Below are positions 1-64,000 of a stretch of 64,000 nucleotides of DNA, piece by piece (position 1 is the stretch's first letter; each line of letters begins with the position of its first letter). The notes beneath the pieces are model-generated. The model was given only the letters and a program-made list of their open reading frames with translations, was not told the origin of the DNA and did not search any database. The stretch comes from Aliirhizobium wenxiniae (GTDB lineage: Bacteria > Pseudomonadota > Alphaproteobacteria > Rhizobiales > Rhizobiaceae): assembly GCF_014201355.1 (NCBI RefSeq), contig NZ_JACHEG010000006.1:235905-299904 (forward strand), written 5' to 3'. Both the position numbers and the translations under genes were made by a program.

Positions 1-1
1 C

Positions 2-286
2 CTGGACCGCGACAGGTCGCCGGACCTCCATGGGCAGGTCGTGCAGACAGAAGAGCGCAGTGATGGCTTTCAAGTCCTTTTCGAAATCCACAACGATTCC
101 AGTGTCACAGCGTCCCAGGTGAAAGTTCGAGGAGAATTGAGAGATCAAGGCTCGGTACTGGAGAGCTCCGAAAGCGTATTAGATTATGTTCCCGGGCACT
201 CGAGAGCTGGTGGAGGGCTGATCTTCCGGCAAAATCCAGCGGGGAAAGAGCTGACAGTCAGACCAACGGCTTTCGACGAGCCGTGA
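2..286 (+). CDS. TIGR02588-like small protein, 3' end (5' partial)
   Basis: The frame is open to the left window edge, so the gene starts outside; the GTG at 41 is probably internal. About 94 residues are visible, with segments such as EIHNDSSVTASQVKVRGEL and a C-terminal LTVRPTAFDEP. This spacing (asparagine-rich strand, GEL, then a ..FRQNPAGKELTVR.. strand) recalls the small TIGR02588 family, which has an N-terminal membrane anchor (not visible here) and usually sits beside a TIGR02587 membrane protein. The function of the family is unknown. The assignment rests on pattern recall only. Confidence 0.55.
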   Translation: MDRDRSPDLHGQVVQTEERSDGFQVLFEIHNDSSVTASQVKVRGELRDQGSVLESSESVLDYVPGHSRAGGGLIFRQNPAGKELTVRPTAFDEP

Positions 287-672
287 TCCGAAATCGTGCT
301 GGGTACATCCGCAGTCAGATGCGTTGGTCATTGCGTTCAGCGAACGTAGGATCACTGCCCCCGGCCTCATTTTCGGGTCCGAGGCACTTTCTAGCGAGCC
401 GGCGGCGCTAATGAGAGAACCGTGAACCGAACACGCGGAGTGCTCATGATCGCTGCGGGTCTGCTGGCTACAGAAAAAAAGGCGCCAATGCGCCGTCAAC
501 CAAACCTATGGTGGGCGACCAAGGAGATCAGAGTGGTTGACGATCGCATCGGAGCTGTCGCTATTCTGGCTGACGCCAACTAACCTGTCACGTCCCCCGG
601 CCCAACATGAGGCGAACCCAGTTATTGACGTCATTACACCCAAGGCGAATACCACCACCGACGGCCGGCTCT
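287..672. other. intergenic, no supported gene
   Basis: About 390 bases without a convincing gene. Open frames here have no Shine-Dalgarno sequence and protein-like composition is poor (runs of R, S and P). A good AAGGAG lies near 520 before a 16-codon GTG frame ending near 582; too short to call. Confidence 0.4.
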
Positions 673-697
673 GGAACTATGGCTGGCTCAGACAGTT
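673..697 (+). promoter_or_regulatory. GGAAC-N18-TT stress-sigma (RpoE2/EcfG type) promoter
   Basis: GGAAC at 673-677, 18 bases, then TT at 696-697 (AGTT as the -10 core). This is the consensus reported for RpoE2/EcfG promoters in rhizobia. It lies 35 bases before the ATG at 733. Confidence 0.6.
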
Positions 698-732
698 CCT
701 CCTCCCGATAAAGCGTGAGGTGAATAAATTCG

Positions 733-963
733 ATGGAAAACGCATCAAAGAATTTAGCCGATCAATACCGGCGACTTGGGGGTCGTCGCGTCGCTGTGAT
801 CGACGACAATCTCGGTTCCTCGCGCGACTGGGATGGTGACCCGCCAGAGGCGGCCAAATTCTGGAAGGAGCGCGTAGCCAGTTTGACTGATCGGGGGCGC
901 CGCGATGTGGAAAGCTTTCTTCCGTCTCTGAATGACGAGAGCGACGAGCCTGCATCGAGCTGA
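733..963 (+). CDS. small conserved hypothetical protein upstream of cupin gene
   Basis: A 76-residue acidic protein with no signal peptide or membrane segment. It has an N-terminal basic patch (YRRLGGRRVAVIDDN) and an acidic C-terminus (SFLPSLNDESDEPASS). I do not recognise a domain. It is followed after 12 bases by the cupin gene, so the two probably form an operon, and it is preceded by a GGAAC-type promoter, which suggests general stress control. The upstream bases GTGAGG give a modest ribosome site. The overlapping 537-839 frame is treated as a shadow. Confidence 0.65.
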   Translation: MENASKNLADQYRRLGGRRVAVIDDNLGSSRDWDGDPPEAAKFWKERVASLTDRGRRDVESFLPSLNDESDEPASS

Positions 964-975
964 ACAGGAATAACC

Positions 976-1458
976 ATGGATGTTGATGCCATAGTGTTCG
1001 AAAGCAGTGACTGGGTGCCGAACAATCAACGGTTGCCTGTATTGCGCTACAGGGTTGATGTGGCTGAAGCCGAAGAGGTTGACGCGTTGTTTGCCAAGTA
1101 TGGCTGGTCCGGGATCTGGACAAACGGCGTTTACGACTACCAACACTACCATACGGGAGCTCACGAGGTGCTGGGCGTGAAGCGGGGCTCTGCTAAACTG
1201 CTGATTGGCGGACCAGATGGCCACGCGTTTAGTGTTTTGCCAGGGGACTGCCAGGTCCTTCCGGCCAGCACCGGGCACAAAAATCTCGGCTGCTCGCACG
1301 ATTTCCAAGTAATTCGGTGCCTACCCTCCGGGCCAGCACGCGGACATACAGCACTCGCCCCCGCCGAAGAGATGTTGTCAAGGATCGCCTCCCTTCCCTT
1401 ACCTCGCACCGACCCGGTTCAAGGCATATCCGGCATTCTGCTCGATAAGTGGCGATGA
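976..1458 (+). CDS. cupin-fold protein (YjlB-like)
   Basis: A 160-residue single-domain protein. The cupin core is visible: YDYQHYHTGAHEVLGVKRGSA (about residues 54-74) carries the His-x-His...Glu metal-ligand pattern of cupin motif 1, and FSVLPGDCQVLPASTGHKNL (about 87-106) is the motif 2 strand with the second His. The arrangement resembles YjlB-type cupins. The reaction is unknown; a small-molecule metalloenzyme or sensor in the cytoplasm is the family expectation. It appears co-transcribed with the gene at 733. Confidence 0.8.
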   Translation: MDVDAIVFESSDWVPNNQRLPVLRYRVDVAEAEEVDALFAKYGWSGIWTNGVYDYQHYHTGAHEVLGVKRGSAKLLIGGPDGHAFSVLPGDCQVLPASTGHKNLGCSHDFQVIRCLPSGPARGHTALAPAEEMLSRIASLPLPRTDPVQGISGILLDKWR

Positions 1459-2071
1459 CCTTCTGTTCCGATGGGGCGTCAAACCTTTCCTTGACAGACG
1501 CGCTTAATGCTCTCCCTCCCGAAACGTAAAAAGCCCCACGCTTGATGAAATCAGGGGCATCGTTGAACAGAGACCAAGCGACGTTAGCTTCGTGCCGGAC
1601 TGCGAGCGCGCCGATGATGTCGCGCGCTGCTGGCGGAATGGTGTGCCAGCGGAGCCGGTATCGCCTACTGCCAATCGGGGCGGTCACAGTGATCGCCCCG
1701 GGAGCAACATCTGATGTTTGACCTAGTTTCGGTCTGACGCCAAGCTCCGACTTCACATGAAGACCACATCCCTTTTTGTGGCTGTGAAACAGGAACTCAC
1801 GTGCCGCCCTGATCATCCCCGGTGGTTAGGTCCCAGGGCTTGAGACCAACATCTGTCGGCCGTTCAGATCGACGGTGCGTCGCACCGACACCCCCTTCGC
1901 AGTCAGCCGACGCCGACCATGTCTGCGGCATGCCAGAGTCCTTCAGATCGTCGCCAGCCTCTTACCAATGACGGTCCTGCTGGCCATGTGGTCGACCCGC
2001 CCCTTGCCATCTCTCATATGAGCGCGCACGGCTAATATTCTTCGTCTGTCATAATGGTCCTCTTAGAATCA
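1459..2071. other. intergenic region with one doubtful minus-strand frame
   Basis: No convincing gene. A minus-strand open frame (1229-1816) covers part of it and contains a plausible stretch (ITVTAPIGSRRYRLRWHTI), but it runs into the antisense of the cupin gene, has no clear ribosome site and matches nothing I know. A perfect 7-base inverted repeat around one T lies at 1873-1887 (CGGTGCG-T-CGCACCG); its role is unknown. Confidence 0.35.
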
Positions 2072-2311
2072 TCAGAGGAAACGACGATTGACTTCGTTGC
2101 TTATCATTGGGATCGCGACAGCGGTTGCTGTTGGGAGCCTGAGGGCCTGGATCAGCCTCCCCAACGCGAATGTTAAGCCGACCGTTGTCGCGATCCTCAA
2201 CCAAGGGTGCGGGTCAGTCGGGGCGTACTCGACGTCAGACACACTACGAATTTCCGCCAGCCTTTCCTGGAGATCAGCCACCTTGGCGCGTAGGCGACGT
2301 ACCTCGCTCAT
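2072..2311 (-). CDS. small membrane protein with N-terminal coiled coil
   Basis: Start chosen at the ATG at 2311 because GGGGAGG lies about six bases before it; the longer frame to 2461 has no such site. The 79-residue product begins with a heptad-like helix (MSEVRRLRAKVADLQERLAEI), followed by a hydrophobic segment (about residues 39-70) ending in IPMISNEVNRRFL. It resembles the many short single-membrane stress proteins of rhizobia. Function unknown. Confidence 0.65.
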   Translation of the reverse strand: MSEVRRLRAKVADLQERLAEIRSVSDVEYAPTDPHPWLRIATTVGLTFALGRLIQALRLPTATAVAIPMISNEVNRRFL

Positions 2312-2490
2312 CGCATCCTCCCCGTTCAAGTTGTTGTTCTGCAAAATCATCCGCTTCCTCCATGTTTCATCACGGAAGAAACGATGCATGAAGGAAAAAG
2401 ATGCATAGTACCCCCTTTTGAAACAGTGCTCAGATCCATATGACAAGCGAATAGCGAGCACGCGGGACAGAGCGTCGAATCGGAAAATCT

Positions 2491-2755
2491 TTGATGTTCA
2501 CAACAACGATCGGTAATTCAATGCGGTCGCAATCAACAGACGAGGAAATCACGGCAACCGGTGCGGTGAAATTTTTCGCACAGGACAAAGGCTTTGGGTT
2601 CATCACACCAGACAACTGGCGGTCCGGACGTATTCGTCCATATTTCGGCTGTCGGGTTCGACGGTTTGCTGACGGATGGTCAAAAGGTGAGCTTCGACGT
2701 CGGACACGACCGCAAGACCGGCAAGTCGAAGGCCGAGAACGTGACCGTCCTCTAG
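2491..2755 (+). pseudogene. cold-shock protein (CspA family), frameshifted
   Basis: The N-terminal half reads TGAVKFFAQDKGFGFITPDN, the cold-shock domain with RNP-1 (KGFGFI). One extra T at 2617 then shifts the frame; removing it restores GGPDVFVHISAVGFDGLLTD (RNP-2 is VFVHI) and a normal end ...KSKAENVTVL with TAG at 2753-2755. As written, translation continues out of frame to 2778 and loses RNP-2. Family members are single-strand RNA/DNA-binding chaperones of about 70 residues. The start is either 2491 or 2521. Real mutation or base-call error cannot be told apart here. Confidence 0.85.
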
Positions 2756-2793
2756 AGACCGAACGGCCCCTGCGATAGTGGGGCCGTCTGACC

Positions 2794-3045
2794 TTGGCGC
2801 ATGCCGGAAAGTTTTGCAGCGATAGGAAGGCCGAATTGCCAGGAGCGATCACGATAGACCACGAGGACCTCCGTGCCGGGTCGTATTATTGGGCTCGCAG
2901 CAGTGAAAGCAACGAGGCGGAGATTGTGCAGGTCTCCGACATTTTTGGGTCCGCCAAAGAATACTGGACTGTCGCGACCATTGGGTCCGATCAGCACCGC
3001 AGCCTGAATGAGTTTGATTTCCTCATCCGCCTGCTTAAGCCATAG
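2794..3045 (+). CDS. small hypothetical protein
   Basis: An 83-residue frame whose C-terminal 60 residues look protein-like (HEDLRAGSYYWARSSE, then EIVQVSDIFGSAKEYWTVAT). The compact beta-rich segment with conserved-looking aromatic residues suggests a real cytoplasmic protein, but I cannot name a family. The start is uncertain: translation may begin further inside, and no strong ribosome site precedes 2794. Confidence 0.5.
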   Translation: MAHAGKFCSDRKAELPGAITIDHEDLRAGSYYWARSSESNEAEIVQVSDIFGSAKEYWTVATIGSDQHRSLNEFDFLIRLLKP

Positions 3046-3142
3046 GTGAACACAGCCTCAAAAGGACATCGCAATAGCGAAAGGTAATACAGCCTTGCGC
3101 GTTCGGGACGCGCGTTCTGCCCTGACCACCGCACGAACAGCC

Positions 3143-3167
3143 GGAACAAACAGGCCATGCGCGGCTT
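3143..3167 (+). promoter_or_regulatory. GGAAC-N18-TT stress-sigma promoter, leaderless arrangement
   Basis: GGAAC at 3143-3147, 18 bases, TT at 3166-3167. The ATG at 3176 is only 8 bases after the TT, so the expected transcription start falls at or next to that ATG. This argues for a leaderless mRNA and against the upstream ATG at 3157, which lies inside the promoter. Confidence 0.55.
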
Positions 3168-3175
3168 AACTGCTC

Positions 3176-4173
3176 ATGAAAAACCATCTCATGATCACCG
3201 CCCTGGCTGCTGCCGTTTTTTGCTTTGCCCATCGCTCGCAGCGGCCATTGATGCTCAGGCGGTAACCACTGCGAAATTCCAGAGCGTGCCTCTGAAGAAG
3301 CCCATGCAGATGCCGCCAGAGCCCGATGCGGCGATCGTCAAGCTCCAGGTCCTTCTTGATCGTGCCGGCGTCTCGCCCGGGGTCATCGATGGATATTTTG
3401 GCGACAACTTGATCAAAGCAGTTGCCGGCTTCGGAGCACAGCAAAAGCTTGCAGTCGATGGAACGCTGGATCAGGAAGTGCTTGCGCGGCTGACGGATGC
3501 GGTGCCTGCCGTGCAAGCCTACGCGATCACAGCCGAGGACGGCCAAAATCTCGTCTCAAGCATACCGCAGGACTATGCCAAGCAGGCGGAACTGCCGCAG
3601 CTCGGCTACACTTCGATTGCCGAGAAGCTGGCCGAACGCTTTCACATGGACATCAACCTCCTGAAGTCATTCAACCCGACGGCTTCCTTTGCCCCTGGCG
3701 AGACGATCGCTGTCACGATAGCCGGCAACCCAAAGAGCGGCGTTGTGAAGCGCATAGAGGTCAACAGGACGTCCGGGCAAGTGGTCGCGCTTGCTGAGGA
3801 TGGTTCGCTGGTCAGCGTTTATCCGGCAACAATCGGCAGCGATACCCCCTCCCCGACGGGAACTCACGAGGTGAAGGGCGTATCAAAGATGCCCGTCTAC
3901 ACCTACAATCCGGAGATCAGTTTCCAGCAGGGTGACAACAAGAAAGTTCTCGAGCTACCCGGTGGTCCAAATGGGCCGGTTGGAAGTGTTTGGATTGATC
4001 TTACCGAACCAACCTACGGCATCCATGGTACGCCGGATCCGGAACTGATCGGGAAGGCTGGCTCGCATGGGTGCGTGCGTCTCACAAATTGGGACGTCGA
4101 AGGGCTTGCGGAGATGGTGAAGCCAGGCGTCGTGGCGGAGTTTTGTCAAGTGACTGTAAACGCGCGATTATAA
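3176..4173 (+). CDS. L,D-transpeptidase (YkuD) with peptidoglycan-binding domain; leader frameshifted
   Basis: Periplasmic cell-wall enzyme making 3-3 peptidoglycan crosslinks or attaching proteins to peptidoglycan. Order: signal peptide, PG_binding_1 domain (AIVKLQVLLDRAGVSPGVID then AVAGFGAQQKLAVDG), a LysM-like stretch (SIAEKLAERFHMDINLLKSF), and a C-terminal YkuD domain with HGTPDPELIGKAGSHGCVRL; Cys 306 in the open frame is the catalytic thiol. The leader MKNHLMITALAAAV starts at 3176 but in another frame. Adding one T to the T6 run at 3216-3221 joins it to ..FLLCPSLAAAIDAQ, a normal signal peptide. As written, the body frame opens only from 3157 with a non-export N-terminus. Confidence 0.85.
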
Positions 4174-4377
4174 ACCATAATGAACGTGCGTGTCTCGCGA
4201 CGACGGAAATCCAACGAAATTCCCCGCCTTGGTCTTCCGCGGAACAATATGGAGATCGCGTGCTCATTCCAGGCCGGACATTGTGCCGAGTGCATTCGTT
4301 AGAACTAGAGATTTCAAGCAACACCGCATGGCCGGCCCCGATGTAGATCTCGGGCCCGACGTCTCCCCCAAATTTGC

Positions 4378-4755
4378 TCACATCGTCCACGAGCTGGCCG
4401 CGCCCTGGGGTACGGCGCCATAGGACAACCATCCGCCCTTGGTCGTCGGTCTCTTCGAGGAAGGCGTCCATGCGTTCGAGGACGCGAGATGCTGTCGGGC
4501 TGCCCCATGCAGGGTGCCGAGGATGAGGATGTCGGCCGCAAGCAGCTTCTTACGGACGGCCGGCCAATCGTCGCCAGGCCCCTCGTCGGAGGTGACGCCC
4601 GGAAGGATGTTGTGATCGGCGAGACGGATGGTCTCAGTCTCGACGCCGGACTTCGCCATCTCGGCTGCGATGAGTTCCAGCATGCGGTCGGTCGAGGACG
4701 GTTCACCGCCGCTGCGCTTGAGCGTCGAATTGAAGGCAAGTGCTTTCAGGGACAT
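4378..4755 (-). pseudogene. NADPH-dependent FMN reductase/flavodoxin-fold oxidoreductase, frameshifted and truncated
   Basis: Begins well: MSLKALAFNSTLKRSGGEPS, the FMN phosphate loop, then ADHNILPGVTSDEGPGDDWP and AADILILGT. The family continues with TPIWMGQPASI..RVLERMDAFL; here its pieces MGQPDSISR and MDAFLEETDDQGRM lie in two other frames and the NEDGAHH region is absent. So there are several indels and the end is lost. The start at 4755 follows GCGGAG at a normal distance. Not expected to bind FMN fully or be active. Confidence 0.8.
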
Positions 4756-4831
4756 GGTCATCTCCGCTTGTGGAGTGGGTGTAACCATGCGCGATAGAGG
4801 TTGTTCTGATACGGGTCGGGAATGAACGACC

Positions 4832-6538
4832 TTATTCGCTCAGTGTCATCCGGAACGAGAAGCGCGTCTCTTCGTCATCGGAGGTGACGTGGATTTTTCC
4901 ACCATGTGCCGCTGCGATCTGCGAAGCGATGTAGAGGCCTAGCCCCAGGCCCTCAACGCCGGGCTTCGCTTCTCCCCGCTTGAACGGGAGGAAGAGCTTC
5001 TCGATCTGCTCCGGCGGGATCGGCAGGCCACCATTGATGACCGAAAGCTCCAGCTCGCCGTCGGCGATGCGACCGTCGATGCAGATCGGCTTGTCCTCGG
5101 CCCCATGGGTGATGGCGTTCGCCAGAAGGTTGGAGACCATTTGCGCCAAGCGGCTATGGTCGACGGTGGCTTGGCCGGCGAAGGTAAAGGATGCCTTGAT
5201 TTCCCGCTCGCTGTGGGTCGAACGCAGCTCGTCGACGACATGCTGAAGCGTGGTCGCCAGGTCGGCGCTCGAAAGGTCGAGGACAACCCCACCGCCCAGG
5301 CGCGTGCGGGCGAGATCCATGACGTTGTCGACGAGGGCCGACATCCGCGAGATGCTGGCCTTCATGAGCTTGAGGATGACCGGGCTTCGATCCGTCCAAC
5401 CTTCCTTGAGAATGCGGGAGGTTCCGGCGTCGACCGCGGCGAGCGGATTGCGCAGGTCGTGTCCCAGGACGGCGATGAACTGCTCGCGGAGTTCGGAAAG
5501 CTCACGCTCGTAGTCGAGCGATGCCTGCGTGTGGACCAGCCGTTCCGCTGCGTCCAGATGGTGGGCGATCAGCTCGGCGAAGAGCGTGAGGCTGCCCAGC
5601 ACCTGTTGATTGTTGACTTTGGCAGGGGCGGCGCTGATGGCGCAGAGCGTTCCCCACATCGTTCCGTTGGACAGCAGGATCGGAACGGAGATATAGCTGC
5701 GCAGGCCGTAGGTCCGGGGCGTATGATGGTCGCAGTAAGCCGGATCGCTCACCGCGTCGTCAAACACGATTGGTTGGCGATGGTCGCGGATCTCGTCGCA
5801 GAGGGTGCTCTCAACTGGGAGTTCATCGCCAGGACCGAGGCCGAAGCCCACATGATCTAGAGACCGGCAGGTAATCCAGCGGTTTTCGGTCACGCGCGCA
5901 ACGGCCGCGAACCCCATCCCGGTCATGCGCAGAACGACGTCCAGTATGGTGGGAACGGCAGCGATCCCGGCAATCGTCTCGATGTCCTTCGAGAAGTCCT
6001 CATTCTCCTCGTAGGCCTTCACTGCGGCATTTGAAGCGGATGCGACCCGGCCAATATTCTCCACCGCCGTCGCGGCAGCTTCTGCGAGCGCCTCGAGGAT
6101 CTCGATCTCCAACTGCGAGGCGGAATAGTTGCTCGACCAGTAGGCGCCGATTGCGCCGACGGGATCGTCAGGCCGGATCGGTACCATTGCGACGGCCCGA
6201 ACGAAGGTCTCGGCGTAGAGGTCGTAGGGAATCCTGTCGTCCTTCGCGATGTCAGGGACGACGACAGTCTGCTTATGAAGCATCGACCATCCGGAAATAC
6301 AAGACGTCGCCGGGAACTTGCTGCCCTTCCAGAGCGGCCCGACGGCGTCCTCATCGACGTAGTGGCAAAGGTCTCCGTCCTTGCGGATGATCGAGATCCC
6401 CTCGCAACCGATCAGCGACCGTGCGGTCGAGTGGATGGTCTCGACGACCTCGTCCATTGTCCGCGCACGCGCGATCAGGGACGTTGCCTTGGTGAGGCTG
6501 GCAAGCGGCGTGGATGGCGACGATACGTGATCGAGCAA
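4832..6538 (-). CDS. GAF-domain sensor histidine kinase
   Basis: A 568-residue soluble kinase with no membrane segment. Two GAF-like sensor domains come first (about 10-165 and 185-340; the second contains LRSYISVPILLSNGTMWGTL). A coiled linker leads to HisKA with HDLRNPLAAV, the phosphoacceptor His at about 360, then HATPase_c with N box SNLLANAITHG (about 470) and G box EGLGLGLYIA (about 530). No response regulator is adjacent, so it is an orphan kinase. The GAF domains suggest a cytoplasmic ligand, light or redox input; no bilin- or heme-binding residue stands out. Confidence 0.92.
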   Translation of the reverse strand: MLDHVSSPSTPLASLTKATSLIARARTMDEVVETIHSTARSLIGCEGISIIRKDGDLCHYVDEDAVGPLWKGSKFPATSCISGWSMLHKQTVVVPDIAKDDRIPYDLYAETFVRAVAMVPIRPDDPVGAIGAYWSSNYSASQLEIEILEALAEAAATAVENIGRVASASNAAVKAYEENEDFSKDIETIAGIAAVPTILDVVLRMTGMGFAAVARVTENRWITCRSLDHVGFGLGPGDELPVESTLCDEIRDHRQPIVFDDAVSDPAYCDHHTPRTYGLRSYISVPILLSNGTMWGTLCAISAAPAKVNNQQVLGSLTLFAELIAHHLDAAERLVHTQASLDYERELSELREQFIAVLGHDLRNPLAAVDAGTSRILKEGWTDRSPVILKLMKASISRMSALVDNVMDLARTRLGGGVVLDLSSADLATTLQHVVDELRSTHSEREIKASFTFAGQATVDHSRLAQMVSNLLANAITHGAEDKPICIDGRIADGELELSVINGGLPIPPEQIEKLFLPFKRGEAKPGVEGLGLGLYIASQIAAAHGGKIHVTSDDEETRFSFRMTLSE

Positions 6539-6838
6539 ACTCTGTTCTCTTCATTGTTCGGGCATGCTGCCGCAAGCTGGAAGGTCGCATATTTTCTTAT
6601 AAATATCAAAGTATGAGAACTGGCTCCGGGCCAGCGCGCCGGCCACTATTGCTATGCCCACGGGTTCTATGCCCATGTGCGGACCGCGAGATAACCGCAG
6701 CCCCTTGCTCCTGCGGTCAAAATCGTTCCCCAAGCCCACATCGAGGCTAGCGCCGACGCAACATAGGGTATCTGTGCCACGCAAGATGATTGGGGGGCGT
6801 CCGATACCGTACGTCAGCACAATGCCGCGCCAGCATCT
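6539..6838. other. intergenic, no supported gene
   Basis: About 300 bases between the kinase start and the stress promoter at 6839. Short minus-strand frames here are rich in R, S and P and lack ribosome sites. I see no feature. Confidence 0.4.
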
Positions 6839-6863
6839 GGAACATTTGTTGGCATCAATGCTT
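6839..6863 (+). promoter_or_regulatory. GGAAC-N18-TT stress-sigma promoter
   Basis: GGAAC at 6839-6843, 18 bases, TT at 6862-6863, 61 bases before the DUF883 start codon at 6925. Confidence 0.5.
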
Positions 6864-6924
6864 AGCCTCGTCAGTCCAACGCGGTGGATGACCGCCGCGG
6901 CGTTTCAAGGAGGATAAGAGCGCT

Positions 6925-7263
6925 ATGAAATACGACCCTAATCTCGGCTTACCCGCACAAGTTGAGGATCTGGAAACGAAGGACCTGGCCATTCCAGTAT
7001 CGGCTAAGAGCCCGTCAACATCAGTTTCCCGTCCGCTCCATACCTCGGATGCACCACGTGTCGATCAGGCGCTGCGTTCCGTTCTTGAACATCGTAACGA
7101 CCCTTATGTTGAGCCCAAGGAGAGGTTTTCGGCACTGCAAGAAGAGGTCGACAGTCTTCGGTATCGCGCATCGGATGAAGTGCGCGTTCAAATTCGTAAT
7201 AATCCCTGGCAGGCAGTCGGGATTGCTGTTCTCGCCGGATTTCTGTTAGGGATCGCGCGATAG
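6925..7263 (+). CDS. DUF883/ElaB-YqjD family membrane-anchored protein
   Basis: 112 residues: a disordered N-terminus, a helical middle (RFSALQEEVDSLRYRASDEV) and a C-terminal membrane anchor NNPWQAVGIAVLAGFLLGIA. The NPW-AVGIA-GFLLG ending is the signature of DUF883; E. coli members (YqjD, ElaB) are stationary-phase inner-membrane proteins that bind ribosomes. A strong AAGGAGG precedes the ATG. The GGAAC-type promoter upstream fits stress or stationary-phase induction. Confidence 0.85.
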   Translation: MKYDPNLGLPAQVEDLETKDLAIPVSAKSPSTSVSRPLHTSDAPRVDQALRSVLEHRNDPYVEPKERFSALQEEVDSLRYRASDEVRVQIRNNPWQAVGIAVLAGFLLGIAR

Positions 7264-7289
7264 GTCCACGCTCGCGGGGGCGAGCGGTT

Positions 7290-7932
7290 TCCCATCTGAT
7301 CAACATCGATGAGACACTCGCGTCCGAGGTCGCTCATCGGTGGCAATGGCCGCCACGCCGGAAGCAACACCGGCGGCCAAAGCAACACGACAAGATCTTG
7401 AGCCGTCCCCGGCACTCGGTATCGTCGAGCGTGAGCCGAAGCGTTTCGAAAGGCGCAAGCTTCGCATTCTCATCACCGACGGTGTCGATGCGAAACTGCT
7501 GAAGGCTCTGACGAGTGCTGCCTTGAAAGGAAAGGCTTGGGCAAGCTTATCGCACTGAAGGTTGGCGGCGTGACGGCATCCGACCGAAGCTTTTATCGCG
7601 GCACACCATATGATCGAGCTGGCCCCTCGGTGCTCATCGACGCTGTTGCCCTACTTCCCGCCGATGCAGGTGTGGAAGATCTGCTGACTGATGCGACCGC
7701 ACGGGATTTCCTGGCAGAGGCGTTCCAACATCGCAAGTTCATCGGCTATAACCACGTTGCCCTGCCATTGCTTGAGAAAGCCGGTATCGCGAAGCACATC
7801 GACGAAGGTGTCCTGAAGCTGTCCGGCGGCGTCGCGACTTTGACAAATTTTGTCGAAGAGCTTGGCAAGCTTCGCCTATGGGGGCGTGAGCCGTCAGTTA
7901 AGCTCGGCTCGGCATCGGCAACTAATGCTTAA
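7290..7932 (+). pseudogene. katE: katE (large-subunit catalase) C-terminal remnant, frameshifted
   Basis: Pieces in three successive frames match the tail of HPII-type catalase: SHLINIDETLASEVAHR (about 7290-7340), then RQDLEPSPALGIVEREPK..LRILITDGVDAKLLKAL (7340-7550), then GKLIALKVGGVTASD..GPSVLIDAVALLP..FIGYNHVALPLLEKAGI (7537-7932). These are the end of the catalase core and the flavodoxin-like C-terminal domain. The heme-binding catalase core is missing because the piece begins right after the DUF883 stop. Two one-base shifts break what is left. Confidence 0.88.
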
Positions 7933-8173
7933 AGACAATTATTCGGCGCGGGTCTTGGACTTGCGCCGATGTCTTTGACGTCGACCTCGGTGCAGGTAAC
8001 GGTCACCTAACTCGCTGAAAGGCCCGCGGCGCCGTGCCACTGTAGCACTGACCGTTTACGCGAGCCACGTGCCTCGGAAAAATCCTCGGCCGCGTTGGTA
8101 CGGCATCGTACCCTCGGCCTACTTTTCTCTTTTGTCAGGAACCCGACGAAGAGTAATCTGAAGGTAGCTGTGG

Positions 8174-8199
8174 AGGCGGGTGATCGACCTCACCCGCCT
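8174..8199. terminator. strong hairpin, possible terminator
   Basis: AGGCGGGTGA and TCACCCGCCT form a 10-base stem around a 6-base loop. It lies between the katE remnant and the end of the DUF6894 gene. No clear T run follows on either strand, so the terminator role is uncertain. Confidence 0.3.
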
Positions 8200-8230
8200 T
8201 GCATGCGCATTTCTTACTTAAGCGGATATT

Positions 8231-8473
8231 TTAACCCTGGTGCAGCCGAAGCACGTCGCGAAATTTGACGGTATCAACTACAGCACCACTGTCGTCTGTT
8301 AGCTCAAACGACTGCCCATCTATCTCTTCTCCATTCAAAACACGCTGTGACAGAAGTTCGCGAGCCGAGCGAACGGCTTCCGCACGTGCCGTTTCGACGT
8401 TCTGAAACTCGGCACCTTCCGGATCCTTGAACAACCGATCCCCTTCGCGAATATGGAAATAAAATCGGATCAT
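8231..8473 (-). CDS. DUF6894 family protein
   Basis: An 80-residue protein starting MIRFYFHIREGDRLFKDPEG, the typical opening of the small DUF6894 family common in rhizobia, followed by a helix with ARAEAVRSARELLSQRVLNG. Soluble, function unknown, usually found in plasmid and stress-related neighbourhoods. GGGAG lies in front of the ATG. Confidence 0.85.
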   Translation of the reverse strand: MIRFYFHIREGDRLFKDPEGAEFQNVETARAEAVRSARELLSQRVLNGEEIDGQSFELTDDSGAVVDTVKFRDVLRLHQG

Positions 8474-8609
8474 AGCTCACTCCCTGATAACCCCTGCATA
8501 ACTTGAGAAAGCCTCATAGGTTGCCTGCGAACCTTTTGTTTTTATGGATATCTCGCTTCGTCGCACTAGGCAGCTGAATAGATGCACGCAGGACACAGGG
8601 ACTGATCTA

Positions 8610-8910
8610 ATGAGCTGTATGACGAATAGGATCCTATCAATGCTTTCGAACGATGTCGTTACACGGCTGAGGCCTCATCTCGAGCCAGTCGAGTTTCAGC
8701 GGGGCGAGCACCTGTTCCAATCCGATCAACAGCTAGGCCACGCGTTCTTTTTCAACGGAGGACTATCCTCTGAAATCTCGGTGGTAACGGCGACAAAACC
8801 ATTGAGGTCGGGTGTGCATCGGGTTGGAAGGCCTTCGGAGCGCTCCGGCGGTTCTCGGTGTCGACAGCACGCCGCATTTCGCGTTCATGCAATGCGGGGC
8901 CCCGGATTGA
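8610..8910 (+). pseudogene. Crp/Fnr-family regulator, frameshifted N-terminal fragment
   Basis: The cyclic-nucleotide-binding fold is recognisable: RLRPHLEPVEFQRGEHLFQS then AFFFNGGLSSEISVV. After about 8795 it continues in other frames as GDKTIEVGC and then IGLEGLRSAPAVLGVDSTPH. It ends at TGA 8908-8910 with no helix-turn-helix. At least two one-base shifts and a 3' truncation. The break coincides with the tail of the opposing nudix remnant. Confidence 0.85.
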
Positions 8911-9201
8911 TAACAGAGATTGGAAGTCGTCAATCGTAAACCAGCGGAACTCCGAATGCTCGTCTCCGAGCTGGCGCGGAGTACCCCCATCCCGTATCCG
9001 CACCCTGAAAATGTGGAAGGGAGATTTTTCTCGGGATCGTCGTCTTCATAGAGAGTGGCAACATGATCGAAGGCTCGAAGCGCGACATCGAGCCCCTCAC
9101 CCTTTTCGACATGGCCGCCGGCCAGATCCCACTTTTTCACACACCATTACAAGCAGCACCCGTCCATCGTCGATAAACGCGGCACATACAATTTCCGACA
9201 T
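8890..9201 (-). pseudogene. NUDIX hydrolase remnant
   Basis: Reads MSEIVCAAFIDDGRVLLV from the ATG at 9201, then KKWDLAGGHVEKGEGLDVALR in another frame, FDHVATLYEDDDPEKNLP, and HIFRVRIRDGGTPRQLGDEH..FRWFTIDDFQSLL in a third. The second half of the Nudix box (REUXEEXGU) is missing between ALR and FDH, so catalysis is lost as well as the frame. The 3' end abuts the crp fragment tail to tail near 8900. Confidence 0.85.
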
Positions 9202-9234
9202 GAGCAGACCTTTCAGGGCTTCATCTCAGTCGGG

Positions 9235-9260
9235 AACTCGAAGGCCGTAGGCGGTGTTCC
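9235..9260 (-). promoter_or_regulatory. GGAAC-N19-TT stress-sigma promoter of dead nudix gene
   Basis: On the minus strand GGAAC is at 9260-9256, then 19 bases, then TT at 9236-9235. It lies 33 bases before the nudix ATG at 9201, so control survives although the gene is broken. Confidence 0.45.
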
Positions 9261-9290
9261 ACACTGGCGATTACAACGATGAGGACCTGA

Positions 9291-10013
9291 ATGAGTGAGA
9301 CTTTTGGGACAATCAAAGAGATCTGGCGCTTTCCTGTATCTTCAATCGGTGGTGAGGGGCTAGGTGCAGCTTCGGTCGGCTTCGATGGGATCGACGGGGA
9401 TCGCACGCACCTGCTGATCGATCTCGATACTGGCGAGGTCGCGTCACCAGAAACCCAACCACGTTGGCGCCCAGCCCTGATGCTGTCGGCCTGTCGATCC
9501 GGCGACGACGTACTGGTTTCATCAAACGCATGGAAAATGATGCCGGTTGGTCCAGAGCTTGACGCGCGACTAAGCGATTTTATGACATTTCGCTGCGGCG
9601 TGCGGCCAAGAGGCACTTTCCTGGAACGTGACGTATTGCAAGCCAGTAGTGTCCAACCGCGGTATGACGTCGCGCCACTCCACTTTCTAACGCTCGACAG
9701 CCTTTTAGATCTGGCGTCATTGTTGCCCGACAGCGCGATAGATCACCGGCGTTTCCGGCCGAACGTTGTCTTGGCGGCGGACAGTCGTGAAGATGGTTGG
9801 CCAGGCTTTGACTGGGCAAGCGGCTCCGTCGCGGGAACAATAACAGAAAAGACCAAACGCTGCGGTATGACGATGGTGGCACAGCCGGCCCTGCCTGAAG
9901 ACCCGGAGATCCTGCGAGCGATCGTGAGGCAGCGAGCGCGACGCCTCGGCGTTTACGCCTCTGTGACACGGGTTGGGGAAGTGTCGGTTGGCGACGCATT
10001 CGTTCTTTCGTAA
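9291..10013 (+). CDS. MOSC domain protein
   Basis: 240 residues. The N-terminal beta-barrel (MOSC_N) starts TIKEIWRFPVSSIGGEGL and includes DRTHLLIDLDTGEVASPE. The C-terminal MOSC domain has HRRFRPNVVL and KTKRCGMTMV, with the conserved Cys of the family. MOSC proteins carry sulfur or use a molybdenum cofactor (MOSC domain of molybdenum cofactor sulfurase, YiiM, mARC). GAGGA precedes the ATG. A link with the molybdenum operon near 56-62 kb is possible but only inferred. Confidence 0.85.
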   Translation: MSETFGTIKEIWRFPVSSIGGEGLGAASVGFDGIDGDRTHLLIDLDTGEVASPETQPRWRPALMLSACRSGDDVLVSSNAWKMMPVGPELDARLSDFMTFRCGVRPRGTFLERDVLQASSVQPRYDVAPLHFLTLDSLLDLASLLPDSAIDHRRFRPNVVLAADSREDGWPGFDWASGSVAGTITEKTKRCGMTMVAQPALPEDPEILRAIVRQRARRLGVYASVTRVGEVSVGDAFVLS

Positions 10014-10126
10014 TCCGGCTCGACAAGCAGAAGACGGTTTGGCTGCTCAACCGACCTGACGATCGCACTCGAGACGATATCTCCCATGTCGCGTGCGCTC
10101 GTAATGCCCTGGATGAAAGGGAGCTT

Positions 10127-10752
10127 GTGGAGCAAGAACGGGACGGAAACGCAATGGAAAAGGCCGGACGCAGGGCAATCCTGGTGCCCGGCGACATTCA
10201 ATACGCCCCGCACTGCAAGGAAATCATCGACACGGCAGTCTCGCAGTTCGGGGGCATCGATGTCCTGGTCAACAATGCCGCTCACCAGGCAAGTTTCAAC
10301 GACATCGGGGAAATTCCGAACGAAGAGTGGGAAGTGACCTCCGTACCAACATCCATGCGATGTTCTATCTGACGAAGGCTGCTGTGCCGCACATGAAGTC
10401 GGGAAGTGCGATCATCAACACCACGTCGATCAATGCCGATAGTCCGAGCCCGCACCTGCTCGCCTATGCCACGACGCAAGGCGCGTTCCAGAATTTTACG
10501 GCAGGCCTTGCTCAGATGCTGGCCGACAAGGGTACCCGAGCCAACTCCGTCGCTCCTGCGCCGATCTGGACATCCCTTATCCCATCGACCATGCCGGAGG
10601 AGAACGTCAGGAACTTCGGCAAGCAGGTACCGACGCAGCGCCCAGGCCAGCCCGCCGAACTCGCGACCGCCTACGTCATGCTGGCCGATCCAATGTCGAG
10701 TTACGTCTCTGGCGCGACGATTGCAGTTACCGGCGGCAAACCGATCATCTAA
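10127..10752 (+). pseudogene. short-chain dehydrogenase/reductase, 5'-truncated and frameshifted
   Basis: Frame one gives EKAGRRAILVPGDIQ..FGGIDVLVNNAAHQ (NNAG-type motif). A one-base loss near 10342 moves to a second frame: RTNIHAMFYLTKAAVPHM, then IINTTSINADSP and LLAYATTQGA (in the usual YxxxK the lysine is replaced: YATTQ), and it ends YVSGATIAVTGGKPII. The N-terminal Rossmann glycine motif is missing because the fragment follows the MOSC gene directly. Inactive as written. Confidence 0.85.
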
Positions 10753-10784
10753 CATGAGAAATCGCAGGACGAAGGAGAAATCAA

Positions 10785-10991
10785 ATGTCCAAACCACAGG
10801 ATGATGCAAAGGGTCAGTACGCCCCTTCGCAGGAAGATCGCCACGCGACCGGCGTCCACAGTGCCAAGCCAACCGTCGTGACAGGTTCGGAAGACGCAAC
10901 CGTCAGCCGGACCCCGCCGGGCCAAAAGAAGGAAAAGGATTTCGATCCAATTTACGACCCGATAGAAACAAGTGGCAAACCTGGCGCGTAA
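10785..10991 (+). CDS. small disordered hydrophilic protein
   Basis: 68 residues, rich in D, K, S, T, P and Q with no hydrophobic core (SEDATVSRTPPGQKKEKDF), so probably disordered. GAAGGAG lies six bases before the ATG. Such short proteins often occur among general stress genes of rhizobia; function unknown. Confidence 0.6.
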   Translation: MSKPQDDAKGQYAPSQEDRHATGVHSAKPTVVTGSEDATVSRTPPGQKKEKDFDPIYDPIETSGKPGA

Positions 10992-11024
10992 ACCTAACCC
11001 AAAAGTCTGAGCGAAGAGTTCGGC

Positions 11025-11242
11025 ATGAGCGATGCAAAAGAATTTTCGATAAGCAGCAATGGAGACCGTTGGTCCCTCGAGGAAATCGGCGGTAATATGT
11101 TTGTCCTCCATAAGGCAACGAGGCATCCAAAGGACATGAGACCCGCACCGCGCTTACGGCTTTTCTCGAACGATGTGCCGGAAAACCAGAACACGCTGCG
11201 CTGCTTCAGGTGCTTGGAACATGTCCCTTCAAGGCTGGATGA
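11025..11242 (+). pseudogene. small conserved hypothetical protein, frameshifted
   Basis: Starts MSDAKEFSISSNGDRWSLEE..MFVLHKA. One base appears lost near 11117; the next frame continues coherently as NEASKGHETRTALTAFLERC and AGKPEHAALLQVLGTCPFKAG with TGA at 11240-11242. The repaired protein would have about 72 residues and resembles a recurrent rhizobial family (NGDRW..., VxHKxN, then an acidic helix). As written the C-terminal half is scrambled. Confidence 0.65.
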
Positions 11243-11330
11243 ATGATTGGCGACTGACGATAGCGCGCCTGATCTATGCCACTATCCGTTTCGAACCTGG
11301 AACCAGGCGGGGCCGACGAACCGGGATTCG

Positions 11331-11633
11331 CTAGATTCCCGATCCGTCGAGCTCTTCTTCGCTCCTACCCTGCCACGCCGGTACAGTCATATGATCGAGC
11401 TCGGCTGAAGGCATCGGCATCCAACACTTCAGTTCGGGTTCAGTGTATTCGATGATCAAACCAGGTGCAGAATCAGAGGAGCGCCAACCTCCCTCGCCGA
11501 ATTGATCGCCCTTAGACCAGTAAGCCAGATCAACCGCTCCCGGCCCCTGTTCTGAGGGACGGATTGTCACAAGGATCCGGCTGCCATCTCTCGGCGCGGT
11601 ACGCATGTTTTGCCAGCGATCATGTTCTGCCAT
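11331..11633 (-). CDS. DUF551-like small protein
   Basis: Start set at 11633 because AAGGAGG lies just before that ATG; the frame extends to 11777 without a site. The 100-residue product reads RWQNMRTAPRDGSRILVTI, ..VDLAYWSKGD.., ..CWMPMPSAEL. The W..TAP+DG..ILV and CWMPMP elements are the hallmarks of short DUF551-like proteins common in phages and plasmids. Function unknown. Confidence 0.7.
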   Translation of the reverse strand: MAEHDRWQNMRTAPRDGSRILVTIRPSEQGPGAVDLAYWSKGDQFGEGGWRSSDSAPGLIIEYTEPELKCWMPMPSAELDHMTVPAWQGRSEEELDGSGI

Positions 11634-11826
11634 TCGTTCCTCCTTGTCTGCCGAGGGAGTGTCTTCCAGCGATGTCAGTTGGTCAACAAGGAGAACCCTA
11701 TAGTTTGATGAAGCCTCAAGCACGGGATGAGGCAGACAATCAGGTCTCGATTTTAGCCGCGTCCCTTTTTGTGGCAACGACAGTCGTCCTTGCGCGTTGA
11801 TGCCCCGAAGAAATCTGGAGGTGCAA

Positions 11827-12651
11827 ATGCCTAGCGTAATTCGTTTCGAGCTCCTGGCAAAGTTGGGCTACGCCGCACGAGGCATTGTATTCCTACTGGT
11901 CGCGGTGCTCGCAGTGTTCTCGGGGGTAACTGGGGGCCAACCAGAAACAAAATCGGCGATCTCGACACTGCTGCAGCAACCCTTGGGACGCGTTTGGGTG
12001 GGATTAATCGGCTTTGGGTTACTCGGTTTTGTTGCTTGGCGATTGGCGCAATCGATTGCGGATGCGGATGGACAGGGCAATAGGGGTAAAGCGATAATCA
12101 TCCGGGCTGCGCTCCTCGGAAGCGCTGTCACCTACCTCGGTCTTGCCGTCTACGCCCTTGGACACGCGTTAAATGCGAGTGGCGACAGCGGCGGATCGGG
12201 GGAAAAAGGGCTCGCCGAATGGGTAATGTCACAACCGTTTGGCTCGTATATCGCAATAGCAATAGGTATGGGCCTAATAGTAGGAGGCATTGTCACGGGA
12301 GCAAAAGGTGCTCTGCGCAAGTTCGAAAAATACGTCCGCATCCCGTACCGGAGCGGTCTCGTCAGCTACGTCTGCATGTACGGGCTCATCGCGCGAGGCG
12401 TGGTCTTCTCTGTGACAGGAGTACTATTTGCATATGCGGGTTTCAGTGTCGATCCAGACCAGGCCGGAGGGATCGCCGACGCGCTGGAGTGGCTACGAGG
12501 CATGCCGTTCGGCTCAGCGCTCTATCTTGTCATGGCAGTTGGATTAGCTGCTTTTGGAATCTACAATTTGGTCGCTGCGAGGTATCGCACCGTGAAAGGG
12601 CCAAAACTCGATGATGTAAAGCGAGCAGTATCCTTGAACAAAAACTGCTAG
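11827..12651 (+). CDS. DUF1206 integral membrane protein
   Basis: Start at the second ATG (11827), preceded by TGGAGG. The 274-residue protein has about six membrane segments in three pairs, each opening with a glycine-rich helix near an arginine: KLGYAARGIVFLLVAVL, RAALLGSAVTYLGLAVYAL, GLIARGVVFSVTGVLFAY. This three-fold repeat of an ARG-type motif is the DUF1206 signature. Function unknown. Confidence 0.88.
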   Translation: MPSVIRFELLAKLGYAARGIVFLLVAVLAVFSGVTGGQPETKSAISTLLQQPLGRVWVGLIGFGLLGFVAWRLAQSIADADGQGNRGKAIIIRAALLGSAVTYLGLAVYALGHALNASGDSGGSGEKGLAEWVMSQPFGSYIAIAIGMGLIVGGIVTGAKGALRKFEKYVRIPYRSGLVSYVCMYGLIARGVVFSVTGVLFAYAGFSVDPDQAGGIADALEWLRGMPFGSALYLVMAVGLAAFGIYNLVAARYRTVKGPKLDDVKRAVSLNKNC

Positions 12652-12699
12652 GTGGCATTGACCTTTGGAGCATCCTGTTCTTGGGAGGAGCAGAAAAGC

Positions 12700-12951
12700 A
12701 TGAGTTCGTCGTCAGTTTTCAATGTGGATCAACTTAACGCGATCAGGGACGCTCATTTGGAGTGGTGCGCTGAGAATTCTGTCGACCCCAAGAGCCCGCT
12801 AGGGATAGAGGCGGCAGCCTTTCTAATTAGAGCGTTCGACGTTGATCATGACGACGTCGAGGGTCTTGTCGCGGCACTCGATCGCCATATCGAAGAACGT
12901 GGAAGCCATGTCCAGATCGGATCGACAAGGATACCGTCGACTGATGAATAG
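12700..12951 (+). CDS. small acidic hypothetical protein
   Basis: GGGAGGAG lies ahead of the ATG at 12700; the longer frame from 12652 lacks a site. 83 residues, mostly helical (DQLNAIRDAHLEWCAENSVD, ALDRHIEERGSH), no membrane segment. It may be co-transcribed with the DUF1206 gene that ends 48 bases before. Not recognised. Confidence 0.6.
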   Translation: MSSSSVFNVDQLNAIRDAHLEWCAENSVDPKSPLGIEAAAFLIRAFDVDHDDVEGLVAALDRHIEERGSHVQIGSTRIPSTDE

Positions 12952-13021
12952 CGGTATCGGTCTGCAACCGTGCAGGTTCCGCTTTGTCGAAAATGCTGCT
13001 CCAGGACATCCGCGGTTATGA

Positions 13022-13483
13022 CTACCCGCCATCATCAGGCTCGTCCTTGGCTGACTTGAAGCTCGCCATAATTCTCAGGGTAGCGAACGTCACGATGGAG
13101 AGGACGATTGCTGTATCATAGGCTCCCAGCCCGACCGCAGTCCCAATCGCACCGGTCGCCCATATACTGGCGGCAGTCGCCGTTCCTCTAGTCCCCAGCT
13201 TTCCGATAAGAATAGCTCCGCCGCCGATGAACCCGACCCCGTTGATTATCCCCTCGACAATACGGGCTGTCGCCTCGGCATTCCCAACTGTCACAGTTTC
13301 TGCAGCCTGGATGAAGCCGCAGGCAGCGATCGCCACGAGCGGGAATGTCCGCAACCCCGCGCTCCGCTCATTTTTTTCACGATCCCAGGCGATCGGTAGT
13401 GCCAGAAAATAGGCGACCAACAATGCGATCAAATGCGGGAGGATGTTGAGTTCTACTCCCATCGAAGCCAACAACTCGCTCAC
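13022..13483 (-). CDS. MgtC/SapB family membrane protein
   Basis: GTG start at 13483 follows AAGGAG and overlaps the DedA stop (GTGA), so translation is coupled. 153 residues with about four membrane helices. MgtC features: LPIAWDREKNERSAGLRTFP, GIINGVGFIGGGAIL, and TAASIWATGAIGTAVGLGAY. MgtC-type proteins tune the F-ATPase and magnesium or acid-stress adaptation. It is the last gene of the PNPOx-GST-DedA-MgtC operon. Confidence 0.88.
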   Translation of the reverse strand: MSELLASMGVELNILPHLIALLVAYFLALPIAWDREKNERSAGLRTFPLVAIAACGFIQAAETVTVGNAEATARIVEGIINGVGFIGGGAILIGKLGTRGTATAASIWATGAIGTAVGLGAYDTAIVLSIVTFATLRIMASFKSAKDEPDDGG

Positions 13484-14082
13484 GTGCTCTCCTTTTTGAA
13501 GGTCACAACCCGGTAGATGTAGTAGCCGACCAATATGATGAGGACCGTGGTGGAGACCGGATCCACATAGTCCTGGATGGTGCTGTATGCCTGCCCCAGC
13601 AGATAGCCAGCCAACGCCAGTGCAGCCGTCCATAGAAGCGTACCGATCGAGGAAAAAAGAAGAAAGCGCCTCAATGGCATGTTGGCGACACCGGCGGGTA
13701 CGGAAATGAGCGTCCGCACAGTAGGGATCAGCCTCCCGAGCATGACTGACGAATTTCCATGCCGCTTGAAGCGGTCAGAGGCAGCATCGACATCTGACGG
13801 CGACATCGTGAGCCAACGTCCGTGGTTTTCGGCAAGACGGCGCACTCCGTCATGCCCGAGCCGCCGTCCCAGATAATACCAAGGCAACGTCCCAAGAAGA
13901 GAGCCGACAGTTCCTGCGCCAATCACAACGAAGATATTCATGTCGCCGCGCGTGGCCAGGTAGCCGGCAAGCGGCATGATCAGTTCTGATGGGATAGGCG
14001 GGAAGACGTTTTCAAGGAACATGAGGAGCCCGATCCCGAACGGGCCAAGGCGCTGCATTATCGCTTGGACGAACGCTTCCAT
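13480..14082 (-). CDS. DedA family membrane protein
   Basis: 200 residues with the DedA/SNARE-associated pattern: FLENVFPPIPSELIMPLAGY (the ExxxPxPxE loop), GTLPWYYLGRRLG, and ..RFLLFSSIGTLLWTAALALAGYLLGQ. DedA proteins are inner-membrane lipid scramblase-like transporters (undecaprenyl phosphate or phosphatidylethanolamine flipping) needed for envelope integrity. It starts 6 bases after the GST stop and overlaps the MgtC gene by 4 bases. Confidence 0.9.
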   Translation of the reverse strand: MEAFVQAIMQRLGPFGIGLLMFLENVFPPIPSELIMPLAGYLATRGDMNIFVVIGAGTVGSLLGTLPWYYLGRRLGHDGVRRLAENHGRWLTMSPSDVDAASDRFKRHGNSSVMLGRLIPTVRTLISVPAGVANMPLRRFLLFSSIGTLLWTAALALAGYLLGQAYSTIQDYVDPVSTTVLIILVGYYIYRVVTFKKEST

Positions 14083-14088
14083 GAAAAC

Positions 14089-14724
14089 CTACGTCGCAAA
14101 GGCGTATGGACCGCCCTTTTCTAACGCCGTAATGTAGGCAGGCCGAGCATGGATACGGTCCAGCCAGGCGGTCGTAAATGGTCGAGCGCTGCCCAACCTG
14201 CCTCGTGCTCGAGCCGCTTCAAGCGGAAAACTCATCATGATGTCGGCCGCGGTAATCCGTTCGCCTGCGAACCACTGCCGCGAAGCAAGCTGGCTTTCTA
14301 CAAAGTCGAGATGCGTGTCCAGCATCGGCTGAACACGTTTTATCGCCGCTCGCCCCATTATCGGGATTTTGGACGCAACCAGCATGGCAAGCAGGATCGG
14401 CATTACCGAACCTTCGGCATAGTGGAGAAATTGACGATACAGGATTCGGTCACTTGCATGGTCTGGTCCGAGTCGGCCGTTTGCTCGCTCGACAAGATAG
14501 TCGCAGATTGCTCCCGTTTCCACGACAGCCGTCCTTTGCCCGTCCGCGCTTATATCTTCTAAAATCGGTGACTTGCCCAACGGATGAATGGCCTTCAGCT
14601 CTTTGGGCGCTGACATGTCGGAGTTCCGGCGATACCGCCGGATCTCGTAGTCGAGGCCAAGTTCTTCGAGCATCCAAACAATGCGCTGAGATCGGCTGTT
14701 ATTGAGATGGTGGACAATCAGCAT
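14089..14724 (-). CDS. glutathione S-transferase
   Basis: 211 residues with an N-terminal thioredoxin fold (MLIVHHLNNSRSQRIVWMLE) having Ser at the catalytic position typical of bacterial GSTs, a cis-proline/glutathione site HPLGKSPIL..VVETGAICDYL, and an all-helical C-terminal domain (ERITAADIMMSFPLEA). Predicted cytoplasmic detoxification of electrophiles with glutathione. Second gene of a four-gene stress operon. Confidence 0.9.
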   Translation of the reverse strand: MLIVHHLNNSRSQRIVWMLEELGLDYEIRRYRRNSDMSAPKELKAIHPLGKSPILEDISADGQRTAVVETGAICDYLVERANGRLGPDHASDRILYRQFLHYAEGSVMPILLAMLVASKIPIMGRAAIKRVQPMLDTHLDFVESQLASRQWFAGERITAADIMMSFPLEAARARGRLGSARPFTTAWLDRIHARPAYITALEKGGPYAFAT

Positions 14725-14738
14725 CCGCTTGGTCGGCC

Positions 14739-15221
14739 CTACATCTCGACCTTGGCTGTTTCGCCCATGTCCGGCCGAGAATTGCTGACTGCAGCCGCCG
14801 CCATCTTGATATAGCTTATGATGGTGCCCGGGCTATCCCAGTATTCGGCGAACGAGGGCGTTACCTTGAGGATCCTGATCGACGGATCATCGGCATTATC
14901 CCACCATGCCTTGGCAGGCGTCGCCCACAGATCGCGGATTTTTTCGCGGTCGTTCTGGATTTCAGCGGTGCCGGACACCGAGACATATTTCTGCCCCTTG
15001 GAGTCGGCGAATGCCAGGCAGACACTCGGATATCGCGCGATCTCCTCGTCCTTGTGGCTGGCCACATCTGTCAGGAAGTAGAAGGCATTGTCGATCCGCT
15101 CCGAATATGCCGACATGGGACGAGCGCGAAGGTCAGAACCGCTCTGGGTGGTTAGCATGCAAAAGCCGATCTTCTCAGCCAGGTCCCAAACCTTTGCCGC
15201 GTCGTCTTCGTCGTGTGCCAT
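14739..15221 (-). CDS. pyridoxamine 5'-phosphate oxidase-like general stress protein
   Basis: 160 residues with the split-barrel flavin-binding fold: KIGFCMLTTQSGSDLRARPM (start of the barrel), ..FYFLTDVASHKDEEI, and RYPSVCLAFADSKGQKYVSV with GTAEI. It matches the general stress protein 26 type (ydaG/GS26), which binds FMN or F420-like cofactors. AAGGAG before the ATG. First gene of the operon behind a GGAAC-type promoter. Confidence 0.88.
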   Translation of the reverse strand: MAHDEDDAAKVWDLAEKIGFCMLTTQSGSDLRARPMSAYSERIDNAFYFLTDVASHKDEEIARYPSVCLAFADSKGQKYVSVSGTAEIQNDREKIRDLWATPAKAWWDNADDPSIRILKVTPSFAEYWDSPGTIISYIKMAAAAVSNSRPDMGETAKVEM

Positions 15222-15246
15222 GATGTTCTCCTTGGTGACGCGAGAA

Positions 15247-15271
15247 AACGAAAGCTACGGACGAATGTTCC
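15247..15271 (-). promoter_or_regulatory. GGAAC-N18-TT stress-sigma promoter of the PNPOx-GST-DedA-MgtC operon
   Basis: Minus strand: GGAAC at 15271-15267, 18 bases, TT at 15248-15247 (full CGTT core). The PNPOx ATG is 25 bases on. The best match to the rhizobial consensus in the window. Confidence 0.65.
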
Positions 15272-15325
15272 ACACATTGAGCCACATTGGTGGCCTCGCT
15301 CGCGAGCGAATAAGTTGCCCCCGGC

Positions 15326-15757
15326 TCACCTCCTAACGAGATAGGACATTCCAACGGAGCGTGGCGCGGTCGGTTGGAATCCAAACTGCTCGTACAATCT
15401 GTTGGCAGGAACATCCGCGATCAGGCTCACGTAGGCGGATGTTGGCAGCACGCTCTCCACATACTCCATGATTGATGCCATGATCATTTTGCCAAGGCCC
15501 CGACCTTGATGCTCGGGATGGACAGCGATATCGGTCACCTGGAAGAAACACCCCCCATCGCCGATCAAACGTCCCATGCCGACCGCAGTTCCGTTGTAAG
15601 AAACGACGCTGCCGAAAATGGTTCCCTTCAAGCCGATCTCTGCGGCATCTCTTTCGAACGGCGTAAGGCCGGATATTTTGCGAAGACGCATGTAGTCTTC
15701 GATTTCGGGCGGCTGTTTCACAAGCGTGTAAGTGCTCCTGTCGTCGTCAACGGCCAT
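15326..15757 (-). CDS. GNAT-family N-acetyltransferase
   Basis: Start at 15757 after GAGGA. The 143-residue protein has the acetyl-CoA site in FFQVTDIAVHPEHQGRGLGKMIM (motif A, Q/RxxGxG/A) and a C-terminal ANRLYEQFGFQP (motif B). Substrate unknown; small GNATs of this form acetylate amines or antibiotics. It is separated by about 100 bases from the PNPOx gene and is a separate unit. Confidence 0.88.
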   Translation of the reverse strand: MAVDDDRSTYTLVKQPPEIEDYMRLRKISGLTPFERDAAEIGLKGTIFGSVVSYNGTAVGMGRLIGDGGCFFQVTDIAVHPEHQGRGLGKMIMASIMEYVESVLPTSAYVSLIADVPANRLYEQFGFQPTAPRSVGMSYLVRR

Positions 15758-16164
15758 CAAGTTCCTCGCGGGTGGAAGATCACTAGAGCACGAGTTCATA
15801 GCCGTTCATCCAGCTTTAAAGATAGCCCCGATCATCAGGTTGCCCGAACCGCAGATCCCAAGAACGGTGTTTCGATGATCTCAGCGGAGCGTTCCAGGTC
15901 CACGACGCCGACCTGCGTCCTCCGAAGGGGAGAAATGTTGAAACACCGCTAGCAATCTCGTATTTTCTTCGAGACACTCGTGGGGCCAAGTCTGGCCGGA
16001 GCGGCAAATGTGCTGCTCTGGCCGCTTCTCACGGAACGAAATCGCAAATGCGGTGTTCTTCCCGCGTCGCGAGAGTAGCCGCCGTCCCCCCGCATGAGTT
16101 TAAGTCCCCTCTCAAACTCACTCTCGCGACACCCATTCCCTCGGATCGCTTCTGTACTTCTATG
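15758..16164. other. intergenic, no supported gene
   Basis: About 400 bases with only short frames lacking ribosome sites. It ends in the sigma-70-type promoter at 16165. Confidence 0.4.
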
Positions 16165-16192
16165 TTGACTCAACGTCAAAACGGAACATAAT
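16165..16192 (+). promoter_or_regulatory. sigma-70-type promoter for the 16257 operon
   Basis: TTGACT at 16165-16170, a 16-base spacer, CATAAT at 16187-16192. Near-consensus housekeeping promoter about 65 bases before the ATG at 16257. Confidence 0.6.
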
Positions 16193-16256
16193 AAGAACAA
16201 ATGGAGCCGCTTGGCGGCAGTCGCTCCCTTGCCCGCGTAATCGCAACGGAGAAAAG

Positions 16257-16673
16257 ATGTTCACGATAGGCGAGGTGTTTCCTCTCGAAGAGGAGCCTGA
16301 TCCAGATCTGGTTGTGCAGATCGGCTGGAAGGCCGACCTTTATGATTTCGAATTCCTTGAAGCTGATATCTTGACGGATGAAGGGCCGACCGCCTCCTGG
16401 GTAGAGATCGCATTCAGTCGCCAGTTGGGCGGTGCTTTCGTTCTGTGGCGCAGCGGCGTGTCCGCACTGGAAGCTGCGAGGAGCGCCAGTTATGGCTGGA
16501 TTGAAGGCAATGACGTTGTCTCAATCCCTCAAGGCATAGAGGCAAAGGCCAAAGCTTACGGCCCTACCCTGGACGGCTACTATTTCGACACGCTGGAATT
16601 CTACCGAATGTATCCTGGTGAGTTTGGCAGGGGGAATAGCATCCAGCCGATAGCAGATTGCCCAGCGACATGA
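16257..16673 (+). CDS. hypothetical protein, first of three overlapping genes
   Basis: 138 residues, soluble, acidic (GEVFPLEEEPDPDLVVQIGW; DVVSIPQGIEAKAKAYG). ACGGAGAAAAG precedes the ATG. No family recognised. The stop overlaps the next start by 4 bases (ATGA), and the next gene overlaps a third, so the three are expressed together from the promoter at 16165. Confidence 0.65.
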   Translation: MFTIGEVFPLEEEPDPDLVVQIGWKADLYDFEFLEADILTDEGPTASWVEIAFSRQLGGAFVLWRSGVSALEAARSASYGWIEGNDVVSIPQGIEAKAKAYGPTLDGYYFDTLEFYRMYPGEFGRGNSIQPIADCPAT

Positions 16674-16915
16674 GCCTGCCTTGCCTCAAGGACTACCACG
16701 CTAAGAAGATAGACATGTCCTGCAGTCGCTGCGACAGACATGGTATCTACGACCGTAAGGCGCTGGTGAAGAAATTCGGCGCAGCCATCAAGTTTGTCGA
16801 GTTGCGGCGCATTCTGGCGATTGGTTGTGATCGACGTGGCACGGATGGTTGTGAAGCCTGCTTTCCGTGCTTGCTGACAGCAAACATTCTGATCGAGGAA
16901 CGCCATGAGCGATGA
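16670..16915 (+). CDS. hypothetical cysteine-rich protein
   Basis: Start at 16670 by ATGA overlap. 81 residues with paired cysteines, MSCSRCDRHGIYDRKALV and GCDRRGTDGCEACFPCLL, a spacing suggesting a zinc ribbon. It could be a small nucleic-acid-binding or structural protein. The middle gene of the operon; no named family. Confidence 0.65.
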   Translation: MSLPCLKDYHAKKIDMSCSRCDRHGIYDRKALVKKFGAAIKFVELRRILAIGCDRRGTDGCEACFPCLLTANILIEERHER

Positions 16916-17126
16916 AGGACGAACCGTCCGCTCCGGGGGGCATCAGATCGTGGAGCATTACTGCGAATCCGACGGCTGCAACGAATGGGGATGCTATGGT
17001 TTTGAGGAAAGTCGTACCGTCACGCGCTGGTTCTGCTCCGAGCACCAGCCCCGCCTGTATCGCGGACTGCCTCGGCACGGTGAGGCAAGGCTCGCTGCGG
17101 CCGAGATCGCCGACATGCTAACGTGA
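16905..17126 (+). CDS. hypothetical small protein with putative metal site
   Basis: 73 residues, overlapping the previous gene by 11 bases. HYCESDGCNEWGCYGFEES and TRWFCSEHQP contain His and Cys at spacing that could bind zinc. Third gene of the operon. Together with the 16670 gene it suggests a small metal-binding pair. Function unknown. Confidence 0.6.
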   Translation: MSDEGRTVRSGGHQIVEHYCESDGCNEWGCYGFEESRTVTRWFCSEHQPRLYRGLPRHGEARLAAAEIADMLT

Positions 17127-17500
17127 CCCTATAAGGCAGAAGTCTTGCGGGCTGACTTACTGATGTTGAAATCAAAGTAACTGGTTGCCGTTCATTGCGG
17201 TCACGGTCACGCCATCTACCTGAAGATGAGGGACATCAGATCACTGCGCGATCTTGCCGATCGGCATTGAGTGTCAGCACGCTCAGGAAACATCCTTCCA
17301 TGAGGGTATCGACCATGCCGTAAGTGCGGGCTGGGCCGTGCGGGAAGCCATTGGCTCCCTTATCGATCGGGCCGAGAACCATATGCTGGCAACTCAGTCC
17401 CTCGAAGATGATCACGCAGTTTTAGTCGTGTTGCGCCGGAGGACATGACATCCTAGCGGTGAACCAAACTGTTCATGCGAAGTGATTATTCGCGTTACGA
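17127..17500. other. intergenic, one doubtful frame
   Basis: A 64-codon frame at 17254-17448 has a protein-like stretch (VREAIGSLIDRAENHMLATQ) but no convincing start or ribosome site. It may be a remnant. Nothing else seen. Confidence 0.35.
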
Positions 17501-17525
17501 GGAACCTCGGATCGCGGGGATGGTT
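17501..17525 (+). promoter_or_regulatory. GGAAC-N18-TT stress-sigma promoter, leaderless arrangement
   Basis: GGAAC at 17501-17505, 18 bases, TT at 17524-17525, only 8 bases before the ATG at 17534. Same geometry as at 3143-3176, so the mRNA is probably leaderless. Confidence 0.5.
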
Positions 17526-17533
17526 AGAAGCGC

Positions 17534-17680
17534 ATGAGACATTTACGCTATCACCACATTCTGTCCACTTTCCTCGTCAGTCCAATAATCGTCGCGTTGG
17601 TCGCGGGCCTCCAATGGTGGATGACCGATCGATCGGGCAATGTCGATCAGAAGTCCAGTATTGCGGCTCCTCCTGCGTAA
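17534..17680 (+). CDS. 48-residue single-membrane-segment protein
   Basis: Reads MRHLRYHHILSTFLVSPIIV.. with one hydrophobic helix (residues 9-29) followed by a polar tail ending SSIAAPPA. No Shine-Dalgarno sequence is needed if the transcript is leaderless, as the promoter position suggests. Similar to other tiny membrane proteins near 47.5-48.0 kb. No family known. Confidence 0.45.
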   Translation: MRHLRYHHILSTFLVSPIIVALVAGLQWWMTDRSGNVDQKSSIAAPPA

Positions 17681-17826
17681 GTGATGGGGCCTTGCAGTGC
17701 GGGATGCAAGTCGCGTTTCTTGCTTCTTCCCTTTCAATGGCCGAGTTCAAAACCGCAGCAGCTTCCCATTCGTGGCACGGTTATTGCTCGGTAAACGTTT
17801 GATGAAGTGCACCAGGAGATTGTGTT

Positions 17827-18114
17827 TTGGAACGAGACAATTTGCACATTTTCAATCCGGTCATAGTCTCTCTCGGGGACGCACACGCTGATCTGACGAT
17901 CAGTTCTGTAGAGGAAGCTGCCGAGGAGCTTTTAACAGAATGGCCCATCGACGACAGTGACCGCTATTATGAAGCAGTGAAGGCGTGTCTCGACTGCATC
18001 ACCTCGGATGCTGATCCAGATTTTGCCCGCACCGCATTCGTTCAAGCCGCCGAAGAGGCTGGAATGTCGATCAAAGGCATAATTTCAGATATCGGTAGCT
18101 TTCAGGCTGTCTGA
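17827..18114 (+). CDS. DUF982 domain protein
   Basis: 95 residues. TTG start preceded by AGGAG. DUF982 pattern: FNPVIVSLGDAHADLTISSV, EEAAEELLTEWPIDDSDRYY, and the cysteine segment VKACLDCI, then ARTAFVQAAEEAGMS. This family is nearly confined to Rhizobiales and often plasmid-borne. Function unknown. Confidence 0.88.
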   Translation: MERDNLHIFNPVIVSLGDAHADLTISSVEEAAEELLTEWPIDDSDRYYEAVKACLDCITSDADPDFARTAFVQAAEEAGMSIKGIISDIGSFQAV

Positions 18115-18650
18115 CCAAACGCCGATGGCGTCCCGAAGCAATCCATGCCTCGTGACGTGAGAGGGAAGGACCAGCCTCCCAACTGAACCTTCCCGCACAC
18201 GACCAGCCTGACAAGACGGCCACCGCACTCAATCGCCTTTGGCAAGAGCGCGGACCGAATATGATCGTGAGATCGATTTGAGAGCAAGCTTATACTACTG
18301 TCTGATACCGTACGGATCTGTGGATATGCGATAGGCCGAACAAATCAGCAGGCAGCGGCTCTTCACTCGCAATCGTCGCCCGACGATCAGATCGCCCTGC
18401 CCAACAGCACGCCGATATTCAATTTCAGCTGCACGTGAGCAACTGCTTTTCCGCGTAGCCTTCATACAAGCAAATTCTCGCGCTTCGCGATTTGCGTATT
18501 AGAGTTGCCGAGTCTCTTTATTCGGCAAGGCCGACGTACCGGATGGAATACTCCTCCCCGAGACGCTGCGTTTGACCGATGGCCTGCTCGAAGCACATAG
18601 TGAATAAGGTCCGGCATGATGTGCTCCAAAGATATAAACCCACGACCCCT
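18115..18650. other. intergenic, no supported gene
   Basis: About 535 bases downstream of both DUF982 (+) and dnaE2 (-). I see no gene, no obvious terminator hairpin and no repeat. Confidence 0.4.
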
Positions 18651-21600
18651 TTATTGAAAATTCCGGCTCTTCACCTTCAAAGTGTCGATATGCAGATCCC
18701 TGACAAACATATCCCGCGGCTGCACGACCGGTTTGGGCCTGTCGCGCGGATCCGGCCCACCACCATGGGCAAACTCATCCCCTCGACCGGCCGGCAGCTT
18801 GAACTCCGTATCGCGGTCGGCAAGGGCTGAGAGATCACCGGACAGGTCGAACAACTGCTGCGCAACCAGATGAACGACCTCCCCTTCCCGCTGGATCTTT
18901 CCATTGATTGCCATCATCGATGAGCCGAGCACGACCCGGCGCCGCTTTTCGAACAGTGACGGCCAGACGACGATATTTGCCGGCCCCGTTTCATCCTCGA
19001 TGGTGATGAACATGACGCCCTTGGCAGAACCCGGTTTCTGGCGCACCAGAACCAGGCCGGCGGTATAGACCGATCTGCCGTCACGTGCGCTCATAGCCTC
19101 GGAGCAGGTGACGATATTGCGTGCGTCTAAGTCCTTGCGCAGGAAGGCAATCGGATGCTGCCGCAAAGTCAGCCCGATATGGCTATAGTCCTGGATGACG
19201 TTATGGCCATCTGTCATCTGTCTCAGCTCGACACCGGGTTCAAGCTGCTCGGGCATCGCCTGCAGCGCGCGCTCGTCGGCCGCAGCAAACAGAGGTAGAG
19301 GCTCGTCACGCAAAGCCTTTATCGCCCAGAAGGCATCGCGACGTTCAAGCTCGAGCGAGGGCCGAAACGCGTCAGCCTCGGCAAGTTGCACCAATGCATC
19401 GGACGGAACGCCGGACCTCCGCCACATATCATCGACGGAGGCAAACTCGCCATTGCCTCTGGCGGCGACGATGCGGGCTGCATCGGCTGCTGCCATCCCT
19501 TTTACCCGCCGGAACCCCAGCCGGATCGCATGCCGGTCGGAATTGCCGATGCGCTCCAGGGTACAGTCCCATCTCGAATTGTTGACGCAGACCGGACGGA
19601 TCTCGACCCCATGCGCTCTCGCATCTCCGACGATCTGGGCCGGCGCATAAAATCCCATGGGCTGCGAGTTGATCAGCGCGGCACAGAAGGCTTCCGGATA
19701 GTGTCGTTTGATGTAGTTCGAGGCATAGGCAATCAGCGCGAATGACGCCGCATGGCTTTCCGGAAAGCCGTAAGAGCCAAACCCTTCAAGCTGCGAAAAC
19801 GTCTTTTCGGCAAATTCCGGCGTATAGCCGTTCTTCACCATGCCCGAGACCAGCTTGTCCTTGAAGCGGGAAACTCCTCCGGTGAACTTGAAGGTCGCCA
19901 TGGATTTTCGCAACTGGTCGGCCTCGCCACCGGTAAATCCGGCGCAGACCATCGCCACCCGCATGGCGCTTTCCTGAAACAGCGGCACACCAAGCGTCTT
20001 GCCAAGCACGGCCTCAAGCTCCGGTGTCGGGTATTCGACCGGTTCCTTACCCTCACGGCGGCGCAGATAGGGGTGTACCATATCGCCCTGGATCGGACCG
20101 GGCCGTACGATTGCCACCTGGACCACAAGATCATAAAAGGTGCGCGGTTTCAGGCGGGGCAGCATCGCCATCTGGGCCCGACTTTCAATCTGGAACGTGC
20201 CGAGCGTGTCGGCACGCCTGATCATCGCATAGGTTGCCGGATCCTCCTGCGGGATTGTCGCCAGATCGATCGGCTCGTCCTTGTGTTCACGAATGAGTTC
20301 AAATGCCTTTGCCATGCAGGTCAGCATCCCGAGCGCCAGAACATCGACCTTCATGAACTTCAGCGCTTCGACATCGTCCTTGTCCCATTCGATAATCTGG
20401 CGGTCCTTCATTCTCGCCGGCTCGATCGGCACCAGATCGTCCAGCCGATCATGGGTCAGCACAAAGCCGCCGGGATGCTGGCCGAGATGGCGCGGCGCTC
20501 CCATCAACTGCTGGGCCAGTTTCAGGGTAAGCGCCAGGCGGCGATCTTCGGGATTGAGATTGAGTTCGCGGATGTTGCGGTCCGGCACTTCTTCCGACCA
20601 GGACCACATGCCAGACGACAAAGCCTTGATCACGTCTTCCGGCAATCCGAGAGCCTTGCCGACGTCGCGGATTGCACCCTTGGCCCGGTAGCGCGTGACG
20701 GTGGCGCACAGGGCAGCCTTTTCCCGCCCGTAGGTCTTGTAAATCCACTGGATGACCTCTTCGCGCCGCTCGTGCTCGAAATCGACATCGATATCCGGCG
20801 GCTCGTCGCGTTCCTGGGAGACAAAACGTTCGAACAGGAGATCGTTTGTTGACGGGTCGATCGAGGTAATGCCGAGAATGTAGCAGACGGCGCTGTTGGC
20901 GGCCGATCCCCGGCCCTGACAGAGAATGCCCTGACTGCGGGCATAACGCACGATCGAAAACACCGTCAGGAAGTAAGGAGCGTATTTCATCGTGCGGATA
21001 AGATCGAGCTCGTGGCGCACGGTCCTGATCACTTCAGGCGGAAGGCCTTCCGGATAGCGGTCGGGAACACATTGCCAGACATAATGCTCAAGCGATGCTT
21101 GGGCGTCCATTCCCGGCACGATCGCCTCCTCCGGATACTGGTAGCTCAACTCATCAAGCGAGAACTTGCATCGGTTGACGATCTCCATGGTCCGAGCGAG
21201 CGCTTCGGGATATCTTGGAAACAGCCGCTGCATTTCTTCCGGTGGCTTGAGAAAGCGGTCGGCATGCCGCTCACGCTCGAACCCGACATCGTCGATCGTC
21301 GTGTTGTTGCGAATGCAGGTGACGATATCCTGCAATTGCCGCCTGCCCGGCTCATGGAAAAGCACATCATTGGTGACAACGGTTTTGATCTTGAACCGCG
21401 TCGCCATATTGGAAATCTCATGCAGTCTCATCTGGTCGTTCGGCCGACGGCGCAAGCAGAGCGACACATAGGCCCGATTGCCAAAGACCTCTGAGACCTT
21501 GCGCAGTTGCACGGCGCATACCTCGTCAGCGAGATCAGGCACGAGGATGCCAATCATTCCATCTGAATACGCCACCACATCGTCCCAATGGAGGACGCAG

Positions 21601-21908
21601 TTGTTCTTGCCGCCGCGGGATTTTCCGAGCGTGATCAGCCGGGTCAGCCGCGAATAGGCGGCACGGTCCATTGGATAAACCAGGACCGACATTCCATCCT
21701 GCAGATCAAGCCGGCAGCCGACCACAAGACGCAATCCGGTTGCCCTTGATGCTTCCAACGCACGCACGATCCCTGCCAGGCTGTTGCGATCGACGACGCC
21801 GATGGCATCGATGCCGAGCTCAGTCGCTCTTGCGAACAGTTCATCGGCCGAGGATGCGCCGCGCAGGAAGGAAAAGTGGGTTGTGACCTGAAGCTCGGCA
21901 TAGCTCAT
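18651..21908 (-). CDS. dnaE2: error-prone DNA polymerase DnaE2 (ImuC)
   Basis: 1085 residues, the usual length. The start at 21908 overlaps the imuB stop (ATGA) and gives the standard opening [20 protein letters not shown], the PHP domain. The catalytic palm carries [15 protein letters not shown] with the acidic residues, and [17 protein letters not shown] precedes it. A C-terminal OB fold follows ([18 protein letters not shown]). It performs translesion synthesis with ImuA and ImuB after DNA damage. Third gene of the LexA-controlled imuA-imuB-dnaE2 operon. Confidence 0.97.
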
Positions 21909-23416
21909 GCGAAGATCCCGTGGCAGAACCATCGGTGATCCCCGGTTTCGGGATCGACACCATCGCCGGCCCGAAAAATCCAGAGCCGCTCGCCGCTTTC
22001 ATCCTCGATGACGAAATAGTCCCGCACTGCCTCCATCTCGGCATCGCGCTGCCACCACTCGCCGAAAATCCGCTCTGGCCCGTCGGCGCATTTGACCTTT
22101 CGGCGTTTGCCGCGCCAGGTAATCGAAGCTGGCGGGTGGTCAGGCATGAGGGCGATGGCGGTGATCGGCTCCGGTCGCGGCAGAAGCCGGACCGGCCGGC
22201 GCCAGTGGCCAACCCATGCAACGGTGAGCGGATCGGAGGCCGCGGCAATCCGCTGAACCGAGCGTTCAGGTACGTCTGATGCAACTGGGGCCATGCGATA
22301 GACCCGTTGGCCGCGATTGCCATAAACGTCGATCAAGGGAGTAACATCGGTGATCTCGTCCTCGATCAGCGACGAGACCTTCTGAACATCACTGAGCGGC
22401 TCTGCCATGACGGCGACGAGCGTCAATTTTTCGATGCCGAAACCGGGTTCGATCTTTTCCGTCCGATCCCGAAACAGTTTGGTCAGCCAGGCGACATCGC
22501 GAGCCGGTTTCGCGGTGCCTGCTCGAATGGCTTGCCTCGTGCCATCGACCTTTTCGACGATGAGATCGGCGCGACGGACACCGAGACCACGTTTCTGCAG
22601 TTCTTCGATCAATTGCACGACGAGGCGGCCGACATATTTGTTGATCGTTTCTGCCGCCCCGATCGGTTCGGCAAAAGCACGAGAAACCTCGATCAACTCT
22701 GGTGTGCGGATCGGATCGATCGGTTCGCCAATCCGGCCGAACATCTGGTCGAGCCGCCGGCCGATCTCCGGGCCGAAGCGCAGGGTCAGGGGAGCGCGGG
22801 GTGTGTTGGCAAGCTCACCGATGGCCTGAAAGCCGAGCGTGCGCAGATCACCGACGACCTTTTCCGGCAACCGCAGCAATGTGATCGGCAGTCTTTCCAT
22901 CGCTGCAGCTGTCTTGGCCTTCGGTACGATGACCGTTTCACGGCTGATCGCCCGTGCGCAGGCATGGGCCGCGCCCCAGGTATCGGCGATCGCAACGCGC
23001 GCCGTCAGTTTTTTAGCCAGAAACTGATTGGCGATCTTGGTGATCATCGGCAATTCGCCGCCCTGTAGGTGGTCTGCGCCTTCGGTGTCGAGAACAATGC
23101 CATTGAGGCCATCGACCGCGACGATCGGGGAATATTGGGTCAAAGCCCAAAGCGTGATCCGCTCAAGTGCTGCTGCATCAAGATGAGGCTCGGCATCAAC
23201 CATCATCAGCCCGCGAAACAGAGCCTGGGCCTTTGCCGCCGGCATGCCGACGCGAAGGCCGGATTTTCGCGCAGCTGCGTCCACCGAAGAGACCCAGCGT
23301 TTCGGCCCGCTTTTGGCGATCACGGCAATAGCCTGCTCAGCCGGAATGGACGGATCGTCGCGCCGGATCCGATCGGTCGGCAGATCCGGTAGATAGATCG
23401 ATACGACCCTGCTCAT
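21905..23416 (-). CDS. imuB: ImuB, Y-family polymerase-like mutasome hub
   Basis: 503 residues. Start at the ATG at 23416 ([20 protein letters not shown]), inside the end of imuA. It has the Y-family fold ([39 protein letters not shown]) but not the catalytic DxD..DE acidic pattern, as is normal for ImuB. ImuB recruits DnaE2 and the beta clamp for SOS mutagenesis. No deletion or frame break. Confidence 0.95.
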
Positions 23417-24113
23417 CACACGCCCTCACGAGAAACTCAGCACACTCACCCGCTTTCACGCGCATCAACTCAAGAAACCACTTTGCCCGTCCGACTCCTG
23501 GCACCGGCAGTTCTTCCGACGGCATGACGCTCACCCTCCACCGTGTCGTCGAGGCCGTCGGTTGGCCAAAATCACTGGCCTCAGTCTGGCGTCGCCAGCG
23601 CCGGACCGCGAGCGCCATCGTGCCTGTGCGCTCAGCCGCAAGCTGCAGGCGCCGTGAACCGACCATCGGCAGGCGCACAAGTTCGCCGACGACTGCCCCA
23701 AGCCCCCCGAAGGAGAGTCCCTCCTCCATATTCGCCAGCACATCCTCCTCCTTGTCGGACTCGACAAAGATCACCCGGTCGGGATGAAGTCCGACCTGCG
23801 TCAGAGCCGGAAAGAAAAGGTCCGGTCGCGTCAGACACCAGACGATCGGCCCTTTGGTGCGCGCTGCGATGCCGGCGGCAAACAGTGCAGTTGCGGCTCC
23901 ATCGACGGTCCCTGCACCACCACCGGCAAACTCATGAAGGGCGCCATGGCTGAGACCGCCACCGGGCAGAACCGCGTCGATCTCAGGGACACCGAATGCT
24001 AGACAGCCGGCTTTTCGGGTCGACGTGCCCTCCAGTGCCGAGATCCGCTCACGCAGATCGGCGATCACGTCTGAAGCACCATCTGACATCCCTGGAGCGC
24101 GGGCAGCAGTCAT
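23337..24113 (-). CDS. imuA: ImuA, SulA/RecA-like mutasome protein
   Basis: 258 residues. RecA-fold core: FGVPEIDAVLPGGGLSHGAL (a degenerate P loop), ..IVWCLTRPDLFFPALTQVGL, VIFVESDKEEDVLANMEEGL. ImuA accompanies ImuB and DnaE2 in alphaproteobacterial SOS mutasomes. It overlaps imuB by 80 bases and follows a LexA box at 24175. Confidence 0.94.
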   Translation of the reverse strand: MTAARAPGMSDGASDVIADLRERISALEGTSTRKAGCLAFGVPEIDAVLPGGGLSHGALHEFAGGGAGTVDGAATALFAAGIAARTKGPIVWCLTRPDLFFPALTQVGLHPDRVIFVESDKEEDVLANMEEGLSFGGLGAVVGELVRLPMVGSRRLQLAAERTGTMALAVRRWRRQTEASDFGQPTASTTRWRVSVMPSEELPVPGVGRAKWFLELMRVKAGECAEFLVRACDEQGRIDLSTGSADRSDPARRSVHSG

Positions 24114-24174
24114 CGTTCACGGCTCCCTTCAAGGTCGTGTTGCCAGGCCGACATCATGTCGTGCAGAAGTATTC

Positions 24175-24189
24175 GTTCACTATCTGTTC
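24175..24189. promoter_or_regulatory. LexA (SOS) box of imuA-imuB-dnaE2
   Basis: GTTC-ACTATCT-GTTC, an exact GTTC-N7-GTTC direct repeat, the alphaproteobacterial LexA site. It lies 61 bases upstream of the imuA ATG. Confidence 0.92.
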
Positions 24190-24426
24190 TGATGGCGGAG
24201 AAGAGTCAAGCGGTGGAAGGCTAAGGAATATAATCCTGACATTAGGAATTCGAAAAATTCCCATAGGATTCAGAAATATAGCTCCACCGAAAAAATTTCG
24301 GAAACTTTCTCCGCCACCACTTTCCACGCGCGAGAGTTGCTTCGGTGCTTCGCGTCCATCCATGCGTGCTCGCCGATACGCCTGCAGCCACTGATGGAGC
24401 CGATATTATTATCGCCAGACGGATGG

Positions 24427-24630
24427 TCAGATAGCTATCGGCCCGATTATCCGCTTCAGGTCTGTCGGCGTGCGCACTCCGAAGAGCCACCAGTTTACCA
24501 GTTCCCGAGCAGCAGCCTCGGCTTCGGGGCCGCTGATGCCAAGCTGTTGTTCCTGGCACAGTTCATCGAGAACCCCGCGCAACATCGTCAGATCGTCGGA
24601 ACCCAGCACATCAAACGACGAGAAAACCAT
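24427..24630 (-). CDS. small conserved hypothetical protein
   Basis: 67 residues: MVFSSFDVLGSDDLTMLRGV, then ELCQEQQLGISGPEAEAAARELVNWWLFGVR. I recall small rhizobial proteins with the same AAARELVNWWLFGVR ending. Soluble, helical. Divergent spacing suggests its own promoter. Function unknown. Confidence 0.75.
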   Translation of the reverse strand: MVFSSFDVLGSDDLTMLRGVLDELCQEQQLGISGPEAEAAARELVNWWLFGVRTPTDLKRIIGPIAI

Positions 24631-24850
24631 ATCCTTTGCCCCAGCCTAACTCATTTGTACTGAAGCGGACGTGAGTGCATAGATGCTAAATCTAGCAATC
24701 GTCGTTTGTATCCGCCCACATGTTCAATTCCCGGGGTGCTGCGTCATCATCGGTGGAGACATGGCCGGCTCGCGACGCTGGTAGAGTCTATGAATGGCGT
24801 TTAGAACTATCCTTGGCCAAGCTGCTGTTACTCTCGGATGGATCTGTTTT

Positions 24851-25156
24851 GTGTCACAGACAACGGACTTTGTTGCTGAGTTGATCTACGCTGCAAATAC
24901 GATCGATGAGGTCACGCCGTTTGAGCGCAGACGGCTGCTGGAGAGGGGCATGGCGATCGTTGCAGCCCAGCGAGAGCTCCTGGAGCTGCGTGGCAATATT
25001 GTTCCGCTCCAACCGGATTTCATGCGGGAGATGGGCAGGCTGGCGGAGATCGCCGGTCGGAAGAATGGCATCTCGCTCCTGATCGGGTCAGGCATGCTCA
25101 TGCTCGCAGATGAGATCCGAAGACTGCGCGTCCTCTCCAAGGCTGCCGAGGCCTAA
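24851..25156 (+). CDS. hypothetical helical protein
   Basis: Start set at the GTG at 24851 (VSQTTDFVAELIYAANTIDE), which resembles rhizobial plasmid proteins beginning (M)xKTTxFVxELIxAAN. About 101 residues, all helical with RRLLERGMAIVAAQRELLE and a final ADEIRRLRVLSKAAEA. The longer frame from 24794 adds a hydrophobic stretch with no homologue that I recall. Not named. Confidence 0.6.
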   Translation: MSQTTDFVAELIYAANTIDEVTPFERRRLLERGMAIVAAQRELLELRGNIVPLQPDFMREMGRLAEIAGRKNGISLLIGSGMLMLADEIRRLRVLSKAAEA

Positions 25157-25217
25157 GGTCTCCGCCTATTGAAACGATGCGGACATGCTGGTTCACTGCA
25201 GCCGAGGAGGAGCCGAC

Positions 25218-25991
25218 ATGTGCAACCTTTATCGCATGGAAGACAAGGACTGGGTCTCGCAGTGGGCTCAGGATGCCGAGCGGCTGATCAACCCGATGCC
25301 GGCCTATCAGATGAATCCGGATCAGATGGGGCCAATCCTTCGCAACACTGCCGACGGAGGCAAGCAGTTCGTCCACGCCCGATGGGGGCTACCCTCCCCG
25401 CGCTTTGCGCTTGAAAAGGCAGCAAAGACGAAAGCCGATAAACTCACCGCCAAAGGCAAGCCGGCCAACATCGAAGAATTGATCCGCATGGAAGCCGACC
25501 GCGGCACGACCAACGTTCGCAATCTCACATTCCCACACTGGAGGCGATGGTTCGGCATCGAGCATCGATGTATCGTTCCGGTCACCAGCTTTGCCGAGCC
25601 GGACCCGAAAGCCCAAGTGCCGGGCGGCAAGGTCCCGAATGCCTGGTTTGCGCGTGACGCGCAAAAGTCTTTGATGTTCTTTGCCGGCATCCACGTGCCG
25701 CAATGGCAAAGTGTCAGGAAGGTGAAGGACGGACTGACGACCGACGATCTCTATGGTTTCCTGACGACCGATCCGAATGCCTTGGTGAAACCGATCCACG
25801 ATAAAGCGATGCCTGTCCTTCTCCTGACCCAAGAGGAAGTCGATGTCTGGATGCAAGCACCCTGGGATGAGGCAAAGGCGCTTGCCCGGGCACTACCGGC
25901 GGGTGCCCTGATCATCTCGTCGCGTGAGCCCTATGGGTCGTCGATCGTCGCAAAGGACGGAGAGCCGCTCGAGCAGCCAATGCTGCTCTGA
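25218..25991 (+). CDS. SOS response-associated peptidase-type (SRAP/HMCES) protein
   Basis: Start at 25218 after GAGGAGG so that the mature protein begins with Cys2 (MCNLYRMEDKDWV). SRAP proteins use Cys2 to form a thiazolidine link with abasic sites in single-stranded DNA. Conserved surroundings: RTTNVRNLTFPHWRRWFG-like segment (GTTNVRNLTF), RCIVPVTSFAEPDPKAQVPG, and IHDKAMPVLLL with the catalytic His. 257 residues. It sits between the mutasome and dinB, so it is part of a DNA damage block. Confidence 0.93.
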   Translation: MCNLYRMEDKDWVSQWAQDAERLINPMPAYQMNPDQMGPILRNTADGGKQFVHARWGLPSPRFALEKAAKTKADKLTAKGKPANIEELIRMEADRGTTNVRNLTFPHWRRWFGIEHRCIVPVTSFAEPDPKAQVPGGKVPNAWFARDAQKSLMFFAGIHVPQWQSVRKVKDGLTTDDLYGFLTTDPNALVKPIHDKAMPVLLLTQEEVDVWMQAPWDEAKALARALPAGALIISSREPYGSSIVAKDGEPLEQPMLL

Positions 25992-26038
25992 TCGTCGGTG
26001 CCGTATGAACTTGCCATGATTTGACTCTCACCGCGATT

Positions 26039-26053
26039 GTTCTTATTTTGTTC
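26039..26053. promoter_or_regulatory. LexA (SOS) box of dinB operon
   Basis: GTTC-TTATTTT-GTTC, an exact GTTC-N7-GTTC direct repeat, 20 bases before the ATG at 26073 that heads the dinB operon. Confidence 0.9.
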
Positions 26054-26072
26054 TTTTCAATGTGGAGAGGAT

Positions 26073-26517
26073 ATGGACATGAGCTGGCTCAAACTCGACC
26101 CTGCAAAATCGTCGATGTCGTGATTTCCATCTTGCTGTCCAGCATCACTATCTGGAACTGTTTCTACCGCATCTGGAAAGCTTCGACTGGGATATCGCTG
26201 CATTCTACCGGAGCCAGGAGGAGCCGCTGGTCTATTACTTTTCGCCGGGCGCCGCTGATCTGCTTTTCAGGTTCGGCAAGTTCTCTTACGAGCCATGTGG
26301 CCGGCCAGAATCCAACGCAGTTCAATTGCAGGTCGGGACCTCGCTTGCCTACGATACCGCCTGGGTGGAACTGCCCGATGAAACCCGTCCTTATCCGGAA
26401 TTCGATCAGGAGCTCGCGGACGCCGAGGCCGATTACTGGGACACCGTCTGGGGGACGGGCGGCGAATGCGGACCGATCGAAGATGAGCATGATGATCGCC
26501 AGGAGCGTCGTGGGTGA
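26073..26517 (+). pseudogene. conserved hypothetical protein upstream of dinB, frameshifted
   Basis: The ATG at 26073 has GGAGAGG in front and begins MDMSWLKLDP, then runs into a stop. A second frame continues as RRCRDFHLAVQHHYLELFLP, HLESFDWDIAAFYRSQEEPL, ..PDETRPYPEFDQELADAEAD..EHDDRQERRG. Removing one base near 26103 (a G in GACCCTGCAAAA) fuses them. The product is about 146 residues, acidic at the end. It stands between the LexA box and dinB and probably forms an operon with it. Confidence 0.75.
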
Positions 26518-26550
26518 CGCCAGTGCTGACCAGCCGCTGAGATTGCATCG

Positions 26551-27651
26551 ATGTACGCCATGATCTCTCCAGCCACCCGAAAGATTATCCACGTCGACAT
26601 GGATGCCTTTTACGCGTCGGTGGAACAGCGGGATAATCCCGAGCTGCGCGGCAAGCCGCTTGCGGTCGGCGGTGCTGCCGCACGCGGCGTCGTTGCGGCT
26701 GCCAGTTATGAAGCACGGAAATTCGGTGTCCATTCTGCAATGCCTTCGGTCACGGCTGCACGAAAATGCCCTGAGCTGATTTTCGTAAAACCTCGCTTCG
26801 AGGTCTATCGTGCCGTCTCGCAGCAAATCCGGGAAATCTTTGCTGAATACACGCCACTGATCGAGCCGCTGTCGCTCGACGAAGCCTATCTCGACGTGAC
26901 CGAAAATCTCAAAGATATGCCGATTGCGACCGAGATCGCGCTGGAGATCCGAGCGAAGATCAAGGCCGTCACCGGACTGAATGCGTCAGCCGGCATCTCC
27001 TACAACAAGTTTCTGGCCAAGATGGCGTCCGATCTCAACAAGCCGAACGGTCAGGCTGTCATCACACCGAAGAATGGCCCGGCCTTCGTCGAGGCGCTTG
27101 CGGTGAAAAAATTCCATGGTGTCGGGCCGGCCACGGCCGAGAAGATGCATAAACTCGGGATCGAGACAGGTGCAGACTTAAAAGCCCAGTCGCTGCAGTT
27201 CCTTACCCAGCATTTCGGAAAGTCAGGCCCTTACTTCTATGGCATCGCGCGTGGCACCGATGACCGCCAGGTTCGACCTGATCGAGTGCGGAAGTCGGTC
27301 GGCGCTGAAGACACGTTCAGCCGAGATATCGACGATCTCGACCGCGCAACGGGCGAGCTGAAACCGCTTGCAAACAAGGTCTGGACCTATTGCGAGGCCA
27401 AACGCATCTCCGGCAAAACCGTAACGGTGAAGATCAAATATTCGGATTTCACCCAGGCCACCAGAAGCCGAACTGGCGCCCTGCCCTTTTCGAGTGGCCA
27501 GGATGTTCTCGATGCAGCTTCGGAGCTGCTGAAAACGGTCTATCCGTTCAAGCGATCGGTGCGATTACTTGGGGTGACACTTTCATCGCTCACAGGCGCC
27601 CAAGATGATGATAACAGCCAGGAGCAGCCGGAACTGGATTTCAGCATGTAG
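26551..27651 (+). CDS. dinB: DNA polymerase IV (DinB)
   Basis: 366 residues. VDMDAFYASVEQRD and SLDEAYLDVTE carry the catalytic acidic residues. The little-finger region SVGAEDTFSRDIDDLD and a C-terminal clamp-binding peptide QEQPELDFSM are present. Translesion bypass polymerase acting with the beta clamp. Behind the LexA box at 26039 through the small gene before it. The dinB stop is followed within 15 bases by the bidirectional hairpin at 27662. Confidence 0.95.
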   Translation: MYAMISPATRKIIHVDMDAFYASVEQRDNPELRGKPLAVGGAAARGVVAAASYEARKFGVHSAMPSVTAARKCPELIFVKPRFEVYRAVSQQIREIFAEYTPLIEPLSLDEAYLDVTENLKDMPIATEIALEIRAKIKAVTGLNASAGISYNKFLAKMASDLNKPNGQAVITPKNGPAFVEALAVKKFHGVGPATAEKMHKLGIETGADLKAQSLQFLTQHFGKSGPYFYGIARGTDDRQVRPDRVRKSVGAEDTFSRDIDDLDRATGELKPLANKVWTYCEAKRISGKTVTVKIKYSDFTQATRSRTGALPFSSGQDVLDAASELLKTVYPFKRSVRLLGVTLSSLTGAQDDDNSQEQPELDFSM

Positions 27652-27661
27652 GAGAAAACGA

Positions 27662-27697
27662 AAAAGCCTGCCGCGGGAGGAGGAGCGGCAGGCTTTT
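27662..27697. terminator. bidirectional terminator between dinB and the hairpin array
   Basis: Stem AAAGCCTGCCGC / GCGGCAGGCTTT with a 10-base loop, flanked by A5 on one side and T4 on the other. On the plus strand it ends dinB; on the minus strand it is the last hairpin of the array and has the loop TCCTCCTCCC followed by a T run. Confidence 0.8.
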
Positions 27698-27818
27698 CGA
27701 AAAGAACCGAACAGCGACTGGGAGGAGGAGTGCCGCTGTTCACTCAGGCAACCTCGGGAGGAGGAGTGGGTCGCCTGAAATACGAAGCTCTGTGGGGGGA
27801 GGTACATCGCTTCGTTGG
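27662..27818 (-). ncRNA. tandem CUCCUCCUCCC-loop hairpin array (cuckoo/CcsR-like sRNA)
   Basis: Four hairpins in a row on the minus strand: stems CGAAGC/GCTTCG (27783-27814), CAGGC..GCCTG (27745-27777), AACAGCG/CGCTGTT (27710-27740) and the terminator hairpin (27662-27697). Three loops contain CTCCTCCTCCC; the first has ACCTCCCCCC. The loops mimic an anti-Shine-Dalgarno sequence, as in the alphaproteobacterial cuckoo/CcsR/ar14 small RNAs, which often come in tandem and base-pair with ribosome sites or other anti-SD targets. A -10-like TATAAA is at 27829-27824, with no good -35 seen. No open frame fits the region. Confidence 0.78.
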
Positions 27819-27906
27819 GATTGTTTATACAGCTTCCCGCAAAACGAGTTAGATGGCCCGCCGCAGTTCAGCCATGCGTCAAGCGCAGATCTCTAAAGCC
27901 GACTGC

Positions 27907-28254
27907 CTAATTTCGAACCGTTAGCCGCGAAACCGGTCGAAGGCTGTCAGGAACCTGGTCGGTGGGTACCGCTTCCGGATAGCGATAGATTTCGGTGCGC
28001 AGATAGTGAAGCTCGCCAGCCAGATCTGCCTCATCCACCTCGATCCAACAGGATTTGGGCCGCCCCTCGCTGCCGTCCGACCACCGATAACCGCGCGCCT
28101 TGAGGTGGTCCTTCAGATCAAACGGACTGTTTTCGGCAAAGATGCGGACGCGAGATTTCTGGCTGTTGCGATATAGCTCTGCAAATGGAGTGAGGGCATC
28201 ACGATCAGTCTTTCGATCAAGCACTTCGAGCAGGGCGAAACAATCGTCGACCGC
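27907..28254 (-). pseudogene. 3'-5' exonuclease (DnaQ/PolC-like) C-terminal remnant
   Basis: Reads SAVDDCFALLEVLD (motif III region HxAxDD), then LTPFAELYRNSQKSRVRIFA, ENSPFDLKDHLKARGYRWS and a final ..WIEVDEADLAGELHYLRTEI. The arrangement, with the C-terminal NSPFDLKDxLKARGYRWSDGS, is the tail of rhizobial DnaQ-type exonucleases. An in-frame TAG sits just before, so only the end survives. It abuts the hydrolase fragment in a different frame. Confidence 0.85.
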
Positions 28255-28271
28255 GCTCTAGCAAGCCTGGT

Positions 28272-28712
28272 CTGCCATTTCGTGTAGCCGGGGCCCTCAC
28301 CTTCAAAGTAGCGCGTCACCACATTTCTTCCGGCACTGCGTAATGCGCTTTCGTATTGTCGCGTCTGCTCCACACTGACGATCGGATCGGATACCGACGC
28401 TGTCAGAAAAAAAGAGCCATGAGCCCCTTCGACCTGATCTAACGGTGAATATTCTAAAAGTGCTTCAGCGTCGGTACCGCTCGCCGCCCCGAAATATTGT
28501 TCTACCTTATCGGTAACCATCGCCCATGCCAGCGGATTGTTACGCATCTGAAATGGCAGATCCAGGACGGCGCAATCGATAATCGCGGCAGCAAACAAAT
28601 CGGGGTCGCGACACATTGCGAGGGCCGCGATTGTACCGCCAAAGCTCACCCCCTGAATTACGATCCGGCCCGCCTCTGCTGCTCCGGCGCCGCGCATGAG
28701 TGTTGGCAGTGA
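28272..28712 (-). pseudogene. prolyl-oligopeptidase-like alpha/beta hydrolase, internal remnant
   Basis: RIVIQGVSFGGTIAALAMCR contains the nucleophile elbow GxSxGG (Ser), followed by DPDLFAAAIIDCAVLDL and TASVSDPIVSVEQTRQYESA (acid Asp). The final His of S9-type enzymes (DEGHGF) is here GEGPGY, so catalysis is lost. It is the middle part of an open frame (28113-29153) that joins three unrelated fragments. Confidence 0.7.
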
Positions 28713-28841
28713 TCCTGTGCCACCCGTTGTTTCACCAGATCTTGCGCCAACGATAGGAGCCCTCGACCACGTGGAGTGAATCCGCTCATAGCCAGATGTC
28801 CCTGTCTTTGGTATTTGCCTCGATCCACGTCTAGCCTTCCT

Positions 28842-28991
28842 AACCGCTAGCAACTCGAAGCGATTGTTATTCATTCCCGGCTCGCAGCCACTCCTATCGA
28901 AGACTGAACTTCCGTCTACGAAGACAATGAATGCCCATCCTCCTCTCCATGATGCTGCGTTAAACGAGCCGTCGCTATAGATTTGAAGCAT
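28842..28991 (-). pseudogene. RNase HI-like N-terminal remnant
   Basis: Begins at the ATG at 28991: MLQIYSDGSFNAASWRGGWA then FIVFVDGSSV and GMNNNRFELLAV. This is the first part of an RNase H fold with the catalytic Asp (YSDGS) and Glu (RFELLAV). The rest of the domain is missing and the frame passes into the hydrolase fragment. No ribosome site precedes the ATG. Confidence 0.7.
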
Positions 28992-29010
28992 CTTTGACAG
29001 GTCACGAGCA

Positions 29011-30210
29011 TCACTGTGAAAGGATCGCGCCGCCCAGTCGGAAAGGAGCCGAGATCGCTCCGCCAACACCGTTGAGCACCAAGGCCCCAGTCCCGGCAAC
29101 CGGATTGCTGAATCCCTGACGCAACTGCGGATAGATCGCAGCGAGTGATGCAAATCGGTCGTGGTTGGTGCCGTTAAGCGATGGGATGCTCGAGATATCG
29201 ACTACCTCGATGTTCTCCTTGAGCGCGAGGTCGCGCGTGCGGGGATCGTCAATATCGAGGGATCCGGCAGTGGCGGCAGAGCCGGCAAGGCGTTTTGAAA
29301 GTGCTAGCGCGAGATCGTCCTTTGATGCCAGAACGACAATCGGTTTCGAAAGCTTTTCAGAGACGGACAACTGCTTGCGCAGCAGATCTATGTCGATGTC
29401 GGGAGCAGCAAGAATCATCTGATCGATAGAGCTTACTGCCTTAGTATTTCCAGTCAGCGACAGCTGTCGAACAGATTCTACGGCAAGCCAAGCCCCCATG
29501 CTGTGGGCGAGGATGGTTGTCTTCACCCCGCCCACGGACAGGTTCGAAAGAACCGTTGTCAGATCGTCCCGTGCAAAGGCAGCCGAATCCTTGTCAGCGA
29601 CGTAACCGGTCACTTCCGCCTGTGAAGGCCAATCGAACAGGATCGCGCGCGCTCCAACCCTGGAGTCCACCGTCATCTGTGCAAGCCTGAATAGGGCCTC
29701 CTGATGGCTGTAATTGTAGCCATGAACGAATATGCCGGCGTGTCCGTAAGCGGGGGACTTTGCGGAACCGCGAGCTAGGACTGCAAACTCCCGCGCCGTC
29801 AGTTCCCGCCGTGCAACAACAGCGAAAGTGGTCCGCGGGTCTGGTTTATATGTCGGCCACTCTATCTTGGACGGACTGTGGCCTGGAGGAATCGAAATGG
29901 TGATTTCCGCATAGCGTAATGTGTCGCCCCTGCCCGCCGTGTACTCGCCCGGCCTGCTCTGGTCGGGGACGCGATCAGTTGCCACAAGGATCGAGACGGC
30001 AGTAGCCGTCGCGACAGGTGTTACAATGGTCAGGGTCTCGGGACCGGGGCGAGCACATGAAGTCAGAGTGAAAAGTGCGATGCAAAGCGTGACTAGGGGG
30101 CGCAAACGGAAACGAGCTCGTGATTCTGATGTCAGCAACCTAATGGGAATCAGTTTTTTGGATAGTCGCGAGTTCGCCTTAGTACTGCTATCTCCACCGC
30201 TTTCACACAC
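29011..30210 (-). CDS. DUF900-type alpha/beta hydrolase, probable lipoprotein
   Basis: Up to 399 residues. A membrane-like leader LVTLCIALFTLTSC fits a lipobox (L-T-S-C) with lipid-anchored Cys. The hydrolase core includes GHAGIFVHGYNYSHQEALFR, ILAHSMGAWLAVESVRQLSL (GxSxG, Ser nucleophile) and ASKDDLALALSKRLAGS (Asp). The start is GTG at 30210, directly after the stop of a 40-codon frame; a TTG nearer the leader is also possible. Substrate unknown, envelope-located serine hydrolase likely. Confidence 0.8.
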   Translation of the reverse strand: MCESGGDSSTKANSRLSKKLIPIRLLTSESRARFRLRPLVTLCIALFTLTSCARPGPETLTIVTPVATATAVSILVATDRVPDQSRPGEYTAGRGDTLRYAEITISIPPGHSPSKIEWPTYKPDPRTTFAVVARRELTAREFAVLARGSAKSPAYGHAGIFVHGYNYSHQEALFRLAQMTVDSRVGARAILFDWPSQAEVTGYVADKDSAAFARDDLTTVLSNLSVGGVKTTILAHSMGAWLAVESVRQLSLTGNTKAVSSIDQMILAAPDIDIDLLRKQLSVSEKLSKPIVVLASKDDLALALSKRLAGSAATAGSLDIDDPRTRDLALKENIEVVDISSIPSLNGTNHDRFASLAAIYPQLRQGFSNPVAGTGALVLNGVGGAISAPFRLGGAILSQ

Positions 30211-30333
30211 TCAAAACCTCTTGCCAACGCAGACTGGTCGTGAGTTATAGGAAGACGTTAGGAACACGGCTTCGAGTTGTTCGGTGGTGATGTCATGGCA
30301 GTCGGCCAGGCGCTGCGCAAAATCAGTAATCAT
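30211..30333 (-). CDS. 40-residue ORF directly upstream of hydrolase
   Basis: ATG at 30333 preceded by GAGGGGAAG. MITDFAQRLADCHDITTEQL then a polar tail, stop TGA immediately joined to the GTG of the hydrolase. It could be a small leader gene or the N-terminus of a lost regulator. Not recognised. Confidence 0.35.
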   Translation of the reverse strand: MITDFAQRLADCHDITTEQLEAVFLTSSYNSRPVCVGKRF

Positions 30334-31213
30334 CTTCCCCTCCCATTCCCCCGTATCTATTGAAACACAGAAGTCTAATTTTAGGTAGTTGTTTCGAATC
30401 AGAAGAAAATTAGGGTTTATGAAAAATTACGTTTTCTGCAATGCTTCCAGATTCGAAGCATCGGCAAACATATACTTAGAGTTGTGCTGCCCAACCCCGC
30501 AGCGATTCGACCCGATAGGCAGGAATATTCATCAGGTCCATGACTTCAACGATCGTGACATTGGTCCGTTCGACTGAGCCAGATTCGAGTTCGGCATCAT
30601 CATCTTTCGATCGACGCTATTAGGCGCTTCACCTTGGCCGCAGCTATGACCACGTCCTTGCCGATGGCGATGATTACCGCCGCAATCCAGAACCCCCGGG
30701 CAGTCAGTTCTGCCGTCATGGGACGGTTTCTTCCGGGGTGATAACCGGTGAGATGAATGGATCCTCTGTCGCGAGACATTGAGCGAAGAGGTGGATGCTG
30801 ATGAACCTGCCGCATTCGTTCCCAAATTTTCGCACGATGTGAGGAGTCCTGAATGTCCGTCGAACTGCGAAAAGTATGGGTTGAACGCGCACGCGAAAAG
30901 CTTGCGGCTCCGGGTTGATGTCGCACCCTGATCGACGATATCTGACGATGGAAGAGCGCGGGATAAGTGGTGAAATCAGGCTATCCGGGTTTCATCGTGA
31001 ATATCTCGAACTGGTATTGCAACGGCAGGAAGTCAGCTGGCTGAAACGTGCATTTACTCGAGGAAAGGCGACCCTTCTAAAAATCCCCGCAGTAGTCGAT
31101 CTTAATAGGATTTGAACCAAGAGCCCACGATTGTGATTTATCTGGCTCGTCAGCCGAGCCCAACCATCCTTTCTCCAAGCGACTTGCAGAGATCGTCGTA
31201 TCTGGCTATATTA
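30334..31213. other. sparse region with small unclassified frames
   Basis: Candidates without named family: a 39-codon minus frame 30600-30720 (MTAELTARGFWIAAVIIAIG, helical and hydrophobic), a 21-codon plus frame 30853-30918 (MSVELRKVWVERAREKLAAP) preceded by GAGGAG, and 30918-31115 (65 codons) overlapping it as TGATG. None is supported enough to call. Confidence 0.35.
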
Positions 31214-31227
31214 CTGGAAATATCCAG
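31214..31227. promoter_or_regulatory. inverted repeat, candidate VapB operator
   Basis: CTGGA-AATA-TCCAG at 31214-31227, ending 8 bases before the vapB ATG. Toxin-antitoxin antitoxins usually bind such palindromes to repress their own operon. Position and symmetry only. Confidence 0.4.
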
Positions 31228-31235
31228 AGGATCCG

Positions 31236-31535
31236 ATGGCTAGCTCTCAGACACGTGCAATTCAGAATTACAGAAGCCGCTTGGGCGACCGCGGCCTCGC
31301 TCGTTTTGAGGTACTCGGACGTGATAGTGATCGCGGTTTAATTAGATCACTTGCGCGCAAATTGGCAGAAGATGGCCCTGAAGCAGCCAATCTGCGTGCC
31401 GTTGTCAGCGAAACGCTTGCCGGAGAGCCGCCTAAAAAGGGTGGTATTCTCGCGGCGCTCCGCCGATCGCCGATGGTTGGAGCCGATCTCGACACACTCC
31501 GTTCACGCGAGGAAGGTCGCGCGATAGATCTGTGA
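31236..31535 (+). CDS. vapB: VapB-type antitoxin
   Basis: 99 residues. AGAGGA precedes the ATG. A basic N-terminal DNA-binding part (AIQNYRSRLGDRGLARFEVL) followed by ..LRAVVSETLAG and a C-terminal toxin-neutralising segment ..ALRRSPMVGADLDTL. The family name within VapB-like antitoxins is uncertain. Its stop overlaps the toxin start (TGATG), the usual coupling. Confidence 0.8.
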   Translation: MASSQTRAIQNYRSRLGDRGLARFEVLGRDSDRGLIRSLARKLAEDGPEAANLRAVVSETLAGEPPKKGGILAALRRSPMVGADLDTLRSREEGRAIDL

Positions 31536-31966
31536 TGCGCTACTTGCTCGACACCAACATTCTTAGCAATATCACCAAGCCAGAGCCTTCGACGTCACTG
31601 ATGACATGGATGGCCGAGCAAGCCGACGATGATTTGTGCATCGCTTCGCTTACTGTTGCCGAGATACGCCGAGGAATACTTGAAAAGCCGGCAGGAAAGA
31701 AACGGGCCGCACTCGAAGCGTGGTTTGCCGGCAATGAAGGCCCGCAATCGCTCTTTGCTGGTCGCATCTTTCCGTTCGACGAGAAGGCAGCTCTGATCTG
31801 GGGCGAGCTAATGGCACACGGCAAGGCGACGGGCCGCCCACGGAGTGCCTTGGACACAATCGTGGCAGCTATTGCGCGATCCAATAACTGCATCGTTGTC
31901 ACCGATAATGATCGAGATTTTCGGGAGATCGACATTATCAATCCACTCCGTGCGTCCGTAATTTAA
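31535..31966 (+). CDS. vapC: VapC toxin, PIN-domain ribonuclease
   Basis: 143 residues from the ATG at 31535. All four PIN acidic clusters are visible: MRYLLDTNILS (Asp), CIASLTVAEIRRGI (Glu), RPRSALDTIVAAIA (Asp) and CIVVTDNDRDF (Asp). Family activity is magnesium-dependent RNA cleavage (tRNA or rRNA sites). Intact and paired with its antitoxin, so the module is likely active, unlike the vapC remnant near 55 kb. Confidence 0.9.
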   Translation: MRYLLDTNILSNITKPEPSTSLMTWMAEQADDDLCIASLTVAEIRRGILEKPAGKKRAALEAWFAGNEGPQSLFAGRIFPFDEKAALIWGELMAHGKATGRPRSALDTIVAAIARSNNCIVVTDNDRDFREIDIINPLRASVI

Positions 31967-32101
31967 GTCACTCGCCAAAGTTTTTTGCTCTTGAGGGGAT
32001 CAGGACCTATGTCCTGGATATTATAACGTCAACCTTTATAGAGGCTTGCCTTATCGATCGTTGCTAACATCCCAATTGCAACCTTTGATCGAGATCAAAA
32101 T

Positions 32102-32147
32102 GACAAAGGAGAGCCGACAAGCTACCGGCCCTCCTGTCCGTTTTTTT
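32102..32147. terminator. bidirectional terminator between vapC and fasciclin gene
   Basis: AGGAGAGCCG / CGGCCCTCCT stem (one G-T wobble read from the minus strand), extended by GACA/TGTC, then T7 at 32141-32147 on the plus strand. It lies between converging genes. Confidence 0.65.
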
Positions 32148-32151
32148 AGAA

Positions 32152-32709
32152 CTACATTTTCGGCAAAAGAACCTTGTCGATGACATGGATGACGCCGTTG
32201 GACTGTTTGACGTCAGCGATCGTCACATGGGCCACGCCGCCCATTTCGTCGGTCAGCGTGATCTTGCCCATGCTCTCCTTCGCCTTCAGGATGCAGCCAC
32301 CGACGGTCTTGACGTCGTGCGTGCCTTTGTCGTCCTTGATCATCTTTTCGATGGTCTTGGACATGGCATCGGCGGCAACGACATGGCAGGTGAGAACCTT
32401 GGTAAGTTGGGCCTTGTTTTCCGGCTTCAGAAGGTTGTCGACCGTACCTTTCGGCAGGGCTGCGAAGGCTTCGTTGGTTGGCGCAAACACGGTGAACGGG
32501 CCTTTGCCTTCCAGGGTTTCGACGAGGCCGGCGGCCTTGACCGCAGCAACAAGGGTTGTGTGGTCTTTCGAGTTCACGGCATTTTCGACAATGTTCTTGT
32601 CCTCATACATGGCGGCGCCGCCGACCTTCGGATTAGCGGCAAATGCGCTGCCGGCCGCGATCGAGAGTACGGCGATACCTGCTGCGAGACGGATTGCATT
32701 GCGGGACAT
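32152..32709 (-). CDS. fasciclin-domain secreted protein
   Basis: Start at 32709 after GGAGGAG. 185 residues. Signal peptide MSRNAIRLAAGIAVLSIAAG.. cleaved after SAFA, then one FAS1 domain: TLVAAVKAAGLVETLEGKGP (H1 region), FTVFAPTNEAFAALPKGT, and ..NGVIHVIDKVLLPKM (H2 region). FAS1 proteins mediate surface adhesion. Last gene of the ECF sigma operon region, after a 130-base gap. Confidence 0.92.
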   Translation of the reverse strand: MSRNAIRLAAGIAVLSIAAGSAFAANPKVGGAAMYEDKNIVENAVNSKDHTTLVAAVKAAGLVETLEGKGPFTVFAPTNEAFAALPKGTVDNLLKPENKAQLTKVLTCHVVAADAMSKTIEKMIKDDKGTHDVKTVGGCILKAKESMGKITLTDEMGGVAHVTIADVKQSNGVIHVIDKVLLPKM

Positions 32710-32837
32710 GATCTTCTCCTCCTGCCGACTGCCCAGGCACGGTGCGTGCCTCCTAAAGCTCGGCTTCCCTAAGCGGGACAGGACAAGAGACGAGAACCGC
32801 GGAGAAATAGTTTCAGCCGGGGCAAGCCGGGAGGGAT

Positions 32838-33275
32838 TTATTTGAGGTATCGAGCACGGTTGGCACATACTGACCGCAAAGGCCATGTCACAACCTCTCC
32901 GGCAAAAAGGGCTGTCCAGGCGATGACGGGCTGAAGCGGCAGTCGAACAAGGTGATAGGCCCATTGCCAGAAGGTCGGATCGCCAGCTCCCAAACTGTCT
33001 GATGCATGTTTGATATTGGCCGGGAAAACGCAAAATGCGTAAACAGCCAGCGCCACCGCGGCCAACCGCTTCAGTCGTTGCACCCGAAGACCGATAGCGC
33101 CGACGATCTCGCAAAGCCCCGTCAGAAAAATGATGGTTTCAGGATACGGGACCCATGCGGGTGTGATCGCAAGAAAGGGCTGCGGCAGTGTCAGATGCAA
33201 TATCCCGGCGACGGCATAAAGGATCGACAACGCAGCGGCCATCCGCTGGCGACAGACGCTAGTCGCTGCGGTCAT
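32838..33275 (-). CDS. DoxX-like membrane protein
   Basis: 145 residues from the ATG at 33275, overlapping the hydrolase end by 17 bases, with GAGGA nearby. Four membrane segments: AALSILYAVAGILHLTLPQP, ..PETIIFLTGLCEIVGAIGLR, AAVALAVYAFCVFPANIKHA and a final LVRLPLQPVIAWTALFAG. The DoxX/DoxD fold. Often part of redox or oxidative stress membrane complexes. Coupled to the hydrolase gene. Confidence 0.85.
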   Translation of the reverse strand: MTAATSVCRQRMAAALSILYAVAGILHLTLPQPFLAITPAWVPYPETIIFLTGLCEIVGAIGLRVQRLKRLAAVALAVYAFCVFPANIKHASDSLGAGDPTFWQWAYHLVRLPLQPVIAWTALFAGEVVTWPLRSVCANRARYLK

Positions 33276-34230
33276 TCGCGATCCTCTTCTCGACTGCGCG
33301 AGCCATGCCGAGAAGATCCACCTTGCGACCTGCAACGCGCTCGATGGCGGCAATCGCGAGATCATTGGCGATGTAGTCTGACTTGTGTCCGAGGTTGTGG
33401 ACCACGATCAATCTGGCGCCGGGAATATCGCGCGCCAGATGCCGGGCATGGATGTCCGGTGAAACGATCTTGTCAGTGTCGCCGGTTATGATGATCGTCG
33501 GAGCCTTGATATACCGGTATTGCTTGGCAGCGACCTTGGCCCAGTCACTGAGAGCCGCAATTTCCCTTGCGTTATGTCGGAAAGCTTGAGGGCGAATAGC
33601 TTGCAGCGCCTTCGTCTTCTCGACATAACCGGCGGGTGGCTGGTTCGGAGCAAAAACGGCCTTTGTGGCGCGGTTGATTGCCAGAAGGCCCAAGGGCGGA
33701 ACGATGAATGCGCTGAACAGCGCCCCGGCGACGGGAGCACTCGCTGCATCGTAATACCATGCGACGCCGCTGGACCACGGGTAAACGGCCGGGGAAAGGA
33801 AAACGAGACCGCGCACCTTGTCGGGATGCCGGATCGCCAATGCCGCGGCAATTGCGCCACCGAATGAATGCCCGACAATGATGGCCCCGCCGATACCGTG
33901 TTTTTCCATCAAAGTGGAAATCGCATCAGCCTGTCCGTCGGGAGACACGTTCTCACTCCCACCGGCATCCGATCGGCCATGCCCCGGCCGGTCTACGAAG
34001 AGGAGCGTGCCTCTGCCTTCCAACCTTTCGCGGAAGGAGAGCATCGGATCATAAAGGCTTGTGCTGGCACCGTGGATGAAGACGATCGGCGGCAGATCCT
34101 TCTTGCCCCCGGCTTGGATGAGAATGCTGTTGAGCCGATATCCACCGACATCAGTCAGCAGCGGCTGAGCTTCGGCATCGTGTGCCGCAGGCTGTCCGAA
34201 ACTCGCAGAACACCAGATCAACAGGGACAT
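33259..34230 (-). CDS. alpha/beta hydrolase
   Basis: Up to 323 residues. LPPIVFIHGASTSLYDPMLS (oxyanion region), GGAIIVGHSFGGAIAAALAI (nucleophile GHSFGG), IIITGDTDKIVSPDIHARHL (acid Asp) and IVVHNLGHKSDYIA (His). An N-terminal SLLIWCSASFGQPAAHD is export-like, so periplasmic. The ribosome site GAGGAGG at about 34262 lies 26 bases before the ATG at 34230; at normal spacing it points to an ATC, so the true start may be upstream and non-standard. Confidence 0.88.
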   Translation of the reverse strand: MSLLIWCSASFGQPAAHDAEAQPLLTDVGGYRLNSILIQAGGKKDLPPIVFIHGASTSLYDPMLSFRERLEGRGTLLFVDRPGHGRSDAGGSENVSPDGQADAISTLMEKHGIGGAIIVGHSFGGAIAAALAIRHPDKVRGLVFLSPAVYPWSSGVAWYYDAASAPVAGALFSAFIVPPLGLLAINRATKAVFAPNQPPAGYVEKTKALQAIRPQAFRHNAREIAALSDWAKVAAKQYRYIKAPTIIITGDTDKIVSPDIHARHLARDIPGARLIVVHNLGHKSDYIANDLAIAAIERVAGRKVDLLGMARAVEKRIANDRSD

Positions 34231-34283
34231 GAAGAATATGACGGAACTTCGGATTGTGGCCTCCTCACCGCTCTCGACCGCGA

Positions 34284-35012
34284 TTACAGGTTGCGGGCCG
34301 AGCCGCTTGCGATCACTGGCCCTGTCGGCAGGCCGGTCGGCGAGCCTCCGAGCGGCTCGACGCTGACGGCAAGGGTAGCGCCCTGGCCGATTCGGGACCG
34401 CAATTTTGCCGGGATCAGCAACTCTCCATCCGTTCCCGGCTCGAAGACACCAAGCGAGGTCGGATTGCCGCTTTGCGGTACGAGCCAGAGCTGCAGGGAT
34501 TTCTCAGTGCTTTGATCCGCAATCGGAATGATACGCAGACGACCATCGGCCGGGTTGAAAGATACACGAAGCGCGACTGGATCATTCGGTGCGCTGAGTT
34601 CCGCAACGATATTGTTTGTGGTGGTTGGCCTGAGCTGCACTGTCGCGATGTACAGCAGGGCGACTGCTGCAATCGCGGATGTTGCGAACGACAGGCCACG
34701 CCAGAAGCCGACCGCATCCCATAGGCCCTGCTTCACTTCAACCCTTCGGTTCTCTGTAAAGAGGCGTCTTTCTATTGCCTGAAAAACAGCGGTGGAAGGC
34801 TGTTGCTCCTGATAATCTCCGTTGAACGAGGCCATGTTCGACTGCCAGCGCGCCACCAGCCGCGCAAATGACTGATCGGAGGCCATCCGTGCTTCTATCC
34901 GATGGCGAGCCTCGAGAGACAGAACGCCAAGCACATATTCACCAGCCAGAATTTCATCATTCTCCGGTCTGCCTCCATCTGGCGGATTTCTGTCGAGCGG
35001 TTCCGTCGTCAT
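34284..35012 (-). CDS. RskA-type anti-sigma factor
   Basis: Start at the ATG at 35012, overlapping the sigma factor stop by 4 bases. 242 residues: a cytoplasmic sigma-binding N-terminus (ILAGEYVLGVLSLEARHRIE, an anti-sigma helix), one membrane helix (FATSAIAAVALLYIATV, about residues 110-127) and a periplasmic C-terminal RskA domain (LQLWLVPQSGNPTSLGVFEP). Holds the adjacent ECF sigma factor until regulated proteolysis releases it. Confidence 0.88.
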   Translation of the reverse strand: MTTEPLDRNPPDGGRPENDEILAGEYVLGVLSLEARHRIEARMASDQSFARLVARWQSNMASFNGDYQEQQPSTAVFQAIERRLFTENRRVEVKQGLWDAVGFWRGLSFATSAIAAVALLYIATVQLRPTTTNNIVAELSAPNDPVALRVSFNPADGRLRIIPIADQSTEKSLQLWLVPQSGNPTSLGVFEPGTDGELLIPAKLRSRIGQGATLAVSVEPLGGSPTGLPTGPVIASGSARNL

Positions 35013-35551
35013 CGCTGCATGCACTCCCGCAATTTCAGCAGGCTACGCCGCAACCAGGTCCTGACGGTATTTAACGGAACCCGCAGATCATCTGCCAGTT
35101 CGGCATAAGTCAGGCCTTCGACATAGGCTCGCCGGACCGATTGTGCATGGACCTGATCCAGTTCGCCCATACAGGCATCGATGCGGCGCCCATCGTCCGC
35201 CATTGCTACGGACTGCTCAGGATTGGGCATCGTTTCGTCGGCCAGATCGAAAACCTCGTCGATATCGTCATTGACGGGTTTTCGCGCGCGAATGATGTCG
35301 ATCGCATGGTTACGCGCTATTGTCGCGAGCCAGGTGGTCGGCATTCCGGAGCCGATCGCGAAGGACTTCGCCTTCTGCCAGACCTTGATATAGACCTCCT
35401 GAAGCGCCTCTTCGGCCTCGCCTCTGTCTTTCAGGATCCGCAGGCAGATCGCAAAGAGTTTCGGACTCGTCACGCGGTAGAGATCGGTGAACGCCTGGCG
35501 ATCCCCGATTGCGACGCGATTGATCAGGCCAGCCATCTCACTATTTTGCAT
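35009..35551 (-). CDS. ECF sigma factor (SigK/RskA-partner type)
   Basis: 180 residues from the ATG at 35551. Region 2: FTDLYRVTSPKLFAICLRIL, EEALQEVYIKVWQKA. Region 4: LTYAELADDLRVPLNTVRTW. The linker is acidic (DDIDEVFDLADE). The RskA-type gene overlaps it by 4 bases, so the pair is translationally coupled. Downstream genes are periplasmic hydrolase, DoxX and fasciclin proteins, so an envelope-stress role is likely. Confidence 0.93.
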   Translation of the reverse strand: MQNSEMAGLINRVAIGDRQAFTDLYRVTSPKLFAICLRILKDRGEAEEALQEVYIKVWQKAKSFAIGSGMPTTWLATIARNHAIDIIRARKPVNDDIDEVFDLADETMPNPEQSVAMADDGRRIDACMGELDQVHAQSVRRAYVEGLTYAELADDLRVPLNTVRTWLRRSLLKLRECMQR

Positions 35552-35682
35552 TCGAAATAACCTTGAAGACCTCAACGTATAGAGATCGGCAACATTAAAA
35601 AACAAGGAGTGCCCCGGAAAACTGTCGCCGCCATGGACGCTGCCCCGCATTGCCGAACACACAACGTGGGTAGGTGATCCCA

Positions 35683-36114
35683 TCACAACCTGTGCCCTCC
35701 CGAAGTGGGGCCGCCGAATAGACGCGCGGTTATCCAGTAACCGGCACCACTCGCGATGGCAGAAAGGAACGTACCCCAGCAAAGATCAGCGAGCGTCAAT
35801 GCCGTCGACCATCGTATCAATGTTGCCTGATTGGTCAGGTCATAGGTTCCATAGGCGGTAAAGCCCAGCACTGCACCAGAGAGGATCGCGGCCGAGAGCC
35901 CTCCTTGCCTGAGCGCGGGCCGAACTGCCAGAAACACCAGTCCAGCAGGATAGATCAGATAAAAGACTAGTGCAGGAACCAAGGTGAATTGCGGCGCCAG
36001 CATGTCGCCCATCACCGGGCGATAGAGGCGATCGGCCATGGTGCTCAGCCAAACGGCATCGATCAAGACCATCACGATCAAAGCTATAAAATAGGCGACA
36101 AGATACCTCTTCAT
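35683..36114 (-). CDS. DUF2177 membrane protein
   Basis: 143 residues from the ATG at 36114 (AGAGG ahead). Four membrane segments: YLVAYFIALIVMVLIDAVWL, FTLVPALVFYLIYPAGLVFL, SAAILSGAVLGFTAYGTYDL, TALTLADLCWGTFLSAIASG. The N-terminal VLIDAVWLSTMADRLYRPVM is typical of DUF2177. This family accompanies ECF-controlled lipid gene clusters. Third gene after the cyclopropane synthase and DUF2147. Confidence 0.85.
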   Translation of the reverse strand: MKRYLVAYFIALIVMVLIDAVWLSTMADRLYRPVMGDMLAPQFTLVPALVFYLIYPAGLVFLAVRPALRQGGLSAAILSGAVLGFTAYGTYDLTNQATLIRWSTALTLADLCWGTFLSAIASGAGYWITARLFGGPTSGGHRL

Positions 36115-36137
36115 CGGCTTTTCCTCTCTAGGCACGC

Positions 36138-36521
36138 TCAATCGATCCGGGTCCAGTCAATGCCCTTGCACAACAGGCCGGCAACGATACAGCCCTTGGT
36201 CGTCATACTGTTTCCCTTGACTGTCACCGTGATCCGGTAGGTCAGGTCGCGCTGCGGATCGAAAGCGCTGCCGGAATAGACCCCTTCACCATCGGGCTTG
36301 ATGCTCATGACCAGCTTGTCGCCTTCCTTCTCCTTCGGTGTACCCGGCTTGATCCAGGTATTGACCGCGCAGATGTCGGAGCCGCATGGCGCGATCGTTA
36401 CCTTGGCGTTTCCATCGCCGCGGGCCCATTGGCCATCGATGTCGGCGGCATGGGCGACCGTTCCCCATGCAAGTCCCCATGTGAGGAAGGCACCGATCAT
36501 CACTACGCGCATCTTCTTCAT
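36138..36521 (-). CDS. DUF2147 secreted protein
   Basis: 127 residues. Signal peptide MKKMRVVMIGAFLTWGLAWG.. cleaved near AHA-AD. Mature DUF2147 fold: DIDGQWARGDGNAKVTIAPC, GSDICAVNTWIKPG with a Cys pair, ..YSGSAFDPQRDLTYRITVTV and CIVAGLLCKGIDWTRI. AAGGAGG precedes the ATG, which overlaps the cyclopropane synthase stop by 4 bases. Envelope protein of unknown function. Confidence 0.85.
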   Translation of the reverse strand: MKKMRVVMIGAFLTWGLAWGTVAHAADIDGQWARGDGNAKVTIAPCGSDICAVNTWIKPGTPKEKEGDKLVMSIKPDGEGVYSGSAFDPQRDLTYRITVTVKGNSMTTKGCIVAGLLCKGIDWTRID

Positions 36522-37777
36522 GACAGGCCTCCTTGTCCCGGCACCGACGCGTGCTCGATCGTGTAGAGCCCGACATTGATCGTGCCTTCCTCGAACCCTG
36601 CCTGGCAGTAACAAAGGTAGTAGAGCCACAGACGCCGAAATCGCTCGTCGAAACCCTGTGCGGCGATCTGCGGCCAATGCTCCTCGAAACGAATTCGCCA
36701 TTCCGCTAGCGTCCGGGCATATGAAGCCCCGAAATGTTCGATCTCGCAGACAGCCAGGCCAGCGTGAGCCACAGATGCCGACAAGGCTTTGTCCGATGGA
36801 AGGAAACCGCCGGGGAAGACATATTGCTGGATGAAATCGGTACTGCCCCGATATGTCCTGTACCGCTCTTCTTCTATCGAGATGATCTGCAGAACCGCAC
36901 GACCGCCGGGCTTCAGGCAGCGTTTCAAACAATCGAAATAGCTCGGCCAATAGGCCTCGCCGACCGCCTCGAACATTTCGATGGAAACGATGCGGTCAAA
37001 CTGCCCATCGATGTCGCGATAATCCTGGAGGCGGAGCGTGACGTCGCTTGATAGACCGGATTTTTCGACAATACCGCTCGCCCGGGAAAGCTGCGAGGGC
37101 GACAATGTGATCCCGGTCACCTTCGAGCGGTTCATTTTCGCAAGATGCGTGGCAAGCGCGCCCCAGCCGCAGCCGATCTCGAGGACGCTCTCTCCACCCG
37201 CAAGCCCGAGCTTCTCGGCGATCCGCGCCAGCTTTCTGGTCTGCGCCTCCTCCAATGTTCGCGTCGTTTCGTCAAAGATCGGCGAAGAATAGAGCATCGA
37301 GGGATCAAGCCACAGCGCATAGAAATCATTGCCGAGGTCATAATGCGCTTCGATATTCTTGCGGCTGCCACGCTTCGTATTGGCGCGAAACAGATGCCTC
37401 ATGCGGTTCACGACACGCATCAGCAAACCGCCTTCGATCGCTGGCGCCAGTGCCTTACCATTCCTGGCCGCAAAACGGATAACCGCCGTCAGATCGGGCG
37501 TTGTCCAGTCACCTTCGATAAAACCTTCCGCAAATCCGATATCGCCGGCTGCAATCACCCGACGCAGCATCCGCCAGTTTCGGATCAGGATGATTGCCTC
37601 CGGACCGGAGTGAACCCCTTGTTTGTTGATGACCTGGCCGGATGGAAGCACGATCTTGATATGGCCGTAGCTCACGCCCGTTAGGAACCTCTCGAGCATG
37701 GTGCCCGCCCAGCCGAATTCTGCGGGCGCCTGCGAAAGATCAAGCTGCGTTCCGGTGACCTCGTCTGACCAGCTCAT
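36518..37777 (-). CDS. cyclopropane-fatty-acyl-phospholipid synthase-like methyltransferase (copy 1)
   Basis: 419 residues from the ATG at 37777, after GAGGGAG. SAM site VLEIGCGWGALATHLAKM; NIEAHYDLGNDFYALWLDP and YSSPIFDETTRTLEEAQTRK match Cfa; IISIEEERYRTYRGSTDFIQ and the C-terminal YYLCYCQAGFEEGTINVG complete the catalytic domain. An N-terminal 100-residue lipid-recognition part is present. Methylates unsaturated acyl chains of phospholipids at the membrane surface. First gene of a three-gene operon, divergent from the DUF1295 operon. Confidence 0.9.
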   Translation of the reverse strand: MSWSDEVTGTQLDLSQAPAEFGWAGTMLERFLTGVSYGHIKIVLPSGQVINKQGVHSGPEAIILIRNWRMLRRVIAAGDIGFAEGFIEGDWTTPDLTAVIRFAARNGKALAPAIEGGLLMRVVNRMRHLFRANTKRGSRKNIEAHYDLGNDFYALWLDPSMLYSSPIFDETTRTLEEAQTRKLARIAEKLGLAGGESVLEIGCGWGALATHLAKMNRSKVTGITLSPSQLSRASGIVEKSGLSSDVTLRLQDYRDIDGQFDRIVSIEMFEAVGEAYWPSYFDCLKRCLKPGGRAVLQIISIEEERYRTYRGSTDFIQQYVFPGGFLPSDKALSASVAHAGLAVCEIEHFGASYARTLAEWRIRFEEHWPQIAAQGFDERFRRLWLYYLCYCQAGFEEGTINVGLYTIEHASVPGQGGLS

Positions 37778-37963
37778 GCCATCTCCCTCCATCAGTTGCG
37801 AGGATTGCGTCGATGCATCTGCAAGAGGTTACGAGCGCTTCGGGCTTTTAGTTTCTCGGGAAAGAACAAATTTTTCGATTTTTTCCGATCGGCATGAAAC
37901 TGGATGGGCTTTTGCTCCGTAGATCTCAAGGAAGGCACCAAGACCTTGCCTTGGGAGGAGCCC
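37778..37963. other. divergent promoter region of the two lipid operons
   Basis: About 185 bases between cyclopropane synthase copy 1 and DUF1295. Contains CCGATC (37886-37891) and long T runs. CCGATC also occurs ahead of the ECF sigma gene, but I cannot define a shared promoter motif with confidence. Confidence 0.35.
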
Positions 37964-38770
37964 ATGAACATGCTTCTGCTGATCATCATCGCATTCTGGC
38001 TGTCCTTGGCCATGGCTGGCGCTTGGGCTATCCAGCGTGTGACCGGCCTTAACGGATGGATAGATACGATCTGGTCATTTGCTGTCGGCGTCGGAGGAAT
38101 CATCGCCGCACTCTTCGCCGATGGAAATCCCGACCGGCGCGTCGCCATTCTGGTGATCGTAGCCGTCTGGGCACTCAGGTTGGGTAGCCATATCGGGTCG
38201 CGAACCAGGGGAGCAGGCGAGGATCCCCGTTATGCGAAATTCATCGAAGAATGGGGCGAAAGCGCCTCCTCGCGCCTCTTCTTCTTTCTGCAGATCCAGG
38301 CACTCGCCGCCTTCATCCTGGTCTTGGCGGTCTACATGGCAGCCACGAACGGAGCGCCCTTCCCTCGTATTCCCGACCTTGTCGGCATCATTATTGCCGT
38401 CCTGGCGCTCGCAGGCGAAGCAATCTCGGACCTGCAACTAAGCCGTTTTCGAAAGACGCCGCAGGCTAAGACCGAGGTCTGCGAGACGGGCCTTTGGCGG
38501 TATTCGCGCCATCCGAACTACTTCTTCGAGTGGATGTTCTGGTGCTGCTGGATTCTGTTTGCCGCCTCGCCATCCATTGCTAGCTGGTTGTCGTTGTTGG
38601 CGCCGCTCCTCATGTACTGGCTGCTTGTGCATGTCTCCGGCATCCCGCCCCTCGAAGATCATATGCTGCGCTCACGCGGCCAGAAATTCCGCGCCCTGCA
38701 GCGGCGCGTGAATGCTTTTTTCCTCGGCCCCAGAAGGCAGGATATCCACCCAGAAGGAAAGTTGAAATGA
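37964..38770 (+). CDS. DUF1295 membrane protein (steroid-reductase-like)
   Basis: 268 residues. GGAGGAG precedes the ATG at 37964. Six or so membrane segments. DUF1295 traits: RVTGLNGWIDTIWSFAVGVG, RLGSHIGSRTRGAGEDPRYA, and GLWRYSRHPNYFFEWMFWCC with the NADPH-fold RHPNYF. Family members are 3-oxo-5-alpha-steroid-reductase-like oxidoreductases. Its stop overlaps the next start by 4 bases. Confidence 0.88.
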   Translation: MNMLLLIIIAFWLSLAMAGAWAIQRVTGLNGWIDTIWSFAVGVGGIIAALFADGNPDRRVAILVIVAVWALRLGSHIGSRTRGAGEDPRYAKFIEEWGESASSRLFFFLQIQALAAFILVLAVYMAATNGAPFPRIPDLVGIIIAVLALAGEAISDLQLSRFRKTPQAKTEVCETGLWRYSRHPNYFFEWMFWCCWILFAASPSIASWLSLLAPLLMYWLLVHVSGIPPLEDHMLRSRGQKFRALQRRVNAFFLGPRRQDIHPEGKLK

Positions 38771-39798
38771 ACATGCTGGCCTTCGCTATAAACACCGCCG
38801 AACGCGCGCCTCTGACCGACGGCATGACGCTCGCGGGTATCGACTTCCTCTGTGGCCGCACCAAGCGCCGCCTCGCCGCCACGGCGGCCACCCATGAAAA
38901 TCTGTTTGTCGACGCCATGAACCAATACCCGGTGGCCATCCACGCGGACGAGGCCAATCGTCAGCATTATGAGGTACCAGCTGCTTTCTTTTCGCGGGTT
39001 CTTGGGCCAAGCCGAAAATACTCCTGCGGCCTCTATCCGACCGAGCATACGACACTGAAGGAGGCAGAGGTCCATGCACTCGCGGAAACCGTCAAACATG
39101 CCGCGATCGAAGACGGCATGACGATCCTTGAGCTCGGCTGCGGCTGGGGCTCGCTTTCGCTTTATCTGGCGGCGCAGTTCCCGAACTCGCGTATTGTCTC
39201 CGTCTCCAATTCGGCGTCTCAGCGCGCCTTCATCCTGGCGACGGCCAATCAGCGCGGATTTACCAACCTGTCGGTGATAACGGTCGATATGAATGACTTT
39301 TCGATCGACCAACGCTTCGATCGTGTCGTCTCGATCGAAATGTTCGAGCACATGTCCAACTGGCGAAAGCTTTTCGGGCGCGCCCGCGACTGGGTGAAGC
39401 CGGAAGGGCGTCTCTTTCTCCATATCTTCACCCACAAGGACCGTTCCTACCGCTTCGATCATGATGACCCGTCCGACTGGATCGCCCATCACTTCTTCAC
39501 CGGCGGCATCATGCCGGCGCATGATTTGCCCCATCGTTTCGGTGATCTGTTTACGGTCGAAGAGGAATGGCGGTGGTCCGGTACCCATTATCGTCGCACC
39601 GCACTCGACTGGCTCGGCAATTTCGATCGCGAAATCGATCGCATTCAGCCGATATTCGCCGAAGTCTACGGCAAAGACGCCTCAATCTGGCAGCGCCGCT
39701 GGCGCCTTTTTTTTCTCGCGACCGCCGGACTGTTCGGTCACGATGACGGCGACATCTGGGGTGTCGGCCATTACCTGCTGAAACCGGCAAGGCCATGA
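38767..39798 (+). CDS. cyclopropane-fatty-acyl-phospholipid synthase-like methyltransferase (copy 2)
   Basis: 343 residues. YEVPAAFFSRVLGPSRKYSC then YPTEHTTLKEAEVHALAETV (Cfa core), SAM site ILELGCGWGSLSLYLA, SIEMFEHMSNWRKLF, and ..HYLLKPARP end. It lacks the first N-terminal domain seen in copy 1, so the two are not duplicates of one another. ATGA overlap with DUF1295 and with the next gene indicates tight coupling. Confidence 0.88.
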   Translation: MNMLAFAINTAERAPLTDGMTLAGIDFLCGRTKRRLAATAATHENLFVDAMNQYPVAIHADEANRQHYEVPAAFFSRVLGPSRKYSCGLYPTEHTTLKEAEVHALAETVKHAAIEDGMTILELGCGWGSLSLYLAAQFPNSRIVSVSNSASQRAFILATANQRGFTNLSVITVDMNDFSIDQRFDRVVSIEMFEHMSNWRKLFGRARDWVKPEGRLFLHIFTHKDRSYRFDHDDPSDWIAHHFFTGGIMPAHDLPHRFGDLFTVEEEWRWSGTHYRRTALDWLGNFDREIDRIQPIFAEVYGKDASIWQRRWRLFFLATAGLFGHDDGDIWGVGHYLLKPARP

Positions 39799-40346
39799 AG
39801 GCTCAACGGGCTCTTCTCGATTCTCTTACCCAGGCGACGGTTACGATCGCCTGGGTCATATGTCTGAACAAGCCATTTTACCCGGTCTATGTCTGGTATC
39901 TCGTCGGAGATGGCGTCGTCGCGTCACTTGGTTCGCTGCTTGCGGCTCCCGCCTTTCTGGCAATCCCGTTCATGGCCCGCCACTCGCCCATAATCGCGCG
40001 GATTTCGCTTCCTATCGTGGGGGCATTCGACACTCTGCTCGAGACGCAATTATTCGGCCAAAGCTCCGGGACGGAATTGTTCTTCGGCGCCTGTATCATG
40101 CTCGCGGCAGTCTCTTTCCATAGGCAAGAGAAATGGATTCAACGCAGTGTGGCGGCCCTCGTCTTCGCCGTCTTCCTTCTATCGCGCCATACCGGCGGAC
40201 CGCCACTCCATGGCTGGAGCGATGCCGACCGGTCCACTCTTCTCAATCTCAACATTTTCGCGGTCGCATGCCTGATGGCACTCATCGCCATGAGATACGC
40301 AGGCGTGGCGACAAGCCCAGAACCCGCGACCGGGGAGAAAAGCTAA
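39795..40346 (+). CDS. membrane protein of the lipid operon
   Basis: 183 residues with several hydrophobic segments (TQATVTIAWVICLNKPFYPV; LLAAPAFLAIPFMARHSPII; SVAALVFAVFLLSRHT; IFAVACLMALIAMRYAG). No family recognised. ATGA overlap with copy 2 of the cyclopropane synthase; the lipocalin follows after 20 bases. Operon position suggests a role in the same membrane-lipid response. Confidence 0.7.
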   Translation: MKAQRALLDSLTQATVTIAWVICLNKPFYPVYVWYLVGDGVVASLGSLLAAPAFLAIPFMARHSPIIARISLPIVGAFDTLLETQLFGQSSGTELFFGACIMLAAVSFHRQEKWIQRSVAALVFAVFLLSRHTGGPPLHGWSDADRSTLLNLNIFAVACLMALIAMRYAGVATSPEPATGEKS

Positions 40347-40366
40347 GAAATACAGTGGAGGATGAC

Positions 40367-40894
40367 ATGAAGAACCTTTGGAAATGCCTTGTCGGCGTTC
40401 TCTGGCTCGCCGGAACACTTGTACCGCACACCACTGCGGCAGCTGAGCTTGAAGTGGTCAAGGTCGGCGCTGACCATTATCGCGGGACATGGCTCGAGAT
40501 AGGCCGTCGGCCAATGTGGCTGACAAACGGCTGTGTCGCCGGTTATTCGACCTATCGCCGCGGCAAATCACCTAATGAAGTGCTTGTCGAAGATGGTTGC
40601 CGCGTCGGAAATCCAAAGGGTCGATTGAAGACTATCCGAGGAACAGGCCGCATAGTCGACTTTGACAGCGAAAAGGCGAAGATGCGTGTTCGTTATCCTC
40701 TGCTGATCACCTTCAACTACTGGGTACTTTACAAATCACCGGACAAGAGCTGGTTCATCAGTGCCGATCCGGACATGACCAATCTTTGGATATATGCACG
40801 CACTGTCCCTTCCAAAGCCAAACTTCACACAATGGTTCGAAAGGCGAGCGAGCTTGGCTATGATGTGAGAAAGCTGGAATTTCCCGAAACGTGA
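40367..40894 (+). CDS. lipocalin-like secreted protein (Blc-type)
   Basis: 175 residues from the ATG at 40367 after GTGGAGG. Signal peptide MKNLWKCLVGVLWLAGTLVP.. ending AAA. Mature start contains ADHYRGTWLEIGRRPMWLTN, with the GxW lipocalin motif, followed by CVAGYSTYRRG and ..YWVLYKSPDKSWFISADP. Bacterial lipocalins bind lipids in the envelope. Last gene of the DUF1295-Cfa-membrane protein operon. Confidence 0.82.
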   Translation: MKNLWKCLVGVLWLAGTLVPHTTAAAELEVVKVGADHYRGTWLEIGRRPMWLTNGCVAGYSTYRRGKSPNEVLVEDGCRVGNPKGRLKTIRGTGRIVDFDSEKAKMRVRYPLLITFNYWVLYKSPDKSWFISADPDMTNLWIYARTVPSKAKLHTMVRKASELGYDVRKLEFPET

Positions 40895-40944
40895 AGACAC
40901 GCTCCGGCCTTCCATCGCCGGAACGTGCAACTTTTGCCAAATGC

Positions 40945-41562
40945 TCACATCGGAGGAACGATGCCGTTGGTTCCGACGACGACGCGTGAGGTGGAAATTG
41001 AACCGTCCGATGCCTTTTCGGAAGGGACGAAGACAGTTGCACCGCTCTTCAGATCCGACACTTCGGCCGGAGCGAACGTAACAACCGGCGTGCCCTCCGG
41101 GATCGAAATCTTCTTTTCTCCGCCCTTGTAGGTCACGGTCAGCGTATGGCCATCGACCGACTTCACGGCATTGGCGACCGTGGCGTTGGTCATCGAGCTG
41201 TTGGGTTTCAGATCCCAGGCATAGCTGCCTTCACCGGTACCCTTCATGGCGGCCGGGAAGATCAGAACCTCAAGAGCACCGTTGCCGCCATCGGCAGTCG
41301 GCAACGAGGCGATGCCGACGAAATCACCTTCCTTGATGTCGTTGACCGAAGCTTTGGCGACGCTCGAAACCTTCCAGCCATCCTTGAGCATGATCTTAGC
41401 ATCCGTGCCTTCGCGGGTCTTGACTGCGAGGGTCGAGCCGTCAAGGCTTTCGACGGTGCCGCGGACACGGATCTGGTCGGCAGCGTGGGCGGAGAAGCCG
41501 ACCGTGGCTGCGATCAGCATGCCGGCGAGCACCGGAAAACCGGCCTTGTAAATAGATGACAT
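40945..41562 (-). CDS. secreted DUF5666-like protein
   Basis: 205 residues from the ATG at 41562 (AAGGAAAAAG before it). Signal peptide AGMLIAATVGFSAHA. Beta-rich repeats: DQIRVRGTVESLDGSTLAVK, ..NAVKSVDGHTLTVTYKGGEK, with VRGTVES.LDG.TLAVK typical of the DUF5666-type barrel. Periplasmic. It is the last gene downstream of the cytochrome b / molybdoenzyme pair and may share the redox operon. Confidence 0.78.
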   Translation of the reverse strand: MSSIYKAGFPVLAGMLIAATVGFSAHAADQIRVRGTVESLDGSTLAVKTREGTDAKIMLKDGWKVSSVAKASVNDIKEGDFVGIASLPTADGGNGALEVLIFPAAMKGTGEGSYAWDLKPNSSMTNATVANAVKSVDGHTLTVTYKGGEKKISIPEGTPVVTFAPAEVSDLKSGATVFVPSEKASDGSISTSRVVVGTNGIVPPM

Positions 41563-41670
41563 AGTCTTTTTCCTTGTTGAAAAACCCTGTCGTTTCAATC
41601 ACCAGCGAATGCGGGATGAAAATCCGCCGGCATCGTGGGACAAAGCCTTCGCGGCCTGCCCCACGAACTC

Positions 41671-42447
41671 TCAGATCCCGGCGTACCATTCGTAGCCGCG
41701 GTCTTCCCAGAAGCCGCCATTGCCGCCATAAAGGCCGGACAGATCTGCAACAGCTTCGATGCGCATCAGGTATTTGGCCTGTTTGTAACCAAGCTGCCGT
41801 TCGACCCTTAGCCGTAGCGGCGCACCGTGTGGAACCTCCAGATCACGGCCGTTCATCGAATGGGCGAGGATGGTCTGGGGGTGGAAGGCATCGACCAAGT
41901 CTATGCTCTCGTAATACCAGCCGCTGCCATCGAGCGTCTTTTCGTATTCGTCGGCGCAGTGGAAGGCGACGTAGCGCGCCTCCGGCTTGAGGCCGACCTT
42001 GTTGAGAACGGCGCCGAGCGGCACGCCGGTCCACTGCCCGATGGCGCTCCAGCCCTCGACGCAGTCGTGGCGGGTAATCTGCGTACGCGACGGCATCGCC
42101 TTCAACGCCGCAAGCGACAATTTTGTCGGCCGCTCCACAAGACCGCCGACCTCCAGTTGCCATGTCGAGAACTTCCGGCTGAGCAGATCCTGATATTGCG
42201 CGCCGTCAGGCATGCTTGTGCCGTTGGCACGGAAGGTCGGCGAGATGTCGGCCATGGTGAACTCTCGCGCCAAAGTGTCGTCGCCAATCAGGGCGCGCTG
42301 TGTCTTCATCGTCATGCCCTCGGCGATCTTCAGAATCGACTGGACCTTCGGGCTTTCAACCAGCGCATCACAGCCGCTGAGACCGAGTGCCGAGGCGGTG
42401 AGCGTCGAGCCGATCAGGAACCGACGGCGAGTGATGATGCGGCTCAT
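41671..42447 (-). CDS. sulfite-oxidase-fold molybdopterin oxidoreductase
   Basis: 258 residues from the ATG at 42447, overlapping the cytochrome b stop by 4 bases. N-terminal Tat signal SRIITRRRFLIGSTLTASAL. Core: WQLEVGGLVERPTKLSLAAL, ITRHDCVEGWSAIGQWTGVP with the Mo-ligand Cys in HDCVEGWS, and VPHGAPLRLRVERQLGYKQA. YedY/MsrP-like. The adjacent cytochrome b gives a periplasmic electron-transfer pair; the substrate is unknown. Confidence 0.92.
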   Translation of the reverse strand: MSRIITRRRFLIGSTLTASALGLSGCDALVESPKVQSILKIAEGMTMKTQRALIGDDTLAREFTMADISPTFRANGTSMPDGAQYQDLLSRKFSTWQLEVGGLVERPTKLSLAALKAMPSRTQITRHDCVEGWSAIGQWTGVPLGAVLNKVGLKPEARYVAFHCADEYEKTLDGSGWYYESIDLVDAFHPQTILAHSMNGRDLEVPHGAPLRLRVERQLGYKQAKYLMRIEAVADLSGLYGGNGGFWEDRGYEWYAGI

Positions 42448-43307
42448 GGCTTTACCTCCGTCAGGTCGTCGATATCGATGGCATAACGGCCGGTGATCAT
42501 CGAGCGCATATTGTTGAAGAGGCCGGACACCAGAACCATCGCTACATGCACGACGACGAAGGCGACCAGCGCGCTGGCAGTGATGAAATGCAGCGTGCGG
42601 GCCGACTGCCGGCCGCCAAAGAGATCGATCAACCAAGGCGCGAAGGCGTCGAAGCCGGGCGACATGGTGAGACCGGTTGCGATCATCACCGGCAGGAGAA
42701 GGAAAATGACGAAGAGATAGGTGAGCTTTTGCAGCGCATTGTAATGCCGGGCCTTTTCGCCCTTTGGAAAACGCAGGCGTGCATGATCGACGATTTCGTG
42801 CCGAAGATTGCCCGGCGTAAGTTCGGCCTGCGCGGGCAGAAGATCCCGTAGAAAATGACGGGCAATGACCCCATAGGCCATGTAGATCAGGCCGTTGATG
42901 ACGAAAAGCCAGGCAAAGAAGAAATGCCAGCGCCGGCCAGTCGCGAGGTCCTGATAGCTCGGCAACGTGATCCAGGCAGGGAAACCACGCGCCGTCGCCT
43001 CGCCGTCGACATTCGAGATGCCGAGGACGCCGGTGGTATCGAAGGACAAGCCGCCGATCCGGGTCTTACCCTTGATGGCATCCCCTTCTTCGACCGCCTC
43101 CATCGACAGGACGGACGGATCGTTGTCGGCGCCATACTGACCCCAGTACAGGGCCGGATGCGCGTTGAAAATCTGCAAGCCGCTGAACAGCAATACCGTC
43201 ATGCAAAGGACGTTCAGCCAGTGCGACAGGCGCACCGTCAGGCTGTGCCGGCGGATCAGCACGCGCCTGCCGCCGATCCCGTGGGTTAGCGCATCGATGT
43301 TTTCCAT
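42444..43307 (-). CDS. di-haem cytochrome b, membrane anchor of the molybdoenzyme
   Basis: 287 residues. RRHSLTVRLSHWLNVLCMTV (haem-ligand His), GRRWHFFFAWLFVINGLIYM, LQKLTYLFVIFLLLPVMIAT and ARTLHFITASALVAFVVVHV supply the histidines of cytochrome b561-type bundles. Four membrane helices plus a periplasmic loop. Expected to pass electrons from quinol to the adjacent Tat-exported molybdoenzyme. It starts 78 bases after the met-rich gene stop. Confidence 0.9.
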   Translation of the reverse strand: MENIDALTHGIGGRRVLIRRHSLTVRLSHWLNVLCMTVLLFSGLQIFNAHPALYWGQYGADNDPSVLSMEAVEEGDAIKGKTRIGGLSFDTTGVLGISNVDGEATARGFPAWITLPSYQDLATGRRWHFFFAWLFVINGLIYMAYGVIARHFLRDLLPAQAELTPGNLRHEIVDHARLRFPKGEKARHYNALQKLTYLFVIFLLLPVMIATGLTMSPGFDAFAPWLIDLFGGRQSARTLHFITASALVAFVVVHVAMVLVSGLFNNMRSMITGRYAIDIDDLTEVKP

Positions 43308-43385
43308 GAGTGGCCTCCGGGCAGATGGTCTTCATGCTGTACGGTGCGCCCTCGCCGAAGTCTCATCCGCGAGGGCGCACCCAGC

Positions 43386-43661
43386 TTATTTCATCGCGTC
43401 GCAACGCTTCATCATCTCGGCCTTCCTCATGCTGTCCTTCTCCATGCCGGCCTTGTGCGTGCAGTCGGCTTTCTTGCCGATCTTCATGCTGTCGGTCTTC
43501 ATCGGATCGGACTTCATGGTGTCCGTTTTCATCGTGCCCGATTTCATGCTGTCAGGCTTGCTCATGCTGTCCGTGCTGGTCTGCGCGCTGGCGCTGCCGA
43601 CCGCAACACAGAGGCCGAAAAGGATTGCACCGGCTGCGATAGCGTATGAACGATTGGCCAT
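43386..43661 (-). CDS. secreted MXKDX-repeat protein
   Basis: 91 residues from the ATG at 43661 (GGGAG). Signal peptide ANRSYAIAAGAILFGLCVAVGSASA, then methionine/lysine pentapeptide repeats (SKPDSMKSGTMKTDTMKSDP..). The repeats recall the pentapeptide MXKDX family; methionine-rich periplasmic proteins often bind copper or buffer oxidants, but that role is inferred. Driven by the ECF promoter at 43722-43749 and transcribed divergently from its ECF sigma gene. Confidence 0.8.
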   Translation of the reverse strand: MANRSYAIAAGAILFGLCVAVGSASAQTSTDSMSKPDSMKSGTMKTDTMKSDPMKTDSMKIGKKADCTHKAGMEKDSMRKAEMMKRCDAMK

Positions 43662-43721
43662 GTTGGTTCTCCCGTTTTTCATCTGCTCGCCGCAGTGTTG
43701 CGGTGGGCGTTACGGAAGGCT

Positions 43722-43749
43722 CATTCGCTGCCAGCCAGGATCGGTTACA
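43722..43749 (-). promoter_or_regulatory. ECF promoter TGTAAC-N16-CGAATG
   Basis: Minus strand: TGTAAC at 43749-43744, 16 bases, CGAATG at 43727-43722. Same pattern as the divergent promoter at 43815, so one ECF sigma factor likely reads both. Confidence 0.6.
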
Positions 43750-43814
43750 GGCATCATTCCGATAATCACGCCCATGTGATAGCAGCAGCTGTCTCGCTTT
43801 TATTTCGAGCGGCA

Positions 43815-43842
43815 TGTAACGGTTTCACGCTGCCTGCGTATG
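43815..43842 (+). promoter_or_regulatory. ECF promoter TGTAAC-N16-CGTATG (autoregulation)
   Basis: TGTAAC at 43815-43820, 16 bases, CGTATG at 43837-43842, 13 bases before the sigma factor ATG at 43856. Suggests self-control. Confidence 0.6.
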
Positions 43843-43855
43843 AGGCTTCGATAAC

Positions 43856-44413
43856 ATGAAGCAACTGACCGAGCCCGAGCTGAAAGCCCTGATGCTCTCG
43901 TCCCTCGACGGGAACGAGCCGGCCTACCGCTGCCTGCTCGACATGCTGAGGCACCTGCTCGTGAACTATTACGGTCGGCGGCTTGCCCGCTCGGCGCCCG
44001 CGGACGTGGACGATCTGGTTCAGGACACCTTGCTGGCGCTGCACCAGCGGCGGATCACCTATGATCGTGGACGGCCCTTCACCGCCTGGTTCTTCACCAT
44101 CGCCCGCCACAAACTGGTGGATCACTTCCGCCGGTCGGGCGACAGGCAGAATGTAGGCATGGAGATGCTGGAGGACATGGCCGACGAATACCGCGAGGAC
44201 GCCGTCTCGGCCGGCATGGATGTCAATCGGCTGCTGGCAAGCTTGCCCGCGTGGCAAGGCGAGATGATCCGCCAGGTCAGGCTGGAGGGACATTCGGTGG
44301 CCGATACGGCAATGAGGAGCGGACGCAGCGAGGCGGCGGTCAAGATCAATGTTTTCAGGGGCATTCAGGCGATGGCCGCGAAACTGAGAGGCGAACGCAG
44401 TGAAGACGGATGA
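43856..44413 (+). CDS. ECF sigma factor (NrsF partner, ECF26-like)
   Basis: 185 residues. Region 2: DVDDLVQDTLLALHQRRITY, GRPFTAWFFTIARHKLVDHF. Region 4: EGHSVADTAMRSGRSEAAVK then INVFRGIQAMAAK. Length and order match ECF factors encoded next to NrsF/DUF1109 proteins. The next gene overlaps its end (GTG at 44400). The promoter upstream and that of the opposite operon share one motif, which supports autoregulation. Confidence 0.92.
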   Translation: MKQLTEPELKALMLSSLDGNEPAYRCLLDMLRHLLVNYYGRRLARSAPADVDDLVQDTLLALHQRRITYDRGRPFTAWFFTIARHKLVDHFRRSGDRQNVGMEMLEDMADEYREDAVSAGMDVNRLLASLPAWQGEMIRQVRLEGHSVADTAMRSGRSEAAVKINVFRGIQAMAAKLRGERSEDG

Positions 44414-45041
44414 TCTGATCAACAGGCTGGCAAGTGATCTGCGGCCGGTGCCGCGCGGCGCGCTGGGGCGTCTGCTGTTTTTTGTTCTTATCCCCGGCCT
44501 CGCTTTGTCGGCCGCGATGATCCTGTTCGGACATGGCCCGCGGCCCGATCTGGCCACAGCCATCCATCTACCTGCCTTCTGGGTGAAATCGATCTATCCG
44601 CTTGCCTTGACCGTCATTGGTATAACAGCGCTGATGGTGGTTGCTCGCCCCGGAGGCCGACCAAGAAAGGCAGGCCTCGCATCGCTCGCCCTCTATCTCG
44701 TACTCGTAGCACTCGGAATGTGGCAGCTCCGCGTGGCGCCTGCCGAAGACTATCCGAGACTGATTTTCGGAATTTCCGCCTGGATCTGCCCGTTCATCAT
44801 TGTTGCAGCAGCGCTTCCCGTTTTTGCCGTAATTGTTTTCTTCCTGCGCCGAAGCGCGCCAACCAACCTGCCTTTGGCGGGCTTGATCGCTGGATTGGTA
44901 GCAGGCTCGGGAGGCGCTTGGACCTATTCCTGGGGCTGCATCGAAAACGGGCTCCCTTTCGTCGCACTCTGGTATACTTTGGGGATCGCTCTGTGCGGTA
45001 TGCTTGGATTGACTTTCTCGCGCCCTTTGCTTCGTTGGTAA
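44400..45041 (+). CDS. NrsF/DUF1109-type anti-sigma factor
   Basis: 213 residues, GTG start overlapping the sigma gene by 14 bases. Short cytoplasmic N-terminus MKTDDLINRLASDLRPVPRG, then six membrane segments (LLFFVLIPGLALSAAMILFG; SIYPLALTVIGITALMVVA; LALYLVLVALGMWQL; FIIVAAALPVFAVIVFFL and others) and GAWTYSWGCIENGLPFVALW with a Cys. Typical of NrsF/DUF1109 anti-sigma proteins, which sense periplasmic stress. Confidence 0.9.
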   Translation: MKTDDLINRLASDLRPVPRGALGRLLFFVLIPGLALSAAMILFGHGPRPDLATAIHLPAFWVKSIYPLALTVIGITALMVVARPGGRPRKAGLASLALYLVLVALGMWQLRVAPAEDYPRLIFGISAWICPFIIVAAALPVFAVIVFFLRRSAPTNLPLAGLIAGLVAGSGGAWTYSWGCIENGLPFVALWYTLGIALCGMLGLTFSRPLLRW

Positions 45042-45191
45042 ACGGCGGGCGGGCGCGAACTCGGTCCGCATTGATCGCCGGTCTAAGGTCTTGAACGGAT
45101 ATGAACCGCCGGCCACGCTGTTTCGCTTGATATTAAACTGAAGCAAAAGAAGAGATGGCGGCCTAAGCTTCAATGCGTGGCCGCCGCCTAC
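45042..45191. other. short intergenic region, no feature seen
   Basis: About 150 bases between the converging NrsF-type and HU genes. No clear hairpin terminator identified. Confidence 0.4.
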
Positions 45192-45470
45192 TTATTTGTT
45201 GAGCGTGTCCTTGAGCGCCTTGGCTGGCGAGAAGGCCAATTTCTTCCCAGCAGCAACTTTGATTGTTGCTCCGGTCGCTGGATTGCGAGCTTCACGCTCC
45301 GGTGTGTCTTTAACCTTGAATTTGCCAAATCCAGGGATGGACGTCTCAGCGCCCGACACCGCTGCTGAGGTGATTGCGGCGAACACCGCCTCGACAATTG
45401 CTTTGCCCTGGGCTTTTGTCAGGCTATTGTCGGATGCGATCTTGTCGGCGATTTCGTTTGTTGTCGTCAT
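45192..45470 (-). CDS. HU family DNA-binding protein
   Basis: 92 residues, the normal size. EIADKIASDNSLTKAQGKAI, then the beta-arm region IPGFGKFKVKDTPEREARNP with the conserved GFG.F and RNP, and ATGATIKVAAGKKLAFSPAK. A nucleoid-associated architectural protein. Upstream AACGAGG gives a modest ribosome site. A second HU gene is common on rhizobial plasmids. Confidence 0.95.
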   Translation of the reverse strand: MTTTNEIADKIASDNSLTKAQGKAIVEAVFAAITSAAVSGAETSIPGFGKFKVKDTPEREARNPATGATIKVAAGKKLAFSPAKALKDTLNK

Positions 45471-45639
45471 AGCAGTCCTCGTTTAGTTGATAGACAAAGC
45501 ATTTCTCCACTTTGAGCGAACTGTCAGCATCAACCGCAATCTACGAGCCTTAGAGGCGAGGATGTCCACAGCTAAAGAGCTCGAAAGGCCCTGGACACGG
45601 ACGGAACGCGCCACATCAGGCCGAGCTGCACGGCGGACC

Positions 45640-45664
45640 GGAACTGTTTTCCCTCGGCTAACTT
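45640..45664 (+). promoter_or_regulatory. GGAAC-N18-TT stress-sigma promoter of ligD::ku relic
   Basis: GGAAC at 45640-45644, 18 bases, TT at 45663-45664, 31 bases before the ATG at 45696. NHEJ genes of Sinorhizobium meliloti are reported to be under RpoE2 control, which fits. Confidence 0.5.
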
Positions 45665-45695
45665 GAATCGTGTGCGAGTGACAGGAGTTTTGTAA

Positions 45696-45870
45696 ATGCG
45701 TCAGTACCAAAAGCGTCGCTCCAACCCACTGCTGCAGAGCGACCAAGTTGCGCTGTCGCAGCTGCGTCGCCCGCGCGACCCCGCTCAACCAAACCTGCCA
45801 TTCGATCCACTGCCGGACCGGATTGAGCCTTGTCTGGCGCTCCTGAAATCGTCACCTCCTAGGGGCCCCG
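45696..45870 (+). pseudogene. ligD: ligD (DNA ligase D) 5' remnant
   Basis: MRQYQKRRSNPLLQSDQVAL then RDPAQPNLPFDPLPDRIEPC and LALLKSSPPRGPDW. This is the start of a rhizobial LigD ligase module (PNLPFDPxPDRxEPCLALLK..PPxGPDW), cut off just before the KxDGxR nucleotidyl-transfer site. The reading frame runs on into ku sequence in another frame. Confidence 0.8.
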
Positions 45871-46173
45871 ACTGGTGCGAGCGGAGGAGAACTACTTCGA
45901 GGATATCGAGGCGGAGGCCAACAAGGAACTGATCCCCCTCGTCCAGAGGCTTATCAAACAAAAGACGACGCGTTGGTCGCCAGACACGGTCAGCGGTCCA
46001 ATCCAGGATCGCGCTCCATGCTCTGATCGAGCAAAAGAAAAAACAGCTCAAGCCGAAGATGGCCGCGAAGGGTAAAAAAGGCGGATGCCGCACCAGCTTC
46101 GAACGTCGTGAACATAATGGACGCCCTACGCAAAAGCGTTGAGGCGGATCTTAAAAAGAAAAAGGCTGGCTGA
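45870..46173 (+). pseudogene. ku: ku (NHEJ DNA end-binding protein) 3' remnant, frameshifted
   Basis: Three frames in turn: RAEENYFEDIEAEANKELIP LVQRLIKQKT (45873-45970), ALHALIEQKKKQLKPKMAAK (46010-46070), then APASNVVNIMDALRKSVEAD LKKKKAG with TGA at 46171-46173. The SNVVNIMDALRKS ending is the C-terminal segment of bacterial Ku. The DNA-binding beta-barrel is gone. Joined to the ligD start by a deletion. Confidence 0.8.
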
Positions 46174-46202
46174 AACGCAGGAGGAAACTGAAATCCGTCT
46201 GT

Positions 46203-46499
46203 GTGAACCCGCACCGTTTATCTATTTTCGAGGACGGGCGGATCGCCGTGACCGATGGATATTCCGTCTGGCTAGTCATAGTCACCTGCGAAGCAATGAA
46301 GGCCACGGCGCCTCCGCCGGAGAAAACGCTGAGGCGGCTCGTCCGCTACGCCGAGTTCTATCGCGACCTTGCGGCGACGATCATACGGCGTTGCGAGGAT
46401 GTAGACGGCAAGGTTTGGGTGCGCGAAAGTGATGTGGTCGCAGCTCAAGGGGCACGCGGTGTGCTAGGCCAGACCATTCAAACTCTGGATCGCGTTTAA
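46203..46499 (+). CDS. hypothetical protein
   Basis: 98 residues from a GTG at 46203. HRLSIFEDGRIAVTDGYSVW, then TLRRLVRYAEFYRDLAATII RRCEDVDGKVWVRE. Soluble, no family recognised. It follows the ku relic after 29 bases and may have been part of the NHEJ operon. Its start is uncertain because no clear ribosome site is visible. Confidence 0.5.
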   Translation: MNPHRLSIFEDGRIAVTDGYSVWLVIVTCEAMKATAPPPEKTLRRLVRYAEFYRDLAATIIRRCEDVDGKVWVRESDVVAAQGARGVLGQTIQTLDRV

Positions 46500-46671
46500 G
46501 CAGCGAAACCAAGCCACCTCGGACACCGGACGGCCGCTGCGGGGTCGGCTTTGGAGGCTAAGCAACCCAGCTTCCAGATTTCAAAAGACAAGTACTGGTC
46601 ACTGATCTGATGGATGCAAGAAGAGCGGTCAAGGATGCGAAGGACGATGCGTGGTGGGCAATCCCTTCATA
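46500..46671. other. intergenic, nothing seen
   Basis: Short region between the hypothetical gene and the terminator of the minus-strand secreted protein. No gene or repeat noted. Confidence 0.4.
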
Positions 46672-46696
46672 GAAAAAGCCCCGTATAAACGGAGCC
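46672..46696 (-). terminator. Rho-independent terminator of the Gly/Ser-rich protein gene
   Basis: Minus strand: GCTCCG and CGGGGC stem (one G-U wobble) around a 6-base loop, followed by T5. It lies 24 bases after the stop at 46720. Confidence 0.6.
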
Positions 46697-46719
46697 CTCT
46701 CTTGTGCTTTCGAGCTGAG

Positions 46720-47025
46720 TTAGCAGGATGTTCCAGCTGTCCCGGCGCCCGGGTTTGTGCTGGTGTTATTGTTCTGATCGGACTGCGCGGCACCCTGTGT
46801 ACCGCCGGGAGCACCGCAGTTAGTGTTCGAGCTACCCTGATCAGCGCCCTGATTGCCGCCACTATTGCTGCCACCAGAATTATTGCTACCGGAGGAGTTG
46901 CTGTCGCTGCTGGTTCCGCTGCTGTTACCGCCATTTCCGCTGTTGTTTCCACCACCGGAAGTCTGAGCCATCACTGATGTTGCCAGACCGATAGACAGCG
47001 CTGTTACCGCGAGAATTTTCATCAT
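46720..47025 (-). CDS. small secreted Gly/Ser/Asn-rich protein
   Basis: 101 residues. Signal peptide MMKILAVTALSIGLATSVMA cleaved near AQ. The mature part is low complexity (GGGNNSGNGGNSSGTSSDSN ..), with a Cys near the middle (SSNTNCGAPGG) and a Cys as the final residue. Probably extracellular or periplasmic and disordered. GTGAGGA precedes the start (ATG at 47025 or 47022). Under a GGAAC-type promoter at 47060. Confidence 0.75.
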   Translation of the reverse strand: MMKILAVTALSIGLATSVMAQTSGGGNNSGNGGNSSGTSSDSNSSGSNNSGGSNSGGNQGADQGSSNTNCGAPGGTQGAAQSDQNNNTSTNPGAGTAGTSC

Positions 47026-47059
47026 TATTTGTTTTCCTCACCTGACCCTACATGCCCCG

Positions 47060-47084
47060 AACCTTGCCCGCTGAGAATAGTTCC
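47060..47084 (-). promoter_or_regulatory. GGAAC-N18-TT stress-sigma promoter
   Basis: Minus strand: GGAAC at 47084-47080, 18 bases, TT at 47061-47060. 34 bases before the ATG at 47025. Confidence 0.6.
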
Positions 47085-47237
47085 GCGACACTGGCTCGAA
47101 GAGGAAGATGTCACCGCGGTGGGATTCGACTCTCCGTTGAAAGCGCGTATGCTTGAACAATCGTCGGCAACCGAAGAGGTAGGCGTCGGCGACTGAGAGT
47201 TACGCTTTGCTCCCGCCTGCATAAGGAGGGATGCGGC

Positions 47238-47456
47238 ATGAAGCGCTTTCTCAACCAGAACTTGACCCACCTACTCGAAGACCGTTCAACACTCTATAGC
47301 GGGAGCCGATCCGTACGTGCAGACCTTGTCCGAAGAACCTTGCTTGCTGCGCATGAAATCGAAATCGGTCTCGCGTCTGATATCGAGGAAGATATTTTCC
47401 TCCTGATGCACCGTATCGCTGAAGCCGACGAACGAGACGCTGGCATGATCGAGTGA
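47238..47456 (+). CDS. small hypothetical helical protein
   Basis: 72 residues with AAGGAGG ahead of the ATG. RFLNQNLTHLLEDRSTLYSG then SVRADLVRRTLLAAHEIEIG and DIEEDIFLLMHRIAEADERD: two amphipathic helices with acidic ends. Soluble, no family known. The first of a set of short stress genes in this interval. Confidence 0.6.
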   Translation: MKRFLNQNLTHLLEDRSTLYSGSRSVRADLVRRTLLAAHEIEIGLASDIEEDIFLLMHRIAEADERDAGMIE

Positions 47457-47477
47457 TGTCTAGGGCTGTGGGTATAA

Positions 47478-47503
47478 GGAACGATTTCCGATCGCGCATT
47501 GTT
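47478..47503 (+). promoter_or_regulatory. GGAAC-N19-TT stress-sigma promoter
   Basis: GGAAC at 47478-47482, 19 bases, TT at 47502-47503 (TGTT core). 24 bases before the ATG at 47528, with AAGGAG between. Confidence 0.55.
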
Positions 47504-47527
47504 CTCCCTTGATAAGGAGAAATCAAA

Positions 47528-47698
47528 ATGCGCCCACAGGACGAACCGAGCCTTCAAAACCACGCCGAACCGATGAAAGATCAGAAGCAGAAAGCCGTCT
47601 TCGGGAGGTCCACTCTGACACTCCTCGCGATCTTAGCAGTCATCGCCGCTCTCGTTTGGATTGGTATCGCGGTCTATGGTATCAGTGTCGGCACATAA
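47528..47698 (+). CDS. 56-residue single-membrane-segment protein
   Basis: ATG at 47528 preceded by AAGGAG. Polar N-terminus (MRPQDEPSLQNHAEPMKDQK) followed by a hydrophobic helix TLTLLAILAVIAALVWIGIA and VYGISVGT. Single-pass inner-membrane protein of unknown role, directly behind a GGAAC-type promoter. Next gene starts 3 bases after its stop. Confidence 0.6.
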   Translation: MRPQDEPSLQNHAEPMKDQKQKAVFGRSTLTLLAILAVIAALVWIGIAVYGISVGT

Positions 47699-47700
47699 GG

Positions 47701-47823
47701 ATGGATAACGACATCCCACCGCAAAAAGGGTACGGGCGCGGTTTGGTCGTGCTCTTGCTCGGCATAGTGCTTCTGATCGCGATTGCCGGGTTCTGGATTT
47801 TCTTTTTACCTCAAACGACCTGA
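47701..47823 (+). CDS. 40-residue single-membrane-segment protein
   Basis: ATG at 47701, 3 bases after the previous stop. MDNDIPPQKGYGRGLVVLLL then a hydrophobic stretch LGIVLLIAIAGFWIFFL. Probably translationally coupled to the gene before. Unknown function. Confidence 0.55.
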   Translation: MDNDIPPQKGYGRGLVVLLLGIVLLIAIAGFWIFFLPQTT

Positions 47824-47921
47824 GCCCAGACCGTCAAGCCAGTGGACGAATACATGGCCCGTGTCACGGCGGTCGAATAGCCAATCTTGCGCCGTGACCG
47901 ACTGACCGGTACCCCAAGCGT

Positions 47922-48038
47922 ATGAAGCAATCATCACGACGAGAACTCTTTTTCAGCCTTTTGCTGTTTACCTTCGTGGCAACTCTCACGACGTTCGGCG
48001 CGATATGGTTGTCATCAATCGCTATCTGGTTTCTTTGA
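47922..48038 (+). CDS. 38-residue single-membrane-segment protein
   Basis: MKQSSRRELFFSLLLFTFVA then TLTTFGAIWLSSIAIWFL: one long hydrophobic region after a basic start. No clear ribosome site. Third tiny membrane protein in this run. It could also be chance; the basic-then-hydrophobic pattern and the neighbours support it. Confidence 0.4.
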   Translation: MKQSSRRELFFSLLLFTFVATLTTFGAIWLSSIAIWFL

Positions 48039-48661
48039 AGCTAATGATGCCACAGCAACTCCAAGACTTAAGGTTGAGATGTCACGCGTCTGACAGGGGA
48101 CCCCCTCGTACGGTCTCAGCGGATGGAGAAACGTCAATTTTTGCGACCTCATAGTTGTAAGGCGCTTTTGGTGCGCCTCTGACTTGCAGTCTTTGCTCGC
48201 CTTCGGAACCACCCTAGGGGCAATTTGCGTGTACGGTGTCGTACTCTTTCTCCGCAGAGCATGCCAGCTATATCAACGATCTGGGTGCGATGGAGGCCGG
48301 TCCCCTTCCGACTACGGTTTATCCACGGAATTGACATGGTGCCGCAGCAACCGAAGCGGTTTCGGCACCCAATTGATACCGAGACAACAGATTGCGCAAA
48401 TGAGCGAAATTGTCCACGCTGCTTAGTATGCCTCTTCCCTATCATTTATCAGGGTATCACCATTAAAGAACTCATCGACCATATCGCGGAAAATGTTGCC
48501 GCGCACACAGAGCCAATAGAAGCTGCAGCGACGCTCGAAATACGCGCCATAGCGGGCATCTATAGTGGCACAGGATCGCACGTCTCGTTTTGTTGAAGAT
48601 ACCACTTTGGCGCAATACGTTGAGCTTGACGCCGACACACTGCGAGATCGGCCACGTCAGC
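48039..48661. other. intergenic region with one protein-like fragment
   Basis: No firm gene. One plus-strand frame reads GITIKELIDHIAENVAAHTE then PIEAAATLEIRAIAGIYSGT (48451-48596) and looks like a protein piece, but it has no start or ribosome site. It may be a remnant. Confidence 0.35.
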
Positions 48662-48686
48662 GGAACCTTTTGCTACCTTTCCTATT
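48662..48686 (+). promoter_or_regulatory. GGAAC-N18-TT stress-sigma promoter of candidate sRNA
   Basis: GGAAC at 48662-48666, 18 bases, TT at 48685-48686. A terminator hairpin follows at 48732, with no open frame between. Confidence 0.5.
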
Positions 48687-48692
48687 TTATAG

Positions 48693-48769
48693 CCGCCAGA
48701 TTCTTGTTGCGTACACACCGAGAATAAGGCGAGCCCCGCTACTTCCACGAAGTTGTAGCGGGGCTTTTG
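48693..48769 (+). ncRNA. candidate stress-induced small RNA
   Basis: Expected start about 7 bases after the TT at 48686, end at the T run of the hairpin, so about 75 nucleotides. There is no frame with a ribosome site inside. Defined only by promoter plus terminator; no homologue is known to me. Confidence 0.4.
48732..48768 (+). terminator. Rho-independent terminator
   Basis: AGCCCCGCTAC / GTAGCGGGGCT, an 11-base perfect stem with a 12-base loop, followed by TTTT at 48765-48768. Strong terminator with no protein gene upstream on the same strand. Confidence 0.8.
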
Positions 48770-48901
48770 ATGCCAGGGCGGTGGGTGTTAGCCGACGATC
48801 TGGTCTCACGTGTTTCTTCCGCCGCCTCTGACGCGCCTTTGGCTTGCAATCCCTATTCTTGAAGACTGCTAGAACCACACGGCGGGCTGCGTTTCGTTTG
48901 A

Positions 48902-49807
48902 CTATGCGCGTCCACGAGCATCCAGAGCATACCGACCCGGCTGAAATGCGTCGATGTTATCGGCAAGCCAATTCGCGACCGATCGTGGCTCCTGTCCAGT
49001 GAACATTTTGTACGTGTCTGTCGTCTCGGAGAGAACCGATTCGCGGAAAATCCGTTCAAGACCGAGGCGCATGTTGGCCGTCATCTCTGTCCAACCGATC
49101 TGAATGAGATGTTCGCGTTGCGCCTCGGGCGTCCGATGTTCATAGGTGACCTTGCGGTCAAGCAGACCCGTTAGCTCTTCAGCAATTTCGGTCATTGTGA
49201 CGGCAGCAGGTCCGGTCAGATGAAAAGCGCGTTGTGCATCAACATGATGGTTATCCAGCAAGGCCTTGAACGCCACGTCCGCGACGTCCCGCGTGTCAAC
49301 AAGATTAACGCGACCCTCTTTCGATGAGCCACCCCAAGTTCCTGACGCGACGGAGATAGCATCGCGAGTAAGGATGTCCACGAAGGTGCTAGCCCGCAAA
49401 ACCGTGTATCCGATGTCATAGGTCGCCAGATGGGCTTCGATCTTCATGTGCCAGTCGAACGGATGAAGTTTTGACGCTGGCCCCATCGCGGATACTTTGA
49501 CGATGTGAGACACACCAGCTCTCACCGCCGCATCGATAAGCGCAATCTCGTTTTCGGTCTGCTGCGGTGAAGTTCCATGCGCAAGAAACAACCGGCTGGC
49601 TCCTTGCATTGCACCTTCAAGCGTTGCCTGATCGGCGAAATCGACAGCTCGACGCCGCAGGTCAGCGGGAAGTCGATCAGTGTTCACATCTCTGGTGAGT
49701 GCGACAACTTCAACGGGCGCTTCTACCAATTGAGCAATAAGTGCGGTTCCGATCCGTCCGGTCGCTCCGGCGACGGCTATTCGATTGTCTGACAAGGCTG
49801 CCTCCAT
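48902..49807 (-). CDS. NmrA-family NAD(P)-binding protein
   Basis: 301 residues. Rossmann start RIAVAGATGRIGTALIAQLV (GATGxxG), then SHIVKVSAMGPASKLHPFDW and VLRASTFVDILTRDAISVAS, VNLVDTRDVADVAFKALL. Typical of the NmrA-like/atypical SDR group (azoreductase-like, redox sensing). Cytoplasmic. The ATG at 49807 is taken as the start, without a strong ribosome site. Confidence 0.88.
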   Translation of the reverse strand: MEAALSDNRIAVAGATGRIGTALIAQLVEAPVEVVALTRDVNTDRLPADLRRRAVDFADQATLEGAMQGASRLFLAHGTSPQQTENEIALIDAAVRAGVSHIVKVSAMGPASKLHPFDWHMKIEAHLATYDIGYTVLRASTFVDILTRDAISVASGTWGGSSKEGRVNLVDTRDVADVAFKALLDNHHVDAQRAFHLTGPAAVTMTEIAEELTGLLDRKVTYEHRTPEAQREHLIQIGWTEMTANMRLGLERIFRESVLSETTDTYKMFTGQEPRSVANWLADNIDAFQPGRYALDARGRA

Positions 49808-49983
49808 AATGGAAAATTCGCTGCCTTACAGACGCTATTCGAGCCATCATTGATTGTCAGTTTCGCGCATTTCTCCCGATCGATGTCAGGGCGGTGGGGT
49901 GCGCTTTCGGCCAAAACCATGCGTAATCGGGCGGCCCCGCAAGAGGCAAGCAGTACAATCCCGGTGCAACCGAGATAAGGGAG
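49808..49983. other. intergenic, nothing seen
   Basis: About 175 bases between the NmrA gene and the IS110 remnant. No feature seen. Confidence 0.4.
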
Positions 49984-50095
49984 ATGACGATGTTCTACGC
50001 TGCCTTAGACGTGTCATTGCGCTAAGTGGCAATTTGCATCATCGACGACGCCGGAAAAGTCAGGCTCGAACGGTATGTGCCATCAGACGTACCGG
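49984..50095 (+). mobile_element. IS110-family transposase N-terminal remnant
   Basis: MTMFYAALDVSLR then an in-frame TAA, then VAICIIDDAGKVRLERYVPS DVPD. The D in ALDVS and the DD that follow match the DEDD RuvC-like catalytic start of IS110 transposases. AAGGGAG precedes the ATG. Only about 110 bases remain, with a nonsense codon and no rest of the gene, so it is an insertion-sequence fossil. Confidence 0.7.
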
Positions 50096-50310
50096 ATAGG
50101 CGTTTGCATATTCGAGACGTCTCACCTGACACCCTGAGATTTTCGATACGCGCGCGGACATTCGCATGGGCACCGCGCGGTCAATGTGGATAGGCGCGTA
50201 CAGCAACCTTTTCGAGGCGATGATGGTTATCTAAAATACACATACTGAGGGCTGCAAAAGGAAGCCGCCAGCAAGAGCCGCACCGCCGTGGGTAGAGGGC
50301 GCGCGCTGTC
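50096..50310. other. intergenic, nothing seen
   Basis: About 215 bases between the IS110 and PAS remnants. No open frame of interest. Confidence 0.4.
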
Positions 50311-50708
50311 ATGTTTCCGCAGGTTATTTCGAAAATCCAACCACCATGCCTCGCGCTGTTTACATGGAATGTTCCAGAAAACATTCTGTTCGGCGATGAA
50401 ATCTATGCGCGTATTCACGGAATACCCGATGGAAGACTAGCGGAAGGCGCGGAGATCGAAGAGGTCATTGGATTGATGTTGGGGAGGCAGATCGCGAGCG
50501 AGTGGCACCCTCGCTTCATGCGTCCATCCTGGGCGGGAATATGGGCAGGATCGACTACCGCGTTACGGTCGACGGCACACTGCGCCACCTGTCGCCGTAC
50601 GCTCGATGTCTCCGCGACGAAGAAGCCGTTCCTTCATTCTTCACGGGCGGTGTGGCGCTCGATCTATCATTTTCGTTCGCTGACAGTCTGAAGAGCCAAA
50701 ATCACTGA
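50311..50708 (+). pseudogene. PAS-domain protein, frameshifted
   Basis: First frame LALFTWNVPENILFGDEIYA then RIHGIPDGRLAEGAEIEEVI GLML. One G seems lost from a G run (now G4 at 50481-50484); the next frame gives EADRERVAPSLHASILGGNM, GRIDYRVTVDGTLRHLSPYA, RCLRDEEAVPSFFTGGVALD. Together they make a PAS fold (DD..RV, then YRV..DG..R..). Remainder of a signalling protein; no effector domain remains. Confidence 0.7.
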
Positions 50709-50857
50709 TCTTTATGCTTCTCCAGCCGCCCGACCGTCCAAAGCCTTTCGAGTGTTGCGTCGACTTTGGCTCTGCGCTGTTCAACATCGAGTTTTGGTTT
50801 GACGTTCTTATCGCGAAGTTGATGCAGCAGCCGTATTAACGGCTCGTAAGTATCCAT
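50702..50857 (-). CDS. 51-residue hypothetical protein
   Basis: MDTYEPLIRLLHQLRDKNVK then PKLDVEQRRAKVDATLERLW and TVGRLEKHKDQ. Highly charged helix, no membrane segment. GGAAG lies before the ATG. Its 3' end overlaps the PAS remnant by 7 bases. Not recognised. Confidence 0.45.
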   Translation of the reverse strand: MDTYEPLIRLLHQLRDKNVKPKLDVEQRRAKVDATLERLWTVGRLEKHKDQ

Positions 50858-51182
50858 CGATCTTCCGTCCCAGCCGGATATCCTTTTTAGTAATAATCGA
50901 GCAGTTTGTCCGCTAGGTTGATCGTTACATTCGATGGTACGATGAGAAGCGTATCAAATTGTCATTGGGGTCGCTCAGCCCGATCGAGGATCGCAGAAGT
51001 CTCGGCCATAACGTCAAAATCAGTCCAAGTTTTTATCCGCATCCCCGCCGGGTCAGCTCTCAGTGGAAATCAACACTGACTGGTTTGACACGGTCCGACG
51101 CACTTTTTGAAACTGAGCCGAGATATATACTCACCGCCTACCCATCACAGGTGACCACTTTCCCCCAGTGCCCGAATACGAA
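50858..51182. other. intergenic, nothing seen
   Basis: About 325 bases of low coding signal. I see no gene here. Confidence 0.4.
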
Positions 51183-51206
51183 GAGGCCACCCCATGGGGT
51201 GGCCTC
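51183..51206. terminator. perfect 24-base palindrome, likely terminator of general stress protein gene
   Basis: GAGGCCACCCCA / TGGGGTGGCCTC, a perfect palindrome 26 bases after the stop at 51232. It has no long T run on the minus strand, so termination strength is uncertain. Confidence 0.45.
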
Positions 51207-51231
51207 TGATGGCGTTACAACATGGCAGGCG

Positions 51232-51843
51232 TCAGACGCGCGGAGCGGTGCGATAGCGGGCCCGCTCAGCAGCGATCTGATCTTGGGTGTAGGGATCGGC
51301 GGTGTCGTCGAAACGGTTCCAGCCTTCAGTTGTGTAGTCCTGGCGGCGCGCGGTGAGATCGACGGAACGAGAGCTGCGAAGGATAGCCTCCGAAGCGGCA
51401 ACCTTGTCGTCCTGAACCTTCGCCGCGACGACTGCGCCCCCGCGACGGACACCCTCAGCATAGACGTGCGCATCTTCTTCTTTGACGCCGGATTCGATCA
51501 TCGCACCGACGATGCCGCCAACAGCTCCGCCGGCGACTGCACCTGCGACTGCACCTGCTGCGGTTGCCGCGAGCCAACCAGCGGCCACGACAGGACCTAC
51601 GCCTGGGATTGCTAACATACCGAGACCCGTTAGCAGCCCTCCAGCACCACCGGCGACGGCTCCGATCCCCGCGCCAGTACCCGCGCCTTCGGCAGCGTTG
51701 TTGCCCTGACCTTCGATGTCCTCTTTACCGTCCTTGTTTGAAATGATGCTGATGTGATCGGACGGCACACCTGCGTCTTCAAGAGCCTTCACGGCGAAGT
51801 GGGCATCGTCGTAGGAGTCGTAGAGACCTGTGATCGTACGCAT
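51232..51843 (-). CDS. general stress protein (17M-like, YflT domain)
   Basis: 203 residues. N-terminal MRTITGLYDSYDDAHFAVKA LEDAGVPSDHISIISN (YflT-type beta-alpha fold), a central glycine/alanine-rich hydrophobic segment (GAGIGAVAGGAGGLLTGLGM .. GAVAGAVAGGAVGGIVGAMI), and a polar tail. ACGAGGA before the ATG. The glycine zipper suggests membrane insertion; role unknown, found as stress-induced in rhizobia. Confidence 0.85.
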   Translation of the reverse strand: MRTITGLYDSYDDAHFAVKALEDAGVPSDHISIISNKDGKEDIEGQGNNAAEGAGTGAGIGAVAGGAGGLLTGLGMLAIPGVGPVVAAGWLAATAAGAVAGAVAGGAVGGIVGAMIESGVKEEDAHVYAEGVRRGGAVVAAKVQDDKVAASEAILRSSRSVDLTARRQDYTTEGWNRFDDTADPYTQDQIAAERARYRTAPRV

Positions 51844-51886
51844 GGGAGTTTCCTCGTTATCTTGTTCTTAGTTTTAAGGTTCTGGC

Positions 51887-52204
51887 TTACTGCGCCATCG
51901 TAATGTTGCCCTGGAAGTCGAGCGCGACAGTTCCGTGCTTGCCGTCTTTGGTGCCCATCGCGCGCCAGATACCCTGGTCATCCAGCTTCAAGCCGGACAC
52001 CTCGGTATAGCCAGCTTCCTCGATGCGCGACTTAGCCTGAGCTTCGGTAAAGCTATTCTTGCCAGCAACAGGTGCGCCCGGGTTCTGCTCACCTGAAGTC
52101 GAGACCGCAGGGGTCGTCTGCGAGGTCTTCGGCGTTTCGCTCTGAGCAAAGGCAGCAGAGGTCGAGAGAAGAACGGCGGCAACGCTAAAAGCGATTTTTT
52201 TCAT
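51887..52204 (-). CDS. secreted PepSY-like protein
   Basis: 105 residues. Signal peptide MKKIAFSVAAVLLSTSAAFA. Mature part: a disordered T/S/P linker, then a PepSY-type unit KNSFTEAQAKSRIEEAGYTE VSGLKLDDQGIWRAMGTKDG KHGTVALDFQGNITM. CTGGAG precedes the ATG. Periplasmic. Under a GGAAC-type promoter at 52249. Confidence 0.85.
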   Translation of the reverse strand: MKKIAFSVAAVLLSTSAAFAQSETPKTSQTTPAVSTSGEQNPGAPVAGKNSFTEAQAKSRIEEAGYTEVSGLKLDDQGIWRAMGTKDGKHGTVALDFQGNITMAQ

Positions 52205-52248
52205 AGTCTTACTCCAGATTCTTGCACCCGGTTCGAATGCAATGGAAG

Positions 52249-52273
52249 AACTGCCGAGGTTCAGAATTGTTCC
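52249..52273 (-). promoter_or_regulatory. GGAAC-N18-TT stress-sigma promoter
   Basis: Minus strand: GGAAC at 52273-52269, 18 bases, TT at 52250-52249 (AGTT core). 44 bases before the ATG at 52204. Confidence 0.6.
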
Positions 52274-52602
52274 GCGGACTTCCTTATGGTTTGAAGATCA
52301 GCGGAGACGGCATGGTAGGCCGACACTCTTACTCCGACTACGCTCCAGAACTTTCTTGAAAACGGACGACACGAGCTCCGGTCTTGAGCGGAATCGAGCC
52401 ATCGACCTGCTCATCAGATCCTCTGAGCAACTGAAACATCGATCCCTTAAACGCGCCGATCGATGGAGCGGCATAAGCTGCCGTTATGGAATCTGCAGCC
52501 GATACGACCATCATCATCGAGAAACGGATGGAATGTTCCAACCTTTTCATGCAGTAGATCAGCTTTGATCATCGCCGGTATGCAGCGACTTCCTTCACGC
52601 GT
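52274..52602. other. intergenic, one doubtful frame
   Basis: A 70-codon minus frame (52338-52550) has a signal-like stretch but no support. Nothing else seen. Confidence 0.35.
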
Positions 52603-53892
52603 TCAACTGGTGAGGCGCGGCGAGGACACGATCTTGAGAAAAAGAGCATTCATTGCTTCGGAAATGCCCTGCGATGGGCTAACCTCAAAGAAGTAACCGG
52701 CAGTAGCGCACTCCGCCATCTTGGTTGAAATCTCACTTTGAAATGGCTTGATCCATGAGTTGTACCAGCTGTTTGTCGGCAATGGCAAATAGGTCGTATA
52801 CAAAACAGCGATCTTGTATCCCTTCTGCTTAAGCGCGGTGCAGGCCTTTACGTCGATCGGCTCCTGGCACCGGCTTCCGGTAAGCATTTTTGTGCAGCCA
52901 TTGGGCTTTTTGCTATCGCCAACCCCGTCCGATACGAAGAACAGGATCTTTTCCGGGCTCGCAGCGCTTAGGCCAGTGCCGGGTGACCCCATCTTCTCGC
53001 CAATGCTCTTGAATGAAAGATCGAAGTCGGTTTGCTGGTCGTTATTGTAACCCTGATATGGGATGGACATTAAATCTATCAGTGACGCCTTGCCTTTGGC
53101 AGCGGCGAGGTCGTCGGTGAGGGACGTCACCTCCAACAGCTTGGTATCCTCGGCCTTCTGTCCAAATGTGTAGACCGCCATGCGGAACTGGTTGGGGCTA
53201 GCTCGTGTCGAAATCGCCGTGTCCATGAGCGTTGCTGTTGCCTTGGCTACGACGTTGATCCGGATCGTAACGCCAAGTTTCTTTGCGAGATTGTAGTAAC
53301 TACCACTGTCCTCCTTGCCATTATTAACAATGTGGCAGGCGAAGGCGCATTTGTCCGACGTGTTCGCTACCATTTTGTTGATATCGGCCGTTGTGGCGCC
53401 AACACCCATAGATGGCGTGTTGTCCAATAGGAGGTAGAAGTCCCGAAACGTCTGCGTCTGGAAAACAGCCGAAGCCTGACCAGCTACTGTTATTTCTTGC
53501 TGGCCAAGGACTCGCATCAACGTGGTTGGAATTGTCGCTGAGTAGTTGAATACTGCTGTCAGTTCATTGTCGTTCCGCACGACGGATGCGGAGCTACTCT
53601 GAAGCTGATAGCCTGCGGCAGCAATTTGCGAGTCGAAAACTTTTTTTGCATCTTCGATGCCGGCCTGCACGCTGCCGTTGCTCGTCATCAACATTGCTTT
53701 GACCGCGCCGGGTGATCTCTCGGCGATAGCGCCCAATGCTGCTGCGTCAGCCGCCGCCTGAAGTGTAGCTTTCGCCGTCATCGCATTCGTCAGATCGATA
53801 GCAAGGCCAGCCGCCCCAATGAGCGGAACCATAAGCAGTGCACTTATGATCCCGAAATTTCCTGCACGATCACGAATAAATCTCTGCAACAT
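52603..53892 (-). CDS. TadG-like protein with von Willebrand-type domain
   Basis: 429 residues from the ATG at 53892. TadE/TadG N-terminus: RDRAGNFGIISALLMVPLIG AAGLAIDLTNAMTAKATLQA AADAAALGA (one membrane segment). Then a VWA-like domain with DFYLLLDNTPSMGVGATTAD (MIDAS-like DxxxS), ILFFVSDGVGDS, and YKIAVLYTTYLPLP. Tad pilus genes usually cluster; here it stands alone, so it may have another surface role. GGGGGGAC precedes the start. Confidence 0.82.
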   Translation of the reverse strand: MLQRFIRDRAGNFGIISALLMVPLIGAAGLAIDLTNAMTAKATLQAAADAAALGAIAERSPGAVKAMLMTSNGSVQAGIEDAKKVFDSQIAAAGYQLQSSSASVVRNDNELTAVFNYSATIPTTLMRVLGQQEITVAGQASAVFQTQTFRDFYLLLDNTPSMGVGATTADINKMVANTSDKCAFACHIVNNGKEDSGSYYNLAKKLGVTIRINVVAKATATLMDTAISTRASPNQFRMAVYTFGQKAEDTKLLEVTSLTDDLAAAKGKASLIDLMSIPYQGYNNDQQTDFDLSFKSIGEKMGSPGTGLSAASPEKILFFVSDGVGDSKKPNGCTKMLTGSRCQEPIDVKACTALKQKGYKIAVLYTTYLPLPTNSWYNSWIKPFQSEISTKMAECATAGYFFEVSPSQGISEAMNALFLKIVSSPRLTS

Positions 53893-54173
53893 GCACGTCC
53901 CCCCGAAAGTCCCGGTACTTCGGGCCAGAGACGTGAAATGTTTGATAATACTGGCGTAAACGCTGCCTTGGAAAGCGAAGAAGTCAACAGGAGGGTAAAC
54001 CATGTGATCCCAAACATAATTAAGTCATTGTTACTGATCAATTGACGGATGCTTCCCTCGCCTAGTGGCTACCTCTGACACAGCGTCATCGCTCGCCTAG
54101 CACTAGGAATTCAACGCCCATATTGAAATCAGCGTCGCAAATGCCGACCTTCAGGATAACCTTGGAGGCTTGC
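53893..54173. other. intergenic, nothing seen
   Basis: About 280 bases between divergent genes, presumably holding both promoters. I find no clear consensus. Confidence 0.4.
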
Positions 54174-54566
54174 ATGTTTTACGTCCTCATTGCGCTTTGC
54201 GTCGTCGTCGCAACGCTTTTTTTCGTACGGCACCACGCGATCAAGACACGCTTTGTCGAGAGAGAGATTGATAAGGTTATCGCGAGGAAGCTTGCTGCGA
54301 GCGACTATGTCCTGGAGTTGTCACGGCTCAAGGACGAGAATGCTGTTATGCGCAATCTTTTGATGGATCTGGTTGAGAACGAATCCGAATCACCGATGTC
54401 GCAACCCAATGCGTCCAAAGAGGATCTGCTGCGGTCGAGAAATACAAAGGTTCAAAGGTACCGGGAGATACTGGCGGAGAGCTTACACGTTCTCAAAGGC
54501 TGCCGCGCCCATTACACGGAGGCCCCCACAAGTTCATCCCGGCCGACGAAATCCGAGAAGTCGTAG
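54174..54566 (+). CDS. membrane-anchored coiled-coil protein
   Basis: Start at 54174 after TTGGAGG. 130 residues: one N-terminal membrane helix MFYVLIALCVVVATLFFV, then a long helical part RFVEREIDKVIARKLAASDY VLELSRLKDENAVMRNLLMD, and a polar tail. Single-pass membrane protein, probably oligomeric. No named family. Confidence 0.65.
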   Translation: MFYVLIALCVVVATLFFVRHHAIKTRFVEREIDKVIARKLAASDYVLELSRLKDENAVMRNLLMDLVENESESPMSQPNASKEDLLRSRNTKVQRYREILAESLHVLKGCRAHYTEAPTSSSRPTKSEKS

Positions 54567-54713
54567 GATAAGACCTTCCGCGCATCAGATCTAAGGCACA
54601 CTTTTCGGACCCAGAGCCGTCCGGATGTTTTCAAACCAAAGTCAGCTTGGGCCGAAGTCCTCAGCAATGAATATCAGGCGTTTTAGCTGTTGATGGGAGC
54701 TGAACAGCTGACC

Positions 54714-55206
54714 TCAAAATTTCGAAAAACTCAACGAAGTTCCTGCTGAGCTCGCAGAAACAATTTCGAGGCATCCCGCTCGCCGGTTCTTAGGCCAAGG
54801 GTCTACGAGAACAACGCCCGTACCTTGGAAATCTTGAATATTGCGTGTGACAACCGTTAGCCCATGCACGATCGATGTCGCAGCGATGAGTGCATCAGCT
54901 TCATTGCGGCTGTCCGGAATGTGCAGGTGAGCACATCGTGTCGCAATTGCTTAATCGATAGAGATGATGCGCTAAGCGAACTCCGGTCGAACTCGGCTAT
55001 CCATCCAGGCGCGTACGCGAGAGCCCTGCTCGATGTCACGCCGCTGGATGCTGAGTATCCTACGCTCAAGCTCTAAGATTGTTGTGGCAGAAATGTACAG
55101 ATCACGGGAATCCTGCGCACTCAACCAAGCTATCACGTTCAGATCAGCCTTACCGCACCCACTTTACGGAGCTCGGAGACAACGTTGTGTCGAGCAAATA
55201 TTTCAA
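54714..55206 (-). pseudogene. vapC: vapC (PIN toxin), inactivated
   Basis: Assembled from the minus strand: KYLLDT / NVVSELRKVGA / KADLNVIAWLSAQDSRDLYI, SATTILELERRILSIQRRD, RVRAWMDSRVRPEFA-stop-RIISID-stop-AIATRCAHLHIPD, then DALIAATSIVHGLTVVTRNI. Two one-base shifts and two in-frame stop codons (TAG, TAA). The active-site acids (D, E, D) are still readable but cannot be translated. Its TTG start overlaps the antitoxin stop (TTGA). Confidence 0.85.
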
Positions 55207-55457
55207 GAGAGATCAACGTCGCGAGTTGCAAAGACCGACCGAGACGGATCGAAATCGATATTCGACAATCCTGCCATTGTAAGCGCATCGACAAGATTGT
55301 GGCGCTTACCTGTTAGACGCTCAAATTCGCCACACGTCATCAACACATGCGAAGGTTTGTCTCGATCGGTGATGACGACAGGTCCTGCCTCGGCAGCTTT
55401 TTTCGCTCTACCAACATCATGATTCAGTTCGCGGCTCGTCAAGCTGGTAGTAGCCAT
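55203..55457 (-). CDS. Phd/YefM-family antitoxin (toxin partner dead)
   Basis: 84 residues from the ATG at 55457 (GGAGG ahead). SLTSRELNHDVGRAKKAAEA then GPVVITDRDKPSHVLMTCGE FERLTG, the Phd/YefM fold, and a C-terminal toxin-neutralising segment (DFDPSRSVFATRDVDLS). It is intact while the downstream vapC is broken, so it may act as an orphan antitoxin or anti-addiction factor. Confidence 0.85.
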   Translation of the reverse strand: MATTSLTSRELNHDVGRAKKAAEAGPVVITDRDKPSHVLMTCGEFERLTGKRHNLVDALTMAGLSNIDFDPSRSVFATRDVDLS

Positions 55458-55665
55458 AGGCGCCTCCATGTAGAAATGTATCTACCATAACGCCTTCATT
55501 TTCAACGCACAATTGCTTTTTGGCACCGCGTGGCTGCCAGCCTTTCAAGCTCTTGTGCGGATACGAACCCGCGACCCATATGTTCTTGAAACAAGCAAGC
55601 CACTGAAATCTTTAGGCCAACGGCATAGGCATCTTTAGCAACTTTGCCTGAAAGATTGGCTGCAA
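55458..55665. other. intergenic with an unassigned frame
   Basis: On the minus strand an open frame (about 55509-55665) reads KVAKDAYAVGLKISVACLFQ EHMGRGFVSAQELERLAATR but has no start codon. It may be the end of a lost gene. Not named. Confidence 0.35.
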
Positions 55666-56277
55666 CTACTCACCACGACTACAGAGTTCTCCTCCTGCAG
55701 CCAATAGGTCCTGAACGGTATCAATGTCTTTTAGCGCAGCTTTTCCAATGTTGATCATCGTGACCGGGACTTCTCGTCGTTGAAGCGCTTCCTTACCGCC
55801 ATGGTCACCATCTAGCTTTTTCATCTGCGAGCAAATCGCGGATGGGACGATCACTGGGTGCCCGGGCTTTTCCCCGTCCGCGCCGCGCACGAGCGCATCT
55901 TGGCCTGATCGAAAAGCCGACAAGAGCTCGGCGATATGTGCTTCGGTGATCTCCGGCATATCGGCAAGCATGACAAGAACACCATCACAGCTTGCGAGAG
56001 ATGGGTGCCTAAATCCACAGGCTAGCGATGTACCCATCCCTTCTGCGAAATTCTTGTTGTACGTCGTGAAGACCGGCAAACCGTTTAGCGCCATTTGGAT
56101 CTCTGGTGATCGATGCCCAGTTACGACAGTCACAGATCGGAGGTCAGAACGCAACATTGTCTCCGCGGATCTTCGTACCAGCGGAACACCATTAAATTCG
56201 GCCAGAGGTTTGTGACACCCTTCCGGCATCCGGCTCGATCGACCCGCTGCCAAAAGTAAACCGCCGATGGTCTTCAT
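55666..56277 (-). CDS. mocA: molybdopterin cytidylyltransferase-like nucleotidyltransferase
   Basis: 203 residues. N-terminal GGLLLAAGRSSRMPEGCHKP LAEFNGVPLV (nucleotide loop LAAGxSxRM and the K/P site), then VTVVTGHRSPEIQMAL, and GVLVMLADMPEITEAHIAEL with the metal Asp. MocA-type enzymes attach CMP to molybdopterin to make MCD, the cofactor of PaoABC-type enzymes. Last gene of the molybdenum operon, 12 bases after moaA. Confidence 0.88.
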   Translation of the reverse strand: MKTIGGLLLAAGRSSRMPEGCHKPLAEFNGVPLVRRSAETMLRSDLRSVTVVTGHRSPEIQMALNGLPVFTTYNKNFAEGMGTSLACGFRHPSLASCDGVLVMLADMPEITEAHIAELLSAFRSGQDALVRGADGEKPGHPVIVPSAICSQMKKLDGDHGGKEALQRREVPVTMINIGKAALKDIDTVQDLLAAGGELCSRGE

Positions 56278-56289
56278 AGTGAATTGCCC

Positions 56290-57348
56290 TCAGCCGCCTG
56301 TCATGCTCATGTGCCGCGATACCGCCGGCCGGTTATTCCGGTCGATGATAAAATCATGGCCTTTTGGCTCGCGGGCGATCGCCTCGTCTATGGCGGCCGG
56401 CAGATGCGCCGGGTCGTTGCTTTCGCGCAAGACGTCGCGCAGATCGGCGGCGTCGTTCTGGCCGAGGCACATATAGAGCACGCCGGTGCAGGTGAGACGG
56501 ACGCGGTTGCAGCCCTCGCAGAAATTATGGGTCATCGGTTTGATGAACCCCATGCGGCCGCCGGTTTCAGCAACCTCGACATAACGGGCAGGGCCACCGG
56601 TCTTGAATGGGATCTCCCTGAAGGTGAACTGCTTTTCGAGCGTTTCGCGCAAAACAGAGAGTGGCAGGTAACGATCGGTGCGGTCTTCCTCGATCTCGCC
56701 CATCGGCATGGTTTCGATGACGGTAAGATCCATGCCGCGGCCATGTGCGAAGCGCATCATGTCTGGAATATCGTCCTCGTTGAAACCCTTAAGCGCCACG
56801 ACATTGAGCTTGATCTTCAGCCCCGCTTTCTGCGCCGCGTCGATGCCTTCCATGACCTTGGTAAAATCGCCCCAGCGGGTGATTTCCCTGAATTTCTGCG
56901 GATCGAGCGTATCGAGCGAGACATTGACGCGGCGCACGCCGGCATCGAAAAGTTCCTGTCCGAAACGAGAAAGCAGCGAGCCGTTGGTGGTCAGCGTCAA
57001 CTCGTCGAGATGGCCGCTTTCGATATGGCGTCCGATCGAGCGCACCAAATGCATGATATTCTTGCGCACCAGCGGCTCGCCGCCAGTCAGTCGCAGTTTG
57101 CGCACGCCCTTGGCGACAAAGGCAGAACAGAGCCGGTCCAGCTCGTCCAGTGTCAGCAAGTCCTTTTTCGGGAGAAACGTCATGTTTTCTGCCATGCAAT
57201 AGGTGCAGCGGAAATCGCAGCGGTCAGTAACGGAGACGCGCAGGTAGGTGACCGCACGACCGAACTTGTCGATCATGGGTGCGTCCTGGTCCTGGCTCAT
57301 TTCGACAGCTAATCGGGACCGCGCCCTGTCTAGTAGCATGGCAGTCAT
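56290..57348 (-). CDS. moaA: GTP 3',8-cyclase MoaA
   Basis: 352 residues. Radical SAM cluster [10 protein letters not shown] (Cys 44, 48, 51), then [21 protein letters not shown]-terminal second [4Fe-4S] cluster [20 protein letters not shown], and the closing Gly-Gly. First step of molybdenum cofactor synthesis (with MoaC, not present here). Start overlaps the XdhC stop by 4 bases (ATGA). An accessory moaA next to the enzyme is uncommon and makes the operon partly self-sufficient. Confidence 0.96.
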
Positions 57349-58268
57349 CCAAAGTTCTCCAGTCTTGCAGCGGCAATGTCTGCGAGGACCGAAAGGGCCA
57401 ATGACGCCGACTCTCGTGTCGGACCAAACAGGCCAATTGGAGCTTTTATTCGATCAAATGCTTCTGAAGAAACGCCAATCGATTGCAGCCGATCGATGCG
57501 TCGACGGTGCGTCCGGGTGCTTCCCATAGCTCCTATGTAGAACGCAGGGGATGCAAGGGCTTTGATGAGCAAAATTTCCTCCAGATCCAGATCGTGATGG
57601 AGCAGCGCGACCGCAGTGAACGCGTCAATCGCAATAGTCTGCGATGTCGCTTTGGGATCGACAACGTCTACCACGTACCCGGACGCTTCCGCCAGCCGGC
57701 GGACAGCCTCCGCCTCCCCCACCTGGCCAGAGATCACCACGCGTGTTTTGGGCCGATAGACCGAGATGAAATCCTTACCCCGCCAACCCGGCCGCAAGGG
57801 TACTTTATCGAGAGGAATAAGTCTCTGTAGTTCCGGCCTATAGGCCAACGCCACCGATCTGCGACAAGCCAACTCTTTCAATGTATCGTCCAACACGTCT
57901 GTACTGCGCAGAACATGGATGGCGATGGTAATGCCGCCGCCGCAGGGCAGCGTGATGTCGAAGAATGGTGAACCCTCGCCAAATTTCACCATCCGGTCCC
58001 GGCCATCGGTTATGGCTTGCAGTGCCTCGGCAGCCACCGCCGCTTCAACGCAGCCACCTGAGACATAACCGCAAAACCGCCCGTCGGACGCAACGGCAAC
58101 ATGCGCCCCGAGAGCACGTGCCGCCCCGCCCCGTATCTCAACCAGCGTTGCTAGGGCCGCGCCGCTGTGCTGCGCAGCCTCGATAGCAAAGCCAAGAATA
58201 TCAGCAGGGTTTTCTACCGAGCTTGTCCGCACCGGGTTAGGCATCATCGTGATTGCAGTGTCGCTCAA
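57345..58268 (-). CDS. xdhC: XdhC/PaoD-type cofactor insertion chaperone
   Basis: About 307 residues. [41 protein letters not shown] with the conserved [19 protein letters not shown], and [20 protein letters not shown] (Rossmann-like C-terminal domain), ..[15 protein letters not shown]. Binds and protects sulfurated molybdenum cofactor and inserts it into the hydroxylase. The TTG at 58268 has GAGGA ahead; the ATGs at 58247 and 58244 lack a site and are alternatives. Confidence 0.92.
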
Positions 58269-58317
58269 CTTATGTCCTCGGGAGAGTGCGGTGGCCGTGA
58301 TCGGCCACCGCCTATCA

Positions 58318-60516
58318 TCAGGCAACGTCCGGCAAATCGCCAATCAGCTTGTCGAGCGTGATCGGGTAATCCCGCACACGCACGCCGGTAGCGTTGTAGA
58401 TCGCGTTGGCAATGGCCGCCGAGACACCACATAGCCCGAGTTCACCCACGCCCTTCGCCTTCATAGGTGACGAGTACGGATCCGTTTCGTCCATGAAGAT
58501 GACCTGCTGGCGCGGGATGTCCGCATGGACGGGTACCTCATATCCGGCGAGATCGTGGTTGACGAAGAAACCATGCCGGGTATCGACGGCTAGTTCCTCA
58601 GACAGGGCACCACCGGCACCCATCGTCATCGCACCGATAACCTGGCTGCGGGCGGTGATCGGATTGAGGATGCGGCCAGCCGCGCAGACGGCAAGCATGC
58701 GACGAATGCGGGTCTCACCGGTCGCGATATCGACACCAACCTCGACAAAGTGGCCGCCAAAGGTAGACTGCTGGTGCGTCTCGGTGAGATCGCCCCACTC
58801 GATCGTATCCTCGCCGACAAGACCCCCGTGCCCGGCCGCTTCCGCAAGCGCGACAGCGCGGTTGCCAGAACGGACTTCGCCGTTCTCGAACACGACATCC
58901 GCCGAGTTGAAGCCAAGCTTGCTGGCCACCGCGTCGCGCAGCTTGACGCATGCAGCATAGACACCCGATGTGGCAGAGTTCGCGCCGAACTGCCCGCCCG
59001 ATCCTGCCGAGACAGGAAACCGGGAATCACCGAGTTGTACTGCGACCTTGTCCACACCGACGCCCATCATTTCGGCGGCGGTCTGGGCGATGATCGTGTA
59101 GCTGCCGGTTCCGATATCGGTCATATCCGTCTCGACGGTGACAACACCATCCTGATCAAGCCGAACTCGTGCCCCGGACGGCATAACGAGATTATTGCGG
59201 AAGGCAGCCGCGACACCCATGCCGATCATCCAGTTTCCCTCGCGCCGTGTCGCAGGACGTGCCCGTTGGTCCCAGCCGAACTGTTCGGCACCAAGTTTCA
59301 GACACCCGATGAGATCGCGATGGGAGAACGGCCGCTCCGGGTTTTCCGGATCGACTTGGGTATCGTTCTTGATACGGAACTCGATCGGATCCATGCCAAG
59401 CTTTTCTGCCATCTCGTCGACCGCGATCTCGAGCGCCATCAGACCCGGTGCTTCGCCGGGGGCGCGCATGGCATTGCCTTCAGGTAGGTCTAGCGTTGCA
59501 AGCTTCATCGCGGTCATGCGGTTTTCGCCAGCATAGAGCAGACGTGTCTGCATCACCGCCGTCTCCGGCCCGCCGCCCCGCAGATCGCCAGACCAGCTTT
59601 CGTGCGCAATTGCCGTGATCTTGCCATCGCGCTCGGCACCGATGCGGATACGCTGAACCGTTGCCGGTCGATGAGTGGTGTTGTTCGAGATCATTGGGCG
59701 CGGCAGCGCGACCTTGACCGGACGCCCGATCGCCTTGGCCGCGAATGCCGCCAGCACCGCATCGACGCGCAGAAACAGTTTGCCGCCGAAGCCGCCGCCG
59801 ATGAAGGGTGACATCAAATGAACTTTTTCCTTATCCATGCCGAGCGTGATGGCAAGATCCGAGCGCCACCAGTCGATCATCTGGCTGGACGTCCAGACCG
59901 TAACCTCGTCGCCGTTCCACGCAGCAATCGATGCATGCGGCTCCATCATCGCATGCGACTGATCGGGGGTTGTGTATTCGGCATCGATCGCCACTGGGGC
60001 CGCGGCAAAGGCTGCCCGAAAGTCACCGGCCGAACTTTCTGGTTCCGTGGAAGGATCCGGGGTCTCGGCGTTTGTCATTGCTGCCTTGAGGTCGAAGGCA
60101 CCCTTTTCCCGCACATAATCGACCCTAATCAAAGCTGCTGCCGCACGCGCCTGTTCGAAGGTTTCGGCCACCACGACGGCCACGGCCTGATGATAATGCT
60201 GGATCTCGCTGCCACCGAACAGTTTGGCGGTATTAAGCTTGCCCTTCTGCAGATCGCCGACGTCGAGCGTGGTGACGACGCCGAGAACACCGGGCGCCTT
60301 TTTTGCCGCGGCGCTGTCAATCGAGGTAATTTGCCCCTTGGCGAAGGCGGAGCCGACCGGATAGCCGTAGGCATAACGCAAGCCGGGATCGTGCCATTCA
60401 TAGGCGTACATGGCGCGACCGGTGGTTTTCAGCTCGCCGTCGATGCGGTGAACGGGCTTGCCAACGACCTTGAGCTGGTCGATTGGATTGGTCGTGGCTG
60501 GTTTGTCGAACTGCAT
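58318..60516 (-). CDS. paoC: PaoC-like molybdopterin-binding subunit (xanthine dehydrogenase family)
   Basis: 732 residues, full length for PaoC. ..LMSPFIGGGFGGKLFLRVDA (Mo-cofactor contact), MRAPGEAPGLMALEIAVDEM, and the catalytic KGVGELGLCGVSAAIANAIY with Glu in GVGELG. Oxidises aldehydes or related substrates with electrons passing to the FAD and Fe-S subunits. Third gene of paoA-paoB-paoC, 3 bases after paoB. Confidence 0.95.
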   Translation of the reverse strand: MQFDKPATTNPIDQLKVVGKPVHRIDGELKTTGRAMYAYEWHDPGLRYAYGYPVGSAFAKGQITSIDSAAAKKAPGVLGVVTTLDVGDLQKGKLNTAKLFGGSEIQHYHQAVAVVVAETFEQARAAAALIRVDYVREKGAFDLKAAMTNAETPDPSTEPESSAGDFRAAFAAAPVAIDAEYTTPDQSHAMMEPHASIAAWNGDEVTVWTSSQMIDWWRSDLAITLGMDKEKVHLMSPFIGGGFGGKLFLRVDAVLAAFAAKAIGRPVKVALPRPMISNNTTHRPATVQRIRIGAERDGKITAIAHESWSGDLRGGGPETAVMQTRLLYAGENRMTAMKLATLDLPEGNAMRAPGEAPGLMALEIAVDEMAEKLGMDPIEFRIKNDTQVDPENPERPFSHRDLIGCLKLGAEQFGWDQRARPATRREGNWMIGMGVAAAFRNNLVMPSGARVRLDQDGVVTVETDMTDIGTGSYTIIAQTAAEMMGVGVDKVAVQLGDSRFPVSAGSGGQFGANSATSGVYAACVKLRDAVASKLGFNSADVVFENGEVRSGNRAVALAEAAGHGGLVGEDTIEWGDLTETHQQSTFGGHFVEVGVDIATGETRIRRMLAVCAAGRILNPITARSQVIGAMTMGAGGALSEELAVDTRHGFFVNHDLAGYEVPVHADIPRQQVIFMDETDPYSSPMKAKGVGELGLCGVSAAIANAIYNATGVRVRDYPITLDKLIGDLPDVA

Positions 60517-60519
60517 GAC

Positions 60520-61470
60520 TTATCCCTTCGCCTCTGACAGGACGGCACCAAGCGTGCGCTCGGTGAGGCTGATCTTGAACTTGTTCTGCTCGGTCGGGCG
60601 GGAATCGGCCAGCAGCGCGGATGCCATGGCCCGCGCGCCTTTCGGCAATTCGGACTCTGCCGCTTCGACGCGCCACGGCTTGTGGGCAAGGCCGCCGACG
60701 GCGACCCTACCTTGACCATCGGGCTGGATGACGGCCGCGATCGATACCAGCGCGAACGCATAAGAGGCGCGATCACGGACCTTGCGGTAAATCTGCTTGC
60801 CGCCAACCGGCGCCGGCAGAACGACGCCCGTGATAAACTCACCCTGCTCCAGCGCCGTCTCGATATGCGGGGTATCGCCCGGCAGGCGATGGAAATCGGC
60901 GATCGGGATCGCGCGCTCGGCGCCATCCGGCTTAACGGTTTCCACCACCGCGTCCAGTGCCCGCATCGCCACTGCCATATCACTGGGGTGGGTGGCAATA
61001 CACGCATCACTCACACCGACAACGCCGAGTTGGCGAGTAACGCCGCCTATGGCGGAACAGCCGCTGCCCGGCTGGCGTTTGTTACAGGGCTGGTTGGGAT
61101 CGTAAAAGTAGGGACAGCGGGTGCGCTGAAGCAGATTGCCGGCAGTCGTCGCCTTGTTGCGCAATTGACCGGATGCGCCGGCGACCAGCGCGCGAGACAG
61201 AAGCGCGTAATCACGGCGCACCGTCTCATCGGCGGCGAGATCGGTGTTGCGGACCAGCGCGCCGATGCGCACGCCGCCTTCCGGCGTCTTTTCGATCGTG
61301 TCGAGGCCGAGGCCGTTCACATCGATCAGATGCGACGGCTTTTCGATCTCGAGCTTCATCAGGTCGAGAAGATTGGTGCCGCCGGCGATGAATTTTGCTT
61401 CCGGGTTGCCGGCTGCCGCCTTTGCCGCAGCGTCCACCGTGGGAGCCCGTTCATAGGTAAACGCTCTCAT
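60520..61470 (-). CDS. paoB: PaoB-like FAD/[4Fe-4S] subunit
   Basis: 316 residues from the ATG at 61470, overlapping paoA by 4 bases. FAD motifs [20 protein letters not shown] and [20 protein letters not shown]. The cysteines in [20 protein letters not shown] bind the extra [4Fe-4S] cluster typical of PaoB-type subunits. C-terminal ..[17 protein letters not shown]. Middle subunit of a periplasmic aldehyde oxidoreductase. Confidence 0.95.
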
Positions 61471-62105
61471 GCCGGCAGCCCCGCAACTTCGTTGATCGCT
61501 TCGAGAATGTTGGAGTAGGCCCCGCATCGACAAATATTGCCGCTCATGCGCTCGCGGATTTCTTCGGACGTAAGCGCCGCCTGCTGGGTGAGATCTTCGG
61601 TGACGTGGCTCGGTATGTTAGCCTTGATCTCCTCAAGCACAGCCACGGAGGAACAGATCTGTCCGGGCGTACAGTACCCACACTGGAAGCCATCGTGCTT
61701 GACGAAAGCGGCCTGCATCGGATGCAGATTGCCGGGCTCCCCAAGTCCCTCAATCGTGGTGATCTTGTCGCCCTCGTGCATGACGGCCAGCGACAGACAG
61801 GAATTGATGCGACGTCCATCGACAATCACTGTGCAGGCGCCGCACTGGCCGTGATCGCAACCCTTCTTGGTGCCGGTGAGATGCAGATGCTCGCGAAGAG
61901 CATCGAGCAAAGTAGTTCTGTTATCCAAAGTTAGGCTCTGGGATTTTCCGTTGACCTCGAAGGATACATTGGTGGTTTCTTGCAAGGCTTTCCCCTTTGT
62001 GTCTGCCGCACGGACACCCGTCGCGGCACCAGCGACCGCTGCTGTTGCAGCTGACGACACAAGCAGTTCTCGTCGGGAAAGTTCCAATTGGATTGGTGTT
62101 GGCAT
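61467..62105 (-). CDS. paoA: PaoA-like [2Fe-2S] subunit
   Basis: 212 residues. Tat signal [24 protein letters not shown], so periplasmic. Plant-type [2Fe-2S] site [20 protein letters not shown], and second cluster [18 protein letters not shown]. Smallest subunit of the PaoABC complex, first gene of the operon. Confidence 0.95.
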
Positions 62106-62534
62106 CTCAAGCTCCTTGCTGACGACACGGTACGTGGAGACACAAAGCCTCGGTGTCGCTGCTCTTTAAATAGAACCTCGGTCAAGAGGGATTACCCCTT
62201 GAAATCCGGATGCACCTATCTGCGGAGTTCATAAATGCGTTCTGACTTCGCAGCCTGGAAACTAGACGCTATGGACTGCTGACCTGTTTCAACCTTGTCA
62301 CCGCACCTCCCCTAAAAAGCGCTGATGGCGCTGGTCGCGATAGCGCGGTCGCTATGGTGAACATGCGGTGGGCGCTGTTATCACTTCGCCGAGAACAGCG
62401 ACGTCGTTAGCCTTGCAGGGGTACGGAACCCAATTCGTAAATGTACTAGGCCTCTGTTTTCATTGTTACCGCCCGCTATTTCTGGTTTTTTGGCAACCTC
62501 ACACCCGTCCATGCGGCCCTAAAACCATCGCAGC
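62106..62534. other. intergenic, nothing seen
   Basis: About 430 bases between paoA and glf. Contains no open frame of note and no repeat that I can support. It must hold the paoA promoter; none is recognisable. Confidence 0.4.
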
Positions 62535-63659
62535 CTAAGATCTCGCTATCCATTTCGACACATGGACAAGTGACTGGTTGATGACCTGGTGCATATCCAG
62601 ATACTGATAAGTGCCGCACCTCCCGATGAAAAACATCTGATCATCGGTGGCAGCTCTGGCGGCGTATCGCTCATAAAGGCTTTGGTACATTAGATCCCGA
62701 TCTTTGATCGGATAGTAGCGCTCGAGACTATTTTCGCGATAGCAGCAGGGCTCTTCGATTGTTCGCAGCACATTTGAAGTTTCGTGCACTCGATGTCCGG
62801 GGAGCGCATGCCACCATGTCTCTCGTGTGTAGGGACCAGCATCTGTGTAGTTGATCGTTGCCAGACCCTCAGCCGTCGCAGCCAGATGGTGACTGACGTG
62901 AAAGCGAATAGACCGATAGGGCAGCTCGCCGAGATCGAATTCATAAAATTCATCTATCGGCATGCTGTTGAAGCAGGCATCGTAGCCAGCCATATCGTCC
63001 TGAGAGAACGATGTAGTCAACCGGACGGATATTCGGTCATGATCGAGTATCCTTTCGAACGCTCTCGTATAGCCATCCGTTGGCAACGCCTGGAATGTGT
63101 CGCTGCGAAAATAGCGCGGATCACGATCGGTGCGTATTTGCAAACGACGAACCACGGCGGCATCCATTTCGGACAGATCCAGCTGCCACATCTTCTTGGT
63201 ATAGGGACGGAAAAAGAGATCGGTCAGCTCCTTTCCGATCGTGGAATAGAGATGATCTTCAGCGCTGATGACCGGTGACCGTGGAAGGGCTACCGAAGCA
63301 AGATAGGACATCGCGTCATCTGCCGTTTCAAGTCTGGTGCCAAACACGGCATTTATCGTATCGAGATTCACCGGCAAAGGTACTTTGCGACCGTCGTCTA
63401 GGAGCGCCACAACTTGATGCTCATATGGCAGCCACCCGGTGAATTGCGATAGCCATCCGACAACCCGATCGTTGGAGGTATGGAACAGGTGCGGCCCATA
63501 ACGGTGAATGCGCACTCCGCAGTCGTGGACATAGTCAAAGCAGTTACCGGCGATATGGTCACGTTTATCGATGACATCGACTTGGTGGCCTGCGTTCGCG
63601 AGCTCCCGAGCATGTACCGCACCGGCGAAACCGGCCCCGACAACAAGAAGCTTGGCCAT
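62535..63659 (-). CDS. glf: UDP-galactopyranose mutase
   Basis: 374 residues, family length. FAD-binding AKLLVVGAGFAGAVHARELA, then GNCFDYVHDCGVRIHRYGPH LFHT, and FFRPYTKKMWQLDLSEMDAA. Late motif RTIEEPCCYRENSLERYYPI. Converts UDP-galactopyranose to UDP-galactofuranose for surface polysaccharide. AAAGGA precedes the ATG. The following minus-strand gene is cut by the window edge and may be a glycosyltransferase of the same cluster. Confidence 0.95.
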   Translation of the reverse strand: MAKLLVVGAGFAGAVHARELANAGHQVDVIDKRDHIAGNCFDYVHDCGVRIHRYGPHLFHTSNDRVVGWLSQFTGWLPYEHQVVALLDDGRKVPLPVNLDTINAVFGTRLETADDAMSYLASVALPRSPVISAEDHLYSTIGKELTDLFFRPYTKKMWQLDLSEMDAAVVRRLQIRTDRDPRYFRSDTFQALPTDGYTRAFERILDHDRISVRLTTSFSQDDMAGYDACFNSMPIDEFYEFDLGELPYRSIRFHVSHHLAATAEGLATINYTDAGPYTRETWWHALPGHRVHETSNVLRTIEEPCCYRENSLERYYPIKDRDLMYQSLYERYAARAATDDQMFFIGRCGTYQYLDMHQVINQSLVHVSKWIARS

Positions 63660-63671
63660 CGCCTTATCCTT

Positions 63672-64000
63672 TCATGTATGAGGCAACGATGGGATTACGC
63701 CGGCGATCGGCAAGATCAAACTTTGGCTTAAAAATCCGGCCTTCGCAGCATGCTTGACTGCAGCAAACCACCTGACCGGCTGAGATCTATTTGTGAGCCG
63801 GAACAGGACGTCCAATCCGACCCGACGCGCCAACGCCAGCCCACTGAGATGGCGACCGCTACGGATCGTACCTGACAAGATGCGAATGCGAGGAACACTG
63901 ACACCGTTGATCCTCGCACCACGCGCGTCCTTTATCCATTCCATCGTAGCGTCCATCTCGTCCATGGCACTGTGTCTTTGAGTGTCACGCATGAACTGGT
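63672..64000 (-). CDS. unassigned protein, 3' part (5' runs off window)
   Basis: The frame is open to the right edge. Visible: MDEMDATMEWIKDARGARIN then VPRIRILSGTIRSGRHLSGL and LARRVGLDVLFRLTNRSQPV RWFAAVKHAA. Basic and helical C-terminus. A glycosyltransferase related to galactofuranose use is possible from context only; no motif confirms it. The stop at 63672 lies 12 bases before glf, so they are probably one operon. Confidence 0.4.
   Translation of the reverse strand, partial: QFMRDTQRHSAMDEMDATMEWIKDARGARINGVSVPRIRILSGTIRSGRHLSGLALARRVGLDVLFRLTNRSQPVRWFAAVKHAAKAGFLSQSLILPIAGVIPSLPHT

Follow-up and report, generated by a model that had tools for sequence, protein, structure and literature searches.

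A four-hairpin sRNA gene of the ar14/cuckoo family lies convergent to an accessory dinB in Aliirhizobium wenxiniae

Introduction

The closest described relatives of the locus studied here are small RNAs (sRNAs) from Rhodobacter sphaeroides and Sinorhizobium meliloti. Their hairpins display anti-Shine-Dalgarno (aSD) loops, and the CcsR units of R. sphaeroides carry the CCUCCUCCC motif. The CcsRs are described as separate RNAs that are processed from a transcript made by RpoHI/HII (PMC10253847). For rhizobia, Reinkensmeier et al. (2011; PMC3927594) distinguish a four-hairpin type with CCUCCUCCC-type loops, RFMSmelA099, from a three-hairpin type, RFMSmelA075. They propose that both belong to a single family that is present in several copies in each genome and whose microsynteny is fragmented. 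SmelA099 itself is listed as a 160-nt RNA at 1328175-1328334 on the minus strand of pSymA (deep-sequencing survey, PMC2873474; review table, PMC7143759). For another member, NfeR1, the function of the aSD loops has been shown in S. meliloti, and the regulator LsrB is reported to bind TGCA-N6-GCAT at -72 to -60 and to activate the gene (PMC10746234). According to the review (PMC7143759), Northern blots of S. meliloti reliably showed only one of six NfeR1 copies, so a given copy can be silent.

Here we analyze a stretch of 64,000 nucleotides from Aliirhizobium wenxiniae ("the window"), in which an array of this type had been predicted beside a dinB gene and had been proposed to tie translation to DNA damage. 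We believe that the array is a stand-alone, trans-acting sRNA gene of the four-hairpin ar14/cuckoo type, with a promoter of its own, convergent with dinB, with a last hairpin that is probably bidirectional, and with no SOS switch; the evidence makes this reading very probable.

Results

Four hairpins with aSD loops on the minus strand

27653-27818, minus strand: four-hairpin aSD sRNA gene (ar14/cuckoo, RFMSmelA099 type); match of 192.5 bits to covariance model R1, the window copy being one of the 21 rows behind that model
27783-27814, minus strand: hairpin 0 (H0), loop CCUCCCCCC, the aSD motif with one substitution; from the fold
27745-27777, minus strand: hairpin 1 (H1), loop CCUCCUCCC; from the fold and covariation
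27709-27741, minus strand: hairpin 2 (H2), loop CCUCCUCCC; from the fold and covariation
27661-27698, minus strand: hairpin 3 (H3), loop CCUCCUCCC; from the fold of both strands; by its geometry, the putative intrinsic terminator of the sRNA
27659-27783, minus strand: full-length match of H1-H3 to Rfam ar14 (RF02344), 103 bits, E 6.7e-18

The original prediction described four consecutive hairpins on this strand with two types of loop, and the fold and the motif positions confirm them and their coordinates. Three of the aSD loops are intact (H1-H3) and one is altered (H0). Across the minus strand of the window, CCTCCTCCC occurs three times, as the loops of H1-H3; the plus strand has one copy, at 698. 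A 168-nt stretch of the minus strand folds at -69.4 kcal/mol, versus -39.9 for shuffled sequences (standard deviation 3.7; z -7.96; 0/200 shuffles as good). By analogy with SmelA099, the 5' end of the RNA is predicted to lie near 27818.

The array belongs to a known family and its stems covary

The proposed membership in the ar14/cuckoo family is borne out by a covariance search: the score for RF02344 is above that model's gathering cut-off (58.8 bits), and ar14 is the sole gathering-level Rfam match in the window. The A. wenxiniae genome has five ar14 copies, each above the gathering score. All 57 of the genus genomes that we searched have ar14 above the cut-off, versus none of 14 control genomes. 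The features of RFMSmelA099 are also present. Four adjacent hairpins carry CCUCCUCCC-type loops, three of them exact, and one model finds both SmelA099 and the window array, each abutting a dinB. (That model was built from 21 arrays, including the window's and not including SmelA099.)

Covariation in relatives had been chosen beforehand as a test that could have gone against the prediction, and we found it across 21 arrays. In our alignment A1 (four-hairpin arrays from the same genome, from genus genomes, and from dinB loci), 11 of 41 pairs show changes on both sides and 98.4% of cells are paired. The percentage of pairing, the counts of both-side changes, and the covariation score were each reached by none of 500 shuffles; further pair types were no more numerous than in shuffles (310/500). 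H0 is outside the Rfam ar14 model, yet it is conserved and covaries in relatives: three of its pairs have both-side changes (A1 columns 6-35, 7-34, and 15-26; 21 sequences). H0 is a real part of the array. The A1 covariance model scores its 21 training arrays at 165-197 bits, by construction, and gives 190.5 bits to an array from outside the training set (locus L039), versus 74-97 bits for 27 three-hairpin copies.

Could the array merely terminate two convergent genes, its aSD loops having been kept by gene conversion or by chance? The array does end beside dinB, and some dinB-side copies have decayed (to 51 bits in L036, 35 in L058, and 23 in L078). But the stems covary while the loops stay fixed, the promoter element is conserved and the S. 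meliloti counterpart is transcribed (see below), and the loops of NfeR1 have been shown to function (PMC10746234). We find this explanation scarcely credible.

The counterpart in S. meliloti is a recorded transcript

In S. meliloti 1021, the array model matches NC_003037 at 1328335-1328170 on the minus strand (155.7 bits), which encloses SmelA099. An accessory dinB ORF of 379 amino acids (1327012-1328151, plus strand) ends 18 nt short of the match. Since SmelA099 coincides with the model match beside dinB, transcription of the four-hairpin array next to dinB is on record for this species. The published 5' end is 6 nt past a TATAGT and just ahead of hairpin 0. The prediction was to be abandoned if no minus-strand transcript existed; in this relative, where SmelA099 is the dinB-side array, that question is answered favorably. 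The literature passages that we searched do not mention the dinB beside SmelA099, and the pairing may be reported already.

The array has a conserved promoter element with an LsrB-like box

27824-27829, minus strand: -10-like TATAAA of the putative sRNA promoter, from an alignment of 21 upstream regions
27874-27887, minus strand: LsrB-like box TGCG-N6-GCAT, at roughly -69 to -56 relative to the predicted start

Upstream of 21 arrays, the most strongly conserved block is approximately TGCA-N6-GCATRGCTGCACTGCAGCA, and a -10-like box lies ahead of H0. (We also noticed, by eye, a weak -35-like CTAACT 17 nt upstream of the TATAAA.) GCATRGCT is found upstream of 100 of the 128 hits from our family scan (described below), versus 82 of 5,000 random windows, and TGCR-N6-GCAT upstream of 50 of the 128, versus 92 of 5,000. 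The box in the window departs once from the NfeR1 box, with TGCG for TGCA. Looser LsrB-like patterns are also near 16 of 27 three-hairpin copies, so the box is not specific to the four-hairpin branch. The likeness of the motif and its spacing suggest that LsrB may control the window array, and more broadly that SmelA099-type arrays and NfeR1 share a promoter logic.

No LexA box was found at the array promoter: the best match in 27819-27990 has 6 of 8 letters, and we rejected SOS control of this promoter. With a conserved promoter element of its own that includes an LsrB-like box and no LexA box, SOS control of the array is unsupported.

The array faces an accessory dinB in a mutagenesis island

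23337-28224: mutagenesis island, from an imuA-like ORF to an exonuclease remnant
24175-24189: LexA box within the island
25185-25991: SRAP gene within the island
26039-26053, plus strand: LexA-type box GTTCTTATTTTGTTC (GTTC-N7-GTTC, exact 8/8 match), about 500 bp upstream of dinB
26551-27651, plus strand: accessory dinB (DNA polymerase IV; Pfam IMS and IMS_C), convergent with the sRNA gene
27907-28224, minus strand: C-terminal remnant of a 3'-5' exonuclease gene, upstream of the sRNA gene and co-oriented with it

The accessory dinB is up to 95% identical to those in other genomes of the genus. (The imuA-like ORF was called by its resemblance to annotated plasmid neighbors and has no Pfam match.) Exact LexA boxes lie upstream of both dinB and the imuA-like ORF. 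The window has four exact LexA boxes versus 2.34 expected, which says little alone; dinB loci L036, L037, and L040 have a box identical to GTTCTTATTTTGTTC, and L039 has one that differs from it by a single letter. The small gene between the LexA box and dinB (26021-26563) looks frameshifted, with overlapping ORFs in two frames, and 26326-26517 has no Pfam match.

H3 starts 10 bp past the dinB stop codon at 27651, so the original prediction of a terminator shared with dinB was right as geometry. The run after the H3 stem is only TTTTCGAA on the dinB side, versus TTTTTCGTTTT on the sRNA side. Judging from this geometry, H3 in the plus orientation is probably the terminator of dinB, and thus bidirectional. 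(A simple terminator scan of 26500-29000 on both strands returned no site because it allowed loops of at most 8 nt, and the array's loops are about 10 nt.)

We also considered SRAP as a target of the sRNA from the same locus. The SRAP start at 25218 is preceded by a Shine-Dalgarno sequence, GAGGAGGAG (25193-25220), with 9 nt complementary to the sRNA loops; the duplex energy (-43.4) would put it in third place if it were ranked with the 77 ORFs scanned. Among SRAP starts, the match to the loops is 3-7 nt in the other ten of 11 from array loci, and 4-8 nt in four without arrays. As the 9-nt match is not conserved in homologues, we dropped this candidate.

The pair with dinB is probably inherited, and most arrays lie elsewhere

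We scanned 394 Rhizobiaceae genomes with the array model (E up to 1e-25) and obtained 128 hits in 72 genomes, at 112-198 bits. By a loose count, 124 of the hits have four loop clusters and four have three. (All 128 were counted by pattern rather than individually inspected.) Accessory dinB (E up to 1e-130) is present in 91 of the genomes, at 98 places. In 15 cases an array hit abuts it, with gaps of 5-66 bp and always on opposite strands, so that the two are convergent; the pair that comes next in distance is separated by 12 kb. If placement were uniform, about 0.0002 abutting pairs would be expected, so chance does not account for the link. Shared descent is enough to explain it, and we view the convergence with dinB as inherited synteny, often on plasmids.

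Among 30 dinB loci from the genus, ten have a strong array (at about 1 kb from dinB in one case) and two a decayed one; among 80 dinB loci of named genomes, many from outside Rhizobiaceae, six have a strong array and one a remnant. Twelve plasmid stretches were chosen because they matched, and 11 have the array; the other, pAt of Agrobacterium fabrum C58, has dinB with no array within 2.5 kb. Gene sets like the mutagenesis island are found on conjugative plasmids, including a Ti plasmid, and PLSDB types all six of the chosen plasmids that carry the pair as conjugative (Neorhizobium pNCHU2750c, Rhizobium johnstonii pRlX3, A. fabrum pTiAg57, Sinorhizobium fredii NXT3 pSfreNXT3c, Pararhizobium qamdonense p3, and S. 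mexicanum pEmeITTGR7a). In the five of these that are annotated, a 3'-5' exonuclease or epsilon-subunit gene is present in five, imuA in four, DUF1127 in three, and SRAP in two; dinB is annotated in four, and in p3 only part of dinB was found.

Arrays also have other homes: beside a convergent P-loop NTPase gene (L001, L015, L022, and L032; the Pfam matches of L001 are sub-threshold only), beside minC and a MinD-like gene (L023 and L034; Pfam on L023), and beside a convergent gene that begins like the window's SRAP (L151 and L159). Since these homes can be convergent too, abutting a convergent gene is not special to dinB.

In a tree of 58 arrays (53 different sequences, 263 columns), the home label (dinB or other) changes eight times, versus a mean of 19.1 with shuffled labels (0/500 as low), and well-supported branches force at least three changes. 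A single origin of the dinB home was seen in 0% of 200 bootstrap trees, and we rejected it. Because 21 of the 50 inner branches are unresolved, the tree does not separate capture by a dinB home from escape from one. (These 58 rows were selected by score or by their dinB and do not sample the hits at random; the counts for 128 hits cover the whole scan list. L150, L153, and L154, which are the same places as L032, L001, and L034, were left out of the tree and the 58-row counts, as were L035, which is the window again, L182 and L184, which are near copies of other S. meliloti loci, and the decayed arrays. L038, whose array is about 1 kb from dinB, was labelled other; L179 and L185 were labelled dinB on partial dinB matches.)

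The decayed arrays beside dinB lie at 1355-1493 in L036, 2601-2717 in L058, and 4077-4281 in L078, which suggests that dinB can persist after loss of the array. Two genomes with a dinB-side array have a second array 12-14 kb from dinB (L161 and L162; G439:C2 and G223:C14), and that of L162 follows an exonuclease-like gene. The stretch with the pair in L047 ends in a fragment of a 16S rRNA gene (1-243), so this pair may neighbor an rRNA operon instead of residing on a small plasmid.

These counts bear on the coupling to DNA damage that was originally predicted. If LexA cleavage induces dinB, its transcription could run into the array and interfere with it, or the read-through RNA, a perfect antisense with hairpins that mimic Shine-Dalgarno sites, could sponge the sRNA. 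The exact LexA box upstream of dinB fits this idea, and so do the consistently convergent, closely spaced pairs; the plus-strand run after H3 is short (TTTT), which makes leakage plausible; and plus-strand RNA of the array stretch would form mirror hairpins, moderately above shuffles (z -2.15; 5/200 as good). But the array has its own promoter element with no LexA box, just 15 of the 98 dinB places abut an array, dinB on C58 pAt has no array nearby, and 113 of the 128 hits lie in other homes. We consider an SOS-coupled array very unlikely, and this part of the prediction did not hold up. A more elaborate scenario deserves about as little credence: on conjugative rhizobial plasmids, an SOS mutagenesis island might have fixed a convergent pair of a LexA-controlled dinB and a redox-controlled aSD sRNA, so that SOS read-through antisense with SD-like loops would free the sRNA's targets and DNA damage would reset a brake on translation.

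DUF1127 is a more common neighbor

For 41 of the 128 hits, the 700 nt upstream contain a DUF1127 gene on the same strand (by pattern; one of the 41 looks broken), which makes DUF1127 a more common neighbor than dinB (15/128). The pairing of such arrays with DUF1127 is already known (CIN1). In the 58-row set, DUF1127 is upstream of 24 arrays (12 of 33 dinB homes and 12 of 25 others), versus 0 of 27 three-hairpin copies and 8 of 2,000 random windows. All 11 of the distinct proteins that we scanned match Pfam DUF1127.

This raises the possibility that a DUF1127 (or exonuclease-DUF1127) transcript is the usual precursor of the array, as the ccaF1 transcript is of CcsR1-4, and that the window copy is a remnant whose host gene was lost. 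Besides the frequent DUF1127 neighbors, the exonuclease remnant upstream of the window array would fit. (The remnant is 87% identical over 97 amino acids to the intact protein of L037, which is Pfam RNase_T; the remnant itself has no Pfam match.) Against this, no DUF1127 was found by pattern within 700 nt upstream of the window array. Also, the conserved box and -10 are located downstream of DUF1127 and ahead of the array, and the 5' end of SmelA099 is at that promoter; the array thus does not require co-transcription. Overall, we think that a processed origin is unlikely.

Discussion

If the array is a stand-alone gene, then a sigma70-type promoter of its own would transcribe the sRNA in A. 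wenxiniae (27818-27653, minus strand). By analogy with NfeR1, the LysR-type regulator LsrB probably activates this promoter, in response to LsrB-type stress signals, and the loops would pair with G/A-rich ribosome-binding sites and block translation. The transcript would end at H3, which probably ends the dinB transcript too.

This work ties a little-studied published sRNA, SmelA099, to a recurring neighbor, the accessory dinB, often on plasmids. If the link is functional, then mutagenic repair would be joined to control of translation; if not, it is plain conserved synteny. As S. meliloti 1021 has the same pair, the SOS question is directly addressable with existing genetics.

Among the known systems, the CcsR1-4 locus of R. 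sphaeroides, with ccaF1 (DUF1127), resembles the window array in having four homologous units, and many relatives of the window array have a DUF1127 gene upstream, as in the CIN1/CcsR locus. The window array differs in that it has no DUF1127, and the CcsRs are separate processed RNAs. NfeR1 of S. meliloti (alpha-r14, Smr14C2) shares the aSD loops, the ar14 family, and an LsrB-like box at a similar spacing, but its gene is chromosomal and its 123-nt RNA has three hairpins. SmelA099 (smrA6, SMa6570) of S. meliloti 1021 pSymA is the published counterpart: like the window array, it has four aSD hairpins in about 160 nt, is convergent with an accessory dinB, and has the same layout of -10 and upstream box. 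The stem sequences differ, as does the H0 loop, which is CCUCCCCCC in the window; the window array has an exonuclease remnant upstream. The window array is a further member of a known, published sRNA family, in its four-hairpin ar14/cuckoo branch (RFMSmelA099).
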